A stretch of DNA of 64,000 bases from Streptomyces sp. NBC_01717. Lineage in GTDB: Bacteria > Actinomycetota > Actinomycetes > Streptomycetales > Streptomycetaceae. Shown piece after piece: positions 1 to 64,000 of this stretch; position 1 is the stretch's first letter, and every line of letters begins with the position of its first letter. The position numbers were made by a program, and so were the translations under genes. The notes under the pieces are model-generated. The model saw nothing but the letters and a program-made list of their open reading frames with translations. It searched no databases and was not told where the DNA came from. The stretch is taken from the NCBI RefSeq assembly GCF_036248255.1, contig NZ_CP109178.1, positions 1,116,001 through 1,180,000 of the forward strand, written 5' to 3'.

Positions 1-99
1 GCCGCGTTCGATCCGGCGATGCGCCTCGGAGAGCATCGCGTATGTCTTGCCGACACCGGGTGCCGCGCCGAGGTAGATCCGGAGCTTGCCGCGTCCCAT
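1..99 (-). CDS. kdpD: KdpD sensor histidine kinase, N-terminal fragment
   Basis: Only the first 33 codons lie in the window; the gene continues past the left edge. The N-terminus contains the Walker-A-like motif GAAPGVGKTY, characteristic of the KdpD cytoplasmic N-terminal domain, which senses K+ limitation or turgor and acts with KdpE. The ATG at 99 is placed by this homology, as KdpD proteins begin shortly before the motif. The gene is last in the leftward kdp cluster, 68 bp after kdpE, with a hairpin in the gap, so it may be expressed less than the genes before it. Order E then D is seen directly. The kinase domain itself cannot be checked here. Confidence 0.9.
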   Translation of the reverse strand, partial: MGRGKLRIYLGAAPGVGKTYAMLSEAHRRIERG

Positions 100-139
100 G
101 GTTCCGATCTTTGCAGTTGAGGGGCTTGTTTACAGGTCC

Positions 140-162
140 GCCGCGGTCGGCCGGACCGCGGC
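140..162 (-). terminator. Hairpin between kdpE and kdpD
   Basis: A perfect 9-bp stem (140-148 with 154-162) with a 5-nt loop lies just after the kdpE stop codon. There is no U tract, so it may be a weak terminator or an mRNA-stabilising hairpin that lowers kdpD expression. Confidence 0.5.
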
Positions 163-167
163 GCGCC

Positions 168-851
168 TCACATCTCGAAGCGGTAGCCCATACCTGGGGC
201 AGTGATGAGATGCCGGGGATGCGAGGGGTCTGCCTCGAGCTTGCGGCGCAGCTGGGCCATATAGACACGGAGATAGTTGGCCTGCGTGCCGTAGGTGGGG
301 CCCCACACTTCCTGCAGCAGTTGCTTCTGGCCGACGAGTCGCCCGCGATGGTGGATCAGCACTTCCAGCAGATGCCATTCGGTCGGGGTGAGGCGGACAT
401 CCCGCCCCTCCCGCTTGACCCTCTTCGTCAGCAGGTCGACGGTGAATGTCTCGGTCGCGACGATCACCGAATCATCGGTGGCCCGCACAGCCGCAGCTCG
501 ACGGGATGCGGCCCGAAGCCGGGCCAGCAGTTCGTCCATGCTGAAGGGCTTGGTGATGTAGTCGTCGGCGCCCGCGTCGAGTGCTACGACCTTCTCGTCG
601 GAGGTCCGTCGGGCGGAGACCACGAGGATCGGCGCCCGGCTCCAGCCGCGAAGTCCCTTGATCACGTCGATACCGTCCATGTCGGGCAGACCGAGATCCA
701 GCAGTATGACGTCCGGAGGGCACACGGCGGCCAGCCGAAGGGCCGTCTCGCCGTCGGAGGCTGCGTCCACCTCGTACTTGCGTGCCTTGAGATTGATCTC
801 GAGAGCCCGTACGAGCTGTAGTTCGTCCTCCACCACCAGCACCCGAGTCAT
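168..851 (-). CDS. kdpE: KdpE response regulator (OmpR/PhoB family)
   Basis: This 227-residue protein is a transcriptional regulator of the OmpR/PhoB type that should be phosphorylated by KdpD and activate the kdp transport genes. The receiver domain occupies residues 1-115: acidic pair E8/D9, phospho-acceptor D52 in LLDLGLPD, S79 and K101 in the ITKPF motif. A winged-helix DNA-binding domain fills residues 125-227 and ends in the typical GMGYRFEM. The ATG at 851 follows an AAAGG-like ribosome binding site. It lies downstream of kdpC, separated by a strong hairpin, and upstream of kdpD. Duplicated 17-bp repeats in front of the transport operon (5696-5744) are candidates for its binding site; that link is inference. 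Confidence 0.95.
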   Translation of the reverse strand: MTRVLVVEDELQLVRALEINLKARKYEVDAASDGETALRLAAVCPPDVILLDLGLPDMDGIDVIKGLRGWSRAPILVVSARRTSDEKVVALDAGADDYITKPFSMDELLARLRAASRRAAAVRATDDSVIVATETFTVDLLTKRVKREGRDVRLTPTEWHLLEVLIHHRGRLVGQKQLLQEVWGPTYGTQANYLRVYMAQLRRKLEADPSHPRHLITAPGMGYRFEM

Positions 852-905
852 GGCTGTGCCGCCTTTCTGCTGTGCACGAGGAGCGTCGCGTCATGGGCTG
901 AGGAA

Positions 906-947
906 GGAGCCGCCGGCTCGAGGGAACTCCTCGGGCCGGCGGCTTCC
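906..947 (-). terminator. Strong hairpin between kdpC and kdpE
   Basis: Bases 906-923 pair with 929-947 across a 5-nt loop, forming an 18-bp GC-rich stem with one bulge and one G-U pair. It sits in the 115-bp gap between the kdpC stop and kdpE start. It probably works as a partial terminator or attenuator, giving much transporter mRNA and little regulator mRNA. Confidence 0.65.
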
Positions 948-966
948 GCCCACCGGCGTAAGACGA

Positions 967-1641
967 TCACTTCTCGGTGAGTTCCCTGAGTGCGATGTTG
1001 AGCTTGAGCACGTTCACCCGGGGCTCGCCCACGAAGCCGAGGGTCCGGCCGTCGGTGTTGTCCGCGACGAGCTTCTCGACCTGCTTGACGTCGAGGTTGT
1101 TCTCCTCTGCGACGCGGTGAACCTGGAGCTCGGCGTACTCCGGGGAGATGTGCGGGTCCAGACCCGAGCCGGAGGAGGTGACGGCGTCGGCCGGCACGTC
1201 CGAGGGCTTCACCTTGTACGAGGCTGTGGAGTTGTCCTTGACCACGGCGGCCTTGGCGGCGGTGACCCAGTCGATCAGGTCCTTGTTGTCGCCGGACCGG
1301 TTGGTCGCACCGGAAAGGATCAGTGAGTACTGCGTGTTGACGCTGTTGCTGCCCAGCCCGTTGGAGGGACGCGGCTGGAACCACTTCAGGTCGGGACGGG
1401 CCGACTCCTCCGCGTCGTCGGGATCCTTCTTCGGCAGGTTGTACGTCTGGCCGATGAGTTCGGAGCCGACGACCTTGCCGTTCGCCGTGATCTCGGACCC
1501 GTTGGCCTTGTCGTTGAACAGGGCCTGGCCCACCCCGGTGACAGCGAGCGGATAGAGGACGCCCGTCACCACGGTCAGGACGAGCAGGGCGCGGAACGCC
1601 GCCCCGACCAGCCGTGCGGTGCTGTTGACAGAGTTGTTCAT
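967..1641 (-). CDS. kdpC: KdpC, periplasm-facing subunit of K+-transporting ATPase
   Basis: This 224-residue subunit stabilises the KdpA-KdpB complex and is thought to help K+ reach KdpA. A single N-terminal membrane segment spans about residues 12-34 (FRALLVLTVVTGVLYPLAV); the rest is an exported domain. Family motifs are visible: the FNDKANGSEI region after the membrane span, a WFQPRPS motif, and DPHISPEYA in the C-terminal half. Length is normal. The start is 5 nt after the kdpB stop, consistent with translation coupled to kdpB. Confidence 0.96.
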   Translation of the reverse strand: MNNSVNSTARLVGAAFRALLVLTVVTGVLYPLAVTGVGQALFNDKANGSEITANGKVVGSELIGQTYNLPKKDPDDAEESARPDLKWFQPRPSNGLGSNSVNTQYSLILSGATNRSGDNKDLIDWVTAAKAAVVKDNSTASYKVKPSDVPADAVTSSGSGLDPHISPEYAELQVHRVAEENNLDVKQVEKLVADNTDGRTLGFVGEPRVNVLKLNIALRELTEK

Positions 1642-1646
1642 CGCGA

Positions 1647-3752
1647 TCAGCCGATTCCGGGAATGAGGGAGATGAGCAGGTCGATGATCTTGATGCCGAT
1701 GAACGGGGCGACCAGGCCGCCGAGGCCGTAGATCCCGATGTTGCGGCGGAGCATCGAGTCGGCGCTGCTCGGCCGGTAGCGCACGCCCTTCAGGGCGAGC
1801 GGCACCAGCGCAATGATGATCAGCGCGTTGAAGATGACCGCGGACAGGATCGCGGACTCCGGCGAGGACAGCTGCATGATGTTCAGCTTGTCCAGGCCCG
1901 GGTAGACCACCGCGAACATCGCCGGGATGATCGCGAAGTACTTCGCGACGTCGTTGGCGATCGAGAAGGTCGTCAGCGCGCCGCGGGTGATCAGCAACTG
2001 CTTGCCGATCTCCACGATCTCGATGAGCTTGGTCGGGTTGGAGTCCAGGTCCACCATGTTCCCGGCCTCCTTGGCGGCCGAGGTACCGGTGTTCATCGCC
2101 ACGCCGACGTCGGCCTGGGCCAGCGCGGGCGCGTCGTTGGTGCCGTCACCGGTCATCGCGACGAGCTTGCCGCCCGCCTGCTCACGCTTGATGAGGGCCA
2201 TCTTGTCCTCGGGCGTGGCCTCGGCGAGGAAGTCGTCGACCCCCGCCTCCTCGGCGATGGCCTTCGCGGTCAGCGGGTTGTCACCGGTGATCATCACGGT
2301 CCGGATGCCCATCCGGCGCAGCTCGTCGAACCGCTCCCGCATCCCTTCCTTGACGACGTCCTTGAGATGGATGACGCCGAGGACCCGGGCGCCCTGCTCG
2401 TCGTCGACGGCGACGAGCAGCGGCGTGCCGCCCGCCTGGGAGATCCGGTCCGTGAGCGTGCGGGCGTCCGGCGAGACGGTGCCGCCCCGCTCCTCGACCC
2501 AGGCGACGACCGAGCCGGTCGCACCCTTGCGGATCCTGCGCCCCTCGACGTCCACACCCGACATCCGGGTCTGTGCGGTGAAGCCGACCCAGTCGGCCCC
2601 GACGAGCTCGCCCTGGTGACGCTCGCGAAGCCCGTACTTGTCCTTGGCCAGTACGACGACGGAGCGGCCCTCGGGCGTCTCGTCGGCGAGCGAGGAGAGC
2701 TGTGCGGCGTCCGCCAGCTCGGCCTCCGTCGTGCCCTTGACGGGTACGAACTCGGCGGCCTGCCGGTTGCCGAGCGTGATCGTGCCGGTCTTGTCGAGCA
2801 GCAGCGTCGACACATCGCCGGCGGCCTCGACGGCGCGTCCCGACATGGCGAGCACATTGCGCTGGACGAGGCGGTCCATGCCCGCGATACCGATCGCGGA
2901 GAGCAGCGCGCCGATCGTGGTCGGGATCAGACACACCAGCAGGGCGGTCAGCACGATCATCGACTGCTTGGCACCCGCGTAGATCGCGAACGGCTGCAGG
3001 GTGACGACCGCGAGCAGGAAGACGATGGTCAGGGACGCGAGCAGGATGTTCAGCGCGATCTCGTTGGGCGTCTTCTGCCGGGAGGCACCCTCGACCAGAC
3101 TGATCATCCGGTCGATGAACGTCTCACCCGGCTTGGTGGTGACCTTGATGACGACGCGGTCGGAGAGCACCTTCGTACCACCGGTCACGGCCGAGCGGTC
3201 GCCACCCGACTCCCGGATGACCGGCGCCGACTCCCCGGTGATGGCCGACTCGTCGACGCTGGCGACACCCTCGACGACGTCACCGTCGCCGGGGATGATG
3301 TCGCCCGCCTCGCAGACCACCAGGTCACCGATGCGCAGATCGGTGCCGGGCACCTGCTCCTCGGTCCTGCCGTCCTTGGACAGCCGGCGCGCGACGGTGT
3401 CGGTCTTGGCCTTGCGCAGCGTGTCGGCCTGAGCCTTGCCACGGCCCTCGGCGACCGCCTCCGCCAGATTGGCGAAGATCGTGGTGAGCCAGAGCCACGC
3501 GGCGATCGCCCAGCCGAACCAGTCGGTCGGGTCCATGGCGGCCAGAACGGTGGTGACCACCGAACCGACCAGCACCACGAACATCACCGGCGACTTGATC
3601 ATCACCCGGGGGTCGAGCTTGCGTACCGCGTCGGGGAAGGATTTGAGCAGCTGCTTGGGGTCGAACAGACCCCCGCCGACGCGCCCGCTGTCGGGCTTGT
3701 GCCCGGTAGGCGCGTCCTGGTGCGGCGCGCGGGTCGGAGTGATGGTGGACAT
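1647..3752 (-). CDS. kdpB: KdpB, catalytic P-type ATPase subunit (K+ import)
   Basis: This roughly 701-residue protein hydrolyses ATP to drive K+ uptake through KdpA. It contains the TGES loop of the actuator domain, the phosphorylation motif DKTGT (D at about residue 320), the hinge motif [11 protein letters not shown], and the [12 protein letters not shown] membrane segment whose Asp and Lys form the KdpB coupling dipole. The ATG at 3752 is chosen because GAGGA lies 4 nt upstream. A second ATG at 3782, overlapping the kdpA stop as ATGA, would add 10 residues and is also plausible. The open frame runs much further upstream, but that part is antisense to nothing real and overlaps kdpA. A second kdpB lies at 8060-10213. 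Confidence 0.96.
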
Positions 3753-3778
3753 CGAGTCCTCTTGCTTCAGTTTCGTGG

Positions 3779-5443
3779 TCATGACGCCAGCCCCTCGGCG
3801 AGCGGTCCCAGTGCCAGCGCCGGGAAGAAGGTCAGACCGGTGACGATCAGGATCGTGCCGACCAGCAGACCGGTGAAGAGCGGCTTGTGCGTGCCGAGCG
3901 TGCCCACGGTCGCCGGGACAGGCTTCTGCTCCGCGAGCGAACCCGCCAGCGCCAGAACGAACACCATGGGCAGGAACCGGCCCAACAGCATCGCGATCCC
4001 GATGGTGGTGTTGAACCACTGCGTGTCCGCGTTCAGACCCGCGAACGCCGAACCGTTGTTGTTGGCACCCGACGTGTACGCGTACAGAATCTCGGAGAAC
4101 CCGTGCGCACCCGAGTTCGTCATCGAGTTGACCGGAGTGGGCAGAGCCATCGCCGCAGCGGTGAAGCACAGCACCAGCGCCGGAGTGATCAGGATGTAGC
4201 ACGCCGCAAGCTTGATCTCACGGGTACCGATCTTCTTACCGAGATACTCCGGGGTACGACCGACCATCAGACCCGCAATGAACACCGCGATGATCGCCAT
4301 GATCAGCATGCCGTACAGACCCGACCCGGTACCACCCGGAGCGATCTCACCGAGCTGCATACCCAGCATCGTGATACCGCCGCCGAAACCGGTGAACGAG
4401 GAGTGGAAGGAGTTCACCGCACCCGTCGAGGTGAGCGTGGTGGCCACCGCGAAGATCGACGAACCACCGACCCCGAACCGGGTCTCCTTGCCCTCCATCG
4501 CCCCACCCGCGATGTCGAACGCCGGCCCGTGATGGGCGAACTCCGTCCACATCATCAACGCGGTGAAGCCCAGCCAGATCACACCCATCGTCGCCAGGAT
4601 CGCGTACCCCTGCTTCAGGGAACCCACCATCCGGCCGAACGTACGGGTCAACGCGAACGGAATGACCAGGATCAGGAAGATCTCAAGAAGGTTCGACAGC
4701 CCGTTGGGGTTCTCGAACGGATGCGCCGAGTTGGCGTTGAAGTAACCACCACCATTGGTACCCAGCTCCTTGATCGCCTCCTGCGAAGCGACCGCACCAC
4801 CGTTCCACTGCTGCGAGCCGCCCAGGAACTGGCCGACCCCGTGGATACCCGAGAAGTTCTGGATCGCACCGCACGCCACCAGGGCAACCGCACCCACCAC
4901 CGAGATCGGCAGCAGGATCCGCACGGTGCCCCGCACCAGGTCGGACCAGAAGTTGCCGAGCTCACCGGTACGCGAACGGGCAAAGCCCCGCACCAGCGCG
5001 ACCGCGACAGCGATACCCACCGCGGCCGACACGAAGTTCTGCACCGCCAGACCACCGGTCTGCACGACATGGCCCATCGCCTGCTCGCCGTAGTACGACT
5101 GCCAGTTGGTGTTCGCGACGAACGACGCCGCCGTGTTGAACGCCTGGTCCGGATCGATCGAGGCGAAGCCGAGCGAGCCGGGCAGACTGCCCTGGACACG
5201 CTGCAGCAGATAGAGGAACAGCACGCTCACCGCGGAGAACGCCAGGACACCACGCAGATAAGCGGGCCACCGCATCTCCGTATCAGGATTCGCGCCGATG
5301 GACTTGTAGATCCACTTCTCGACCCGCAGATGCTTCTTCGAGGAGTAGACGGCGGCCATGTAGTCGCCGAGGGGGCGGTACGCCAGACCCAGCGCCACCA
5401 CGAGCGCGAGCAGCTGGAGCACACCAGCAAGGACGGGGCTCAT
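3779..5443 (-). CDS. kdpA: KdpA, K+-selective channel-like subunit
   Basis: This 554-residue polytopic protein of the K+-transporter superfamily forms the selectivity filter and tunnel through which K+ moves to KdpB. About ten membrane spans are visible. The filter region with [19 protein letters not shown] is highly conserved, and the other degenerate filter loops (for example GVNSM-like [14 protein letters not shown]) are present. It starts 8 nt after kdpF and its stop overlaps the upstream alternative start of kdpB, as in a tightly coupled operon. Length matches the family. Confidence 0.97.
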
Positions 5444-5450
5444 ATCGGGC

Positions 5451-5540
5451 TCAGAACCTCTCCGGGTACAGAAGGGCGAGGACGAGATAGCCCAGCAGAG
5501 CGACGGCCACGATCAGACCGACAACGTTCTCGGCAGTCAC
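5451..5540 (-). CDS. kdpF: KdpF, small stabilising subunit
   Basis: This 29-residue, single-span membrane peptide starts at GTG (5540), reads [20 protein letters not shown] and then LALLYPERF. The [12 protein letters not shown] end is the hallmark of KdpF, which stabilises the Kdp complex in the membrane. It lies immediately upstream of kdpA. Its GTG overlaps the stop of the small open frame before it (GTGA), implying translational coupling. It is short enough to be missed by gene finders. Confidence 0.92.
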
Positions 5541-5620
5541 AGCTTCGCCACCCCCTTGGCAACGAGAGCCACCAGCGCGAAGACCGCGATCATGGTGACG
5601 ACGAAGGCCATGTCGGCCAC
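5537..5620 (-). CDS. 27-residue membrane peptide coupled to kdpF
   Basis: GTG at 5620 follows AGGAGCACAC, a clear ribosome binding site, and the frame encodes 27 residues beginning VADMAFVVTMIAVFALVALV and ending AKGVAKL. It is one hydrophobic helix with a basic C-terminus. Its stop overlaps the kdpF GTG by 4 nt. I do not recognise a named family. Position and coupling suggest either a second small subunit of the Kdp complex or a leader peptide that sets kdpF translation. This is the first open frame of the kdp operon. Confidence 0.6.
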   Translation of the reverse strand: MADMAFVVTMIAVFALVALVAKGVAKL

Positions 5621-5695
5621 CGTGTGCTCCTAGATGAGATTCGGATCGAACGGACGGTTAGAGGAAACCCCGGCTCTGAGCGACCACGCGCACCG

Positions 5696-5744
5696 TTGAC
5701 GGGTCCCTTACGGCCATGGGTGCTCTCTTGACGGGCCTCTTACG
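5696..5744. promoter_or_regulatory. Paired 17-bp direct repeats upstream of kdp; candidate KdpE site
   Basis: TTGACGGGTCCCTTACG (5696-5712) and TTGACGGGCCTCTTACG (5728-5744) match at 15 of 17 positions and start exactly 32 bp apart, about three helical turns. They lie 76-124 bp upstream of the first open frame of the kdp operon. Same-face direct repeats are typical of OmpR/PhoB regulators such as KdpE. Binding itself is inferred. Confidence 0.55.
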
Positions 5745-6116
5745 CAGCCGTCCCCGGGCCCCGGAACAAGCAGGTCCTGAGTACTTCGGACGGCGGCCCA
5801 CGGTCCACCGGCCCGTCGGTTTCCGGTCACCTCGGGCCGAACTGTCCGATGCGGCTGCGCCCCCGTCATGAGAAGGTCCAGCCCCGGGCACGTGGTCGCC
5901 AGGACCACCCGGTCGGCCCGGCTCCAGGTCCCACCCGTGGGGCGGGTGCCAGTCGGATGCCGGGGCTGTCTGGACGTGAGGCGCCCACAGGCGGGATGGC
6001 CGCGGCGGTCTTCTTGATCACGTCGAGCCGGCGCGCGCGGGCAGCGAGCTGCGAACCTTGACGGCACTCTGACGTTGCTCGGAGACAGGGCGTCGGACGC
6101 GGATCCCCGCCGATGC
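5745..6116. other. Non-coding stretch between kdp promoter region and membrane-protein gene
   Basis: No convincing gene is visible. It holds the remainder of the kdp upstream region and the 3' side of the leftward gene at 6117. A weak 6-bp stem at 5932-5948 could be part of a terminator for that gene. Confidence 0.5.
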
Positions 6117-7673
6117 TCAGCCGCGGAACTCGGCCAGCCGTGGGCGCAGACCCAGTACGGTCAGTGCCGCGGTCGCCACCAGGGCACCGCCGGCCGCCGG
6201 AAGCAGCCCTGAGACCACTCCCCGACCCTCGCGCACGGACGTGGCGAAGTGGGTCCGGTTGATCTCGGTGACCTCGTCGAGGGCGTCCATCCAGGCGCCG
6301 AAGTGGGCGTTGGACTTGTTCTTGTCCCAGCTGATGCAGAACGCGACGGCCTCCCGCTCCTTGCCCTCGGCGACCAGACGGCGGATGGTGCGGTCGTCGC
6401 GCTGGTAGACGGCGTACGCCTCGACGGTCCGCTCGGCGGCGGCGCGCTCGCGAGGAAAGGTGATGTTGTCGAATTCGCGGCGGAATTCGCCCGTGAAGCG
6501 CAGGTCGGTGGGGTCGGTGCGGTAGGCGGACCAGGTGTCCTCCAGGCCCGCGTCGTAGGTGTCGATGCTCGCGTCCTCGATTCCGTACAGTTGCTGCGCC
6601 TTGTCGAGGAAAGCCTGCTCATAGCCGGTCCGCTCCTGCTTGACGAGGAGGTAGCGGCTTTCGTCGGCGTTCGCGTCGTAGGCGACGGCGCGGGCCCGGG
6701 ACAGCGCGACGACGGAGTCGAACGCGTCGCGCCGGGCGCCACGCAGATGCTCGGAGGAGGCAGCGAGTGCCTGAGCGCCGACAGCGAGAGCGATGCAGGC
6801 GCAGAGCGTGGCAGCCATCAGCCCCGGGTGGAGGATGCGGTGGAAGCTCCGCGCGAGATACCACTGCAGCACCACGAGAAGGGCGAGCAACAGCAGGCCG
6901 AGCACGACGGCGGTGATCAGTTCGGCGCTGAGGCGGGAGCGTGCGGCGTCGTACTCGGTTTCGTACGCGTCGTCGTTAGTGGCGATCAACGCCTCTGACT
7001 CGGGCCGGATTTCGGCGGACAGCAGAGCAGTGGCCGACCGGTAGTCGTCCACCGCTGCCGCCTTGCCGCCCTTGCGGCCGTCGTTCTCCAGGGCGCGGCC
7101 GATCAGCTCCTGATAGCGGGCGAAGTTCTCGGTCAGCGCCTCGACGGTGTGCTCGGCCCGCGCGTCGCCCTCTGCGGCGACGGCGAGGGTACGCAGTTCG
7201 CGGCTTACGGTGCGGCGTGCGGCGCCGTAGAAGCCGGCGGCCTTGCCGTGCGGGACGTCCATCCGGCCCGCACCCGCATCACCGCTGGACAGCAAGATGT
7301 TGGCAGCCTGCGCGTCCATGTCGTTCAGGGCCAGATCCAGACCGGCGGCGCTGGTGGTTCGAGGAGCGTCGCGTCCGCCCACGGTGTCCCAGGTCGCGGA
7401 GACGGCCAGCCCTGCCAGAAGCAGAAGCAGCGCCGCCCCAGCGGTGAGCAGCAGTATCGCGGCACGGATGAGGCGCAGCCTGGCCGGAAGTGTCGCCCAG
7501 CGGCACCGCATGCGCTCCTTCAGGACATCGCTGCGTGAGCGGTCCGGACGCCGCCCCTCTCGTGGCTGCGAACCGGCACGCCCCGCCGGCGGTACGGCCG
7601 TCGCATGGCGTGTTCCGGCTTCAGCCCGTGCCTCCGCCTCCGGACTGTGCGCGGTACCGACGGTGATGGTCAC
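6117..7673 (-). CDS. Four-span membrane protein with two extracytoplasmic helical domains
   Basis: This 518-residue protein starts at GTG 7673, chosen because GGAGG lies 5 nt upstream; the longer frame is rejected. After a hydrophilic N-terminal tail come two hydrophobic helices flanking a roughly 170-residue helical domain, then two more flanking a second helical domain of similar size, with an aromatic-rich stretch. This layout resembles a tandem of chemoreceptor-like four-helix sensor domains. No kinase, HAMP, phosphatase or DNA-binding output is present. It could sense or signal through a partner. Its 3' end faces the kdp upstream region and its 5' end diverges from the orphan kdpB. I do not recognise a named family. 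Confidence 0.75.
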   Translation of the reverse strand: MTITVGTAHSPEAEARAEAGTRHATAVPPAGRAGSQPREGRRPDRSRSDVLKERMRCRWATLPARLRLIRAAILLLTAGAALLLLLAGLAVSATWDTVGGRDAPRTTSAAGLDLALNDMDAQAANILLSSGDAGAGRMDVPHGKAAGFYGAARRTVSRELRTLAVAAEGDARAEHTVEALTENFARYQELIGRALENDGRKGGKAAAVDDYRSATALLSAEIRPESEALIATNDDAYETEYDAARSRLSAELITAVVLGLLLLALLVVLQWYLARSFHRILHPGLMAATLCACIALAVGAQALAASSEHLRGARRDAFDSVVALSRARAVAYDANADESRYLLVKQERTGYEQAFLDKAQQLYGIEDASIDTYDAGLEDTWSAYRTDPTDLRFTGEFRREFDNITFPRERAAAERTVEAYAVYQRDDRTIRRLVAEGKEREAVAFCISWDKNKSNAHFGAWMDALDEVTEINRTHFATSVREGRGVVSGLLPAAGGALVATAALTVLGLRPRLAEFRG

Positions 7674-8059
7674 GCGCCCTCCAGGCTCACACCACGGGCG
7701 TTCGTCCGCCCCCGTGCCGGTCAGTCTCAACCCGGCTCGGACGCGAATCGGCCTCCCCTGACTCCGTCCTGATGGTCCGTCAGCATTTCTTGACACGGGT
7801 TTGACGCCTGATACCGAAGGCTGTCAGAAGGCCGTAAATTCCCCCAGCACGGTGCGGGCAAGGACGGTGCCAGCGGCTAGATTCGCCTTACTGCCGCTCG
7901 AGATCGCGGACGTCAGTGGCATGACACGCACTCGGCGACGGGTATGCGGCTTCCCGGCGCCGCGTCCACAGTTCGCCTGGTCGACGCCCGGGCGCCCCCT
8001 GGCGTCGACCAGGCCCGTGCGCCTGCCGCTCCCCTGCAGACCCCATCAGAAGGTCCTTT
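7674..8059. promoter_or_regulatory. Divergent upstream region of orphan kdpB, with TTGAC direct repeats
   Basis: This 386-bp gap separates two divergent genes. TTGAC occurs at 7790 and again at 7801, an 11-bp phase typical of OmpR-type sites. Bases 7790-7806 fit TTGAC-N7-T(T/G)ACG, the pattern shared with the two repeats in front of the kdp operon. A possible -10 hexamer TAGATT lies near 7876. Shared KdpE control of both kdpB genes is a hypothesis only. Confidence 0.35.
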
Positions 8060-10213
8060 GTGATGCTCCCCGCCGCCTCCCAGCAGGCTCCGACAGCACC
8101 TACACCCGGCGAGAGGCCTCCGGACCGACCGCGTCGGCGGCGCTCCCAGCAGGGCGGGTTCTTCGATCCCGTACAGCTGGTGAAGTCCTTCCCCGAAGCA
8201 CTGCGCAAGTTGCACCCTCGGGCTCTGGTGAAGAACCCCGTGCTGTTCGTCGTCGCCGCCGGATCGGTGCTCACCACGCTCTCCGCGCTCATCCATCCGT
8301 CCGTCTTCACCTGGGTGATCAGCATCTGGCTGTGGCTGACGGTGATCTTCGCAAACCTCGCGGAGGCGGTCGCGGAGGGCCGCGGCAAGGCGCAGGCCGA
8401 GTCGCTGCGCAGGGCGCGCATGGACACCGTCGCCCTGCGGCTGCGCCACTGGCGGTACGGGACGGACCTGGCCCGCGCCGAGACCGAGGCCGTTGCCGCC
8501 ACCGACCTCCGGCTCTTCGACTTCGTCCTCGTCGAGGCGGGCGAGCTGATCCCCGCCGACGGCGATGTGGTCTACGGCATCGCGGCGGTCGACGAGTCCG
8601 CCGTCACCGGTGAATCCGCCCCCGTCATACGTGAGTCGGGCGGCGACCGCTCCGGCGTCACGGGCGGTACGACGGTGCTCTCCGACCGGCTCGTCGTACG
8701 CGTCACATCCCGTCCCGGACACTCCTTCATGGACCGGATGATCGCCTTGGTCGAGGGCGCACGGAGGCAGAAGACCCCGAACGAGATCGCCCTCAACATC
8801 CTGCTCGCCGCGCTGACCATCGTCTTCGTTCTGGTCGTCGTCACGCTCCAACCGATGGCCGCCTTCGCGAACGCCGCACAGTCCACGACCGTGCTGGTCG
8901 CGCTGCTCGTGACGCTCATCCCCACGACGATCGGTGCGCTGCTCTCCGCCATCGGCATCGCCGGCATGGACCGCCTGGTGCAACGCAACGTCCTGGCGAT
9001 GTCCGGCAGAGCGGTCGAAGCGGCCGGCGACGTCAACACCCTGCTCCTCGACAAGACCGGCACCATCACCCTCGGCAACCGCGAGGCAACCGGCTTCGTC
9101 CCGCTGCCCGGTGTCGATGAACTGATGCTCGCGGACGCGGCCCAGCTCTCCTCCCTCTCCGACGAGACGCCGGAGGGCCGGTCCGTCGTCGTCCTGGCGA
9201 AGGAGCGGTACGGGCTGCGGGCCCCGGCCGAAGGGGAGCTCGCCCACGCACAGTTCGTGGAGTTCAGCGCCCAGACCCGGATGAGCGGTATCGATATGCG
9301 ATGGGACAACGGGGCTGTCTGTCACATCCGCAAGGGCGCCGCGGCGCAGGTGATCAACTGGGTGGAGATCCGTGGTGGGGCCGTTCCGTCTCAAGCTGTC
9401 CAATGGTCCGACTCGATCGCCTCGAGCGGTGCTACGCCGCTGCTGGTCGCCGTCCACGACTGGGACGGGCCGCGAGTGCTCGGCATCATCCACCTCAAGG
9501 ATGTGGTCAAGGACGGCATCCGGGAACGCTTCGCGGAGCTGCGCCGCATGGGTATCCGCACGGTGATGATCACCGGCGACAATCCTCTGACCGCCAAGGC
9601 GATCGCCGAGGAGGCCGGCGTCGACGATTTCCTCGCCGATGCCACCCCCGAGGACAAACTCGCCCTGATCAAGCGTGAGCAGGAGGGTGGCAAGCTCGTC
9701 GCGATGACCGGTGACGGTACGAACGACGCGCCCGCGCTGGCTCAGGCGGACGTCGGCGTGGCGATGAACACCGGTACCTCGGCCGCCAAGGAGGCCGGGA
9801 ACATGGTGGACCTGGACTCCAACCCGACCAAGCTCATCGAGATCGTCGAGATCGGCAAGCAACTCCTCATAACCCGGGGGGCGTTGACGACGTTCTCGAT
9901 CACCAATGACGTGGCCAAGTATTTCGCGATCATCCCGGCCATGTTCACCGGCGTCTATCCCGGACTGGAAGCCCTCAACCTCATGGGCCTGCACAGTCCT
10001 ACCTCCGCGATCACCTCGGCGATCATCTTCAACGCGCTGATCATCGTGGCGCTGATCCCGCTCGCCCTGCGCGGCGTGCGCTACACCCCGGCGTCGGCGC
10101 ACGACCTCCTGCGCCGCAACCTCGCGGTGTACGGCCTGGGCGGTCTGGTGTTCCCGTTCATCGGCATCAAGCTGATCGACCTGCTGATCTCCACGATCCC
10201 CGGGCTCGGCTGA
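8060..10213 (+). CDS. Solitary KdpB-like P-type ATPase, no KdpA or KdpC partner
   Basis: This 717-residue protein is a full-length homologue of KdpB and very similar to the copy at 1647-3752. All catalytic motifs are intact: TGES, DKTGT (D at about residue 331), [11 protein letters not shown], and the membrane motif [12 protein letters not shown] with its Asp and Lys. It differs at the N-terminal extension, in a short insertion ([15 protein letters not shown]) before the actuator domain, and in part of the nucleotide-binding domain ([11 protein letters not shown]). No kdpF, kdpA or kdpC lies on either side. Since K+ selectivity resides in KdpA, it must borrow the neighbouring KdpA/C, act as a regulated alternative catalytic subunit, or do something else. 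GTG at 8060 or ATG at 8063 follow an AAGG site. Confidence 0.9.
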
Positions 10214-10534
10214 CCCGCATCAGAGGGGTGTCAGGAACAGCCGGGAGGTCTTGAGCCGTTGTCCGCGAGCCGATTGGATGGAGAGCGTGAACAGCGAGTG
10301 GCTCCTTCTCGACCGGCCGCCTCATCAGGCGTCGCCTCGTCGTATGCCCCGCTGCCCGGACACGCCGGCTTCCCTCCCCTACGCCTTCGGGGCGTAGGGG
10401 GAACCTCTGACGCGTAGTCCGTAGCCCTCGGGGCGCCGTGACCTGGTCCGGCGCCCCTTCGTCGTATCCGTGCACGCCCTACCCCTCCGCAAACGCGGCG
10501 GGCGGCGAAGCGTGCCCCGAGCCATGGATGGACC
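10214..10534. other. Intergenic region downstream of the orphan kdpB
   Basis: Apart from the strong hairpin at 10376-10400 nothing convincing is visible. The last 130 bp must carry the promoter of the SDR gene, but no clear -35/-10 pair stands out. Confidence 0.4.
10376..10400 (+). terminator. Perfect 10-bp hairpin with TTCGG loop
   Basis: CCCCTACGCC (10376-10385) pairs perfectly with GGCGTAGGGG (10391-10400) around TTCGG. It lies 163 bp after the orphan kdpB stop and before the SDR gene. It lacks a T tract, as is usual for Streptomyces terminators. Confidence 0.7.
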
Positions 10535-11344
10535 ATGTCCGACTCGAACCTTTCCTCCCGCACCGTCCTCGTCACCGGGGCCACCTCCGGCATCGGCTAC
10601 GAGACGGCACGGCTGCTCGCCGAGCGCGGTGCCACCGTCCTCGTACACGGCCGCACGGCCGAAGAGGCGCAGGCTGCCACCGACAAGCTCGTCTCCACTG
10701 CCGGCATCCCCGCCGAGCGCCTGCGCCCCTTCGGAGCGGACTTCTCCCGTCTCGAAGAGGTCGAACGACTCGCCCACCGAGTCGTCGTCGAGCACCCGCA
10801 CCTGGACGTACTCGTCAACAACGCGGCCATCGCCGCCCCCGAGCGTCACACCGTCACCGTGGACGGCAACGAAATCGCGTTCCAGGTCAACTTTCTGGCG
10901 CACTACCTGCTCACCAACCTGATGGGCGATGCGCTCACCAGCGAGCCGGGCGGACGCGTCGTCAACGTCTCCTCCTCCCTGCACCGCACCGGCTCCATCC
11001 AGTGGAGTGATCCCAACCGCGCTCGCCGCTACTCTCGCCTCGCGGCCTACGCCCAGTCCCAGCTGGCGCTCACCGTCTTCGCCGCGGACCCGCGCGTGAT
11101 TGCCGTCTCCATCCACCCCGGCATCTGCGACACCGCCCTGCTCCCGCTCTACGCCCACCACGGAGCCACCGCGTCCGACGGCGCCGCCCACGTCGTACGC
11201 CTCTGCGATCCGGCCACGGAAATCGTCAACGGCGCGTACTACGACTGCGACGAGCGCGTCGAGCCCGCTCCCGCCGCCACCGAAGGCCGCACGGTCCAAC
11301 GCCTCAACAAACTCGCCGATGTCCTCGTCGGCCAGCTCAACTGA
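10535..11344 (+). CDS. SDR-family oxidoreductase-like protein lacking the catalytic lysine
   Basis: This 269-residue protein has the Rossmann fold of short-chain dehydrogenases: nucleotide-binding motif TGATSGIG near residues 15-22, structural NNAAIA near 95, and the active-site region beginning with the serine run NVSSSLHRTG. The expected YxxxK motif reads YAQSQ, so the catalytic lysine is replaced by glutamine. The layout resembles retinol-dehydrogenase or WW-domain-oxidoreductase-like SDRs. Loss of the lysine suggests reduced or altered catalysis, or a binding role. The substrate cannot be told. A bL37-like small gene follows after 17 bp. Confidence 0.85.
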   Translation: MSDSNLSSRTVLVTGATSGIGYETARLLAERGATVLVHGRTAEEAQAATDKLVSTAGIPAERLRPFGADFSRLEEVERLAHRVVVEHPHLDVLVNNAAIAAPERHTVTVDGNEIAFQVNFLAHYLLTNLMGDALTSEPGGRVVNVSSSLHRTGSIQWSDPNRARRYSRLAAYAQSQLALTVFAADPRVIAVSIHPGICDTALLPLYAHHGATASDGAAHVVRLCDPATEIVNGAYYDCDERVEPAPAATEGRTVQRLNKLADVLVGQLN

Positions 11345-11361
11345 AGGGACCACGAACGTTC

Positions 11362-11439
11362 ATGTCGAAGCGCGCACGTAAGAAGAAGGCCCGCCGCAAG
11401 AGGAAGGCGAACCACGGCCGCAAGGCCAACGGGAGCTGA
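11362..11439 (+). CDS. bL37-like small ribosomal protein (25 residues)
   Basis: The frame encodes MSKRARKKKARRKRKANHGR followed by KANGS, extremely basic. The M-(S/A)KR-x-RKK pattern and the KANHG-(K/R) segment match the small actinobacterial large-subunit protein bL37 as I know it from mycobacterial ribosomes. The ATG follows GAAGGGA by about 12 nt. It starts 17 bp after the SDR stop and could be co-transcribed with it. Assignment rests on pattern recognition of a very short sequence. Confidence 0.65.
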   Translation: MSKRARKKKARRKRKANHGRKANGS

Positions 11440-11650
11440 ACCCGACCGGGGGCGGCCTGCCGACAGGGCGGGCCGCCCCGCGTCGAACTCGGCGGAATAT
11501 CCCGTGCTCCGGTGTGTATCGCACCGACTCCCCGGGGATACGGCCCGCCCCGAGACGCTCGCCGACCTTGCCGTAGGCCCGGTGCACCAGCTCGTATGCG
11601 GCGACCAGCACTGCCGCGGCGGATCGACGGCGAGACCGTGTGCTCAGTCC

Positions 11651-11936
11651 TCAAGGCCTCCGGCCTGAACCGGCGTCTTCGGGTCGTCGGCGCATACCCG
11701 CCCGGGTCGAAGTCGAACGCGAATGCGCCGTCTCCCGGTCGATCCGTTCGGACAACTGGCGGAGCGCGGTCGCCCCGCACAGCAGCGTTCCTCGCCCCAG
11801 GGACGAGCGGGCGCCCGCGTCCAGCAGCTGCCACAGGTGGGGATTGGCGATCAGCACCCGCGGGTCCACTTCGACACGTGCGCCATCCAGGTCGCGCAGT
11901 ACCAGGCGCAGCGAGACCCCGTCGGACCAGCGCACC
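11651..11936 (-). pseudogene. C-terminal part of a membrane protein gene interrupted by IS607-type element
   Basis: The frame reads RWSDGVSLRLVLRDLDGARV onward to ATALRQLSERIDRE. I recognise it as the C-terminal half of a common small Streptomyces membrane protein with a PH-like domain. The N-terminal half is at 14232-14576 on the same strand. The two halves join if the IS607-type element (11937-14231) is removed: the shared bases CGCACC occur at both junctions. The tail after RIDRE looks degenerate. No separate promoter or ribosome binding site is seen for this half. Confidence 0.75.
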
Positions 11937-12100
11937 GTTCCTAAAAACTGAGCGGGAGTGAGTCCTGTTGCCAGGACTCGTGCTCAGTCGCGTGTCCCGA
12001 ACGGTCTTGGGCACGCTGGTTCTCCGCTGTGACCGCACAGCCGGTCGCCGCCCTCTGGGGGCTGGTTCCGTTTCGTGTCCGGCGGAGTCCCTCACGCCCC
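11937..12100 (-). ncRNA. Putative TnpB-associated guide (omega/reRNA) scaffold at the right end
   Basis: TnpB elements make a guide RNA from the 3' end of tnpB and the element end. Here a nested hairpin ends the element: inner stem GAGTCCTG/CAGGACTC (11960-11967 with 11972-11979, GCAA loop in the RNA sense) and outer stem CTGAGC/GCTCAG (11948-11953 with 11982-11987), followed by a run of five U. The flanking host sequence from 11936 downward would then be the guide. The structure is seen; the RNA and its 5' limit are inferred. Confidence 0.4.
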
Positions 12101-13584
12101 CGGGTCCCTGGCTCGGCCTGGACGGTCCGATGCCCGCCACCATCGCTCTGGTGGTGGCGGGGCGGTTTCGTCCGTCGCCGGATCGGGTGCCCCAGGGCGC
12201 GCCTTCCGATCGCGATGCCCGCCGCGTCATGGCGGGTCATCGCACGTCGGCTGTTGGTCAGAGGCGTCTTCCAGTGCTCGGCGCCCCATTTCGTGGTGTA
12301 CGCGGCATCGACGGCGATCAGGGTGAGGCCGTGCTCGGCGGCCATGTTCACCAGCCGGGCCTTCACCTTGGCGGTGGGGATGCCGTGGATGAGATGACGG
12401 AACCGCTTCTTGCGGCCGAATTTCTCGCGTGTCTTCCCGTCGGAGAAGTCCAGGTCCTCGACCGCGATCGCGGTCACGCCGGCCCGGGTGGCCCAGCGCA
12501 GCAACTGGCTGAGCGCGTGGCGCAGCTGCGCGTCGCGATGGTCTGCCGAGCCGGTGAGGTTGTACGTGAACTGGTGAGGATTGCCGACCGGGTTGCCGTG
12601 CGTATCGAGTCGGTACGCGGCGAAGTGGTCGGCGTTCGTGTCCACGCCGACCAGCCCACCGGCGCGCGCGGCCTCCAGGGGGATTGCCTGGATGGCAGAC
12701 CGCTTCCAGGATGCCGTCAGGTACCAGCGGCCCCTGAGCACGTCGAGGTGGATCTCGTACGCGACGGCCCGGTTCGCGGTGATCCGGTCGGCCCATTCGG
12801 CGCCCCGGTACGGGAACGTGACGCGGGCAGACACGACGTAACGGCCATGCGGCGCGTTGGCCAGACACTCCAGCGGCTTCGGCAGCTTGATCGAGACTTC
12901 GCCGTCGGGGGTGACGCGGATCGTCTCGTTCCCGAACCGCTTCCCGGACTCACCGTCCGCGCTGAGGAACCAGCGGGCGGCTTCCCATCGCTCCCGCCAT
13001 CCGGTCTCGGTGAGCTGGGCGGCGGCCAGGTGATGACGGTTCCTGGCGAGCTTCTTCCCGCCGCGCACGACGTGCACCCGCCCGGTCGCAATGTCGTCCT
13101 CGACGGCCGCGAGGCGGGCCTTCAGGATGTGGAGGCGGCGGGACTTGTTAAACCACTCCGTCTGCGACCGGTACCCGCCGGGCTTCCCCTTCGTGCCCTT
13201 CTCCCCGACAGGGAGGGACAGGCGGTGCATGAGCATTCGCACGCCGTCGGCGAGCTTGTCGCGGTACGCGAACTGGCCGCGCCGGGCGAGCGCGTACTGT
13301 TCGTGGGTGCCCTTGGTGAGCGCACCGGCCCACCGCGACGACGACTGACGTGTCAGGTCCTGCTTGCGGGCTGCCCAGGTGTCGTTGGTGCGCTCGAAGC
13401 CGGCCTGCGAGTACCTGCCGAGGTCAGTGGCAGCAAGAGAGCCGAGGTGGCCACCGACCAGACGCAGGACTTCGTCGTCCTGGAGTGTGAGGCCTGCCAG
13501 CCGGTCACGGATCGCGACACCGGACGCCTCCTGGACCACGAACGGCTCCCGGACCGGACGCAACGGCGTCTTGTGCTCGTTCAC
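11941..13584 (-). CDS. tnpB: TnpB-family RNA-guided nuclease of IS607-type element
   Basis: This 547-residue protein is the accessory TnpB of the insertion element, a family whose members cut DNA guided by an RNA made from the element's end. The split RuvC catalytic residues are visible: D315 in VGVDTNAD, E376 in AVEDLDFS, and D453 in TRHDAAGIAIG. Between the second and third sites, where TnpB normally has a CxxC...CxxC zinc ribbon, the sequence reads VDAAYTTKWGAEHWKTPL and has no cysteines. The N-terminal half carries the variable helical domains. The C-terminal 80 residues are rich in Arg, Gly and Gln and overlap the presumed guide-RNA scaffold. Its ATG overlaps the recombinase stop (ATGA). 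Confidence 0.9.
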   Translation of the reverse strand: MNEHKTPLRPVREPFVVQEASGVAIRDRLAGLTLQDDEVLRLVGGHLGSLAATDLGRYSQAGFERTNDTWAARKQDLTRQSSSRWAGALTKGTHEQYALARRGQFAYRDKLADGVRMLMHRLSLPVGEKGTKGKPGGYRSQTEWFNKSRRLHILKARLAAVEDDIATGRVHVVRGGKKLARNRHHLAAAQLTETGWRERWEAARWFLSADGESGKRFGNETIRVTPDGEVSIKLPKPLECLANAPHGRYVVSARVTFPYRGAEWADRITANRAVAYEIHLDVLRGRWYLTASWKRSAIQAIPLEAARAGGLVGVDTNADHFAAYRLDTHGNPVGNPHQFTYNLTGSADHRDAQLRHALSQLLRWATRAGVTAIAVEDLDFSDGKTREKFGRKKRFRHLIHGIPTAKVKARLVNMAAEHGLTLIAVDAAYTTKWGAEHWKTPLTNSRRAMTRHDAAGIAIGRRALGHPIRRRTKPPRHHQSDGGGHRTVQAEPGTRGREGLRRTRNGTSPQRAATGCAVTAENQRAQDRSGHATEHESWQQDSLPLSF

Positions 13585-14174
13585 TGCGCGGCCGCCTCCA
13601 GCGCCTTCTGCGCGCGGTTCCTAGCGGATCGGCGCCCGTACAGGCGGGCACAGAACGAGGTCGGCACCTCGGTCATGTCGCGGACCAGGTCGTCCTCGAC
13701 CTCGCCGTCATCCAAGATGACCAGGCGGCGGCCGTGGGCGGCCAGGGCGGCCTCGACAAGTTCGACGTTCATCCGCCCGAAGCGGTCCTTGTGCTCGACG
13801 ACCACGGTCGTCACATCCGGGTCGGCCAGCAGGCGACGGACCTTCACCCGCCCGCCGTTCATGCCCGAGGCGATCTCCGACTCCACACGCACCACACGGT
13901 GCCCGGCCTTGGCCGCCCACTCCATGATCCGGGCCCTCTGCCGCTCCAGATCGGCCTTCTGGTCGTGAGACGAGACCCGGGCGTACAGGCCCACACCACC
14001 GACGACATCAACGGCCTGGTTGGCCTCGATGTTCACCAGGATCGTGCGCGGACCCACCCGCATCGCAGGCACTGGCAGCGTTCCCTCACGAAACCAGCGG
14101 CGCGCGGTCTGCGGATGGACGCCCTGCGCCTTCGCCCACTCGGTCAGATTCACATTCTCGACGGTAGAGAGCAC
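13581..14174 (-). CDS. tnpA: IS607-type serine recombinase (transposase)
   Basis: This 197-residue recombinase should cut and rejoin element ends through a 5' phosphoserine link. An N-terminal MerR-like helix-turn-helix (residues 8-50, VHPQTARRWFREG) precedes the small resolvase catalytic domain, the domain order that defines IS607 enzymes. The active-site motif YARVSSHDQ places the nucleophile at S68 with R66. A second motif is VVVEHKDRFGR, with the conserved D-R-x-x-R. The start is GTG at 14174 preceded by GGGTGA. The length is typical. Confidence 0.93.
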   Translation of the reverse strand: MLSTVENVNLTEWAKAQGVHPQTARRWFREGTLPVPAMRVGPRTILVNIEANQAVDVVGGVGLYARVSSHDQKADLERQRARIMEWAAKAGHRVVRVESEIASGMNGGRVKVRRLLADPDVTTVVVEHKDRFGRMNVELVEAALAAHGRRLVILDDGEVEDDLVRDMTEVPTSFCARLYGRRSARNRAQKALEAAAQ

Positions 14175-14231
14175 TCACCCATGAACGCTAATAATCACTC
14201 ACGCTTCACTAAAACGAGTGCAGTTCGCACC

Positions 14232-14576
14232 CCCACCAGGCTGTCCGTTCGCACCCGACGCCTGCGCAGCAGACTGCGGGAAGCCAGCCAGCCCTCCCCC
14301 GCGGTCACCCGCGGCGGCCGCGGTCACCCGCGGCGGCACCAGCACCACGAGCAGCAGGACAGCGAGCGCAACCCACATGAGGGCGCGCAACCCAGTAAGT
14401 CGGCCGGATCCCACGTCGATCAGTAGCAGCAGTCCCAGAAGCAACGCGGAGCAGCCGCAGGCGGCCCGTAGCTCAGCGGTCCAGCCGTCATCCGACGCGG
14501 ACGTTCCTGGGGGCTCACCGCGGTCGGCATCGCGTTCGGGCGCACATTGAGTGACATATCGTCCGATAAGGCCCAC
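14232..14576 (-). pseudogene. N-terminal part of the interrupted membrane protein gene, with frameshift
   Basis: In one frame the sequence gives two membrane helices (SALLLGLLLLIDV and ALMWVALAVLLLVVLVP) ending in PPRVTA. It then shifts by +1, and the new frame reads GEGWLASRSLLRRRRVRTDS then LVGVR before the insertion element. The shift is explained by a 19-bp tandem duplication at 14300-14337; removing one copy restores a single frame. The C-terminal half is at 11651-11936. GTG at 14576 is a possible start, without a good ribosome binding site. The gene is broken twice. Confidence 0.75.
14300..14337. repeat. 19-bp perfect tandem duplication causing a frameshift
   Basis: CGCGGTCACCCGCGGCGGC occurs at 14300-14318 and again at 14319-14337 without a spacer or mismatch. 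Nineteen bases shift the frame by one, which inactivates the host membrane-protein gene independently of the insertion element. Confidence 0.95.
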
Positions 14577-15036
14577 GCTAGACAGGTTCGCGGACCCCGG
14601 CAGGCCATTGATGCACCGCTGACGCGGCACACGGCAGCTTTGACGCCGCCCTGACCGTCTCCGTCGGAGAACGCGTGAAGAGATCGCCACCTCGGCCGGG
14701 AACACGCCGTCCCCTGACAGGACCCGCCGAACACGGACAGGCCCGAGCAGCGAGGAGAGGTGGGCCAGGCGCCGAGATGCCGAATCTCCGACGAGGGCAT
14801 ACCGTCCATTTGGCTCGTAGTGCGCCATGGGAGGTGCTGATGTCTGCTCTCACCGTGATCGGTTACGACGGCGCCAGAGGTGACGACCGGCCTCACGCGC
14901 CCGTCAACCGCGTGAGCCTTGTCCCGATCGCGCTCCGTCCCTTCTGATGCCTGTGCCGTCCCACTGGCGGAAGCCGGGTCGCACTCAGCACCACACGCCC
15001 GCCGCGTCCGCCCCACGGGCCGGCGGAGTCGACAGG
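14577..15036. other. Gene-poor stretch upstream of a secreted-protein gene
   Basis: Besides the 35-codon frame at 14840-14947 there is no convincing gene. The promoter of the secreted protein at 15037 should lie in the last 100 bp. Bases 14549-14571, just left of this stretch, carry a motif (ACATATCGTCCGAT) seen again upstream of the nitrile hydratase genes. Confidence 0.4.
14840..14947 (+). pseudogene. Possible remnant of a universal stress protein N-terminus
   Basis: An ATG preceded by GGAGGTGCTG opens a 35-codon frame beginning MSALTVIGYDGARGDDRPHA. The first strand and the GYDG turn resemble the start of UspA proteins (xxVVGYDGS), but the homology stops after about 15 residues. Either a decayed gene or coincidence; the good ribosome binding site favours a real start. 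Confidence 0.3.
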
Positions 15037-15675
15037 ATGTCCTCCCGAGTCGTGCGGGCATTCACTCGGACAGTGGGCCGTGCCGCCTTGTTCACCCTGC
15101 TCGGTACGACGCTGATGGTCACCGCGCTCCCGCCCGCTGCGCACGCCGGGGCACGCCCGGCCGCTCCCACTGTTCAGCGGAGTGACCAGAGCTCGGGCGG
15201 CCCCGGGCATACGCCCGACGAGTGCAACGCGGATCCTGCTTCGTGCCACGGCTCGAACCGGCTGTACCAGTACATCTACTCCCTCGGGATCCACCCCTTC
15301 ACCAGCCCTCACGATGTGCGCAAGCAGCTCACCGGAAACTTCTGGCTGTTCTCGGTGCGCGGCGCATGTCCCACCCGGATCCGCGCGAAGGACGAGTGCG
15401 AATTGCTGGGTGGAAACCCGGTCCGGGTGGAAGCCATCGAGTACGACTACCTTCAGATCGCGACCCTGCCCGGCCACGTTCTGGGTGACGGCCTGCACAT
15501 CCGCTTCACCTTCACCCGCAGTCTCGGCTTCCACTACCTGATGGTGACTGCCTGGCAGAACAGACCGACCGCCTGCACCGAGAAGACACTGTGCAATGTG
15601 GCAAGCCGTGCGGGTGCCTGGGCATTGTGGCGAGTCCTCTCCGAGACGCTGGCGATATCGGCCTACCTCGCCTGA
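15037..15675 (+). CDS. Secreted protein of unknown function
   Basis: ATG at 15037 gives 212 residues with a clear Sec signal peptide: basic MSSRVVRAFTR, a hydrophobic core ALFTLLGTTLMVTAL, and an AHA-G-like cleavage site near residue 33. The mature part contains about six cysteines (in pairs such as ECNADPASC and ACPTRIRAKDEC), suggesting disulfides after export. I recognise no family. The longer upstream frame lacks a signal sequence at its start. It converges on the TPP-enzyme gene. Confidence 0.8.
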   Translation: MSSRVVRAFTRTVGRAALFTLLGTTLMVTALPPAAHAGARPAAPTVQRSDQSSGGPGHTPDECNADPASCHGSNRLYQYIYSLGIHPFTSPHDVRKQLTGNFWLFSVRGACPTRIRAKDECELLGGNPVRVEAIEYDYLQIATLPGHVLGDGLHIRFTFTRSLGFHYLMVTAWQNRPTACTEKTLCNVASRAGAWALWRVLSETLAISAYLA

Positions 15676-15792
15676 CGCACCGAACGGCCGGCCCAGACTT
15701 CGCGGACATCGCGGACAGGACGGGGCACACACGTCTCCCCCGGTTCACCGCTGTCCGGCTTCACCATGGCGCTTACGTCACTGTGTCGGCCG

Positions 15793-17442
15793 TCAGCTGA
15801 GGTGCTTGGCGATCTCCCAGCTTGCCGCCAGTTCCACGTCGCCGTTGATCCGTACGTCGACCAGGACCGGCCCGTTCTCGACGGCCAGTGCCCTGTCGAT
15901 CTCGCCGAGGTCGTCGGGCTTGCGTACGGTGAAGCCCTTGGCCCCGAAGCCCTCCGCGAGTTTCGCGAAGTCGGGCTCCGGCATGTCGGCGTAGGACGCA
16001 TTGAGCTTCTTGTGGACCAGATCGTGCTTCTCCTGGCCCACCGCGTTGTCGTTGAAGACAATCACCGTGAGCGGCAGTTTGTGGCGGACGGCCGTATGGA
16101 AATCGGCGACGTTCATCATGAACGAGGCGTCCCCGGTCGTGTGTGTGACACGCTCTCCGGGGCGTGCGAAGCAGGCTCCGATGGCGAGGGCCAGGCCCTG
16201 GCCGACGGCGCCGAAGTCCCAGCCGACCGCCCAGTTCTCCGCGCGCGGCACGGTGAGGATCTTCACGCAGACCATGGCCGCGTGACCGCCGTCGATCACC
16301 AGGATGCGGTCGTCCTTCGGCAGTGCGTCCTCGAGGTGCCGTACCGCCCTGCGTGGATCCGTCGCGTCTCCGTCGTCGTACTGAAGGGTCGTCGGCTTCC
16401 GGTCGTCCTGGAGTTTCTGGACGAGCCCGGGGTCGGGCCGGCGTGCGTCCACCGTCTCGGCGAGCCGGTCCGCGAGGGCCGCCACGGCCGTTCCGGCGTC
16501 GGCCGTCATACCGACGGCCACGCGGGCGAACCAGCCGAATGCGTCCGGCCGATCATCGATCTGGATGACCTTCTTCCCATTCGCCAGGATTTTTCCGAAG
16601 TCGGTCGTCCATTCGTTCAGGCTGGCGCCGACGACGACCATCACATCGCTCTCGGCGAGTGTTTCGACCGTCAGATGGGAACCCAGTCCGCCACTGACTC
16701 CCAGATACAGCGGATGATCCGCGCAGAATCCGGCGGCGAGAATGGATACTCCGACCGGTGCGCCAAGACGCTCGGCCAGTCTGCGCACCTCGGACTCCGC
16801 TCCGGAGTTTCGCGCCCCGAGTCCACAGAGAATCGTCGGCTGCCGGGCTGACGCGAGCAGCCTGACCGCTTCCTCGACATCCTGCGTACGCGGCGGCTGG
16901 AGGGTGTTGGGCGCGTACATGGGCCGGTACGTCCAGCCGGGGTCCGGAATCTCCGTCTGCTGGACGTCTTGGGGAAGATTCAGAATGAAGGGCCCTTTCC
17001 GCACCTTGATCTGACGGAATGCCTCCCCGAGGCAGTAGTCCACGTTGTGCACCGATTCCAGTCGGACGGTGGCCTCGGTGGTGAGTCTGGCGAGTGCTTG
17101 CTGGTCCACCATTCCCTGCGGGTTGTACGGGTCACGGAGGGAGGCGTGTCCGGCGAGCAGCATCAAGGGTGTGCGGTGGAGCCGGGCGGCCACCAGCGAG
17201 GTCGTGGCATTGGTGTAGCCCGGGCCTTGGGTGACCGACGCGAGACCGGGCTTGCCACTGAACCGGGCGTAACCGTCGGCCATACCGACAGCGCTGGATT
17301 CATGGTGGGCGTGCACGAATGTCGCGCCGTGCCGTTCGCCCAGGTCCACGATCAGGTCCTGGTTCGCGTCCCCCATGACGGCGAACAAGTGGTCGAGTCC
17401 TTCGGCGGCGATCGCGTCGCTGACAGCTTGGAATGCCTTCAT
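15793..17442 (-). CDS. Thiamine-diphosphate-dependent enzyme (acetolactate synthase / decarboxylase family)
   Basis: This 549-residue protein belongs to the TPP enzyme family that includes acetolactate synthase, benzoylformate and related decarboxylases. The pyrimidine-binding domain carries the catalytic glutamate E48 in HAHHESS. The C-terminal domain carries the ThDP/Mg motif starting GDASFMMN (D438) and ending in FNDN. A central domain (about 190-330) may bind FAD or be vestigial. ATG at 17442 follows GAAGGAAGA. No regulatory small subunit is nearby, which argues against biosynthetic acetolactate synthase. It lies 294 bp downstream of the nitrile hydratase genes on the same strand; a shared pathway is possible but not shown. 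Confidence 0.85.
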   Translation of the reverse strand: MKAFQAVSDAIAAEGLDHLFAVMGDANQDLIVDLGERHGATFVHAHHESSAVGMADGYARFSGKPGLASVTQGPGYTNATTSLVAARLHRTPLMLLAGHASLRDPYNPQGMVDQQALARLTTEATVRLESVHNVDYCLGEAFRQIKVRKGPFILNLPQDVQQTEIPDPGWTYRPMYAPNTLQPPRTQDVEEAVRLLASARQPTILCGLGARNSGAESEVRRLAERLGAPVGVSILAAGFCADHPLYLGVSGGLGSHLTVETLAESDVMVVVGASLNEWTTDFGKILANGKKVIQIDDRPDAFGWFARVAVGMTADAGTAVAALADRLAETVDARRPDPGLVQKLQDDRKPTTLQYDDGDATDPRRAVRHLEDALPKDDRILVIDGGHAAMVCVKILTVPRAENWAVGWDFGAVGQGLALAIGACFARPGERVTHTTGDASFMMNVADFHTAVRHKLPLTVIVFNDNAVGQEKHDLVHKKLNASYADMPEPDFAKLAEGFGAKGFTVRKPDDLGEIDRALAVENGPVLVDVRINGDVELAASWEIAKHLS

Positions 17443-17736
17443 CGGAGTCTTCCTTCGGGTTCGCCGGTCTTGAACCAACAGGCGCCGATGCTTTCGACGG
17501 AATGTGGCGTTGCCGTTCCCCGCAGGCGCGTCATGGTGCGGCCGAATGGGTTTCCCGGCCATCGCAGGAGAGCCAGAGCGTAATGCACCTTCACGCCGTG
17601 GATCTTGTCGACAGGGCGCGGTGAGTACCGCGATCGCGACGCGTGCACCGATTCGGCGTAACTCCGGTGAACTGCGACCTCTCATGGCACACGGGTGCCG
17701 GCGACCGGCCACCGGCCCGGTCGTGGTGATTGCCGG

Positions 17737-18081
17737 TCAGTGCCGGTGGCCGTGGTCGTAGCCGGTGGGGCGCTGCGCCAGTGTCCGGGCGCGGGTGGTG
17801 ACCTCGTCGGCCGGCACGGCGCCGCCTTCGGCGAGCACGTCTTCCAGTGCGCCCAGCCAGTGCCGGTAGTAGTTCCAGTGCGCGTCCTCGGTCGGTTCCG
17901 CTTCCCAGCGTGCGATCCGCGCGATCAGCGCTGCCTGGAACTGCGGCCAGGTGAACACGCCTGCCTCGTACAGGGTGACGGCCATGCCGAAGGCACGGCT
18001 CTCCCACGGCTCGGCGAACACCAGCTCGCCGTTGGAACGCGGCGGCGCGGCCGGTCCCTGGATGTCCAGCGGGGCGGTCAC
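17737..18081 (-). CDS. Nitrile hydratase accessory (activator) protein
   Basis: This 114-residue protein resembles the small activators (P14K/NhlE type) that escort cobalt or the alpha subunit into nitrile hydratase. It has the motif [20 protein letters not shown], which is also beta-subunit-like, followed by an aromatic helical region and a His-rich C-terminus (YDHGHRH), a plausible metal-binding tail. GTG at 18081 overlaps the alpha-subunit stop (GTGA). The order beta-alpha-activator is the usual one for cobalt-type enzymes. Confidence 0.88.
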
Positions 18082-18674
18082 GGCACCTCGATCCTGGCGA
18101 CACCGACCATCGCGTCGCGGGTGATCAGCGGCACGAGCTGTTCCTCGGACAGGCCCTCGGTGCCGGCCGGGCGCTCGGGCAGTACCAGCCAGCGCACCTC
18201 GCTGCTGGAGTCGTGGACGGTGATCTGCACGTCGTCGGCGAGTTCGAGCCCCATCTCGGAAAGCACTTTGCGCGGCTCCTTGACCACCCGCGCGCGATAG
18301 GCCGGGTCCTTGTACCAGCCGGGCGGTAGGCCGAGCAGCCGCCACGGGTAGCACGAGCACAGCGTGCAGACCACCACGTTGTGGCTGGTCGCGGTGTTCT
18401 CGACGACAACGACGTGCTCGGTCTGCACGCCGATGAAGCCCAACTCCTTGATGGCGGCGGTGCCGTCGTCGAGCAGCCACCGACGGTACTCGGGGTCGGT
18501 CCATGCCTTGGCGACCACCTTGGCTCCGTTGAGGGGGCCCACGTTGGTCTCGTAGTCGGCGATGATCGCGTCCAGCGCGCTCGGGTCGACCAGGCCCCGC
18601 TCGGTCAGCAGCTGCTCAAGAGCCTCGGTACGCAGCGGTGCGGGAATGCGTTCAGCGGATTCGCCGGCGGTCAT
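18078..18674 (-). CDS. nthA: Nitrile hydratase alpha subunit, cobalt type
   Basis: This 198-residue catalytic subunit hydrates nitriles to amides. The metal-binding claw VCTLCSC is present with C103, C106 and C108; a threonine after the first cysteine marks the cobalt type, whereas iron enzymes have serine there. Two of these cysteines are oxidised in mature enzymes. ATG at 18674 overlaps the beta-subunit stop by 4 nt (18671-18674), and its own stop overlaps the activator start. Length is normal. No amidase gene, which usually follows, is present in the window. Confidence 0.96.
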
Positions 18675-19336
18675 GCGGCCCTCTCCAGATAGCTCTCGAA
18701 CATCTCGATGGTGAGTGCGAACGGTTCGGCGTCGGCACCCCACAGCTCGTGCGAGTCGAATCGCACCGAGTACACGTACTGCGGGTTCTCGCCCTGGAAG
18801 TGCGCGTTCGTGTCGGGTAGGACAGAGGCAGGCTGGATGAGCGCGACGACTCCGGTGTGTCCGCGCACGTAGCCCGGCAGCCTGGTGTGTCCGGCCGGCG
18901 ACATGTTCTTGGCACGTACCCGCTCGCCCTCCGCGAACGCCGGCGCCGTGTCCACGGCGCGCAGCGAGCCCTTTGCGGCCGGCGCGTAACCGGGCTTCGC
19001 GGGTTCGGGGATCGGCGGTTCCTCGACCTGCTCGCCGCGCAGGTTGCGGGCGCGGGCGTTGATCGCGGCCGGGGCCAGGATGGCGCTGTCCGTGAGCATC
19101 AGCTCGGCTGCGTTGAGCCAGCGGCCGAAGTAGCCGTCGGACAGGTATGCCGTTCGGTCCAGGCGTTCGACCGCGTGCCGGAAGGCGTCCACGTTGAATC
19201 CGGCAAGCTGTTTGGACAGCTGCGTCAGAGCGAACACCCGACCCTGCCAGGGTTCCGGGAAGACCGGCTCGTCGGCGCGCGGCGGATGAGTGGGACCCCA
19301 CCCCTCCGTTCCTCCCATATCGGCGATCCCGTCCAT
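18671..19336 (-). CDS. nthB: Nitrile hydratase beta subunit
   Basis: This 221-residue structural subunit pairs with the alpha subunit. Its N-terminus is the classic [14 protein letters not shown], and the C-terminal SH3-like barrel contains [12 protein letters not shown] and a WGADAEP-type stretch. ATG at 19336 follows GAGAGGTGGTG, so the slightly longer frame is rejected. It is the first gene of the three-gene operon. The 269-bp upstream region contains the imperfect palindrome CACAT-N8-ATGTG near 19422-19439. Confidence 0.96.
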
Positions 19337-19414
19337 GGCACCACCTCTCGTGAACCTGCAGCGATAGGGACACACTCGGCACGATCAGTACGTATTCAGT
19401 TCAGAAAGATCGGG

Positions 19415-19445
19415 CGATACAGTCACATATCATCCGATGTGTCAC
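19415..19445. promoter_or_regulatory. Candidate operator upstream of nitrile hydratase genes
   Basis: The stretch CACATATCATCCGATGTG has matching 5-bp arms and an inner ATC-N4-GAT. A closely similar ACATATCGTCCGAT occurs at 14553-14566, next to the broken membrane-protein gene. It lies about 85 bp upstream of the beta-subunit start. The regulator is unknown. Confidence 0.35.
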
Positions 19446-19605
19446 CACTCTAAGGCATTTGAGGACCCTCGGCCTGCATCGCGGAGCCGGAACTGTGGAC
19501 ACGATCCGCGCCGCACCGCAGCACTCCTGCGCCCTCGCTTCACAGACCATCGAATGGACCTGTGCAGCGGCAACTTCCGTGCCGACAACCTCACTGCCAC
19601 CGGCG

Positions 19606-21771
19606 TCATTCCGGTCGAGCGACGTGCAAAGAAGGGCCGGCAACGCGAGTGCGGGCGACCAGTAGCGCGATGTCGTCCTCCGGCTTCGGTGTCGTCGCCA
19701 TCTCCGTGATCACCTGGGAGCAGAGGGCATCCAGCTCCGATGGTGCTCGGCGCAACGCGGTGGCCAGCCGGTCGAGTCCGGCGTCGATGTCGGTGTTCCG
19801 CGTCTCGATGAGCCCGTCCGTGAACAGGACGATCAGGCTGCCCTCCGGCAGCTCCACGTCCACCGATTCGAACGAACCGAGGCCGACGCCGATCAGCGTG
19901 CCTGCAGGGGTGTCGGGCGTGGTGACCTGGCCGTCCGGCGTGACCAGCAGCGGTGGCGGGTGTCCGGCACGCGCGAAGGAGCACACGCGGGTTGCCGGGT
20001 CGTACACGGCGTAGATGCAGGTGGCCCCTACGATCGGCGGGGCGGGGTCGCCGGACCGGGCGCCCTCCCCCGTCAGCTGGGTGGCCAGCTCGTCGAGGTG
20101 GACGAGCAGCTCGGCCGGCGGCAGGTCCAAGGCGGCCAGCGTGAGCACCGCCGTACGCAGACGGCCCATGGTGGCGGCCGCATTGATGCCGTGCCCGATG
20201 ACGTCTCCGACGACCAGGGCGATCCGCCCGCCCGGCAGGTGGATGGCGTCGAGCCAGTCCCCTCCGACGCCCTCATGGCGGTCCGACGGCAGGTAACGCC
20301 AACCCAGTTCCACGGCGTCGCCGCCCGACAACGCGCCGGGCAGCAGGCTCCGCTGCAGCGCGAGAGCGGCGGCCCGCTCGCGGGTGTACCGGCGGGCGTT
20401 GTCCAGACTCAGTGACGCGTGGACGGCGAGTTCCTCGGCCAGGATCAGGTCGTCCCGCGAATACGGAGCGACGTTCTCGGTACGGACGAACACAGCGATA
20501 CCGAGGATGGTTCCGCGTGCCATGAGGGGGACCATCATGACGGAGTGCATGCCGGTGTCGCGGATGATCCGGGCACGCCGGGGATCCCCGGCGAGCCAGC
20601 TGCCGGACCCGGTGTCCATCACGGGCTCCATATGCGACTTGCGGTGGTGAAGCACGTACAGGAAGGGAGATTCCGGAGGCACGAACACCGGCTCGCCCCG
20701 GGCGAAGGCGGACTCCGGCGCACCTTTGTGGATGGAGGCGAGTCCCGCGCGCCGGAACACCGGGATGCCCGAGTCCCCGGGCCGCATCCGCTCCAGCGGC
20801 TCGCCGCCGATGGGCACCGACTCGGCCAGGTCGACCGTGGCGTAGTCGGCGAACGCCGGGACTGCCAGGTCCGTGAGCTCCTGGGCGGTCGTCATCACAT
20901 CCAGTGTGGTGCCGACGCGCCTCGCCGCCCTGCTCATCATCGCCATGCGCTCGCGCGTCCACCTCTGAGTGATGTCCGTCGAGGTCGTGCACAGCCCGAG
21001 GGGCGTACCGTCCGCGCGCTCGAGACGGATCAGGGTGGACGAGAAGACGACTTCCCGGTCGGCTCCCTGGTCGCCGCCCGGGGAGACCCAGCGCGCCTCG
21101 TGGCCGGTGACCGGCTCACCGGACGCCAGGACCCCGCGCATCACCGGCTCGACCGCGGCAAGGTCGAAGCCCCGCAGCGGCTCCCGCATCAAGAGTCCCG
21201 GGCAACCGTCCGGGGGCAGGCCCACCGTCCGTCTGGACGTCTGGTTCAGCCAGACGCAGCGCAGCCGTGTGTCCCAGACGGCAACCGAGAACGGCGAGCG
21301 GTCGAGCAGCGCCCGTACGGCGGGCTCGCCCGCCTTCTGCCGCGCGTCGCCGTCCGGCATGTCCGTAGCCGCCAGGAGCCAGCATCTCTCACCGTCGGCG
21401 CCGGTCAGTGCAGTGACCTCCAGCTGCACCCGCAGAACGCGACCATCGCGATGCCGGACGTCCAGCACCGGACCGGGCCTGTGCTGGTGTTCGCCCGTCC
21501 GCTCCGTCCACGCCGGGTCGCGCGCCCGGGACGGCAGACAGGATCCGCCTTCCGTACCTTCCTGCCGGCTTGACAGAAGGCGCACCGCGGGCCGCCCGAC
21601 GACGTCCTCGGCTCGGTGGCCGAGAAGCTGTCGCGCCCCGTCGGCCCACGCCAGGACCGTACCGTCGCCGTCGATCACCGCTACCGCAGGAACCGGCAGA
21701 CCGCGAATGCCGTGCGAGGGTGCATCCGGCCCTTGCTCGGCACCGGGTGCGACGTGGGCTGGGCGCGTCAT
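19606..21771 (-). CDS. PAS-PAS-GAF-PP2C (SpoIIE-type) serine phosphatase
   Basis: This 721-residue protein is a signalling phosphatase of the kind that controls anti-sigma-factor antagonists in Streptomyces. Two PAS-like domains occupy about residues 25-130 and 145-275, a GAF domain about 285-470, and the PP2C/SpoIIE domain the last 230 residues. The phosphatase motifs are VGGDWLDAI, VVGDVIGHG, and FTDGLIETR, providing metal-binding aspartates. No HATPase kinase domain is fused. ATG at 21771 is preceded by GGAAGGTCAGGGG. There are no anti-sigma or antagonist genes alongside, so its partner is elsewhere. Confidence 0.93.
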   Translation of the reverse strand: MTRPAHVAPGAEQGPDAPSHGIRGLPVPAVAVIDGDGTVLAWADGARQLLGHRAEDVVGRPAVRLLSSRQEGTEGGSCLPSRARDPAWTERTGEHQHRPGPVLDVRHRDGRVLRVQLEVTALTGADGERCWLLAATDMPDGDARQKAGEPAVRALLDRSPFSVAVWDTRLRCVWLNQTSRRTVGLPPDGCPGLLMREPLRGFDLAAVEPVMRGVLASGEPVTGHEARWVSPGGDQGADREVVFSSTLIRLERADGTPLGLCTTSTDITQRWTRERMAMMSRAARRVGTTLDVMTTAQELTDLAVPAFADYATVDLAESVPIGGEPLERMRPGDSGIPVFRRAGLASIHKGAPESAFARGEPVFVPPESPFLYVLHHRKSHMEPVMDTGSGSWLAGDPRRARIIRDTGMHSVMMVPLMARGTILGIAVFVRTENVAPYSRDDLILAEELAVHASLSLDNARRYTRERAAALALQRSLLPGALSGGDAVELGWRYLPSDRHEGVGGDWLDAIHLPGGRIALVVGDVIGHGINAAATMGRLRTAVLTLAALDLPPAELLVHLDELATQLTGEGARSGDPAPPIVGATCIYAVYDPATRVCSFARAGHPPPLLVTPDGQVTTPDTPAGTLIGVGLGSFESVDVELPEGSLIVLFTDGLIETRNTDIDAGLDRLATALRRAPSELDALCSQVITEMATTPKPEDDIALLVARTRVAGPSLHVARPE

Positions 21772-22168
21772 GGCCCCTGACCTTCCATGGCCTGTTCACT
21801 GTCGGGGACGATAAGGCCGCTCGGCGGGCCATTCGGCTCGGCCCAGGCCCATGGCCAGGACGTCACCGGTGATGAAGGCCGCTTCGTCACCGGCCGGGCA
21901 GGCCACGAGCGACGCCGGCCCCTGGGGTACTGCGATCCCCGTCCGAGCAGGTGGGCTGTACGTAGCTCCGCCCGGAGCCAATCCTACGCGGCGAAGCCCA
22001 CACGCGACATCGCGATGTCGCGTGTGGGCTGTCCCGGAATTGAGGTGCATCCGCTGAACAGGCGTAAGGACCAGGGACTCATTACGTTGAAGTAGGGGCC
22101 CGACGCATCCGCCGCCGACCCCGACATGCACGCTGCCCAGATCTCCCGTACAGCGTCGAAGGAGAGCC
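21772..22168. other. Divergent intergenic region with a 36-bp perfect palindrome
   Basis: This 397-bp gap lies between two divergently transcribed genes. It contains no convincing gene. The only strong structure is the palindrome at 21995-22030. It should hold promoters for both flanking genes. Confidence 0.5.
21995..22030. repeat. 36-bp perfect palindrome
   Basis: The 18-base arm AGCCCACACGCGACATCG (21995-22012) is followed immediately by its exact reverse complement (22013-22030). It sits between divergent genes, so it is not placed to terminate either of them; it may be an operator, a remnant, or the terminator of an unannotated RNA. Confidence 0.9.
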
Positions 22169-22579
22169 ATGTCCCGCGACGAAAACCTCGCTGCCCAGAA
22201 CGCTATCGCCGAGGCCGTGAACAGCGGCAATCTGGACGATTTGGCCAGGGTCGTCGAAACCGACTCGGTCGACCACGATCCGGCCCCGGGCCAGGTTCCG
22301 GGCCCGGCCGGATATCAGGCCATGTTCGCCGACATCAGGGCGGCCTTCCCCGACCTGCACGTCGATGTCGAGCATCTCGTCACCACGGACGACGAGTTGG
22401 CATTCGCCTACACCATCAGCGGGACACACCTCGGTGAACTGATGGGACACAGTCCGACCGGGCGGAAGGTGTCGTACCGGGGCATGCAGATAAGCAGGTT
22501 CGCCGACGGAAAACTCGTGGAGCGGTGGGGCAGCAGCGACGAACTCGGCATGCTGCGCCAGCTCGATCTCATCCCGTGA
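22169..22579 (+). CDS. SnoaL-like ester cyclase / NTF2-fold protein
   Basis: This 136-residue protein has the SnoaL-type cone fold: an N-terminal helix (NAIAEAVNSGNLDDL), the DHDPAPGQ segment, GPAGYQAMFADIRAAFPDLH typical of ester cyclases, and a C-terminal strand set with DGKLVERWGSSDELGMLRQL. Members catalyse aldol-type ring closure or bind small hydrophobic ligands; many are uncharacterised. ATG follows GAAGGAGAGCC. No polyketide genes are near, so a biosynthetic role is not supported by context. Confidence 0.85.
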   Translation: MSRDENLAAQNAIAEAVNSGNLDDLARVVETDSVDHDPAPGQVPGPAGYQAMFADIRAAFPDLHVDVEHLVTTDDELAFAYTISGTHLGELMGHSPTGRKVSYRGMQISRFADGKLVERWGSSDELGMLRQLDLIP

Positions 22580-22849
22580 GTGGGCGCTGCACCGTTGCCC
22601 CGTGGTGACGCTCCACCACTTCATCCCTCCGACCTCTGGCGGGCCAGGTCGCCCAGGTAGGTGCCGGCGGTCTCCATGACCGAAGAGACCTGCGGGCCCT
22701 TGCATGTTCTATGTCATGCAGCATAAGTTACCGGCAGGTAGACCAGTTCGGGGCAGCGCTCGTCACGGCAGGAGACACACGGCATGATCGATCGCTCATC
22801 CCGCTGCGGACGCGGCCGGCCGCCTCGCAGCCGCTGAGGTGGTGGGCGC

Positions 22850-23461
22850 GTGAGCCCGCGCAGGAGCGACAGCCGTGAGCGGATGGTTCTCAGTGCCGCC
22901 GCGCTGCTTCGTGAGCACGGGGCGAGCGCCACCAGCATCGATCGCGTGCTCGCTCACAGCGGTGCTCCACGCGGCTCCGTGTACCACTACTTCCCCGCCG
23001 GGCGGGCGCAGTTGATCGACGAGGCGGTGACACTCGCCGGCGAGTTCGTCACCGGACTGATCGAGACCGCGACGCAGGCCGATGACGCCGTGGAGGCGAT
23101 CGACGCGTTCTTCGCGCTGTGGCGCGACCGACTCGTCGACAGCGACTTCCGGGCCGGCTGCCCCATCGTGGCGGTCGCAGTCGAGACCAACGACGACGCT
23201 CCCCAACTGGCCCGCTCCGCGGCCGCGGTCTTCGCCCGCTGGCAACAGGCGCTTGCCGCGTTGTTTCTCCAGCACGGCCTGCCCGAGGAGCGGAGCAGGA
23301 GGCTGGCCGCCTTCATCATCGCGGCACTCGAAGGCGCGGTGATCATGTGCCGGGTCGAGCAGAGCGCCGCCCCGATGGAGGCGACCGCCGTCGAAATCCA
23401 TGACCTGCTGGCCCACGCGTTGCGTGACCGCTCCGATCAAGGTCAGGCACCACGGCCATGA
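22850..23461 (+). CDS. TetR-family transcriptional regulator
   Basis: This 203-residue repressor has an N-terminal helix-turn-helix (residues 10-55, with HSGAPRGSVYHYFPAGRAQL) matching the LmrA/YxaF branch of TetR regulators, and a helical ligand domain with two cysteines. GTG at 22850 is the start. Its stop overlaps an upstream in-frame ATG of the following enoyl-CoA hydratase-like gene, so the two are probably co-transcribed and the regulator may control the pair. Confidence 0.9.
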   Translation: MSPRRSDSRERMVLSAAALLREHGASATSIDRVLAHSGAPRGSVYHYFPAGRAQLIDEAVTLAGEFVTGLIETATQADDAVEAIDAFFALWRDRLVDSDFRAGCPIVAVAVETNDDAPQLARSAAAVFARWQQALAALFLQHGLPEERSRRLAAFIIAALEGAVIMCRVEQSAAPMEATAVEIHDLLAHALRDRSDQGQAPRP

Positions 23462-23502
23462 CCTGCCTCCACCCCGACCCCATCCAGCTCGAAGGAGCGA
23501 CC

Positions 23503-24174
23503 ATGCCCACTCTCGACCGCCAGGACAACGTCTTCGTCCTCGACCTCGGGGACGGTGAGAACCGTTTCCACCCCGACTGGATCGCCTCCGCCGATGCCGC
23601 GCTGGACGAGGTGGAGAAGGCGGAGGGGCCGTACGCTCTGGTGACTGCCGCGACGGGCAAGTTCTACTCCAACGGTCTGGACCTGGACTGGTTGTCCGCC
23701 CACTCCGATCAGCACCAGGACTACGTCGTCTCCGTGCAAGAGCTCTTCGCGCGCGTGCTGGCCCTGCCCGCGATCACCGTGGCCGCACTCCAGGGGCACA
23801 CCTTCGCAGCCGGCGCGATGTTCTCCCTGGCTCACGACTTCCGCGTGATGCGCGCCGACCGCGGCTACTGGTGCCTGCCCGAGGCCGATATCAACATTCC
23901 CTTCACCCCGGGCATGTCCGCGCTGATCCAGGCCCGACTGGCCCCGCAGACCGCGCATGAGGCCATGGTGACCGCCCGTCGCTTCGGCGGTCACGACGCC
24001 GCGGCCGCCGGCATCGTCGACCGCGCGGTGGACGAGGACGCCGTCCGCTCCACCGCCATCGAGATCGCCCAGGCGCAGGTGAGCAAGGCCGGCCACACCC
24101 TCGGCACCATCAAGGCCCGTATGTACGCTCCCGCCCTCGCCGCTCTGCGCGAGAAGGGCAACCCTCTCGGCTGA
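23503..24174 (+). CDS. Enoyl-CoA hydratase/isomerase-family protein
   Basis: This 223-residue protein has the crotonase fold: an oxyanion-hole strand around GKFYSNGLDLDWL and AALQGHTFAAGAMFSLAHDF, then the trimerisation helices. It is shorter than typical hydratases (about 260) and resembles the plant/actinobacterial delta3-enoyl-CoA isomerase-like subgroup. The second catalytic acid position is PEADINIPFTPGM. ATG at 23503 is chosen because GAAGGAG lies 7 nt upstream, rather than the ATG at 23458 that overlaps the TetR stop. Substrate unknown. Confidence 0.85.
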   Translation: MPTLDRQDNVFVLDLGDGENRFHPDWIASADAALDEVEKAEGPYALVTAATGKFYSNGLDLDWLSAHSDQHQDYVVSVQELFARVLALPAITVAALQGHTFAAGAMFSLAHDFRVMRADRGYWCLPEADINIPFTPGMSALIQARLAPQTAHEAMVTARRFGGHDAAAAGIVDRAVDEDAVRSTAIEIAQAQVSKAGHTLGTIKARMYAPALAALREKGNPLG

Positions 24175-24465
24175 CTCCGCAGCAGGCGGCCGAGGATGCC
24201 GGACACCCGGGCAAGGGCGTACGGCCCGCAGTACCGAACTGCCGAAGCCGGGCGAGCCGCACCCCGCACGCCCTCGGCACCCGCTGCTGCTCCAACGCCC
24301 TCGCCCAGGAGAATCTGACCGGAGGCCTCCTGGAAACGTGAGGCGAGGGCCCCGGCCCCATGGCCCCCGGCCCGCCACCACGGTGTGGCGATTTGCCTGG
24401 TAGCGTAAAAATGTCGGAGTTGACCTGCGACACTCAACCGTGCCGCCTGCGCGACGGGAACAGGA

Positions 24466-24942
24466 ATGACCGGTGGACCCGAACCCATCAGCGATGTCGC
24501 TCGCGAGGCGCTGGAGCGAGAGCTCGCCGATCTGCGTGCCGAACGCGAAACTGTCGCCGCCACCTTGCGAGGCGGTGAACGGGTCGGCGACAGGGCCGAC
24601 GAAGCCGACGAGTTGCAACGCGGCACGGAACTCGACCGCCTGGACACCCGAATCGCCGAGGTCGACGGGCGGCTTCGCGAGGCGGCCGTTGCGGCGCCTC
24701 CCCGCACCGACAGGGTCGGCGTGGGCAGCAGCGTGACGGTACGGTTCGCGGACGCCACCGAGGCAACCGTCCAGATCGGCGAGGTCGCCGAGGTACTGGA
24801 TCCGACCTTGGTCACCGCCGACAGCCCGCTCGGCCGCGCACTGCTCGGCTGTCGCGCCGGCGACACCATCAGCTACGAGACGCCCGAGGGACGGTCGACC
24901 GCGGTCGTGTTGTCCTTGGGCGACGAGGACGACAGGTCATAG
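24466..24942 (+). CDS. GreA/GreB-family elongation factor-like protein
   Basis: This 158-residue protein has the two-part layout of Gre factors: an N-terminal coiled-coil hairpin (residues 8-75) and a C-terminal FKBP-like domain with VGVGSSVTVRFADATE, PLGRALLGCRAGDTISY and ETPEGRSTAVVL. Gre factors rescue backtracked RNA polymerase with two acids at the hairpin tip; here the tip region RGGERVGDRADEADE offers several acids. ATG follows GGAACAGGA. It may be a secondary Gre paralogue used under stress. Confidence 0.85.
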   Translation: MTGGPEPISDVAREALERELADLRAERETVAATLRGGERVGDRADEADELQRGTELDRLDTRIAEVDGRLREAAVAAPPRTDRVGVGSSVTVRFADATEATVQIGEVAEVLDPTLVTADSPLGRALLGCRAGDTISYETPEGRSTAVVLSLGDEDDRS

Positions 24943-24961
24943 CTACGGGACCGCCCTCACA

Positions 24962-25597
24962 TCAGCCCGTGACGATTCCGGCGACGAGATTGATGGTGGT
25001 GGCCAGGATGCTGGCGCCGAAGACATAGGACAGCAGGCAGTGCCGGAGGGCGACCGCGCGGATCGTGGAACTTGACACGTCGGTGTCGGAGACCTGATAG
25101 GTCATTCCGAGGTTGTAACTGAAGTAGAGGAAGTCGCTGTACTGCGGCGGGTCGTCGGAATTGAAGTCGATCCCGCCTTCGGGAGTCAGGTAATAGAGGT
25201 ACGCGTATCGGGTGGCGTACATCAGGTGAAGTGCCGCCCAGGCCAGGAACACGCCACAGAGTGCCGTCGCGGCCGCGGCGTGGCTCAGGTCCGAGTTGCC
25301 GACCAGGAGCAGCATCACGATGCCGACCAGTCCGCACAGGGCGGACGCGACGACGACGAGTTCCTCGGTGACGGGCCGGAACTGCTCGCTTCGGACGTGG
25401 CGATGAGTGGTGGCGGCATCCATGGGCCACAGGACGATCCACCCTGCGACGACGAAGCTCGTCTCCGCCGCGGCGATACCGGCGAGAATTCCCAGCGGTG
25501 TGTTGGTCAGTAGACCGACGACCGAGCCGATCGCCGCTCCGACCACGGTCGCACCGGCGAGTCGAGGAACGGCGGAAAGCACCAACCAGCGGTTCAT
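24962..25597 (-). CDS. DUF1345 membrane protein
   Basis: This 211-residue protein has about five membrane helices and the motif that defines DUF1345: [20 protein letters not shown], followed by [10 protein letters not shown]. Function is unknown for the family. ATG at 25597 has GAGG close upstream; an in-frame TTG four codons earlier is an alternative. It converges with the Gre-like gene, with only 19 bp between their stops. Confidence 0.88.
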
Positions 25598-26082
25598 GAG
25601 CCTCAACAATGACTACCTCGGCAGCTCGGTGACGGGTCTCAGGCTTCGAGTACGACCACGACCTCGTCCGTGGACGTCAGTGTCTCGTGGAAGTACACCT
25701 CGATGCGCTCGCGTCGTGCCCGTAGAACGCGACCGAGCAGGTCGGACCTGCCAGATCCTGGAGCCCCGACGGCGGCATGACGACGGGCTGAGCTACGCCC
25801 ATGTGACTCCCGCCGAACAATGAGACGCGAAGCGAACAGAGAGGACGGCGTCAGAGTATCCGCGTGCGAACCGGACGGCAGCCCTGCAGCACGTCGGGAG
25901 ATCCCCCACGGGTCGCACGCACCACGCCGCACCCACCGGTCCTGCGGCGCGCGGAACCACACGCTCAGCCACAGGCGTGGCAGCGGCTGCGAAGCCGAGT
26001 GGCGCCCATTGAACAACGGACATAGCCTGCCCGAAAGTACCGTTTAATCACCCCTTGCCCACATGGTGGAAGGCCGAGAGTC
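25598..26082. other. Gene-poor stretch with a possible frameshifted small gene
   Basis: No intact gene is convincing in these 485 bp. On the minus strand 25639-25802 may be a decayed small gene (separate entry). The promoter of the molybdoenzyme at 26083 must lie at the right end. Confidence 0.4.
25639..25802 (-). pseudogene. Possible frameshifted small gene
   Basis: ATG at 25802 with GGGAG 5 nt upstream begins MGVAQPVVMPPSGLQDLAGP and continues TCSVAFYGHDA. A neighbouring frame then continues as ERIEVYFHETLTSTDEVVVV with a normal stop at 25639. A single frameshift would join them to about 55 residues. I do not recognise the family. Confidence 0.3.
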
Positions 26083-28395
26083 TTGAGCGCCGACAGTGAT
26101 GAACAGGAACGCCTGGAGCCCAACGTGGGGCCCACGCCCGAGGGGAATCCGGAGTTTCGCCCCTACCACCACCCCGCTGCGGGCTGGGGCGCAGCCAAGA
26201 GCGTGAGCCGATTCCTGGTACGCGAGGGCGCGCTGGTGGACGGCCCACGGGCGATCATGCGGATGAATCACGAGAACACCGGGTTCGACTGCCCCGGATG
26301 CGCATGGCCGGACGACACCAAGGGGCTGCATCTGGACATCTGCGAGAACGGAATCAAGCACGTCACCTGGGAGATGACCCGTAAGCGGGTCGGACGCGAG
26401 TTCTTCGCCGCCCACTCGGTGACCGAGCTGTCCGGGTGGAGCGACTACGACCTCGAGAACCAGGGCCGGTTGACCGAACCGATGGTCTACGACCCCGATT
26501 CGGACCACTACGTCCCGATCAGCTGGAAGGACGCGTTCGAGGTGGTCGGCCGTGCTCTGCGCGAGCTGGACAACCCGAATCAGGCATCGTTCTACACCTC
26601 CGGCCGGCTCGGCAACGAGGCAACCTTCCTCTACCAGTTGATGGCGCGTGAGCTGGGCACGAACAACCTGCCGGACTGCTCCAACATGTGTCACGAGGCC
26701 AGCGGTCGCGCTCTCTATGCGTCTTTGGGCACCGGCAAGGGGACCGTCGACCTCCAGGACTGGGAGACCGCCGACGCGCTGTTCATCCTGGGAGTCAACG
26801 CCGCGTCCAACGCGCCCCGGATGCTCACGGCCCTCGCCGAGGCCTACCACCGCGGCGCCCAGATCGTGCACATCAATCCGCTGGTCGAGGCGGCGGCCAC
26901 ACGCACCATCGTCCCGCACGACTTCACGGACATGGCCCTCTTCAAGACGACCCGTACCAGCACGCTGAACCTGCAGCCCCGTATCGGCGGCGACATGGCC
27001 CTGCTGCGCGGCATGGCCAAGGCGATCCTGGAGCAGTCGGAATCCGACCCCAAGGCTCTGGACCGGGAGTTCATCGACCGCCACACCGCCGGCTTCGAGG
27101 AATACCGCGCGCTGTGCGAGGCCACCTCGTGGGAGGAGATCGAGCACCAGTCCGGGCTGAGCCGCGACGACATCCTCAAAGCGGCGCGCGTGTACGGCGA
27201 AGCCGACCGCAGCATCGTCAGTTGGTGCCTGGGCATCAGCCAGCACGAGCACGGCGTCGACACCGTCCGGGAGATCGTCAATGTGCTTCTGCTCCGCGGC
27301 AATCTGGGGCGGGAAGGCGCGGGCCCCTCCCCCGTCCGAGGGCACAGCAACGTCCAGGGCAACCGCACCTGCGGCATCGACCACCGGCCCGAGGACGAGT
27401 TCCTGGACCGCCTCGCCGAGGTCTGCGACATCCAACCGCCCCGTGAGCACGGTCTTGACACCGTCCACACGGTCAAGGCGATGCACAGCGGCGATGTGAA
27501 GGTGTTCGTCGGCATGGGCGGCAACTTCGCCCTCGCGGCGCCCGACACCCCGTACACCTACGCGGCACTGCGCAACTGCGACCTCACCGTGCAGGTGAGC
27601 ACCAAGCTGAACCGCAGCCACGTCGTCCACGGCCGCCGGGCCCTCATCCTGCCGTGCCTCGGCCGTACCGAGAAGGACCATCAGCGTAAGGGCATCCAGA
27701 GCACGTCCGTCGAGGACTCGATGAGCATGGTCCACCTCTCGATCGGGATGAAGCGCCCCGCCTCCTCGCACCTGCTGTCCGAGCCGGCCATCATCGCCGG
27801 CATGGCCCGGGCCGCGCTGCCCGACAGCGCCACGCCTTGGGACTGGTACATCGAGGACTACGACCGTATCCGGGACACCATGGCCCAGGTCCTCGACGGC
27901 TTCGAGGACTTCAACCGCCGCGTGCGCCTGCCCCTCGGCTTCCGAATCAAGCAGCCCGCCCGTGAACTGGTCTTCCTCACCCCGTCCGGACGCGCCGAGT
28001 TCTCCACCGCCGTCCTGCCCGACGTCGTCCCCGCCCCCGGCACCCTGGCGCTGGGCACCATGCGGTCCCACGACCAGTGGAACACCACCATCTACTCCGA
28101 CAACGACCGCTACCGCGGCGTCAAGAACCTGCGCACGCTCGTCTTCATGAACCGAGGCGACATGCGCGAGCGCGGTATCGCCGACCTCGGCCCGGTAGAC
28201 ATCACGAGCACCGCGAAGGACGGCAGTCAGCGATCCCTCAGCGGCTACCTCGCCATCCCCTACAACATCCCCCGCGGCTGCGCGGCCGGCTACATGCCCG
28301 AGATGAACGTGCTCTGCGCGCTCAACGACTACAGCACCCAGAGCGATCAGCCGATCATGAAGCACGTCAAGGTCACCATCGGCCCCGCCGCCTGA
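26083..28395 (+). CDS. FdhF/YdeP-family molybdopterin oxidoreductase
   Basis: This 770-residue protein belongs to the formate-dehydrogenase-alpha-like YdeP family, linked in enterobacteria to acid resistance. The N-terminus has FDCPGCAWP. The motif SNMCHEASG aligns with the active-site Sec-His of FdhF, so C203 is the probable molybdenum ligand in place of selenocysteine. Molybdopterin-binding blocks include GVNAASNAPRML and GMGGNFALAAPDTPYT, and the C-terminal domain ends with RGCAAGYMPEMNVL. The start is TTG at 26083, after GAAGGCCGAGAG. There are no partner FeS or membrane subunits, as is usual for this family. Confidence 0.92.
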   Translation: MSADSDEQERLEPNVGPTPEGNPEFRPYHHPAAGWGAAKSVSRFLVREGALVDGPRAIMRMNHENTGFDCPGCAWPDDTKGLHLDICENGIKHVTWEMTRKRVGREFFAAHSVTELSGWSDYDLENQGRLTEPMVYDPDSDHYVPISWKDAFEVVGRALRELDNPNQASFYTSGRLGNEATFLYQLMARELGTNNLPDCSNMCHEASGRALYASLGTGKGTVDLQDWETADALFILGVNAASNAPRMLTALAEAYHRGAQIVHINPLVEAAATRTIVPHDFTDMALFKTTRTSTLNLQPRIGGDMALLRGMAKAILEQSESDPKALDREFIDRHTAGFEEYRALCEATSWEEIEHQSGLSRDDILKAARVYGEADRSIVSWCLGISQHEHGVDTVREIVNVLLLRGNLGREGAGPSPVRGHSNVQGNRTCGIDHRPEDEFLDRLAEVCDIQPPREHGLDTVHTVKAMHSGDVKVFVGMGGNFALAAPDTPYTYAALRNCDLTVQVSTKLNRSHVVHGRRALILPCLGRTEKDHQRKGIQSTSVEDSMSMVHLSIGMKRPASSHLLSEPAIIAGMARAALPDSATPWDWYIEDYDRIRDTMAQVLDGFEDFNRRVRLPLGFRIKQPARELVFLTPSGRAEFSTAVLPDVVPAPGTLALGTMRSHDQWNTTIYSDNDRYRGVKNLRTLVFMNRGDMRERGIADLGPVDITSTAKDGSQRSLSGYLAIPYNIPRGCAAGYMPEMNVLCALNDYSTQSDQPIMKHVKVTIGPAA

Positions 28396-28431
28396 GCGGG
28401 GAAGCGTGCACAGGCGGAGCTGCGCGTTGCG

Positions 28432-30213
28432 TCACCGCCACCGGACGAGCCGCTCCAGGAGAAGGTAGGCACGCTGCTCCGCGGCGGCGAATTCGGTGGG
28501 ATCGATCTCCGCCGGCCAGAGCTCGCCCGCCGCGGCGTCATCGGCCTCACGCAACTCCACCACGGCTGCCGCGAGGTGCGTCTGGACGATCGGGAACGAC
28601 GGCTCCGAGCGGTCGTCCAACGTATGCTCCGCACGCTCGGACGCCTCCCTGCACGCGGCCAGCGCGCGCTCCGCTCGGACCGCCGCATGGTCGTGGACCA
28701 CCAGGAGCGCACAGCCCAGACCGATGACGATCCCGAGGACGCTGCTCAGTGCCCGGTCCTGGACAAGGGCTCCGGCAGGTGAGGGCGAGGCCAGGTCGCT
28801 CAGCAGCAGCGCCAGCGGCGTGAGGAAGACGACGCCGAGACCGTAGTTGCGGGCCACGACGTACTCCAGCATGAACTCCAGCACAACGATCACGAGGACG
28901 AGCACCACGGAATCTGGGCGCGCCGCCAGCACGCCGAGAGCGAGCATCAGTCCGGCAACCGTGCCCAAGGTGCGCTGGACGGCGCGCTGCGCCGCGGTAC
29001 GGACGTTGATCGAGTGGAGCACCGCGGCGGCGGAGATCGCCGCCCAGTAGCCGTGGCCGAGGCCCAGGAGAAGGGCCGTCCCGCCCGCCAGCCCGGTGCC
29101 GAGGACCATCCGCAGGGCGGGAATGAGCAGGACCGACGCGTGACCGGGGCGGCCGTGGCGCTGCCCCGACACCAGTTCCGCAGCGCGCAGTTCGGCGGCG
29201 CGCCGGGTGGTGGGATCGGCCGGAAGCGGCTCGGGTCCTGTCATGGAAACCATGCCGGCCTGGGCGATCACGGACGGGCTCGACAGCTCGGGCAGCAATT
29301 GCGGAACCCGGTGGCGACGGCTGACGAGCAGGCGAACCTGGCCGCGCAGGTGCTGCGCCAGACCCGTCGGATCATCGGGTGGCCGGCGGGCGGAACCGAT
29401 CAGCAACGACCAGGAGAGGTCGGTCAGACGGACGCACGTTCCGCCCCGCCCGCCCCACTCGGCGGCTGTCGGAGGCATGAGGCCAAGAGTCCGGTACGCC
29501 TGCAGAACAGCAGCTGTCGCCCGGTGCCGGACGAGCCCGCTTCCGTCCCCTGCGCCGGCCGCCTCCAACAGCTCTGCGAGCTCGCGCAACGCCGCGGCCA
29601 CGGCGAGACGCTGCGGACGATCCGGGTGCACGAACCACCCCGACACAGCCAGTACCCAGGCGACGGTCGCACCCAATGCGGCCAGGGCGGTCTGCGGAAG
29701 GATGTCGGCGGCGGCCGGCGAACCGTTGGCCGCTACGGCGAAGGAGAAGAGCAGCAGCACCGCGCCCAGCCCGCTGAGACGTGCCGCGTCACAGGCGAGC
29801 TTCGCCGCACCGGCCACCACGGCCATGGCCGCGACCACCACTGCGGCGCCTGCTCCCCCGTCCCGGGGATGGGCCCACGCGGCGAGAGCCGAACCGCAGC
29901 CCACACACGCTGTCATGGCTGCCGCGACCAGGGCGAGGACACGGGCACGACGCGCGTAGGGCAGGTTGCGGCCGAACGTGGTGGTGAAGGAGCCCAGCAT
30001 GGCGTAGACAGCCTGATCGGCCCGCCCGGCCAGTGCCATCGGGAACGCCGGCAACGCCATGGCCAGCGCGGCACGCAGAGCGAAGGACAGGGCACCGTCC
30101 ACGCTCTGCAGGGCGAGCGCGCCACGCGGGGAGAGCGCGCGCCCCACACGGGCTGCCGAAGGCCGCCTTCCGCTTCCGATGACAGCAGGGAGCGGAAGAC
30201 GGAAACGGGGCAT
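28432..30213 (-). CDS. FUSC-family inner-membrane protein (putative aromatic acid efflux)
   Basis: This 593-residue protein has two blocks of about six membrane helices (residues 45-190 and 355-510) separated by a soluble domain, the duplicated layout of fusaric-acid-resistance/AaeB-like transporters. Motifs such as YAMLGSFTTTFGRNLPYARR and GYWAAISAAAVLH are typical. Export of aromatic acids or other small molecules is the family-based guess. ATG at 30213 has an AGGTG-like site about 14 nt upstream. It converges with the molybdoenzyme gene, leaving 36 bp. Confidence 0.88.
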   Translation of the reverse strand: MPRFRLPLPAVIGSGRRPSAARVGRALSPRGALALQSVDGALSFALRAALAMALPAFPMALAGRADQAVYAMLGSFTTTFGRNLPYARRARVLALVAAAMTACVGCGSALAAWAHPRDGGAGAAVVVAAMAVVAGAAKLACDAARLSGLGAVLLLFSFAVAANGSPAAADILPQTALAALGATVAWVLAVSGWFVHPDRPQRLAVAAALRELAELLEAAGAGDGSGLVRHRATAAVLQAYRTLGLMPPTAAEWGGRGGTCVRLTDLSWSLLIGSARRPPDDPTGLAQHLRGQVRLLVSRRHRVPQLLPELSSPSVIAQAGMVSMTGPEPLPADPTTRRAAELRAAELVSGQRHGRPGHASVLLIPALRMVLGTGLAGGTALLLGLGHGYWAAISAAAVLHSINVRTAAQRAVQRTLGTVAGLMLALGVLAARPDSVVLVLVIVVLEFMLEYVVARNYGLGVVFLTPLALLLSDLASPSPAGALVQDRALSSVLGIVIGLGCALLVVHDHAAVRAERALAACREASERAEHTLDDRSEPSFPIVQTHLAAAVVELREADDAAAGELWPAEIDPTEFAAAEQRAYLLLERLVRWR

Positions 30214-30397
30214 ATGCGCTATATATCACCTGCTTCTGCCGCCGGGCGGGTCATCGATCACTCAATGCAGCGGTGCGCCGGGAGTTCTGCACCGGTGACA
30301 CGTTGGCGCTCAGCACACGCCGCCCCATTCCTCGTCACCGTCCGAGACGATCTGGCGCGGTCGCGGGCGGGACCGTTCCGCCGTCGGTCGGCGCCGC

Positions 30398-30434
30398 GGT
30401 TGTGCCTGCCTCGTGCGGTGAGGCAGGCACAACC
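30398..30434 (-). terminator. 15-bp perfect hairpin ending the sigma-factor operon
   Basis: GGTTGTGCCTGCCTC (30398-30412) pairs exactly with GAGGCAGGCACAACC (30420-30434) over a 7-nt loop. It starts 16 bp after the stop of the CU044_5270-type gene and is a strong terminator. Confidence 0.85.
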
Positions 30435-30450
30435 CTCGTCGGGCGCGGTG

Positions 30451-31554
30451 CTACGCGGCGGAGGAGGGAACCTGCTTCATCTCGTCGACGGCCTGTCGCG
30501 CGGTGATGGCCGAGGTGTAGAGGATGGTGCCGGGCTTGATCTTGCCGGAGTCGCCGCCGTGGGGGCGGACCTGGATGGTGCGCTCACCCAGGTAGGTGTA
30601 GCTCTTGGCGTCGAAGATCCATTCGGTTCGGGCGCCGGAGGTCTCGTCGAGCCGTGCGACGGCCACGCCGTGGCGGCCGGCTGCGTCCACGGCGTCCTTG
30701 ACCAGGACCACGCCGGGGATCTTGGTCGCGGTCTTGAACAGGGCGACGTTGAGGTCGGCGGGGGGCATGGATTCGTTGAGGAGGTCCCCGATGGTGGTGA
30801 AGGCCTGCTGGTCGGGACTGTTGCCCTGCCCCTTGGTCTCCTTGTAGATCTTCGCCAGGAGCGTGTCGGGGTCGGTGGTCAGGGTGGCGAGATAGTCGTA
30901 GGACGGGCCGCCCAGCCGAGCAGGTTCGATCTCGCCCTTCTCGTTGATGTGGTCGATGGTCCCGCCGCCGGGCGGGAAGACGGCCGGGTCGATGAGCCAG
31001 CCCTTCGCACCGTCGGTCGAGCGCCAGGTCTGCCGACGGTGGATCCCGTCGCTGACTACGGTGGTCTTGTCGTCGACCGTCTTCTCGTAGGTGGTGCCGA
31101 CCTGGCTCTCGATGTAGATGTACTGCCCCGCACGCACGGTGGGCGCCGGCTTCTTCGCCGCGGCCAGCGAGATCTGGTTGAGCAGCTGCGGGACACCCTG
31201 GGCGGTTCCCGCACCGACCTGTGCAGTGAGCGCCGGGCCGGCGACGAGGGATTCGTGGCCACTGCTCGAGCCGGTGAGGGTGACGACACCGGCAGCGATC
31301 ACGGCCAGCGAGCAGGCGGCGGCCGGGATGACGATCAGGGGCCGCATGAACCCGCGTCGTCGCGCGGGCGCCGTGGGGGCGGATGTGGGTGTGGTGGCCG
31401 AGGCGGCCGACCGGGTGTCCTGGTCGATGAAGTTCATCAGTTCTTCCCTGTGGAAGGCGTGGCGGCCCGCGGGAAAGTCGGCTTCGTCGAGGGAGACCAG
31501 ACGCGCGGTCTCCTGCCATTCATCAGGCGTAAGACGGGACTGGTTCATGTTCAC
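30451..31554 (-). CDS. CU044_5270-family membrane-anchored protein, partner of an ECF sigma factor
   Basis: This 367-residue protein has a cytoplasmic N-terminal segment of about 70 residues, one membrane helix (MRPLIVIPAAACSLAVIAAG) and a large exported domain with repeated strands. That arrangement, directly after a sigma factor, is how CU044_5270 proteins occur, and they may act as anti-sigma-like or sensory partners. GTG at 31554 overlaps the sigma-factor stop (GTGA) and has GGAAGG 6 nt upstream; an ATG two codons later is possible. A strong terminator follows. Confidence 0.88.
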   Translation of the reverse strand: MNMNQSRLTPDEWQETARLVSLDEADFPAGRHAFHREELMNFIDQDTRSAASATTPTSAPTAPARRRGFMRPLIVIPAAACSLAVIAAGVVTLTGSSSGHESLVAGPALTAQVGAGTAQGVPQLLNQISLAAAKKPAPTVRAGQYIYIESQVGTTYEKTVDDKTTVVSDGIHRRQTWRSTDGAKGWLIDPAVFPPGGGTIDHINEKGEIEPARLGGPSYDYLATLTTDPDTLLAKIYKETKGQGNSPDQQAFTTIGDLLNESMPPADLNVALFKTATKIPGVVLVKDAVDAAGRHGVAVARLDETSGARTEWIFDAKSYTYLGERTIQVRPHGGDSGKIKPGTILYTSAITARQAVDEMKQVPSSAA

Positions 31555-32186
31555 CGGGTTCCTTCCTGGACGGGCCGGGCCGCGATGTTGCGGTCTCCTC
31601 TTACCTGTCGATCCGCAGGCCGGGGTTCCCGGAAATCTGCTTGCATTTCCGTATCCGCGAGTTTGCGCAGCTTGGTACGGGCCCGTGAGAGGCGGGAGCG
31701 GACCGTTCCGACGGGGACGCCCAGGACCTGGGCGGTGGTGGCGTAGTCCAGGCCCTGCCACAGGCACAGGCTGAGCACTTCGCGCTCGGTGCGCCGCAGC
31801 CCGGCCAGAGCGGTGGCGGTGGCGGCCAGGCGCCGGCGGTCGTCGATCCGGCCGGCGACCTCGTCGGCGTGATCGGCCACCGCGGTCTCTGCTTGGGCGG
31901 CGGCCAGAGCGGCCGCCTTGAAGCGGCGGTTGCTGCGCGACTGGGCGCGGACCAGGTTGGTGGCGATACCCAGGAGCCAGGGGCGCAGGCTGCCGCCGTC
32001 GGCGTCGACCCGCTGACGGCCCCGCCATGCCTCCATGAACGTCGCGGACACCACGTCCTCGGCCGCTGCCCAGTCCGCGGTCAGCCGAAAGGCGTGGTTG
32101 TAGAGGATTCGCGCGTACTCGTCGAAGAGTTCCGCGAAGGCCTGCGGATCCCCTGCGCGAATACGGGCTCGCATAGTTTTCGTCAC
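31551..32186 (-). CDS. ECF-type RNA polymerase sigma factor
   Basis: This 211-residue protein carries region 2 (residues 15-85, with ELFDEYARILYNHAFRLT and AEDVVSATFMEAWR) and region 4 (about 128-180, with LRRTEREVLSLCLWQGLDYA and GTVRSRLSRARTKLRKL). The Arg-rich tail of about 30 residues is unusual. It is coupled by a 4-nt overlap to a membrane-anchored CU044_5270-type partner, suggesting response to a cell-surface cue. An alternative start lies four codons in. Confidence 0.93.
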   Translation of the reverse strand: MTKTMRARIRAGDPQAFAELFDEYARILYNHAFRLTADWAAAEDVVSATFMEAWRGRQRVDADGGSLRPWLLGIATNLVRAQSRSNRRFKAAALAAAQAETAVADHADEVAGRIDDRRRLAATATALAGLRRTEREVLSLCLWQGLDYATTAQVLGVPVGTVRSRLSRARTKLRKLADTEMQADFREPRPADRQVRGDRNIAARPVQEGTR

Positions 32187-32324
32187 ACCAGTCAGCTGTC
32201 GATTCCGAGCAAGGGGTTCCCGAGACGTGCGTCACAGTTGCACGGCCGGGTGCGGAGGCTCTGCGCTACTGCCCGCGCCTGCGTCAACTGACTCGACTCG
32301 TGTCGGACACCCACAACCGACCAA

Positions 32325-32394
32325 ACGTGGGTGGGTCGGGGAGGCGGTTCGGGAACGAAACGATCCGGGTCGTCCCGGACGGCGAGGAGTGATC
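32325..32394 (+). pseudogene. Vestigial fragment of a second TnpB gene
   Basis: The plus strand here reads GGSGRRFGNETIRVVPDGEE then stop, nearly the same as GESGKRFGNETIRVTPDGEV in the intact TnpB at 11941-13584. About 44 bp (32344-32387) match at the DNA level with a few differences. The rest of that gene is absent. It is a footprint of an older TnpB-type element between the sigma-factor and desulfhydrase genes. Confidence 0.7.
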
Positions 32395-32400
32395 TGTCGT

Positions 32401-33390
32401 CTACGGATTCGAGAAGGTCAGTGCCTCCTCCAGTTTCGCCAGCGTCGCGGCGTGACCGAAGAGTCCGGGCATACCGCCCGAGTGCAGGAAGATCGTGCGT
32501 CGGCCGGGCACCACGTCTCCTTCCTCGATCGCGGCGATCAGGCCGGCCATCGCGCGTCCGGTGTAGATCGGGTCGAGCACGATGCCTTCGGTGCGGGCGG
32601 TCAGGGTCAGGGCGGCCATGGCCGCTTCGGTCAATGTGCCGTAGCCCTCGCCTACCTGCTCCAACCGCAGGCTCAACGTCTCCGGCGCGCAGTGTGTGCC
32701 GGACAGGCCGGAGGCCAGTTCGGACACGGTCCGGGCGGGATCGGTCACGGCACCGCAATGGACGCCCAGCACGCGCGCGGACCCGAGCGGATCGAGGAGT
32801 CCTGCCATGGTTCCACCGGAGCCGACCGCGACCACAACGGTCGCCAGGTCGGGGGCCTGGACGAGCAGTTCACGCCCGCACTCGGCGTAACCGCGAGCGC
32901 CCAGCACGCTGGAACCACCGAAGGGGATCAGCGCCGGGACGGCTCCCCGCCGCCGCAGCTCCTCTGCCACATGCTCGGCAGCGGAATCGAGCGCCTTGTC
33001 GTCGACATCACCGGCCCACACGACCGTGGCGCCGAAGAGACCGTCGAGTGCGAGGTTGCCGGACGTCGACGATCCCGGTGCGCCGGCGAGCACGAGAACG
33101 ACGTCCAGCCCCAGCCGGGCGCCGGCAGCGGCGGTCAGACGCGCGTGGTTGCTCTGTGGCGCACCGGTCGTCACGAGAGCCGTGGCACCGTCGGCGAGCG
33201 CCGCACCGCAGGTCCACTCGAGTTTGCGTACCTTGTTCCCGCCGCCGCCCAGGCCGGTGAGGTCGTCACGTTTGACCCACAGGTCGCCCTCACCGAGGCC
33301 GATTGCCCGGGCGAGGCGTGGCATGGGCTCGAGCGGGGTCGGCCAGGTCCCGAACACTGCTCGCTGCGAGGTAGGGCTGTCCGAGGTCAT
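32401..33390 (-). CDS. PLP-dependent D-cysteine desulfhydrase / ACC deaminase-like enzyme
   Basis: This 329-residue enzyme belongs to fold-type II PLP proteins. The cofactor lysine is K53 in GGNKVRKLE; TGAPQSNHARLTAAA and the phosphate-binding VGSGGTMAGLL loop are present; FLHSGGMPGLFG closes the active site. Such enzymes split D-cysteine to pyruvate, sulfide and ammonia, or deaminate 1-aminocyclopropane-1-carboxylate; the two cannot be separated by eye. ATG at 33390 is the first start that fits the family. It is divergent from the AraC-like gene. Confidence 0.88.
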   Translation of the reverse strand: MTSDSPTSQRAVFGTWPTPLEPMPRLARAIGLGEGDLWVKRDDLTGLGGGGNKVRKLEWTCGAALADGATALVTTGAPQSNHARLTAAAGARLGLDVVLVLAGAPGSSTSGNLALDGLFGATVVWAGDVDDKALDSAAEHVAEELRRRGAVPALIPFGGSSVLGARGYAECGRELLVQAPDLATVVVAVGSGGTMAGLLDPLGSARVLGVHCGAVTDPARTVSELASGLSGTHCAPETLSLRLEQVGEGYGTLTEAAMAALTLTARTEGIVLDPIYTGRAMAGLIAAIEEGDVVPGRRTIFLHSGGMPGLFGHAATLAKLEEALTFSNP

Positions 33391-33615
33391 CGCCACCGCT
33401 TTCCGTCTGCGCTGCCGTGCGTGTGTCTGCGGATCATGCTCCCACGGTGGCAACCGCCCCGACGTCGCCGGTGTTCGGCATCACGGATCGTGGCTGGAGC
33501 TCACGCACACAGTGGTCATGGCAGCGCGGCCACCGGGCCACAAGCCGGGGGTGGCGTGAGCCCTGTACCGCCGCGACGGTGCCGCACCGCAGGGCGGCCG
33601 TGCGATGCTGGTCCG

Positions 33616-34038
33616 GTGACGCTACCGGACCTGGTTCGGCTCCGCCGGACCCGCGACATGATGGACCGCGACTACGCGGAGCCGCTCGATGTCCCCGCGC
33701 TGGCACGCGCGGCCCACATGTCGCCCGGCCACTTCTCCCGCAGCTTCCGCGCCGCGTTCGGGGAGACGCCGTACAGCTACCTGATGACCCGCAGGATCGA
33801 GCGGGCCAAGGCCCTGCTGCGGCGCGGCGACCTGTCGGTGACGGACGTCTGCTTCGCGGTCGGGTGCACGTCGCTGGGGTCGTTCAGCTCGCGGTTCACC
33901 GAGCTGGTGGGCGAGAGCCCGAGCGCGTACCGGGCGCGCCCGCACGAGCAGGACGCGGCCATCCCGGCCTGCATCGCCAAGATCTTCACGCGACCGATCA
34001 GGAACGGAGCGGCGAAGCACGCTGCCCGACCATCGTGA
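33616..34038 (+). CDS. Short AraC-family transcriptional regulator
   Basis: This 140-residue protein is essentially the DNA-binding domain of AraC regulators: two helix-turn-helix units, [22 protein letters not shown] in the first and [20 protein letters not shown] in the second, then GESPSAYR. No N-terminal ligand domain is present, a common short form in actinobacteria. GTG at 33616 is chosen because longer frames add no recognisable domain. The 36-bp palindrome at 34133-34168 likely ends the transcript. Confidence 0.87.
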
Positions 34039-34132
34039 GCTGTGTGGGCATCGGGCCTTCGCAGTGCGAATGCCGGCCTCGCGGAGTGGCCCCGCATCAG
34101 CGTGCTTCGACGTCCGGCCAGTGTGCGGTCGT

Positions 34133-34168
34133 GTGTGTGCCGGTCGGTTCGAACCGACCGGCACACAC
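34133..34168. terminator. 36-bp perfect palindrome, probable bidirectional terminator
   Basis: GTGTGTGCCGGTCGGTTC (34133-34150) is followed immediately by its exact reverse complement. It lies between the convergent AraC gene (ends 34038) and the leftward SigJ-like fragment (ends 34192), the right place for a two-way terminator. Confidence 0.8.
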
Positions 34169-34191
34169 GCAGCGCCAGAACAGCAGCGGGC

Positions 34192-34587
34192 TTACCGGAC
34201 GAGTTCGGACGGTTCATCGAGCCGCGTCAGTTTCCGCGGGTTTGCCATCGCGTGGATCCGGGTGACTTTCCCGTTCTCCACCACGAGACTGACCGCGGCC
34301 AGTCGGCCGTCGATCTCGATCCGGCCCGCAGGCGCGCCGTTGAGCCACACGGCCGACACGACCCGGTCCGGGCGAGCGAGTATCTTCGCCACGAGTTCGG
34401 CCCCGTGGATCGGAGCCGGCGCGGCGGCCGCAAGCCCGCCGCCGTCGGCGATCAGGACCGCGTCCGGTGCCATGACGTCCAGCAGTTCCTGCAACCGACC
34501 GGTACGCAGCGCGGCCAGGAACCGCTCCACCACGGCCTGCTGCTCCGACCGGCCCACCTGCACCCGCGGCCGACCGATCAGACCTTC
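34192..34587 (-). pseudogene. Truncated SigJ-like ECF sigma factor, SnoaL domain only
   Basis: About 130 residues remain, beginning [20 protein letters not shown] and ending [11 protein letters not shown]. This is the linker plus SnoaL-like C-terminal domain characteristic of SigJ/ECF41-type sigma factors. The sigma-2 and sigma-4 regions that should precede it are missing; the upstream sequence in any frame does not resemble them. It could still be made as a small stand-alone protein from an internal start, but a remnant is more likely. Confidence 0.7.
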
Positions 34588-34972
34588 CCGCCGCGACGGA
34601 CGTCGTCGCCCATTCGGTCCCGCCAGGGGTGCCGCCGGGCCGTGGAATGCGCACGCTGGACACGTCCCGGAAGCTTCGTGGGCACAGGTGACACCGGAGG
34701 TGAACCGGGCAGCGCTGACCGCACCGGGCCACTGGGCGGGTACCGGCGCTGATGTTCCCGCCCCTTCGGAACGTTCGACCGGGCGCCCACGGGCGGCCGG
34801 CGGACTTCGTCTGCCCAACGTTGCCCGGGCACTCCTCCCCGCCAGCGGGCTCCTGCAGCTCCGGGTGTCCGGCAAGGGCTCGGCGTTCACGGTCCGCAGG
34901 CTCACGCCTGTGAGCCGACGAATCGGGTACCGACGAGAGAACACCCCCTTCACCGCGCAGACGGAGGTACGA
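34588..34972. other. Upstream region of the phosphoketolase gene
   Basis: No gene is convincing in these 385 bp. It must contain the phosphoketolase promoter. The ribosome binding site GGAGG at 34963-34967 is clear. Confidence 0.4.
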
Positions 34973-37354
34973 ATGACCACCGCTCGGGACTCGGTCGGCA
35001 CGATCACCGACCAGGAGGTAGCCGCTCTCGACGCCCACTGGCGCGCCGCCAACTACCTCGCGGCCGGTCAGATCTACCTCATGGCGAATCCGTTGCTGGC
35101 AGAGCCGCTGCGCACCGAGCAGATCAAGCCACGGCTGCTCGGTCATTGGGGCACCTCCCCCGGGCTCAACCTCGTCTACACGCACCTCAACCGGATCATC
35201 AAGAACCGCTCCCAGGATGTGCTGTGCATCTGGGGCCCCGGGCACGGCGGCCCCGCGGTGCTGGCCAACTCCTGGCTGGAGGGCACCTACACGGAGACGT
35301 ACCCGGACATCACCCGGGACACGGAGGGGATGGAGCGGCTGTTCCGGCAGTTCTCCTTCCCCGGCGGCGTGCCCAGCCATGTCGCGCCGGAGACCCCCGG
35401 CTCCATCCACGAGGGCGGCGAACTGGGCTACTCGCTCGCCCATGCTTACGGAGCCGCCCTGGACAACCCGGCCCTGCTGGTCGCCTGTGTGATCGGCGAC
35501 GGCGAGGCGGAGACCGGCCCGCTGGCGGCCTCCTGGCACAGCAACAAGTTCCTCGACCCCGTCCACGACGGCGCGGTCCTGCCCATCCTGCATCTGAACG
35601 GCTACAAGATCGCCAACCCCACCGTGCTGGCCCGTATCCCGGAGGACGAACTCGACCAGCTGATGCGCGGACTGGGGTACGAACCGCTCCATGTCGGCGG
35701 CGACGACCCCGCCACCGTGCACCGCGCCATGGCCGCCGCGATGGACACCGCCGTGGACAAGATCCGCGCCGTCCAGCACGCCGCCCGCCACGGCGGAGAG
35801 CGCCGTCGGGCACGCTGGCCGGTGATCGTGCTGCGCACGCCGAAGGGCTGGACCGGGCCCGTCGAGGTCGACGGCCTGCCGGTGGAGGGCACATGGCGCG
35901 CCCATCAGGTCCCGCTTCCCGCAGTTCGGGAGAACCCCGCTCACCTCGCGCAGCTGGAGGAATGGCTGCGTTCCTACCGTCCCGAGGACCTCTTCGACCC
36001 CACCGGCCGTCCCACCGAACAGGTGTTGGCGTGCGTGCCGGAGGGCGAGCGCCGCCTTGGAGCCACCCCGTACGCGAATGGTGGCCGGATGCTGCGTACC
36101 CTGCCGGTGCCGCCGCTGGAGCACTATGCGGTGCCCGTCGACAAGCCGGGGACGACCCAGCACGAGCCGACCCGCGTCCTGGGCGGGATGCTGGAGCGCG
36201 TCATGGCGGATACCGCGCAGCGCCGGGACTTCCGTCTGTTCGGCCCCGACGAGACCGCGTCCAATCGACTCCAGGCGGTCTACGGAGCCAGCGGCAAAGC
36301 CTGGCAGGAGCAGATGCTGCCCACCGACGAACACCTGGCCCGGGACGGCCGGGTGATGGAGATCCTCTCCGAACACACCTGCCAGGGCTGGCTGGAGGGC
36401 TACCTCCTCACCGGCCGTCACGGTCTCTTCTCGTGCTACGAGGCGTTCGTCCATATCGTCGACTCCATGGTCAACCAGCACGTCAAGTGGCTGCACACCT
36501 CTCGTCAACTTCCCTGGCGCGCGCCGATCGCGTCGTTGAACTACCTGCTCACCTCGCACGTGTGGCGCCAGGACCACAACGGCTTCTCACACCAGGACCC
36601 CGGCTTCGTCGACCACATCCTCAACAAGAGTCCCGAAGTGGTGCGCGTCTATCTGCCCCCGGACGCGAACACCCTGCTGTCCATCGCCGACCACGTGCTG
36701 CACAGCCGGGACTACGTCAACGTCGTGGTCGCCGGCAAGCAACCGTGCTTCGACTGGCTCAGCATGGATCAGGCGCGCGCCCACTGTGCACGCGGCGTCG
36801 GCATCTGGGAGTGGGCCGGAACCGAGAACGGCGACAGTGAACCCGACGTCGTCCTGGCCTGTGCCGGTGATGTCCCCACCCAGGAAGTGCTGGCCGCGGC
36901 CGACCTCCTCCGGCGCCACCTGCCGGACCTGGTGTTCCGGGTGGTCAACGTCGTGGATCTGACCCGGCTGATGCCCGCGACGGAACACCCGCACGGTATG
37001 CCCGACGTCGAGTTCAACGCGGTCTTCACCACCTCCCGGCCGGTGATCTTCGCATATCACGGCTACCCGTGGCTGATCCACCGGCTCGCCTACCGGCGGG
37101 CCGCCCACCCGCACCTGCATGTGCGGGGCTACAAGGAGTCCGGCACCACCACGACGCCGTTCGACATGGTGGTGCGCAACGACCTGGACCGCTACCGGCT
37201 GGTCATGGACGTCATCGACCGGGTTCCCCGCCTCGGCGCCCGGGCCGCCGCCACCCGGGAGGCCATGGCCGACGCCCGCACTCGGCACCACGACTGGATC
37301 CGCGAACACGGCGACGACCTGCCCGAGGTCGCCAACTGGACCTGGTCGTCGTGA
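34973..37354 (+). CDS. xfp: Phosphoketolase (xylulose-5-P / fructose-6-P)
   Basis: This 793-residue thiamine-diphosphate enzyme cleaves xylulose-5-phosphate or fructose-6-phosphate with inorganic phosphate to acetyl-phosphate and a C3/C4 sugar phosphate. Family motifs are all present: [86 protein letters not shown], and the C-terminal [19 protein letters not shown]. Length is standard. ATG at 34973 follows ACGGAGGTACGA. No acetate kinase or phosphotransacetylase is adjacent. Confidence 0.97.
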
Positions 37355-37408
37355 CACTCCGACCCGCCCACTCCTGGCGTCCCACCGGTATCCCCTCGTG
37401 CAGTGGGG

Positions 37409-37633
37409 TCACCGCGCCACGATGATGGCGTACACCAAGAAGAACGCGGCGCACAGCACGACGACGATCCCGATGGCGATCAGGGGCCCCTTGGTCCAGC
37501 CCCGGGTCACGTCACCTCGTGGTCCCGTTTCCGGCCCTGTACTGCTCTCGGCAGGTGGGGTCTCCCCCGGCGGAACCGTCCGCTCGTGCTGGGCGCGGCG
37601 GCCGTTGTGCGGATCAGGATTCGCATCACTCAT
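37409..37633 (-). CDS. DUF6480 small membrane protein
   Basis: This 74-residue protein has a hydrophilic N-terminus with VPPGETPPAESSTGPETGPR, the signature of DUF6480, then GWTKGPLIAIGIVVVL and a single C-terminal membrane helix. Function is unknown. ATG at 37633 is favoured over a start 15 codons upstream because the family begins with MSDANPDP-like sequence. It converges with the phosphoketolase gene. Confidence 0.85.
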   Translation of the reverse strand: MSDANPDPHNGRRAQHERTVPPGETPPAESSTGPETGPRGDVTRGWTKGPLIAIGIVVVLCAAFFLVYAIIVAR

Positions 37634-37707
37634 TCGTTCAGAGTGCCCCCTGCCGGACAGCTCGGCGCGCCGGGACACCCAATCGTGGACGGGCCTTGAT
37701 CCGGTCG

Positions 37708-37811
37708 GGCCGACGACGGTCCCGGTCTCGCCGGCTCACGCCCACTGGCCGACGACGGTCCCGGTATCGCAGGGGCTCACGCCCACCGGCCGGCGAACCG
37801 GGACCGTCGTC
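37708..37811 (-). repeat. 39-bp tandem repeat plus inverted copy (alternative hairpins)
   Basis: A 39-bp unit at 37708-37746 recurs at 37747-37787 with small changes. Each copy holds GACGACGGTCCCGGT (37712-37726 and 37751-37765), and the exact reverse complement lies at 37797-37811. Either copy can therefore pair with the third element to form a 15-bp stem. It follows the end of the molybdenum hydroxylase operon, so it probably terminates it. Confidence 0.85.
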
Positions 37812-37817
37812 ACGGAT

Positions 37818-40046
<2,229 letters not shown>

Positions 40047-40055
40047 CTCGTCTCC

Positions 40056-41039
40056 TCAGCTCGCCTGAGCCGCTTGCGCCAGCGTGCGGCACAGCGTGCG
40101 CCTGGCCAGCTCGATCTTGAAGTCGTTGTGCCCCTGCCCCACGGCGTCGCGCATCGCGGCCTCGGCGGCCGCGCGATAGGTGACCATCGTGGCGGGACGG
40201 CCGGCCAACGCGGCCTCGGCCTCGATGGACCGCCAGGGCTTGTGCGCCACACCGCCGAAGGCCACCCGCGCCTCACTGATGGTTCCCTGATCGGTCGAGA
40301 CGACAGCCGCCACGGAGACCAGCGCGAACTCGTACGACGCCCGGTCCCGCACCTTGCGGTAGATCTGCCGGCCCGACGGGGGCGGGGGCAGGAGCACGCT
40401 CGTGATCATCTCGCCGGGACGCAGCTCGGTCTCGATGTGCGGCGTATCGCCCGGCAGCCGGTAGAAGTCTGCGATGGCGACGCGGCGTACCGACCCGTCG
40501 GCGTCGAGCAGCTCGATCTCCGCCTCCAGTGCGGTCATCGCGACGGCCATGTCCGAGGGGTGGGTGGCGATGCAGGAGTCGCTGACGCCTAGGAGGGCGT
40601 GAATCCGGTTGAACCCGCCGATCGCCGAGCATCCGGAACCGGGATCCCGCTTGTTGCAGCCCGCAGCCGTGTCGTAGAAGTAGGGGCAGCGAGTGCGCTG
40701 CAACAGATTTCCCCCGGTGGACGCCTTGTTGCGCAGCTGGCCCGAGGCGCCGGCCACCAGTGCCTCCGACAGCACCGGGTAGCGGGTACGCACTCGGGCA
40801 TCGGCGGCCACATCGGAATTCGCCGCCTGGGCCCCGATGCGCAGTCCGCCGTCCGGAAGCTCCTCGATGTCCCGCAACGGAAGCCGGCTGATGTCGACCA
40901 GATGGCTGGGCTTCTCGATGTCGAGCTTCATCAGGTCGAGCAGATTGGTGCCGCCGCTGATGAACTTCGCGCCGGTTCTGGACACCGCAGCGACGGCTGC
41001 CTGTGCGTCCGTCGCTCGCTCGTACGTGAAGGACCTCAT
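40056..41039 (-). CDS. FAD-binding subunit of molybdenum hydroxylase (PaoB-like)
   Basis: This 327-residue subunit passes electrons from the iron-sulfur centres to FAD. The FAD-binding motif [15 protein letters not shown] is near residue 30. The insertion [20 protein letters not shown] plus GCSAIGG carries cysteines like the extra [4Fe-4S] cluster of PaoB, absent from ordinary xanthine dehydrogenases. ATG at 41039 overlaps the [2Fe-2S] subunit stop by 4 nt. Confidence 0.93.
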
Positions 41040-41605
41040 TCCGGGCCTCCCTCAGCGATGCCACGGATGGCCGCGACGATGTTCGGATAGGCGGCGCACC
41101 GACAGATGTTGCCGCTCATCCGCTCGCGGATCTCCTCATCGGTCAACGCGATACGCGGCGAGGTCACGTCAGCGGTGGCGTGGCTGGGCCAACCCGCCTC
41201 CACCTCGGCGAGCATGCCGACAGCCGAACAGATCTGGCCGGGAGTGCAGTAGCCACATTGGAAGCCGTCACGCTCGACGAAGGCGCGTTGCATGGGGTGC
41301 AGGCCATCGGGATCGCCCAGGCCTTCGATCGTCACGATCTCGTCGTCCTCATGCATCACGGCCAGCGTCAAGCAGGAGTTGACGCGTCGGCCGTTGATCA
41401 GCACGGTGCAGGCGCCGCACTGCCCGTGATCACACCCCTTCTTGGTCCCGCTCAGGCGCAGGTGCTCGCGCAGCGCGTCGAGCAGCGAGGTCCGTGGATC
41501 CACCTCTAGCCGTCGCACCTGATCGTTGACGTTCAACTCGATCGCCGAGAGTTGGGCCATCTCGCCCTGGCTCCGCCCCGCGGCGCCCGTATCCGAATCA
41601 CTCAC
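41036..41605 (-). CDS. [2Fe-2S] subunit of molybdenum hydroxylase (PaoA-like)
   Basis: This protein of about 189 residues carries two [2Fe-2S] sites: the plant-ferredoxin type [20 protein letters not shown] plus SC, and the helical-bundle type QCGYCTPGQ with [14 protein letters not shown] at 41605 is taken as the start, preceded by GGAAGG; the following [12 protein letters not shown] is an alternative start. No twin-arginine signal is evident with this start, so export as in E. coli PaoA is not supported. It is the first gene of the operon. Confidence 0.9.
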
Positions 41606-41903
41606 CACAGCTCGCCTTCCTCGCTGGGTGCGGGTGTCACCCTGGATATGCGTCGCCACTGTGGGGCGCGCTCCCCCTCAAGGTCTCGCAAAAACCGTCG
41701 CACCGCTCGTCGGGAGACGGACAACCGCGCCCGCCTCGCCCGGCCGGGCGCATCTGCGCGGCGGCCCGGCACGCATCCCGCGCAGAAGCCCGGCGGACCC
41801 CGGCGCCGGGTGGCGAAGGTGCTCCAGAATCAGCCGGGTGGCGAAGTGCCGTGAAGACTGACCACGCTCGATGAGCTGGGCTTCCGGATCCGCGATCCGC
41901 CTC
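41606..41903. other. Intergenic region upstream of the molybdenum hydroxylase operon
   Basis: This 298-bp gap contains the promoter of the hydroxylase operon and the 3' end of the galactonate operon. A 14-bp sequence, GCCGGGTGGCGAAG, occurs twice (41805 and 41833). Nothing else is evident. Confidence 0.4.
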
Positions 41904-42893
41904 TCAGCGAAGCGGGGAGTCGATGGTGGCGGCGCGCCACGTCGCCTCGTCGGCGTCGAGCAGCGTGGCCATGACGGCGGGGTCCGGCAGGGGGCCGTGA
42001 TCGGCGGCCACCCGAAGGGCGGAGGCCGCGGTCAGATGGCCCAGGCGCAGGGAGCGCTCCACGGACAGCTGTCGCAGCAGGCCGCTCAGGAATCCGGCGG
42101 CGAAGGCGTCTCCGGCGCCGACCGGCTCGACCACGCGGACGGTCAGGGCGGACACGCTGTGGGCGTCCGGGCCGACGAAGGCCGTGGCCGCGCGGGCCCC
42201 GTCCTTGACGACGAGGATGCGGGGGCCGGGGAGGAGGTCACGGACCGCGCGGGGGTCGGTGAGCGCGTCTCCCCAGAGGTCCTGGGCCTCGTCGAGGCCT
42301 ACGAGCACGATGTCGGCCCGGTCCGCGAGGGGTCGCAGGACGTCGGCGGCGGACCGGCCGGTCCAGAGGGCCGGGCGGTGGTTGACGTCGAAACTGACGC
42401 TGTAGGAGCGATCGGGGCGCAGTGCCCGCTCGACGAGGGCGTGACAGCCGGAGGACAGGGCCGGGGTGATTCCGCTGAGGTGGAGGAGCGCGGCGTCCGC
42501 CACCGTGGGGTCGTCGAGGAGTTCGGGGGTGAGGGCCGAGGCCGCGGATCCGCGGCGGTGGTAGTGGACGCGCGTGCCGTTCCTGCCGGGGTCCTTCAGC
42601 AGCAGTCCGGTGGGCCGGTCCGGATCGGTGCGGACGCCGCTGATGTCGACGCCGCCCGCGGCGACCCGCTCGCGGACACGCCTGCCGAAGGGATCGTCGC
42701 CGAGCGCGGACACCCATCGGACGGGGATGCCGTGGTCTGCGAGGTACAGAGCCACGTTCGACTCGGCGCCCGCGATGTCGACCCGGAGAAGGTCCGCGGC
42801 ATCGAGCGGGCCGAGAGGTTCGGGGGCGAGGGCGGCCATGGTCTCGCCGACGCAGACCACGGGGCCGGGACGCAGCGGCCGGGGGGTGCTCAT
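41904..42893 (-). CDS. PfkB-family sugar-acid kinase (2-keto-3-deoxygalactonate/gluconate kinase)
   Basis: This 329-residue kinase has the PfkB fold: N-terminal GETMAAL and GAESNVALYLADHGI, and the C-terminal anion-hole motif VEPVGAGDAFAAGFLSGLL with catalytic aspartate in GAGD. In the operon context it should phosphorylate 2-keto-3-deoxygalactonate to the 6-phosphate that the aldolase two genes upstream splits. ATG at 42893 follows AGGAGACCCTCC. It is the last gene of the galactose operon. Confidence 0.9.
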   Translation of the reverse strand: MSTPRPLRPGPVVCVGETMAALAPEPLGPLDAADLLRVDIAGAESNVALYLADHGIPVRWVSALGDDPFGRRVRERVAAGGVDISGVRTDPDRPTGLLLKDPGRNGTRVHYHRRGSAASALTPELLDDPTVADAALLHLSGITPALSSGCHALVERALRPDRSYSVSFDVNHRPALWTGRSAADVLRPLADRADIVLVGLDEAQDLWGDALTDPRAVRDLLPGPRILVVKDGARAATAFVGPDAHSVSALTVRVVEPVGAGDAFAAGFLSGLLRQLSVERSLRLGHLTAASALRVAADHGPLPDPAVMATLLDADEATWRAATIDSPLR

Positions 42894-42903
42894 GGAGGGT
42901 CTC

Positions 42904-43803
42904 CTAGCGTGTGTCGGCGAAATTCGTGGCGTCCGTGGTGCCCACCGGGCGGTACGGCGCGGCAGGCGCCCCGGGTATGTCCACGCGCGAAACGAAGACG
43001 GCGCCGTCGAGCGGACCCGGATCGGGCAGGCCGATGCGGGCACTGGTGACAAGGAGGGTGCGGCCGTCGGGGCCACCGAGGCAGAGTCCGGCGGGCTGGA
43101 CGGCGGCAAGTTCCACGATCCGGTCGAGGGTGCCGTCGGGGTGGTAGCGATGGACCTGCCCGGTGCCCCAGACGGCGGTCCACAGCCCGCCCTCGACGTC
43201 GGCCGTCATGCCGTCGGGGCTGCCGGAACCGAGAGTGACGAAGAGGCCGGGCTCGCCCAGGTCGCCGGTGTCGGGGTCGACGGGGTAGCGCCGGATGATG
43301 CCGCGGGCGCTGTCGGCGAGATACATGACGGTGCCGTCGGCGGTGAACGCCGGGCCGTTCGGGACCGTGATGTCCCGCAGTACGCGCGTGACGTGGCCGT
43401 CGCGGTCCACGCGGTAGAGCGAGCCCGCGTCCTCGGTCGCCTCGTAGGCCATGCTGCCGGCCCAGAAGCGGCCGTGCGGGTCGGCTACGCCGTCGTTCAT
43501 CCGCATCGGCACCGGGGCGTCGTCCTCGGGGCGTGCGATCCAGTCGACGCGTCCGGCGTCGTCGATACGGCAGATGCCGGTGCCCGCCGCCGCGATCCAG
43601 TGGCCCGGGCGTCCCTCGACCGGGGCCACCGCGCCCAGCGGAACGGGCAGTCGGGCGATCAGTCCGAGCGATGCGGCGGGGTCGTCGGGGGCGGACAGCA
43701 ACCGGCCGGAGAGGATGTCGGTCAGGACCACACGGCCGTCCGTCCACCGGATGCCCTCACCGAGTTCGAGGCGGTCGATCCCGTGGACCGTGGGCGTGGT
43801 CAC
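42904..43803 (-). CDS. SMP-30/gluconolactonase-family sugar lactonase
   Basis: This 299-residue beta-propeller lactonase carries LGEGIRWTDGRVVLTDI with the metal-binding Glu, MNDGVADPHGRFWAGSM with Asn and Asp ligands, and GSGSPDGMTADVEGGLW with the third Asp. In this operon it would open galactono-lactone to galactonate. GTG at 43803 overlaps the aldolase stop by 4 nt. Confidence 0.92.
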   Translation of the reverse strand: MTTPTVHGIDRLELGEGIRWTDGRVVLTDILSGRLLSAPDDPAASLGLIARLPVPLGAVAPVEGRPGHWIAAAGTGICRIDDAGRVDWIARPEDDAPVPMRMNDGVADPHGRFWAGSMAYEATEDAGSLYRVDRDGHVTRVLRDITVPNGPAFTADGTVMYLADSARGIIRRYPVDPDTGDLGEPGLFVTLGSGSPDGMTADVEGGLWTAVWGTGQVHRYHPDGTLDRIVELAAVQPAGLCLGGPDGRTLLVTSARIGLPDPGPLDGAVFVSRVDIPGAPAAPYRPVGTTDATNFADTR

Positions 43804-44435
43804 GGGCGGGACTCCGGGCTGACGACGTCCAGGAACTCCCGTGCGCGCTCGCGAAGGCCGGCGAGGCTGCCTCCGTCGGCCGCGTCCGCGATCAGGGGCG
43901 AGCCGACGCCGACGGCCGTGGCTCCGCTGCGCAGATAGTCGGCGGCGGCCGGGGCGTCCACTCCTCCGACGGGCACGAAGGGGAGGTCGGGGAAGGGGCC
44001 GCGCAGGTCCCGCAGATATCCGGGGCCTCCGGCGCTTCCGGCAGGGAAGAGCTTGAGAGCGTCGGCACCGAGGCGCAGGGCCTGGAGGATGTCGGTCGGT
44101 GTCATCACACCTGCGAGGACGGGGAGTCCGAGTTCCCTGCCGGTGGCGATGCCGTCGCTGACCGCCGGGGTGACGAGGAACGCGGCTCCGGCCCGGTGGG
44201 CGGCCCGTGCGTCGTCGGCGGTGAGGACGGTGCCCGCGCCGAGGGTGGCGTCCGGGCCGAGTACGGCGCGGGCCCGGGCGATGACGTCGAGGGCGTCGCG
44301 CCCGCTGAGGGACACCTCGACGAGCGTGACGCCCTCCTCCACGAGAGTGAGGACGGTCTTGAGTGCGGCGTCCGGGTCGCTGCCGCGGACGATGGCGAGC
44401 AGCCGGTGCGCGCGCAGTGCGGTGAGCAGGTCCAT
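43800..44435 (-). CDS. KDPG/KDPGal aldolase
   Basis: This 211-residue class I aldolase forms a Schiff base with K128 in ADALKLFPAG. Other motifs are the N-terminal LLAIVRGSDPDAA, GAGTVLTADDARAA and the phosphate-binding FVPVGGVDA. It splits 2-keto-3-deoxy-6-phosphogalactonate (or gluconate) to pyruvate and glyceraldehyde-3-phosphate. ATG at 44435 follows GAAAGGAACGTCC. Context with a galactonate dehydratase favours the galactonate route. Confidence 0.93.
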   Translation of the reverse strand: MDLLTALRAHRLLAIVRGSDPDAALKTVLTLVEEGVTLVEVSLSGRDALDVIARARAVLGPDATLGAGTVLTADDARAAHRAGAAFLVTPAVSDGIATGRELGLPVLAGVMTPTDILQALRLGADALKLFPAGSAGGPGYLRDLRGPFPDLPFVPVGGVDAPAAADYLRSGATAVGVGSPLIADAADGGSLAGLRERAREFLDVVSPESRP

Positions 44436-44460
44436 CGGACGTTCCTTTCTGTGCTGGGGT

Positions 44461-45258
44461 TCAGGAGCGGCGGTTCGCGGTGATCGTGAGCCGCCAGGTG
44501 ACCTCGCCGGACGCGGGCACGACGGCCGTGTCGTCGTCTTGCGCCGCCGTGCGGTCGAAGACGCGGCCGAGCAGCGGCTCGACACCGACCGAGCGGTACG
44601 GCGCGCCTCGGGGGAAGCCACCGAGGTTGCGCCACAGGGCGATGGAGACCGGCTGACCGGGGGCCTCGAGGGACAGGTGGAGTGTGTCCTGGCCGTCGTG
44701 TACGGATACGTGCGGGGCGAGGACGACGGCGCCGACGGCGGTCCCGTCGTCCGGTCCGAGCCGGTCCAGCGGGATGCCGCTGACGCGTGGCCAGGTGCCG
44801 GTGACCCAGCGCGCGCCCTCGTCCGGATACAGCCGCGTCACCGCGGGGCCCTCGACGGCGATCCGGGCGGCCTGGGACAGGTCCAGAAGAGCGTGCGCGG
44901 CCCAGACGAACCGGTAGCCCGGTTCGGCGGTGAGCGTGTAGTCGGCGACGGCCGCCCCCGCGTCCGTACCGAGACGGCGGGTCAGTCGGAACTCGGGGCA
45001 TTCGACGACGTCGCGGTGCCCGTCGCGCCGCCACGGCCGCGACCAGGCGTCCCCGTGATCGGGGAGCCCGCGTACCGTCGGCACGCACTCCTCCAGCCCT
45101 CCGGCGTCGGCGAACACATCACCGGGCAGGACCCGGGAGCGGCGCGGCTCGTCGCGGTGCCAGAGCCATTCGCGGCCGCCGGCCGTCACCGAGGTCCAGC
45201 GTCCGCCGTGCCCGGGATCGGTGGCGACGGACACCGGGAGCCGGGTGCCGCTCACCAT
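44461..45258 (-). CDS. Aldose 1-epimerase-like (galactose mutarotase fold) protein
   Basis: This roughly 265-residue protein looks like the beta-sandwich of aldose epimerases: GGRWTSVTAGGREWLW, GLEECVPTVRGLPDHGDAW with the conserved His-Gly-x-x-W, a central YTLTAEPGYRFVWAAHALLD with a His, and a C-terminal GVEPLLGR with the conserved Glu. It may interconvert galactose anomers for the dehydrogenase. ATG at 45258 overlaps the end of the dehydratase gene; GTG at 45255 is equally possible. Confidence 0.8.
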   Translation of the reverse strand: MVSGTRLPVSVATDPGHGGRWTSVTAGGREWLWHRDEPRRSRVLPGDVFADAGGLEECVPTVRGLPDHGDAWSRPWRRDGHRDVVECPEFRLTRRLGTDAGAAVADYTLTAEPGYRFVWAAHALLDLSQAARIAVEGPAVTRLYPDEGARWVTGTWPRVSGIPLDRLGPDDGTAVGAVVLAPHVSVHDGQDTLHLSLEAPGQPVSIALWRNLGGFPRGAPYRSVGVEPLLGRVFDRTAAQDDDTAVVPASGEVTWRLTITANRRS

Positions 45259-46397
45259 TCGGCGAAGGAGCCGTCGGCGTGTCGCCACACGGGGTTGCGC
45301 CAGGCGTGGCCCGCGCGGTCGGCCGCGCGGACGGCGTCCTCGTCGACGGTGATGCCGAGGCCGGGCAGTTCGGTACGGTGCGCCTGACCGTCGACGAAGC
45401 GGAAGGGCTCCGTGTCGACCACGTACGACAACAGGTCCGCGTCCTTGTTGTAGTGGATGCCGCGGCTCTGCTCCTGGATCAGGAAGTTGGGCGTGGCGAA
45501 GGCGACCTGGAGGCTGGCGGCCAGCGCGATGGGCCCGAGCGGGCAGTGCGGTGCCAGGTGGGCCCCGAAGGTCTCGGCGAGCGAGGCGATCCGGGTGACC
45601 TCGGATATCCCGCCGGCGTGCGACAGGTCCGGCTGGGCGACGGCGATGCCCGCGGTCAGTGCCGGGAGGAATTCGGCGCGTCCGTAGAGCCTTTCACCGG
45701 TGGCGAGCGGGACGGACGACGCGGCGACCAGGCCCGCGAGCAGGTGCGCCTGGTCGGGCAGCACGGGTTCCTCGACGAACAGCGGGTGCAGCGGCGCGAT
45801 CTCGTGCAGGACACGGCGTGCGTTGGCGGCACTGAACCGGCCGTGGAAGTCGACGGCGACGTCCCGGTGCGGGCCGAGTGCCTCGCGGGCCGCCGCCACC
45901 CGCTCGACGACGGCGGCCGTCTCGGCGGGGCTGGTGAGTGGCGGGGTACGCCCGGCGGCGTTCATCTTGACGGCGGTGAAGCCTGCCTCGACCTGGGCGG
46001 TGATCTCCTCCTTGAGCCGGGCGGGTTCGTCGCCGCCCACCCAGGCGTACACCCGGACCGTGTCGCGGACCGGCCCGCCGAGCAGGGTGTGCACCGGCAC
46101 GCCAAGGGTGCGGCCGGCGATGTCCCACAGGGCCTGGTCGAGGCCGGCCACGGCACTGGAGAGCACGGGCCCGCCCCGGTAGAAACCACCCTTGCTCAGC
46201 ACCTGCCAGTGGTCCTGGATGCGCAGCGGATCCTGGCCGACGAGGTGTTCGGCCAGGACCTCGACGGCGGCTCGCACCACCTCGGCCCGGCCCTCGACCA
46301 CCGGTTCGCCCCAGCCGACCACACCCTCGTCGGTCTCGATCCGGCAGAACAGCCAGCGGGGCGGGATGAGGAAGGTCTCGACACGCACTATCTTCAC
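45252..46397 (-). CDS. dgoD: D-galactonate dehydratase-like enolase-superfamily enzyme
   Basis: This 381-residue protein of the mandelate racemase group dehydrates galactonate to 2-keto-3-deoxygalactonate. Metal ligands are visible in order: D in VAVDFHGRF, E in LFVEEPVLP and E in ATGERLYGR; the catalytic His follows in HLAPHCPLGPIA. Further typical motifs are SKGGFYRGGPVLSSAVAGLD and SRGIHYNKDADLLSYV, which match DgoD closely. GTG at 46397 overlaps the GntR-regulator stop (GTGA). Confidence 0.93.
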   Translation of the reverse strand: MKIVRVETFLIPPRWLFCRIETDEGVVGWGEPVVEGRAEVVRAAVEVLAEHLVGQDPLRIQDHWQVLSKGGFYRGGPVLSSAVAGLDQALWDIAGRTLGVPVHTLLGGPVRDTVRVYAWVGGDEPARLKEEITAQVEAGFTAVKMNAAGRTPPLTSPAETAAVVERVAAAREALGPHRDVAVDFHGRFSAANARRVLHEIAPLHPLFVEEPVLPDQAHLLAGLVAASSVPLATGERLYGRAEFLPALTAGIAVAQPDLSHAGGISEVTRIASLAETFGAHLAPHCPLGPIALAASLQVAFATPNFLIQEQSRGIHYNKDADLLSYVVDTEPFRFVDGQAHRTELPGLGITVDEDAVRAADRAGHAWRNPVWRHADGSFAEW

Positions 46398-47155
46398 TTT
46401 GCCTGACCGTCCTTCGCTTCGGCGGAGCCGTCCGCGCTCTCGGCCCCGTGCGGGCCGCTGACCTTGTCCAGGTCCCGCATCGCCTGGTCGAGCAGGGCGC
46501 GCATGGCGTGCTCGGCGGCGTCCGGATCCCGGTCCCGTACGGCGTCGAGGACGGCCCGGTGGCTGGGCACGGGGTCCTCGCTGTGCGGGGCGCTGTGCAC
46601 GATCTGGTCACGCTGGGCCAGGCCCGACTCGATGACCATCTCCATGCGTTCCAGCAGTTCGTTGTGGGTGGCCGCCAGCAGCGCCCGGTGGAAGGCGAGG
46701 TCGGACTCGACGGCGTGGCTCGCGCTGCCCTCCTCGCCCATGGCGGCCAGCGCCGCCTCCAGCGCTTCGAGGTCGGCGTCGTCACGGCGGGTCGCGGCCA
46801 GCCGGACGGCGGCCGGTTCGATGATGCCGCGAACCTCTCCGAGGTTGCGCAGCAGCGCGAGGTCGGCGCCGGTGCCGTTGCTCTCGGAGAACTGCCACCG
46901 CAGGACATCGGCGTCGAGCAGATTCCAGTTGGCGCGCGGCCGCACGAAGGTGCCGCGCTTCTGACGGGCGTCGACCATGCCCTTGGCCGCGAGGACCTTC
47001 AGCGATTCGCGCAGGGCCGTCAGGCTGACGTCCAGTTCGCTCTGCAGGGCCGCCATGTCGAGCGTCGCTCCCTCGGGGATCTCGCCGCTGAGCACCCGGC
47101 GGGCGAGGGTCTCCACGGTCTGACCGTGCACTCCGCGGCGCGCGTATGGCGTCAT
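46394..47155 (-). CDS. FadR-subfamily GntR transcriptional regulator
   Basis: This 253-residue protein has the winged helix of GntR regulators at residues 8-72 (LARRVLSGEIPEGATLD, SLTALRESLKVLAAKGMVDA, KRGTFVRPR) and the all-helical FadR-type ligand domain with metal-binding acids and histidines (SDLAFHRALLAATHN, SHRAVLDAVRDRD). It is embedded in the galactose operon, so it probably represses or activates it in response to galactonate or a keto-deoxy acid. The paired AT-rich elements at 53339 and 55682 are candidate targets. Confidence 0.9.
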   Translation of the reverse strand: MTPYARRGVHGQTVETLARRVLSGEIPEGATLDMAALQSELDVSLTALRESLKVLAAKGMVDARQKRGTFVRPRANWNLLDADVLRWQFSESNGTGADLALLRNLGEVRGIIEPAAVRLAATRRDDADLEALEAALAAMGEEGSASHAVESDLAFHRALLAATHNELLERMEMVIESGLAQRDQIVHSAPHSEDPVPSHRAVLDAVRDRDPDAAEHAMRALLDQAMRDLDKVSGPHGAESADGSAEAKDGQAK

Positions 47156-47213
47156 GTGTTTGCCTTTCTTGCTGGTCGGTCGGGGGGCTGGGGTGGCGGG
47201 CCGGCCGGGCCCG

Positions 47214-47972
47214 TCAGGCAGACGCTTTGACGACACTCCAGCCGCCGTCCACGAGCAGGCTCGATCCGGTGATGTACGAGGCTTCGTCGGCGGCGAGGAA
47301 AGCCACGGCTGCGGCGACCTCCTCGGGCGTGCCGAAGCGGCGGGCCGCGGTCTCCTCGACGCTCGACTCACGCTCGCGCTGCGGCACCCTGTCCCACGCG
47401 GCGGTGAGGATGGGCCCCGGCAGCACGGCGTTGACCCGTACCTGCGGGCCGTACTCGACCGCGAGCTGTCCGCACAGCGAGAGCAGTGCGCCTTTGCTCG
47501 CCGCGTACGCCGGGTGGCCGGGGATGCCGCGGTGGGCGTGCACGGAGGAGGTGAGTACCACGGCCCCCCGATGGTCGCGCAGATCGGGCAGCGCCGCCTT
47601 GAAGCCGAGGAAGGCCCCGGTGAGGTTGACGGACAGCTGCCGTTCCCAGGAGGCGAGCGTCATCTCGTGGGCGGGCAGTACCTGCACCGTAAAGGCGTTG
47701 CTGACCAGGACGTTGACGGGCCCGAAGGTGTGGGCGGCGTCCATCACCCGCTGCCAGTCCTCCTCCTGCGCGACATCTGTGGCGACGAAGACGGCCTTCG
47801 CGCCGTCCTTGCGGAGCCGCGCCGTCGTGTCCTCGCCGCGTTCGGCGTCGATGTCGGCGAGGACGACGGCCGCGCCCTCGGCGGCGAGGCGCGCCGCGGT
47901 GGCCGCCCCGATGCCCGAGGCGGCGCCGGTGACTACGGCAACACGGTTGGTGAAGCGGGCCGCTGGGTTCAT
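47214..47972 (-). CDS. SDR sugar dehydrogenase, probably galactose 1-dehydrogenase
   Basis: This 252-residue classical SDR has the cofactor motif TGAASGIG and the active-site YAASK with catalytic Tyr and Lys intact, plus NAFTVQ-type structural Asn and a C-terminal GSSLLVDGGW. Aspartate at the end of the second strand (LADID) favours NAD. In this operon the missing first step is oxidation of galactose to its lactone, so that is the inferred role; fucose or arabinose dehydrogenases look alike. The start at 47972 follows AGGAGACGAACC. Confidence 0.82.
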   Translation of the reverse strand: MNPAARFTNRVAVVTGAASGIGAATAARLAAEGAAVVLADIDAERGEDTTARLRKDGAKAVFVATDVAQEEDWQRVMDAAHTFGPVNVLVSNAFTVQVLPAHEMTLASWERQLSVNLTGAFLGFKAALPDLRDHRGAVVLTSSVHAHRGIPGHPAYAASKGALLSLCGQLAVEYGPQVRVNAVLPGPILTAAWDRVPQRERESSVEETAARRFGTPEEVAAAVAFLAADEASYITGSSLLVDGGWSVVKASA

Positions 47973-48030
47973 GGGGCGGTTCGTCTCCTGTCCGAGGGTG
48001 GTGATGGGAGTTCAGATTCTGTCGCTGCCG

Positions 48031-50142
48031 TCACTGCCGGGCCAGGACGACCAGTTCCGCGTCGTGCCCGGCGGTCCAGGCGAACGGCAGTCCCGAGTGG
48101 AGCAGATGGGCGCCGCTGTAGCGGGTGCCGGAGTCCTGGTCCGTGTAGACCGCGTCCGGCGACAGGTCACGCAGCCGCAGCCGGGCGGCCCTGCCGGGCA
48201 CCAGGGGTGCGCCGTCCAGGACCCCGGTGCTCCAGGCCGTCACCACCAGGCGTCCGCCGCCGGGTTCCTCGTACTGGATGCCGCAGGTGGGGTCGGCCGG
48301 GCTGCCCAGCAGGTGGACCTCGCCGTGGTGGACGACGTCGCGGACGTCCTTGTAGCGGTCGATCCACTCGGCCGCCTCGGCGCACTGCTCCGGTGTCCAC
48401 TCGCGGATGTCGGCGCCGATGCCCAGCACGCCGGCGATGGAGTTGACGAACCGGAAGGCGAGCGAGCGGGGCCGGGGGTCGAAGACGCCGGCTGCGTCGG
48501 TGACCCAGGAACTCAAGGTGTGCGGGGCGTGGGCATGGAGGTAGCCGTACTGGATACGCAGCCGGTCCAGCGGGGCGGTGTTGTCGCTGGGCCACACGAC
48601 GTCGGTGCGGGCGAGGGTGGCGTGCTCGACACGGGCGCCGCCGCCGGCGCAGCCCTCCACGGTGACATGTGGGTGGGCGGTACGCAGGTGGTCCAGGACC
48701 CGCAGGTAGCCGGCCACATGGGCGGCATCCAGGTCCAGGTGTTCCGGATCGTCGCCCGAGGGGCCGTCGGGGCGGCCACGCTCGGTGGGTGGCCGGTTCA
48801 TGTCCCACTTCAGGTAACTGATGGCGTGGTCGCCGAGGAGCCGGTCGAGGGTGGCGATGACGAAGTCCTGCACGTCCGTGCGGCCGAGGTCGAGCAGGAG
48901 TTGATTGCGTACGAGCGTGGCGGGGCGGCCGTCGAGACGGTAGACCCACTCGGGGTGCTCGGCGTACAGCTTGGACCGTGGGCTGATGCCCTCGGGTTCG
49001 ACCCACAGGCCGAAGTCCATGCCGAGCGCGCGGACCTCGTCGACGAACCGGTCGAAACCGCCGGGGAACCCGGCCGGGTCCGGCTCCCAGTCACCGAGGC
49101 CGCCGGTGTCGTCGTGGCGTCCGGTGAACCAGCCGTCGTCGACGACGAACAGCTCGGCGCCGAGGTCCGCGGCGGCCTTGGCGAGTTCCAGCTGCGCTGC
49201 GGCGTCGACGTCGAAGCCGGTCGCCTCCCAGGAGTTGTAGAGCACCTTGCGGGGCCGGTTCATACGGTCGCCGGTCAGCCGACGCTCGTAGCGGTGCCAC
49301 ACACGGGCCAGCCCGTCGAGGCCGTCCGCGCTGAAGGCGCAGGCCAGCCGGGGCGTGGTGAGGGTGGCGCCGGGAGCGAGGCGGACGGCGCCCTCGTGCG
49401 GCACCCGGCCGGCGCGCACCCGTACCGAACCGCCGGGTTCGGCGTCGGCGCTGATCCGCCAGTTCCCGGACCACTCCAGGGCGATGCCGTAGGTGGGGGT
49501 GGTGCCCTCGGCCGGGGCGGCCGCGTCCTGGACCGCGAGCCACGGGGCGTACGCGTGACCGGCGGAGCCCTGGGTGCTCTCCATCTCGAAGCGGCCGCGC
49601 TCCAGTTCCAGCTGCTTCAGCTGGAACTCCTGCGACCACTGGCCGGCCAGGTAGGTCAGCCGGGCGCCGCCTTGGGCGGGCACGTTGACGGCGGCGGAGT
49701 CGAAGCGCTCTAGGCGCAGCTCCCGGTCGCCGGTGCAGGTCAGCTCCGTCCAGCGCAGGATGACGTCGGTGCCGGGGACCGTCTCGTAGCACAGCGTCGT
49801 GCGCAGACCGAGGACCTCGTCCGTGAAGTCCAGGCGCAGCGCTCGGTCGCCGTCCGCAGTGGCGCCGGTGAACCGCCACCAGCTGCCGCGGTCGCCGCCG
49901 GGGAGCTGGGCGATCAGGTCTGCGCCGGTGAACGGCCGCAGCCCGTACGGGATGTACTCGGCGGGCGCCGCATCGGCGGGGGTGATGAAGTGAGTGCGCC
50001 GCGACCAGTCCATCGGCGACGGACCCTGTTCCACGCCGTGCGGCCCCCACGCGGCAAGTTCGGCCCAGCGGCCGTCCCCGCCGAGGGTGACGGCATAGGT
50101 GGTCGTGTCGGTGCGCAGCAACCACTGCTCGTGCCCGGTCAC
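48031..50142 (-). CDS. GH36 alpha-galactosidase (cytoplasmic)
   Basis: This 703-residue enzyme releases galactose from alpha-galactosides such as melibiose or raffinose. It has the GH36 layout: an N-terminal beta-sandwich (residues 1-290), a TIM barrel (about 300-640) and a C-terminal sheet. The nucleophile is D447 in YLKWDMNR and the acid/base is D520 in WPSDNTAP. Other motifs are NSWEATGFDVD, VVDDGWFTGRHDD, and FGLWVEPEGISPRSKLY. There is no signal peptide, fitting action on imported sugar. GTG at 50142 overlaps the permease stop (GTGA). Confidence 0.95.
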   Translation of the reverse strand: MTGHEQWLLRTDTTTYAVTLGGDGRWAELAAWGPHGVEQGPSPMDWSRRTHFITPADAAPAEYIPYGLRPFTGADLIAQLPGGDRGSWWRFTGATADGDRALRLDFTDEVLGLRTTLCYETVPGTDVILRWTELTCTGDRELRLERFDSAAVNVPAQGGARLTYLAGQWSQEFQLKQLELERGRFEMESTQGSAGHAYAPWLAVQDAAAPAEGTTPTYGIALEWSGNWRISADAEPGGSVRVRAGRVPHEGAVRLAPGATLTTPRLACAFSADGLDGLARVWHRYERRLTGDRMNRPRKVLYNSWEATGFDVDAAAQLELAKAAADLGAELFVVDDGWFTGRHDDTGGLGDWEPDPAGFPGGFDRFVDEVRALGMDFGLWVEPEGISPRSKLYAEHPEWVYRLDGRPATLVRNQLLLDLGRTDVQDFVIATLDRLLGDHAISYLKWDMNRPPTERGRPDGPSGDDPEHLDLDAAHVAGYLRVLDHLRTAHPHVTVEGCAGGGARVEHATLARTDVVWPSDNTAPLDRLRIQYGYLHAHAPHTLSSWVTDAAGVFDPRPRSLAFRFVNSIAGVLGIGADIREWTPEQCAEAAEWIDRYKDVRDVVHHGEVHLLGSPADPTCGIQYEEPGGGRLVVTAWSTGVLDGAPLVPGRAARLRLRDLSPDAVYTDQDSGTRYSGAHLLHSGLPFAWTAGHDAELVVLARQ

Positions 50143-51050
50143 TTGACGGCCCCAAGGTTGAGTCCGGCCACGAAGTGGCGCTGGAAGCGGAGGAAGACGG
50201 CCACGGTCGGGGCGGCGGCGATCACCGATCCGGCGGCAATGACGTTCCACATGGACACGTACTGGCCCTGCAGCCCGATGAGGGACGCGGTGATGGGCAT
50301 CTGGGTGTCCGTACGGAGCACGGTGATGGCCCACAGCAGGTCGTTGAAGATCCAGGTGAACGACAGGGCGCTCAGCGCGGCGAGCGCCGGGCGGGCCAGC
50401 GGCAGGATGATCCGCCAGTAGATCTGCCAGGGGCTCGCGCCGTCGATGACTGCGGCCTGCTGGATCTCTCCGGGGATCGACCGCATGAAGCCGTGCAGGA
50501 CGAAGACGTAGAAGCCGACGCCGAAGCCCACCTGCACCCCGATCAGCGCGTACAACTGGTCGTAGATGCCGAGCATCTCGCTGAGTTTGGAGACGGGGAT
50601 CAGCAGGATCTGCGGGGGCAGCAGGTTGCCGCCGAGCATCACGAGCAGCAGGACGCGGCGCAGCGGCAGGTCGTAGCGGCTGAGTGCGAACGCCGCCATG
50701 GAGGCGAGGCCCAGCGAGACAAGCACGGTGGGGATGGAGACCAGCATGCTGTTGATGAGGGCCTGCTGCTGGCCTCCGTCCACCCACGCCTGACGGAAGC
50801 CTGCGAAGGTGAAGGAGTGCGGCCAACTGCCCACCCCGTGCGCGGCGATGTCGTCGAAGGTGCGGGTGCTGGTGACCAGGACGAGGACGATCGGCAGCAG
50901 CCACAGAGCGGACAGCAGGCCCGCGGAGACGTGGAAGCCGGTGGTGCGCCAGGCGCGGCCGCGGACGACGGGCCGGCCGGCCGCCGGCGTCGGCACGGGG
51001 GACGGCTCCGATCGGTCCTTGACGGTTTCGGAGACGTGGGTCGCGGTCAT
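50139..51050 (-). CDS. Carbohydrate ABC transporter permease (MalG-like)
   Basis: This 303-residue inner-membrane protein has six membrane helices and the CUT1-family EAA loop IPGEIQQAAVIDGASPWQIYWRI (split here as IPGEIQQAAVIDGAS, then PWQIYWRIILP), which docks on the ATPase. Topology and RSFHVSAGLLSALWLLP-like N-terminal helix match MalG-type subunits. ATG at 51050 shares one base with the upstream permease stop (TGATG). No ATPase gene is in the operon, so a shared MsiK-type ATPase is expected, as in other Streptomyces sugar importers. Confidence 0.94.
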   Translation of the reverse strand: MTATHVSETVKDRSEPSPVPTPAAGRPVVRGRAWRTTGFHVSAGLLSALWLLPIVLVLVTSTRTFDDIAAHGVGSWPHSFTFAGFRQAWVDGGQQQALINSMLVSIPTVLVSLGLASMAAFALSRYDLPLRRVLLLVMLGGNLLPPQILLIPVSKLSEMLGIYDQLYALIGVQVGFGVGFYVFVLHGFMRSIPGEIQQAAVIDGASPWQIYWRIILPLARPALAALSALSFTWIFNDLLWAITVLRTDTQMPITASLIGLQGQYVSMWNVIAAGSVIAAAPTVAVFLRFQRHFVAGLNLGAVK

Positions 51051-51946
51051 CAGTCGGCCTCCCGGAAGGCGCGCACGAGGTAGCTGGCGATGACACCGAA
51101 GGCCAGCACGAAGATGACGACGGCGAGCGCGGAGCCGTAGCCCAGCCGCAGGGACTGGAACGCGGTGGAGTACATGTAGGTGCTCAGCAGTTCGGAGGAG
51201 TGGTACGGGCCGCCACGGGTGAGCGCCCACACGACGTCGAACGACCGCAGCGAGTCGATGACGATGACCGACAGGACGACCGCGTTGACGCTCTTGAGCT
51301 GCGGCAGCGTGATGTGCCGGAACTGCTGCAGCCGGTTCGCGCCGTCGACCTTGGCCGCCTCGTACAGTGCGGGGTCGATTCCCTTGAGGCCGGCGAGGTA
51401 GAGCACCATGACGTAACCGACCTGGCGCCACAGCGCGGGCACGATCACCGCGTAGAAGGCGGTGTCCTGGTCGGCCAGCCAGGCGTGCCGCCAGTTCCCG
51501 AGGCCGACGGCCGACAGCACATTGTTGATCAGGCCGTCCGGCTGGTACATGGCCTGCCACACCAACGCGGTGGCGACCAGCGAGAAGACCACCGGCAGGA
51601 ACAGCGCCGCCCTGTAGAACCCGACGCCGCGCCGCTCCTGCTGGAGCAGCAGCGCGGCACCGAGTCCGAGGGCGGCCGACAGCCCGCCGAAGAGCACCAG
51701 CCACAGCACCGTGTTCCAGGCGGCCGTGCGGAAGACCGAATCGTGCACCATCTCGCTGAAGTTGCCGAGTCCGACGAAGGTGGGCGCCGACAGGCCGTCC
51801 CACGAGGTCAGCGAGAGGTAGAAACCCTGCATGGCGGGCCAGAAGACCCAGAAGGCCTCGGCGAGCAGCGGCAGGAGGACGAAGGCCAGGACCACCGGGG
51901 GCACCCGCGTGGCCCTGGACCGTCGTGCGGAGCCGATCAGCGCCAT
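51050..51946 (-). CDS. Carbohydrate ABC transporter permease (MalF-like)
   Basis: This 298-residue protein has six membrane helices and the EAA loop GIDPALYEAAKVDGANRLQQ. N-terminal features SWDGLSAPTFVGLGNF are typical of CUT1 MalF/LacF-type permeases. ATG at 51946 has GGAG 9 nt upstream; a GTG at 51952 overlapping the binding-protein stop is an alternative. It pairs with the permease at 50139 to form the channel. Confidence 0.94.
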   Translation of the reverse strand: MALIGSARRSRATRVPPVVLAFVLLPLLAEAFWVFWPAMQGFYLSLTSWDGLSAPTFVGLGNFSEMVHDSVFRTAAWNTVLWLVLFGGLSAALGLGAALLLQQERRGVGFYRAALFLPVVFSLVATALVWQAMYQPDGLINNVLSAVGLGNWRHAWLADQDTAFYAVIVPALWRQVGYVMVLYLAGLKGIDPALYEAAKVDGANRLQQFRHITLPQLKSVNAVVLSVIVIDSLRSFDVVWALTRGGPYHSSELLSTYMYSTAFQSLRLGYGSALAVVIFVLAFGVIASYLVRAFREAD

Positions 51947-51948
51947 GG

Positions 51949-53241
51949 TCACTGGCTCCAGATCTTCTGGGCGCTGCGCTGCCAGGTGGTGAGGATGGAG
52001 CCGACCTGCTTGGGCTTGGCCAGGTAGTGGACCAGCGCCGTGTCGGCGGTCGGCTGGAGGGCGTCGCTGGAGTCGCGGTTGAAGAACTGGGTGAGGTCGG
52101 CGGCGCCCTCGATGAGCTTGCGGCCCTTGAGCACCAGGGGCGTGCCGCTGTCCTTGGCGTCGGGGTGGGTCGGCAGCGTGGTGCCCGAGGAGCTCTTGAG
52201 GTACATCTCCTGGGACTCGGCGGTGGCCAGGTAGCGCAGGAGTTCCTTGACGCCGTCGGTGCGCTTGGTGCGGGCACTGGCGAAGTAGCCGTCGGTGGGA
52301 GCCTCCTCGGCCACCGGGATCTTCGGGTCGATGATGGGGAACTGGAAGAAGTCCAGGTCGCCGAGGGCGTCCTTGGGTGCGGCGTCGGCGAAGAAGGTGC
52401 CGATCAGCATCATGCCCGTACGGCCCTGGAGCAGCGCGGTGGTGGCGTCCTGGAAGGGGATCGCCGTGCCGTTGGGGTCGAAGAAGGGGCGGGCCTCGTC
52501 CCAGCGGTCGAAGACCTTCCGGACCTCGGGGTCGTCGAAGCGGTGCTTGCCCGCGAGGAGTTCGCGGTGGTACGTCGCGCCGTTGACGCGGATGTTGAGG
52601 TAGTCGAACCATGCGGAGGCCACCCACGGGGTGTCACCGCCGGCGCCGAGGCCGATCGGGGCGACGCCCTTGCTCTTGAGCTTGTCGCACAGGTCGAGGA
52701 ACTCGTCCCAGCTCTTGGGCTCCTTGACGCCCCACTTGGCGAAGTTGGACTTCCGGTAGAACATGCCCCACCAGTAGTAGCTGGTGGGTACGAAGACCTT
52801 CTTGCCGCTGGAGGCGGAGGTGGACAGCTTCTTCAGCGCGTCGGAGTAGCCGGCGAGCTCCGGCTTCTCCCAGATGTCGCTGATGTCGAGGAGGAGATCC
52901 TTCTTGGCATACGATTCGGCGACCGACCCGGGGTACCAGGTGTAGACGTCCGGCGGGGTGGCCGAGGTGAGGTAGGTCGGCAGCTGGGTACGGAAGGTCT
53001 CCGAGGCGACGGTGTTGAGCTGCGCCTTGGCGTCCCCGCGCTTGTCGAATGCGGCGGTGATCGCCTTCATGGCCGTCTTGGCCTGCGGGGAGGAGAGGTT
53101 GGACTGCAGGGTCACCGGGCCACCGGACTTTCCTCCGGTGGCGGACGGACTCTGGGTGACGCAGCCGCTGAGGAACGTACCGGCGCCGACGGCGCCTGCT
53201 CCTACGATGAATTTGCGGCGAGTGGCGTTGAAGGCGGTCAT
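51949..53241 (-). CDS. Sugar-binding lipoprotein of ABC importer
   Basis: This 430-residue extracellular solute-binding protein begins with twin arginines (TRRKFIVGAGAVGAG) and a lipobox LSGC with the lipidated C27, so it is probably a Tat-exported lipoprotein. The mature part has the class-1 sugar-binding signatures SATPPDVYTWYPGSVAESYA and TGMMLIGTFFAD, and many aromatic residues (SYYWWGMFY) suited to stacking on sugars. It is the first gene of the operon that ends at 41904. The ligand is probably an alpha-galactoside, from the linked GH36 gene. Confidence 0.94.
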   Translation of the reverse strand: MTAFNATRRKFIVGAGAVGAGTFLSGCVTQSPSATGGKSGGPVTLQSNLSSPQAKTAMKAITAAFDKRGDAKAQLNTVASETFRTQLPTYLTSATPPDVYTWYPGSVAESYAKKDLLLDISDIWEKPELAGYSDALKKLSTSASSGKKVFVPTSYYWWGMFYRKSNFAKWGVKEPKSWDEFLDLCDKLKSKGVAPIGLGAGGDTPWVASAWFDYLNIRVNGATYHRELLAGKHRFDDPEVRKVFDRWDEARPFFDPNGTAIPFQDATTALLQGRTGMMLIGTFFADAAPKDALGDLDFFQFPIIDPKIPVAEEAPTDGYFASARTKRTDGVKELLRYLATAESQEMYLKSSSGTTLPTHPDAKDSGTPLVLKGRKLIEGAADLTQFFNRDSSDALQPTADTALVHYLAKPKQVGSILTTWQRSAQKIWSQ

Positions 53242-53338
53242 CTGTGCACTCCCTATGTGCCCACGGAACGGAGTTGAGGCCCCCTGACGGCCCGGCTCTG
53301 GGTGCGGCAGACACAGCCTGTCGCAGAGGTCAGAGTGC

Positions 53339-53363
53339 CGTCAAGATTAATTACTAATTTATT
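53339..53363 (-). promoter_or_regulatory. AT-rich operator/UP element and -35 box of the galactoside operon
   Basis: On the minus strand AATT-AGT-AATT (53349-53359) lies 4 bp before TTGACG (53339-53344). The same arrangement, with identical 9-bp offset, occurs at 55682-55705 in front of the secreted alpha-galactosidase. In a genome this GC-rich the 20-bp AT run is striking. It starts about 100 bp upstream of the binding-protein gene. It could bind the GntR regulator or act as an UP element. Confidence 0.6.
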
Positions 53364-53450
53364 CTTCGGAGGGTGTGCCCACGGGCCTTGCACGGCCCGG
53401 AGGCACACCAGGTGGAGCTGATGGAGCGGGACGGAGCAGCTGGGCGGAGC

Positions 53451-55583
53451 TCAGAGCTCGCTCTGGTGGACGCGGCCGTCCACCCCGCGGAACGCGGCCA
53501 GTACGCCGCCGTCCGGCCCTTCGACGGCACCGAGCGCGCCGTCGAAGGCACCGCTCACGAAGTCGTCCTGCGGGGTCCAGCCGGCCCAGCCGTCCGCCGC
53601 GGTCCAACTGCGCTGCCAGAGCGTGTAGTCACCGGCCCGCGCGTACAGGTGCACCGTGCCGCCGGAGGCGACCAGTGTCGGACTGCCGCTGGTCGTGCCG
53701 CCCAGCACGGTCCACGACGACCAGGTCCCCGAGGTGTCGCGGGTCCGCCACCACACCGCGTCGTCAGCGGTACGTACGGCCACGTGGAGCCGCCCGGCGT
53801 CATCGATGACGGCCGACGGCCGCCCGGAGAACGGCCGGTCCTGCGGCGCCCCCAGCGACGTCCAGCCGGAAGCGGGACCGCGCGACCACATGCTGCCGTC
53901 CGCGCCGCGCGCGAACAGCGTCCAGTCGTCCGGGGCGGCGAAGGCCGCGGTCGGCGCGTCCGTCAGCGTCCCGCCCAGGCTCTGCCAGCGCCCCCAGCGT
54001 CCGTCGGCGTACACCCGCCGGTAGGCGGTGTCGTCCGTGCCGCGGACGAAGACGTCGATCCGGCCGCCGGACGAGGCGTAGGCGGCGGGCTGGCCGAGGA
54101 TGCGGCCGTGTGTCGGCCCACCCAGATCGGTGGTCGCGGCCCTCGACCAGTCGCCGCCGCGCGCGGTCTGCGCGCGCAGGGCGCCGTCCGCACCGCGGGT
54201 GAAGACCGTCAGCCGGTCGCCGTCCCGCACCAGCGCCGGGCTCGCCGACGACCGTCCGGGCAGCTGTGCGCCGGGCGCGTCGTCCGTACCCGTCAGCTTG
54301 AGGAACGCGGTGCCGTGCGCGGGCACCGACACCGTGTACGAGCCGGTGTGCGTACCCCGGGCCGCACGGGCCCGCAGGTCGCGCACCGCGACCGGGCCGT
54401 TCAGGCCGGCGTCGGAGAACCGCACGGTACGCTCCTGCGCCTGGTCGGAGCGGTTGAGCAGGACGACCGCGCGCTTACCGGCGCCCTTCAGCACCTTGCT
54501 GTACACATCGCCGGCGGAGTCGGTCGCCACGCGCACGCCCTGGATGCCGAGCGGATCCTGGTCCACGGCGATGATCTCGGGGTTGCGCAGGGTGTCGACC
54601 ATTGACTGCGGCAGGGTGCGCGGGTCGCTGCCCAGCACCAGCGGCGAGGCCATCTCGGCCCACATCACGAACTGCGTGGTGGACTCCTCCTCCGACAGTT
54701 CGTAGCCGCCCTCGGCGAGCTTACGCATGGGGATGAGGTAGTCGGGGTCGTTGTAGTGGCCCGGCCCCTGGGCCTCGGGGTGCCAGGCGTTGGCGTCCAT
54801 GTTGCGCAGGATGTTGGGCCACTCCCCCGCCGTCGGGGTTCCCCAGGCGATGTCGGTGCCGGTGCGCCAGGAATCGGCGGTCGTCGGCCCGTAGACGAAG
54901 GCGTTGTGCGCGTCCTGCTCGGGGGTGTGCGGCAGACCCCAGTCGTCGGTGAGCGGGTTGCACAGGTTGAGCAGCATCCGCCGCCCGGACTTGGCGACGG
55001 CGTCGCTGAACTCCTTGAACGCCGGTCCGGGATCAAGCTTTTCGCCGATCCCGCACAGGAAGTCCACCTTGATCGCGTCGACCTTCCAGCCGGCGAACTG
55101 GCGAGCGTCCTGCTCGTAGTGACCGCGGCTGCCCAGCCCACAGCTCTTGCCGCCGTCGTAGGTGCCGGCGTCGGTGTAGATCCCGGCCTTCAGGCCGCGC
55201 TGGTGAAGGTAGGTCACCAGCGCCGGAATCCCCGAGGGGAAACGGGTGGGATTGGCCACGAGCCGGCCGGTCGCCGCGTCGCGCGGGGAGTCCGCCTGCC
55301 AGCCGCCGTCCAGCCAGACGATGTCGTAGCCGCTGTCGCGCAGCCCGCTGGTGACCAGGTGGTCGGCGACCTTTCTGACCTGGTCCTCCGTCGGGGCGCC
55401 GAGCCCGTAGTACGTGTTCCATCCCATGTACGGCGTGGGGGCGAGACCGCTGTCGTAGTACTGCGCCGCACCCTGGTCGTCCGCGGCCTGTGCCGCGGGA
55501 ACTGCCGTCCCGACCAGCACCACGGCGCCGAGCACGACCGCGGTACGCCGCACTCGCGCCATCCCTGCACGATGCGAAGTCAC
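53451..55583 (-). CDS. Secreted GH27 alpha-galactosidase with PLL-like C-terminal beta-propeller
   Basis: This 710-residue enzyme has a Sec signal peptide (ARVRRTAVVLGAVVLVGTAV, cleavage after AQA near residue 34). The GH27 barrel (about 45-330) begins TPYMGWNTYYGLG; the nucleophile is D174 in IKVDFLCG and the likely acid/base is D244 in WRTGTDIAWG. A beta-sandwich follows to about 430. The last 270 residues hold repeats such as DVFVRGTDDTAYRR and TLFARGADGSMWSRG, typical of sialidase/PLL-like lectin propellers, probably binding sugar. GTG at 55583 follows GGGAG. It would release galactose outside the cell. Confidence 0.93.
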   Translation of the reverse strand: MTSHRAGMARVRRTAVVLGAVVLVGTAVPAAQAADDQGAAQYYDSGLAPTPYMGWNTYYGLGAPTEDQVRKVADHLVTSGLRDSGYDIVWLDGGWQADSPRDAATGRLVANPTRFPSGIPALVTYLHQRGLKAGIYTDAGTYDGGKSCGLGSRGHYEQDARQFAGWKVDAIKVDFLCGIGEKLDPGPAFKEFSDAVAKSGRRMLLNLCNPLTDDWGLPHTPEQDAHNAFVYGPTTADSWRTGTDIAWGTPTAGEWPNILRNMDANAWHPEAQGPGHYNDPDYLIPMRKLAEGGYELSEEESTTQFVMWAEMASPLVLGSDPRTLPQSMVDTLRNPEIIAVDQDPLGIQGVRVATDSAGDVYSKVLKGAGKRAVVLLNRSDQAQERTVRFSDAGLNGPVAVRDLRARAARGTHTGSYTVSVPAHGTAFLKLTGTDDAPGAQLPGRSSASPALVRDGDRLTVFTRGADGALRAQTARGGDWSRAATTDLGGPTHGRILGQPAAYASSGGRIDVFVRGTDDTAYRRVYADGRWGRWQSLGGTLTDAPTAAFAAPDDWTLFARGADGSMWSRGPASGWTSLGAPQDRPFSGRPSAVIDDAGRLHVAVRTADDAVWWRTRDTSGTWSSWTVLGGTTSGSPTLVASGGTVHLYARAGDYTLWQRSWTAADGWAGWTPQDDFVSGAFDGALGAVEGPDGGVLAAFRGVDGRVHQSEL

Positions 55584-55681
55584 TCAAATCTCCCGAGAGT
55601 TGGAGTCAATGAGGCAACCCGCCCGGCGATCGCGCAGGGCGTCGGTGCCACGGCGGAAACTGTGGTCGGACCCCCGAAACC

Positions 55682-55705
55682 TGTCAATATTAATTGCTAA
55701 TTAAC
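55682..55705 (-). promoter_or_regulatory. AT-rich operator/UP element and -35 box of the secreted alpha-galactosidase
   Basis: TTAATT-GCT-AATTAA (55690-55704) is a perfect palindrome with a 3-bp centre. On the minus strand it is followed by TTGACA (55682-55687), the best possible -35 box. Spacing and sequence match the element at 53339-53363, implying common control. The gene starts about 100 bp further on. Confidence 0.65.
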
Positions 55706-55925
55706 TTAAAAACGGACTCTCGGAGGGCGTTTTGTCCACCGGCCACGCACTGTGGGCCGAGCTGACGACCTGCACGGCAACCGGACACGTCTGTTTGCGG
55801 GCCGTCCGGGACGTCGCCGCGGCGGCCATCGAGGTCCTGGCGAATCCCGTGCCCCGGATCGCCCGCACCTCCGAGCGGATCGGGCCGCAATCCCGGGTTC
55901 CACGAACCGGACATCCTGCTGGCTC

Positions 55926-55969
55926 TTGACAGAACCTTCACCGGATTACAGCCTATGGCAACGTTGTCA
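55926..55969 (+). promoter_or_regulatory. Promoter with LacI-type operator for the GH2 gene
   Basis: A TTGACA -35 box lies at 55926-55931. Near the expected -10 and start point is TGGCAACGTTGTCA (55956-55969), a 14-bp palindrome with central CG matching at 12 of 14 positions, the classical LacI-family operator form. The -10 hexamer itself is weak. No LacI-family gene is in the window. Confidence 0.6.
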
Positions 55970-56028
55970 GGCGGGCCGTGCAGGCCGCCTGCTCTTGAGG
56001 GATTCACCTGAAACGGATCACGTCACTC

Positions 56029-59000
56029 ATGCCTGACCAGTCATCTCGCCCTTCCCGCAGAGTAGTTGTCGCGACCGGCTCCACACTGCTCGCAAGCCTC
56101 GGGCTCGGGGTCGCGCTCCCCGGCACGAGCCACGCGGCCGCGTCCGCGATCTCCACCGGTAGCGCAACCCCTCCCCGGGGCGAACTCGCCGGGTACCGCC
56201 CGGTCGAGGTGTCGTCGGTCGACTACGCCCCCACACCGGGCGAGTTCGTGGTGGACAGGCTCAACTCCACCGGTGTGAAGGGCAGCGGGTGGCGCGCCGC
56301 CGCCGGCGACCCGCAGTGGATCTCCGTCGACCTCCAGTCCGAGTGCGAGGTCGACTCGCTGCGGCTGACGTTCGAAGCCACCAAGGACGACCCCGTCTTC
56401 ACGCCGTCCACCAGCGGCAATCCGCGTGACAGCACAACCGGCCAGGAGATCCTGTCCAGCTGCGCGGTGGAGTTCACCATCGAGACGTCGCGGGACCGTC
56501 ATACATGGACCACCGTGTACCGGACCGCCTCCGGCGTCGGCGGGGTCGTGGAGATCGAGCTGGACAAGCCCTCCACAGCACGCTGGGTGCGGATGACCGT
56601 GACGAAACGGTCGAACTCCAACCCGCTGGGTCTCAACGGCTTCGAGGTGTACGGCACGGTCAAGGGCCACAGGCCCGCCGCCACCGGGTGGACCGACTGG
56701 GGCACGCACAACCTCGAGGCACCGGCGCTGAAGGTCGCCGACGACGGTACGGTCCCGCTGGAGTCGGGCTGGACCCTGACGATGGACGACTGGGCCGACG
56801 CCGAGGGCGCCGAGCTGTCCCTGCCCTCGGTGGACACCAGCCGCTGGCTGCCCGCGACCGTGCCGGGTACGGTTCTCGGCTCCCTGGTGGACCAGGGTCA
56901 CCTGCCCGACCCGGTCTCGGGGATGAACAACCTCCACATCCCGGAGGCCCTGTCGCGCCACGCGTGGTGGTACCGGCGCGGCTTCCGTCTGCCGCGCGGC
57001 CTGCGCACCGGCTCCGGGCGCCATGTCTGGCTCGAGTTCGACGGCGTCAACCACAAGGCCGACATCTGGCTCAACGGGCAGCAGGTGGGCGGGCTGACAT
57101 ACCCCTTCGCCCGATCCGCCCACGACGTGACGCGCCTGCTGGCGTCCGGCGGCGAGCAGGCGCTGGCCGTACGGATCACACCGATGCCCTTCCCCGGCAG
57201 TCCTGGGGACAAGAGCGAGGCGGGCCTGGCCTTCGTGGACGCCGGCGCCACCATGATGAACCGCAACTCGCCCACGTACCTGGCCGCCTCCGGCTGGGAC
57301 TGGATGCCGGCCGTACGCGACCGCGTCTCCGGCATCTGGAACCATGTGCGGCTGCGCTCCACGGGGCACGCGGTCATCGGCGACCCCCGCGTCGACACCA
57401 CGCTCCCCCACCTGCCCGACACCGGTACCGCCGAGGTGACGATCGTGGTGCCGGTGCGCAACGCCGATTCCGCCGGGCGGCGCGTGACGGTCACCGCCTC
57501 GTTCGACGACGTGCGGGTCTCACGGACCGTCACCGTGCCGGGTGGTGAGAGCACCGACGTGATCTTCACGCCCGCCGACCACGCGCAACTGCGGTTGCGC
57601 AACCCCGAGCTGTGGTGGCCCAACGGCTACGGCGAGCCGGCCCTGCACGACCTCACGCTCGTCGCATCGGTCGACGGCGAGGAAAGCGACCGGCGCACCA
57701 CACGCTTCGGCATCCGCCAGTTCGGTTACGAGTACGCAGTGCCGCTGCCTTTCGACGGCGGGACCAACGCGTACACGCAGTCTGTGGAGCTGGGCCCCAG
57801 GAAGGCGCGGTACGTGCGGATCAGGTGCCTGACACGCGCCACGGACTGGGGTTCGTCGCTGTGGGGCCTCTCGGTGATCGACAGCGCGGCGCCCGGTACC
57901 GACCTGGCCCTGCACAGGACCGCCACGGCCTCGACCGTGGACGAGCCGGGCCACGAGGCCGCCAACGTCACGGACGGGGATGCGAAGACGCGATGGTCGT
58001 CGGCGTTCGAGGACGACCAGTGGATCCAGGTGGACCTCGGCGATTCGGTCTCCTTCGACCGGGTGGAGCTCGTCTGGGAGCAGGCGTACGCAAAGAGCTA
58101 CATGGTGCAGGTCTCTGCCGACGGCGACACCTGGACGGATGCGGAGTCCGTCGACAACTCAGCGGTGCCGCTGCCGTTCCAGAACGCCAACGCAAGCCTG
58201 CAGAGCGTGGAACTCGGCCACCGCACGGCACGGTATGTGCGGGTCAATGGCGGTGAGCGGGCGACGAGTTGGGGAACGTCGCTGTGGAGCCTGTCGGTGG
58301 TGGACAGCGGGACGCCCGGCACCGACCTGGCCCTGCACAAGACGGCCACCGCCTCGACGGAAGACGGCTCGAACACGGCGCAGAACGCCACCGACGGCAA
58401 GCCCGACACCCGCTGGTCCTCAGCGTACGAGGACAACCAGTGGATCCAGGTGGACCTCGGCGAGTCCGTCTCCTTCGACCGCGTCGTCGTCGTGTGGGAG
58501 TCGGCCTACCCCAAGACGTACACCGTCCAGATCTCCGACGACGGGGACACCTGGACGGACGTGAAGTCCGTCGACAACACCCCGGAACCGCTGAAGATCA
58601 GCGTCAATGGCGTGCGGATCTTCTGCCGGGGCGGCAACTGGGGCTGGGACGAGCTGCTGCGCCGGATGCCCGCCGAGCGGATGGACACGGCGGTGCGGAT
58701 GCACCGGGACATGAATTTCACCATGATCCGCAACTGGCTCGGCAGCAGCAACAGGGAGGAGTTCTTCGCCAGTTGTGACGCGTACGGCATGCTCGTGTGG
58801 AACGACTTCCCGAACGCGTGGGCCATGGACCCGCCGGACCACGACGCCTTCAACAGCCTGGCACGGGACACCGTACGGCGCTACCGCATCCACCCCAGCG
58901 TCGTCGTCTGGTGCGGTGCCAACGAGGGCAACCCGCCCGCGGCGATCGACACCGGCATGCGCGAGGCAGTCCGGTCGGAGGCGCCCGGCGTCTTCTACCA

Positions 59001-60108
59001 GAACAACTCGGCAGGCGGCATCATCTCCGGTGGCGGCCCCTACGGCTGGGTGGAGCCGGAACGCTACTTCTCCCGGTCCACGTACGGCGGCGGTCACTTC
59101 GGCTTCCACACCGAGATCGGCATGCCTGTGGTGTCCACCGCGGAGAGCATGCGCAGCCTCGTCGGCGACGAACCCGAGTGGCCGATCGGTGACGCGTGGT
59201 ACTACCACGACTGGAGCACCAGGGGGAACCAGGCTCCGCAGAACTACCGTGCCGCGATAGAGGCCCGGCTCGACACCGCCGACGGCCTGGACGACTTCGC
59301 CCGAAAGGCACAGTTCGTCAACTACGAGAACACCCGGGCGATGTTCGAGGCCTGGAACGCCAATCTGTGGAAGGACGCCAGTGGCCTGATGCTCTGGATG
59401 TCCCACCCGGCCTGGCACAGCACCGTATGGCAGACCTACGACTACGACTTCGATGTCAACGGCACCTACTACGGGGCGCGCAAGGCCTGCGAGGCCGTCC
59501 ATGTGCAGGCGGACCCGCAGAAGTGGGAGGTCGTCGCGGTCAACCACACCGCGCGCGTCCTGAAGGCTGTGACCGTCACGGCTCGGCTCTTCGACCTGAA
59601 CGGTCGGCAGCTCGGATCCACCCACCGTTCGAAGGTGGATGTCGCCTCCTCTGGCACGACACCGGCGTTCACGGCCGCCTTCGGTAAGGATCTGCCCGGC
59701 CTGCACCTACTGCGGCTGACCCTGGAGGACAGCCGTGGCAGAACCCTGTCGGAGAACACGTACTGGCGCTACCGCGAGACAGCCGACATGAAGGCGCTCA
59801 ACAAGGCCAGGACCGTCAAGGTCACCGCCGACCTCGGCCACGTGTCCCGGTCGGGGACGCGCCGCACGATGACCGCGACCATACGCAACCGGGGCTCGGC
59901 GGTCGCGTCGATGGTGAGGCTGTCGTTGCTGGACGCCGACGACCGCGAGCGCGTGCTGCCGACGCTCTACAGCGACAACTACGTGTGGCTGCTGCCCGGG
60001 GAGTCGCGCACGGTGACGCTCTCCTGGCCGGCGGAGGCGCTACGGTCGGGGCGACCCGCGCTGCTGACCGAGGGATACAACAGCGCGCGAACCGTGACAC
60101 ACGCCTAG
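56029..60108 (+). CDS. Secreted GH2 glycosidase with discoidin modules inserted (exo-glucosaminidase/mannosidase-like)
   Basis: This 1359-residue exported enzyme has a twin-arginine-like signal (PSRRVVVATGSTLLASLGLG). Domains in order: an F5/8-type discoidin module (about 45-205), the GH2 sugar-binding domain (about 230-400, GYNPWYRRGF-like WWYRRGFRLP), an Ig-like domain ending RFGIR, two near-identical discoidin modules (about 572-853), the TIM barrel (about 856-1150), and C-terminal sandwiches. The general acid is E966 in CGANEG and the nucleophile E1029 in GFHTEIG. It resembles exo-beta-glucosaminidases and beta-mannosidases. The stop codon TAG lies inside the inverted repeat of a MITE-like element. 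Confidence 0.9.
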   Translation: MPDQSSRPSRRVVVATGSTLLASLGLGVALPGTSHAAASAISTGSATPPRGELAGYRPVEVSSVDYAPTPGEFVVDRLNSTGVKGSGWRAAAGDPQWISVDLQSECEVDSLRLTFEATKDDPVFTPSTSGNPRDSTTGQEILSSCAVEFTIETSRDRHTWTTVYRTASGVGGVVEIELDKPSTARWVRMTVTKRSNSNPLGLNGFEVYGTVKGHRPAATGWTDWGTHNLEAPALKVADDGTVPLESGWTLTMDDWADAEGAELSLPSVDTSRWLPATVPGTVLGSLVDQGHLPDPVSGMNNLHIPEALSRHAWWYRRGFRLPRGLRTGSGRHVWLEFDGVNHKADIWLNGQQVGGLTYPFARSAHDVTRLLASGGEQALAVRITPMPFPGSPGDKSEAGLAFVDAGATMMNRNSPTYLAASGWDWMPAVRDRVSGIWNHVRLRSTGHAVIGDPRVDTTLPHLPDTGTAEVTIVVPVRNADSAGRRVTVTASFDDVRVSRTVTVPGGESTDVIFTPADHAQLRLRNPELWWPNGYGEPALHDLTLVASVDGEESDRRTTRFGIRQFGYEYAVPLPFDGGTNAYTQSVELGPRKARYVRIRCLTRATDWGSSLWGLSVIDSAAPGTDLALHRTATASTVDEPGHEAANVTDGDAKTRWSSAFEDDQWIQVDLGDSVSFDRVELVWEQAYAKSYMVQVSADGDTWTDAESVDNSAVPLPFQNANASLQSVELGHRTARYVRVNGGERATSWGTSLWSLSVVDSGTPGTDLALHKTATASTEDGSNTAQNATDGKPDTRWSSAYEDNQWIQVDLGESVSFDRVVVVWESAYPKTYTVQISDDGDTWTDVKSVDNTPEPLKISVNGVRIFCRGGNWGWDELLRRMPAERMDTAVRMHRDMNFTMIRNWLGSSNREEFFASCDAYGMLVWNDFPNAWAMDPPDHDAFNSLARDTVRRYRIHPSVVVWCGANEGNPPAAIDTGMREAVRSEAPGVFYQNNSAGGIISGGGPYGWVEPERYFSRSTYGGGHFGFHTEIGMPVVSTAESMRSLVGDEPEWPIGDAWYYHDWSTRGNQAPQNYRAAIEARLDTADGLDDFARKAQFVNYENTRAMFEAWNANLWKDASGLMLWMSHPAWHSTVWQTYDYDFDVNGTYYGARKACEAVHVQADPQKWEVVAVNHTARVLKAVTVTARLFDLNGRQLGSTHRSKVDVASSGTTPAFTAAFGKDLPGLHLLRLTLEDSRGRTLSENTYWRYRETADMKALNKARTVKVTADLGHVSRSGTRRTMTATIRNRGSAVASMVRLSLLDADDRERVLPTLYSDNYVWLLPGESRTVTLSWPAEALRSGRPALLTEGYNSARTVTHA
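57742..58593 (+). repeat. 426-bp in-frame tandem duplication (two discoidin modules)
   Basis: The segment at 57742-58167 is repeated at 58168-58593. Residues 572 and 714 both begin PLPF, a period of exactly 142 codons. Long stretches, such as QWIQVDLG followed by SVSFDRV, are almost identical in DNA as well as protein, so the duplication is fairly recent. Confidence 0.9.
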
Positions 60109-60270
60109 GGCCTCTCGTTTGGATCATGCCGGGCTCTCGGGGTCCGGCACGCACATCTGCCGCGTTGTCGTCAGTCGCCGACGCTCCGCGTGGGCTCCTT
60201 CCTCCGCCTTGCAGCTGGACGCACCAGACCCCGCTCCCTGATCCAGCCCGATCCAAACGAAAGACCCTAG
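60105..60270. mobile_element. MITE-like element with 21-bp terminal inverted repeats
   Basis: The ends 60105-60125 and 60250-60270 are inverted repeats matching at 19 of 21 positions, each containing TCGTTTGGATC and bounded by CTAG. The 166-bp element has no coding capacity. Similar sequences are, as I recall, widespread in Streptomyces genomes. Its outer CTAG supplies the TAG stop of the GH2 gene. Confidence 0.75.
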
Positions 60271-60332
60271 GCCTCTCGTTTGGATCAGGCCGGGCTCACC
60301 CTGATCCAGCCCGATCCAAACGAATGACCCTG
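60267..60332. mobile_element. Shortened second copy of the MITE-like element
   Basis: Starting from the shared CTAG, this 66-bp unit keeps both end repeats (CTCGTTTGGATCAGGCCGGG and the inverted GATCCAAACGAATGACCC) but has lost about 100 bp of interior. It folds into a hairpin and may act as terminator for the GH2 gene or for the leftward NPP1 gene, which ends at 60393. Confidence 0.75.
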
Positions 60333-60392
60333 GCGACCGCTTCGGGGCCGGCCGTTTCCGCGGCCGGCCCCACCGCTGCCGACGTGCGCCCG

Positions 60393-61160
60393 TCAGGCGT
60401 TGGGGTCGAACGAGATGTTGGCCGGCTTGGCCTTTTCGAGGTGGTAGTTGAAATTGCCGTCCTTGAGGCCGAAGACGGCGCTACCGAAGTCGGCCTGGCT
60501 CAGCTTGTCCCGCAGGCCCGCGGGGAAGCCGTTCCAGCCGACCAGGCTGGGGAACTGCCAGGCGTGGTAGTGATTCTCCGGCGGCTCGTCGCCTGAATTC
60601 GCAGGACGGAAGCAGTGCGTGCTCACACCGTCCTTGTGGTAGACGATCTTGGGATGCGTTCCGTCCCACTGGATCTGGTCACGGCCGTAGACGTTGAAGT
60701 TGCCGTGGGCGGAGGTGGATACGTAGCGGACCTCGTTGTCCTGCACCCACACCACGACGTGCTCCCAGTCGTGCCTGTGCCCGCCGAGCCCACTGCCGGC
60801 CACGGCCTGGTCCTTCTCGAAATAGAGCCCGTACAGGATGGCGCACCAGCCGTTGTTGCACTTGTAGCGGGCGTATCCGTTGGTGTTGTCGAGGTCCCAG
60901 GAGTCACGACACTGACCGTTGACGGCCCCGGTGGTGTTGAGGCCGGGGGCTATGGTCCCGTCGGGGCCGATGGCGGGAGTGGGGTAGCAGCCGTCCGTGT
61001 CGTAGTCGTACGCGGGTTGGAACGTCTGCTCCAGTCCGTCCGCGTTCGCGGGCAGGGCGGTGGGCGGGGCAGCGAGAGCGCTGCCGGGAACAGCGATGAC
61101 CAGCGCGATGGCGCTGCCGACGACGAGCGAGACCTTGCGGGTCCGTGCTCTGTTTTTCAC
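60393..61160 (-). CDS. Secreted NPP1/NLP-family necrosis-inducing protein
   Basis: This 255-residue protein has a Sec signal peptide (VVGSAIALVIAVPGSALA) and the NPP1 domain. The diagnostic heptapeptide GHRHDWE is intact within GGHRHDWEHVVVWV, and cysteines at CRDSWD and YKCNNGWC fit the type with disulfides. NLPs bind plant sphingolipids and kill dicot cells, or act as surface proteins in non-pathogens. GTG at 61160 follows AGGAGGACGCA, so the longer frame is rejected. Confidence 0.95.
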   Translation of the reverse strand: MKNRARTRKVSLVVGSAIALVIAVPGSALAAPPTALPANADGLEQTFQPAYDYDTDGCYPTPAIGPDGTIAPGLNTTGAVNGQCRDSWDLDNTNGYARYKCNNGWCAILYGLYFEKDQAVAGSGLGGHRHDWEHVVVWVQDNEVRYVSTSAHGNFNVYGRDQIQWDGTHPKIVYHKDGVSTHCFRPANSGDEPPENHYHAWQFPSLVGWNGFPAGLRDKLSQADFGSAVFGLKDGNFNYHLEKAKPANISFDPNA

Positions 61161-61436
61161 TGCGTCCTCCTGGTCGACGCGTGGCGGGGGGCACGCGACT
61201 GTGATTGGCATGCCCATCACAACCAGGTTGAATCGCGCGGCGACCGGGCCGAACGCCGTCAGGTGACGAAGCGATGAAGGATCGGCCAATACACAGGGAG
61301 TGAGCCGGCCAAGAGATCCCTGGCGGACACAGTGCCCGGGCAGGCGGGGACGGCCTCACCGACAGGGCATCCTCGCCGACGACGGCGTCCACCGACCACG
61401 AGACGCCGCCGCGACGCCCACTCCGAGGGCGGTCCT

Positions 61437-61865
61437 TCAGCCGATGATGCCCGACATGGCGAGCACCTTGTCGATCCGTACCCGGACGAGCAGCTGGCCG
61501 GGGACGCCGTTGCGGGCGCCGTACTCCTCGGCGCGGTCGGCGCCCACATAGCGGGCCGCGATCCGGGTGGCCCACTCCCGGACCTGCGGGAGGGCGTCGC
61601 TGAGCTCCGCATGACCTTGCAGCACCGCGTACCCGAACGGCGGCCGCTCATCGTCCACGCACAGCGCGACCCGGCCGTCCCGGGCGAGGTTGCGACCCTT
61701 GACCGTGTTCTGCCCGGTGTTGAACACGAGCTCATCGCTGTCGAGCAGGAACCAGACGGGGGCGATGTGCGGGCTGCCGTCCTCGCGGACGGTGGAGAGC
61801 TTGCCGGTTCGGGTGCCGGACATGACGAATGCGCGCCACTCGGCGTCGCTCATCTTCTGTGCCAT
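61437..61865 (-). CDS. PPOX-class (F420/FMN-dependent) oxidoreductase
   Basis: This 142-residue split-barrel protein of the pyridoxamine-phosphate-oxidase-like superfamily has GTRTGKLSTVREDGSPHIAP and VWFLLDSDELVFNT, then RVALCVDDERPPFGY, all typical of PPOX-class F420-dependent reductases. ATG at 61865 is chosen because the family starts just before MSDAEWRAFV. Substrate unknown. Confidence 0.87.
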   Translation of the reverse strand: MAQKMSDAEWRAFVMSGTRTGKLSTVREDGSPHIAPVWFLLDSDELVFNTGQNTVKGRNLARDGRVALCVDDERPPFGYAVLQGHAELSDALPQVREWATRIAARYVGADRAEEYGARNGVPGQLLVRVRIDKVLAMSGIIG

Positions 61866-62175
61866 GGCCGCATGCTGCCTGATGGAAGGCCGGCCGACGG
61901 GAACTGACGCGCGGACCGGCTCTTTCCCTCCACGCGGCCCAGCTACCGATCCACTTTCGATACGCGCTCCAGGGATCACCGACCACCGCGACGACGCGCA
62001 AGGTCACCGGATGCCCGGTACGCACCGTTCTCCCACCCGAGGCGGCGCCCGCCCGGCATTCCCCGCCCGAAGGCGTCCGCCATCCGGCCCTTGTGGTTTA
62101 GACCACCTTCACCGTCCGGCTATCGGCGATCAGCATCATCCCTGCTGTCATACGGGGGTAGTTCAGGGAGATCGC
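61866..62175. other. Divergent intergenic region
   Basis: No gene or strong structure is visible in these 310 bp. It should contain promoters for the PPOX-type gene (leftward) and the metallophosphoesterase (rightward, with AGGGAG just before its ATG). Confidence 0.4.
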
Positions 62176-64000
62176 ATGAGCAGAACCAGTCATCCCGGAC
62201 CGGGTCGCCGCAGCCTGCTGCAGGCGGCGCTGGCCGTACCGGCGGTCGGAGCGGCCGGTGCGGTGCTGGGCACGCAGTCCGCGCAGGCCGCCACCGGGCA
62301 GCCACCGACAGCCGGCTCCGGCAGCCACCGTTTCGACGCGGAGAGCCCACGCTTCGCACTGGCGGTCCTGCCGGACACCCAGTACCTCTTCGACGCGGAC
62401 AGCGCGGACCCGGAGCCGCTGAAGGAGACGTTCCACTACCTGGTGGCCCAGCGCCAGGAGGCGAACATCGCCTTTATGACGCACCTGGGCGACGTCACCG
62501 AGCACGGTAGCGAGGAGGAGATCGGTCTCGCGGCGGACACCTTCCGGACCATCCACGGCAAGGTGCCCTACAGCGTCCTCGCCGGCAACCACGACATCAA
62601 CTCGGGCACCGACGACCAGCGCGGTGACACCGCCTATCTCCGGGCGTTCGGGCCGCAGCGCTTCACCTCCATGCCGACCTTCGGCGGCGCATCGCCCGAC
62701 GGCTACAACAGCTACCACGTGCTGCAGGCTGCCGGGCGCGAGTGGCTGGTGCTCGCCCTCGACTGGCGCGCCTCCGAGAAGGGGCTGGCCTGGGCGCAGG
62801 GCGTCCTCGACGCCCACCCGACCCTGCCGGTCATCCTCACCACCCATGACATCGCCTGGGCCGAGGACAACGGCCAGGCGCACCTGTCCGACAACGGACA
62901 GCGGCTCTGGGACCGCATCATCCGCGGCAACGACCAGATCTTCATGGCACTCGGCGGCCACTACTGGCCTCCGGGGCGCACTGTGCTCACCAACGACGCC
63001 GGCCACGACGTGCATGTGCACATCACCAACTACCAGGACCGCTACTACGGCGGTGCAGGCATGGTCCGGCTCTACTCCTTCGACCTGGTCCGACAGGTCG
63101 TCGACGTCGAGACGTTCTCCCCGTGGTTCCTCGCCCGCGACCCGGAGAAGCGCACGCCGCTGGAGGCGGAGACCATCGAACTGACCGGTCCGGTCGACCG
63201 GTTCTCGCTGGACATCGACTTCGCGGAGCGGTTCCAGGGATTCGCACCGGTGGTTCCTCCGGCGCCGCGTCCGGCCTCCCGGGTGATGCCGCGGGGCACC
63301 GTCGCGTACTGGCGGTTCGACTCCTCCGGTCTGGCGGGTGCCGGCACCGTCGGTTCCGCGGTGGCCGCGGGCACCGTGGCACGCGACCTGTCGGGGCACG
63401 GAAACGACCTCCGGGTCCAGCTGCTCCACGACAGCGCCTCGAAGGCTCTGACCTGGTCGGGCGACCACCACACCGAGCAGCCGGCCCACGCCAGTCTCCG
63501 CTTCGACGGCGGCAAGTCGCCGGACCGCGGCGCAATCCTCACCACGGCCGCCCAGGCACCGCTGAACAGCTTGACGTTCACCTCGGGCTTCACCATCGAG
63601 ACCTTCATCAAGCTGCCGGAGCCGTTCGAGGGCGACCACGCCTGGATGGGCATCCTCAGCTGGGAGGGTCGCAACGGCGACGCCGGAAAGACCACCGGCT
63701 GGTCGACGGAGGAGCCCACCTGCAGCCTCAATGTCACGCCTGAGCGCTTCCTGCAGTTCGTGCTCTACCCGCACGTCCAGGACGCCGACCCGACTTCATG
63801 GAGCCACGCGCTGCCCGTGGGCCGCTGGACCCACATCGCGGTCGTCAACAACGGTCACCGCACGGTGATGTACGTCGACGGGTCGCAGATCGCCCGGAAC
63901 CCGTCCCAGCCGGCCACCGGCATCGCGACGCTCGGAAAGCCGTTCGTCATCGGCGGCACCCAGTTCGCCGAGCAGTTCGGCCAGAGCTTCTACGGCTGGA
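62176..64000 (+). CDS. Secreted metallophosphoesterase with LamG-like domain, partial
   Basis: The frame from ATG 62176 stays open to the window end (608 codons seen). It begins with a twin-arginine signal (GRRSLLQAALAVPAVGAAG, AQA cleavage site). A calcineurin-type phosphoesterase domain follows: LPDTQYLFD, THLGDVTEHG, AGNHDI, TTHDIAW and GGHYWP supply metal ligands. From about residue 370 a concanavalin/LamG-like sandwich appears (VAYWRFDSSG, HGNDLRV, FTIETFIKLP, RWTHIAVVNNG). The substrate may be an extracellular phosphate ester. AGGGAG lies 5 nt before the start. Confidence 0.9.
   Translation, partial: MSRTSHPGPGRRSLLQAALAVPAVGAAGAVLGTQSAQAATGQPPTAGSGSHRFDAESPRFALAVLPDTQYLFDADSADPEPLKETFHYLVAQRQEANIAFMTHLGDVTEHGSEEEIGLAADTFRTIHGKVPYSVLAGNHDINSGTDDQRGDTAYLRAFGPQRFTSMPTFGGASPDGYNSYHVLQAAGREWLVLALDWRASEKGLAWAQGVLDAHPTLPVILTTHDIAWAEDNGQAHLSDNGQRLWDRIIRGNDQIFMALGGHYWPPGRTVLTNDAGHDVHVHITNYQDRYYGGAGMVRLYSFDLVRQVVDVETFSPWFLARDPEKRTPLEAETIELTGPVDRFSLDIDFAERFQGFAPVVPPAPRPASRVMPRGTVAYWRFDSSGLAGAGTVGSAVAAGTVARDLSGHGNDLRVQLLHDSASKALTWSGDHHTEQPAHASLRFDGGKSPDRGAILTTAAQAPLNSLTFTSGFTIETFIKLPEPFEGDHAWMGILSWEGRNGDAGKTTGWSTEEPTCSLNVTPERFLQFVLYPHVQDADPTSWSHALPVGRWTHIAVVNNGHRTVMYVDGSQIARNPSQPATGIATLGKPFVIGGTQFAEQFGQSFYGW

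Follow-up and report, generated by a model that had tools for sequence, protein, structure and literature searches.

An IS607-type insertion and a 19-nt tandem duplication within a single membrane-protein gene of Streptomyces

In the 64-kb stretch of Streptomyces sp. NBC_01717 DNA analysed here (64,000 nt, hereafter the window), one membrane-protein gene has received an insertion of the IS607 type and has also gained 19 nt, a reading to which we give a probability of about 0.93. The two flanks of the element belong to one gene, the ends of the element can be placed to within the triplet GGT, no target sequence is duplicated, the host gene is 19 nt longer than its homologs and the right end of the element displays RNA covariation. 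On the minus strand, the 5′ part of the host gene is followed by the left end, tnpA, tnpB, the right end and finally the host 3′ part. The insertion would have proceeded by serine-recombinase exchange, carried out by TnpA at a GG followed by T, with no host sequence being duplicated. The analysis places the ends of an actinobacterial IS607 element to within three bases, proves the insertion by empty sites and yields a probable sequence in which the damage arose. It further indicates a group of TnpB proteins lacking a zinc finger which are scored weakly by curated models, and for which an RNA scaffold and a recognition motif are predicted.

The interrupted host gene

The 5′ (N-terminal) part of the host gene lies at 14226..14576 (minus strand) and is recognised by homology to 20 loci and to the proteins P0001-P0009 and P0017; the 3′ (C-terminal) part, which includes a clade-specific C-terminal tail, lies at 11651..11936 on the same strand and was likewise identified by homology. 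The original prediction took these to be halves of one gene which yield a continuous protein once restored, and both points are borne out, as the joined flanks align without gaps over 41 positions round the junction with 20/20 homologous loci and a single open frame crosses both the junction and the repeat point in every one of them. These loci comprise the paralog of the same genome (L021) and 19 others chosen among the better 5′-flank matches in 295 genomes of the genus Streptomyces, 161 of which gave a match, many of them short; the 20 were thus selected from far more. With one repeat copy and the element removed, the reconstructed protein aligns with 95% identity over 98% of its length to P0001, an undamaged 200-aa protein of Streptomyces sp. 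NPDC058545 with a C-terminal tail of the window's kind. The read-through protein as query matched 379 proteins at E ≤ 0.001, and among the 120 listed P0001-P0003 (198-200 aa) align at 89-95% identity across 98% of the read-through sequence. No Pfam family was found for the host protein. The disrupted gene encodes a conserved, uncharacterised membrane protein of Streptomyces and is now an ordinary pseudogene. An empty site of the same species was sought in sets of 295, 150, and 392 genomes, which partly overlap, and no close match was found outside the own genome; the nearest DNA homolog of the host gene has 75% identity over 432 nt.

The frame of the 5′ part is shifted, as had been proposed, by a perfect 19-nt tandem duplication (14299..14337, minus strand; repeat family D8), with exactly 19 nt missing at this repeat in 20/20 homologs. 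Among perfect tandem repeats with a unit length of 15-40 nt it is the only one of the 64-kb window, against none in each of five Markov-simulated windows, and would probably have been gained by replication slippage. The gene was described as broken twice, which falls short of what is seen, since at least three changes are present: the start codon, overlooked at the time, has also gone, with ATC (Ile) at 14565..14567 (minus strand) standing in the place of the Met with which the shorter relatives begin and which is present in P0001-P0006 and P0017. Tandem repeats in GC-rich DNA are prone to error, and P0017 is unlike the window both at the repeat and at the ATC codon, so either could be a fault of the window's assembly; however, this assembly is rated 100% complete in three contigs, and such an error is considered unlikely.

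The order in which the damage arose is indicated by P0017, a 204-aa protein encoded on a 13,295-nt contig and matching 62% of the query at 98% identity. At its start it has the upstream reading frame seen in the window, and its frame is intact up to the insertion, where it ends in a host-element fusion (...LVGVR-TALVLVKRE). The window DNA encodes the matching LVGVR-TALVLVKR fusion, shifted to another frame, and P0017 therefore preserves this very insertion, at the identical base. As P0017 has the insertion and an intact ATG and is without the 19-nt duplication, it is probable that the element inserted first and that the duplication and the loss of the start codon followed in the lineage of the window, with the caveat that P0017 may stem from a second, error-containing assembly of a nearly identical strain. 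The window by itself fits either order, and the duplication might have come earlier with the element entering a gene that was already dead, but the features of P0017 just listed, its Met included, make this improbable.

It was also considered whether the 3′ end of the host gene had been lost at a rearrangement, as the C-terminus differs in the 20 DNA homologs, which are without the tail, and a 79-nt relic of a neighboring gene adjoins. The tail is nevertheless common to P0001-P0004 and is thus native to the clade, so that the host gene was complete before the damage; a lesion of this kind is very improbable and was rejected. That the host fragments, which are in different frames today, are two separate genes flanking the element by chance can be dismissed, as all of the 20 chosen loci, the same-genome paralog among them, and the intact sister proteins have a single gene.

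The adjoining 79-nt stretch (11533-11611, minus strand) shows 74-82% identity to a portion of a large multi-spanning gene, which by eye resembles a permease gene, and is the relic of a lost or moved neighbor; in L137, L138, and L139 this multi-spanning gene sits on the opposite side of the host gene. A small and very basic ORF (MSKRARKKKARRKRKANHGRKANGS) is present at 11363-11440 on the plus strand, downstream of a short-chain dehydrogenase gene.

Ends of the element

The element is 2,295 bp in length (11937..14231, minus strand, with one copy of the core counted), its ends having been placed by comparison with relatives. The exchange site at the left end is GGT (14229..14231, minus strand), made up of the GG core and T and preceded by further host G, while that at the right end is the GGT at 11934..11936 on the same strand. 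The common CGCACC from which the insertion point had been placed within 6 bp is indeed found at 11931-11936 and 14226-14231 (GGTGCG on the strand of the gene). The six shared bases thus stand, but they do not set the limit, as the right ends of the relatives have only GGT in common.

For this comparison 80 relatives of TnpA, the best of 282, were used, giving 81 loci with the window included. All 69 readable right ends, that of the window among them, have AGGAAC or a close variant followed by GGT, beyond which the bases vary. Right ends were located by ...GAAC or a variant of it, with the downstream GGT left out of the pattern (L086 reads TAGAAAC). A first pass gave 67 candidates, 65 of them with GGT next, the other two being wrong picks (L078, which was corrected, and L043, which was removed); a TAGGAAC search supplied three more right ends, those of L074, L085, and L098. 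Right ends were unread in 12 of the 81 loci, these being 11 unreadable cases and L043.

Recognised left ends consist of a run of G, a T, three to four variable bases and AACTG. With no condition placed on G, GGG[TC] occurs at most 14 nt upstream of the AACTG anchor in 37/38 cases, L043 being the exception, and GGGG[TC] in 34/38 anchors against a background of 3.7%; no anchor was recognised in 43 of the 81 loci. Earlier counts of left ends imposed a G-run condition, with L043, L085, L102, and L108 set aside. The T after the G-run is replaced by C in two of 47 left ends (L068 and L074); in both loci the left end has GGGGC and the right end GGT.

Within 11400-14900 no inverted pair of at least 14 nt links the two ends. 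The 6-bp identity of the junctions as a real exchange tract was tried and rejected, as the left/right identities in the window, L041, and L082 were not clearly above those of shuffled pairs: three of 38 element pairs match at three or more further bases against a shuffled mean of 1.1 (P 0.094; P 0.057 for the mean). The extra GCG shared at the two junctions of the window is accordingly compatible with chance, although borderline.

Empty sites and the exchanged dinucleotide

No target-site duplication is present at three empty sites, namely those of the window, L089, and L062. Homologs spanning the joined flanks number 20 for the L089 insertion and 19 for that of L062, one of these homologs (L156) having a small indel next to the site. 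All were drawn from the 20 top-ranking loci of each search, in which 88/121 and 53/121 genomes, respectively, gave some match; L179 in the L062 set does not span the site and is seemingly the occupied genome itself. The empty sites hold a single copy of the target, mostly GGGT, with the T kept in 16/20 (L089) and 19/19 (L062) homologs and the last G of the core in 17/20 and 18/19. With one copy of the target in the empty sites, no host duplication was added and the T after GG already existed in the target.

Because both ends carry GGT, exchange over GG and over GT is indistinguishable at most sites. The loci L068 and L074, with GGGGC at the left and GGT at the right, speak for GG, for which reason GT is not favored and we infer that the pair exchanged was most likely GG. 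The ends suggest that in this actinobacterial branch the target is further constrained by the T, the published (G)GG being extended to (G)GGGT.

TnpA and TnpB

The assignment to the IS607 type is upheld by the product of tnpA (13581..14174, minus strand), an open frame for a serine recombinase of 197 aa which scores 182.6 bits against NF033518 (cut-off 110). Its domain order is inverted, with the resolvase domain (PF00239) at residues 63-193 of 197, following the DNA-binding part; this N-terminal part is implied by the full-length match to NF033518. The element, a new IS607-family member, looks intact and is apparently autonomous. In Streptomyces sp. NPDC014870 a protein of 653 aa (P0240) possesses a resolvase domain and covers 92% of TnpB, and is apparently a tnpA-tnpB fusion.

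The tnpB-like gene (11941..13584, minus strand) overlaps tnpA by 4 nt and codes for 547 aa with the RuvC acids D315, E376, and D453. The D-E-D triad is present in the window and in 57/60 of the TnpB proteins judged, from 66 of the 81 loci which have a long frame (six of these were not judged, and 15/81 are without such a frame). No CxxC of a zinc finger was found between RuvC-II and RuvC-III in any of the 60, that of the window likewise having no zinc finger. TnpB falls below the curated model for guided TnpB (NF040570, 36.1 bits against a cut-off of 100) and below TIGR01766 (26.6, cut-off 32), with no Pfam family at cut-off. The TnpB alignment was made from 39 of the 66 proteins. The TnpB relatives L043, L086, and L087 have HQAA or HHAA in place of HDAA at the third RuvC acid, and judging by these residues they are possible nuclease-dead copies.

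A predicted guide RNA at the right end

The last 160 nt of the element form a region (11934..12093, minus strand) which, from its covariation and fold, is predicted to be the scaffold of a guide RNA (reRNA) and which overlaps the 3′ end of tnpB. In an alignment of 44 sequences, drawn from the 69 right ends after removal of near-identical ones, 15 of 20 pairs have changes on both sides; the scaffold is paired in 94.5% of cells against 24-52% in slid controls, the structure having been derived from the same alignment. The fold of the right end has a z of -3.9. Rfam gave no family at gathering score over 11600-14700 and a single sub-threshold match.

By its position and the rule given in PMC10711439, the host sequence of about 20 nt next to the right end (11914..11933, minus strand) is a putative guide. 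This adjoining sequence would serve as the guide of the structured RNA, and TnpB would cut copies of the empty site carrying the G-rich motif. RNA-guided retention of the element is somewhat more probable than its absence.

Taken together, these features allow a tentative proposal, which we hold at rather less than even odds, that this element belongs to a branch of guided IS607 elements in actinobacteria. The target of TnpA and the motif of TnpB may have converged on (G)GGG with an obligatory T, the latter being read by the recombinase and serving also as the final base of the guide-RNA scaffold, and TnpB may work without a zinc finger and with the RNA scaffold lying within its own C-terminal frame. 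If true, the TnpB protein and the RNA scaffold constrain the same bases. The less usual points are the constant T, the TnpB without zinc finger and the scaffold within the tnpB frame; their newness is not firmly claimed, and among the open-licence papers found, no title or beginning of an abstract reports them in actinobacteria.

Comparison with known systems

Exchange over GG without target duplication has already been published for the IS607 family (PMC6188088, PMC4058570), and the GG exchange proposed here fits the published IS607 reaction as given in PMC6188088. The remark that the ends of IS607 relatives are rarely known was overstated, as those of IS607, ISC1904, and others are contained in the same two papers. 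Like IS607 of Helicobacter pylori, as described in PMC6188088, the present element has tnpA and tnpB, a catalytic domain that follows the DNA-binding part, a G-rich target and no duplication of it. For IS607, (G)GG is reported as the sole target preference, whereas here T follows GG in 69/69 right ends read and, unlike IS607, three or four G (core included) precede the T at most left ends read. A likeness to IS1535 of Mycobacterium tuberculosis is drawn from names, the TnpA relatives P0255 and P0257 being publicly named IS607-like element IS1535 family transposase.

With the IS607 TnpB of ISXfa1 (as outlined in PMC10711439) there is in common the GG crossover, most likely used here too, and a GGG motif beside the target, as well as an RNA scaffold that extends over the right boundary. 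Unlike ISXfa1 TnpB, the present protein is without a zinc finger, and in 47/63 loci the tnpB frame continues to a stop within the 7 nt that precede GGT. According to PMC11061315, the IS607 TnpB of ISFba1 has 387 aa and a RAGATH-18 reRNA, compared with 547 aa and no Rfam family at gathering score here.

Related sequences in the same genome

Six TnpB relatives (L002-L007) with 58-66% amino acid identity are present in the own genome and all retain AGGAACGGT. No TnpA match was found in the stretches examined around them and L005 is broken; they may either be moved in trans or not move at all. The window itself holds, at 32330-32385, a 56-nt relic of the same TnpB family, in which 19 residues are 84% identical.
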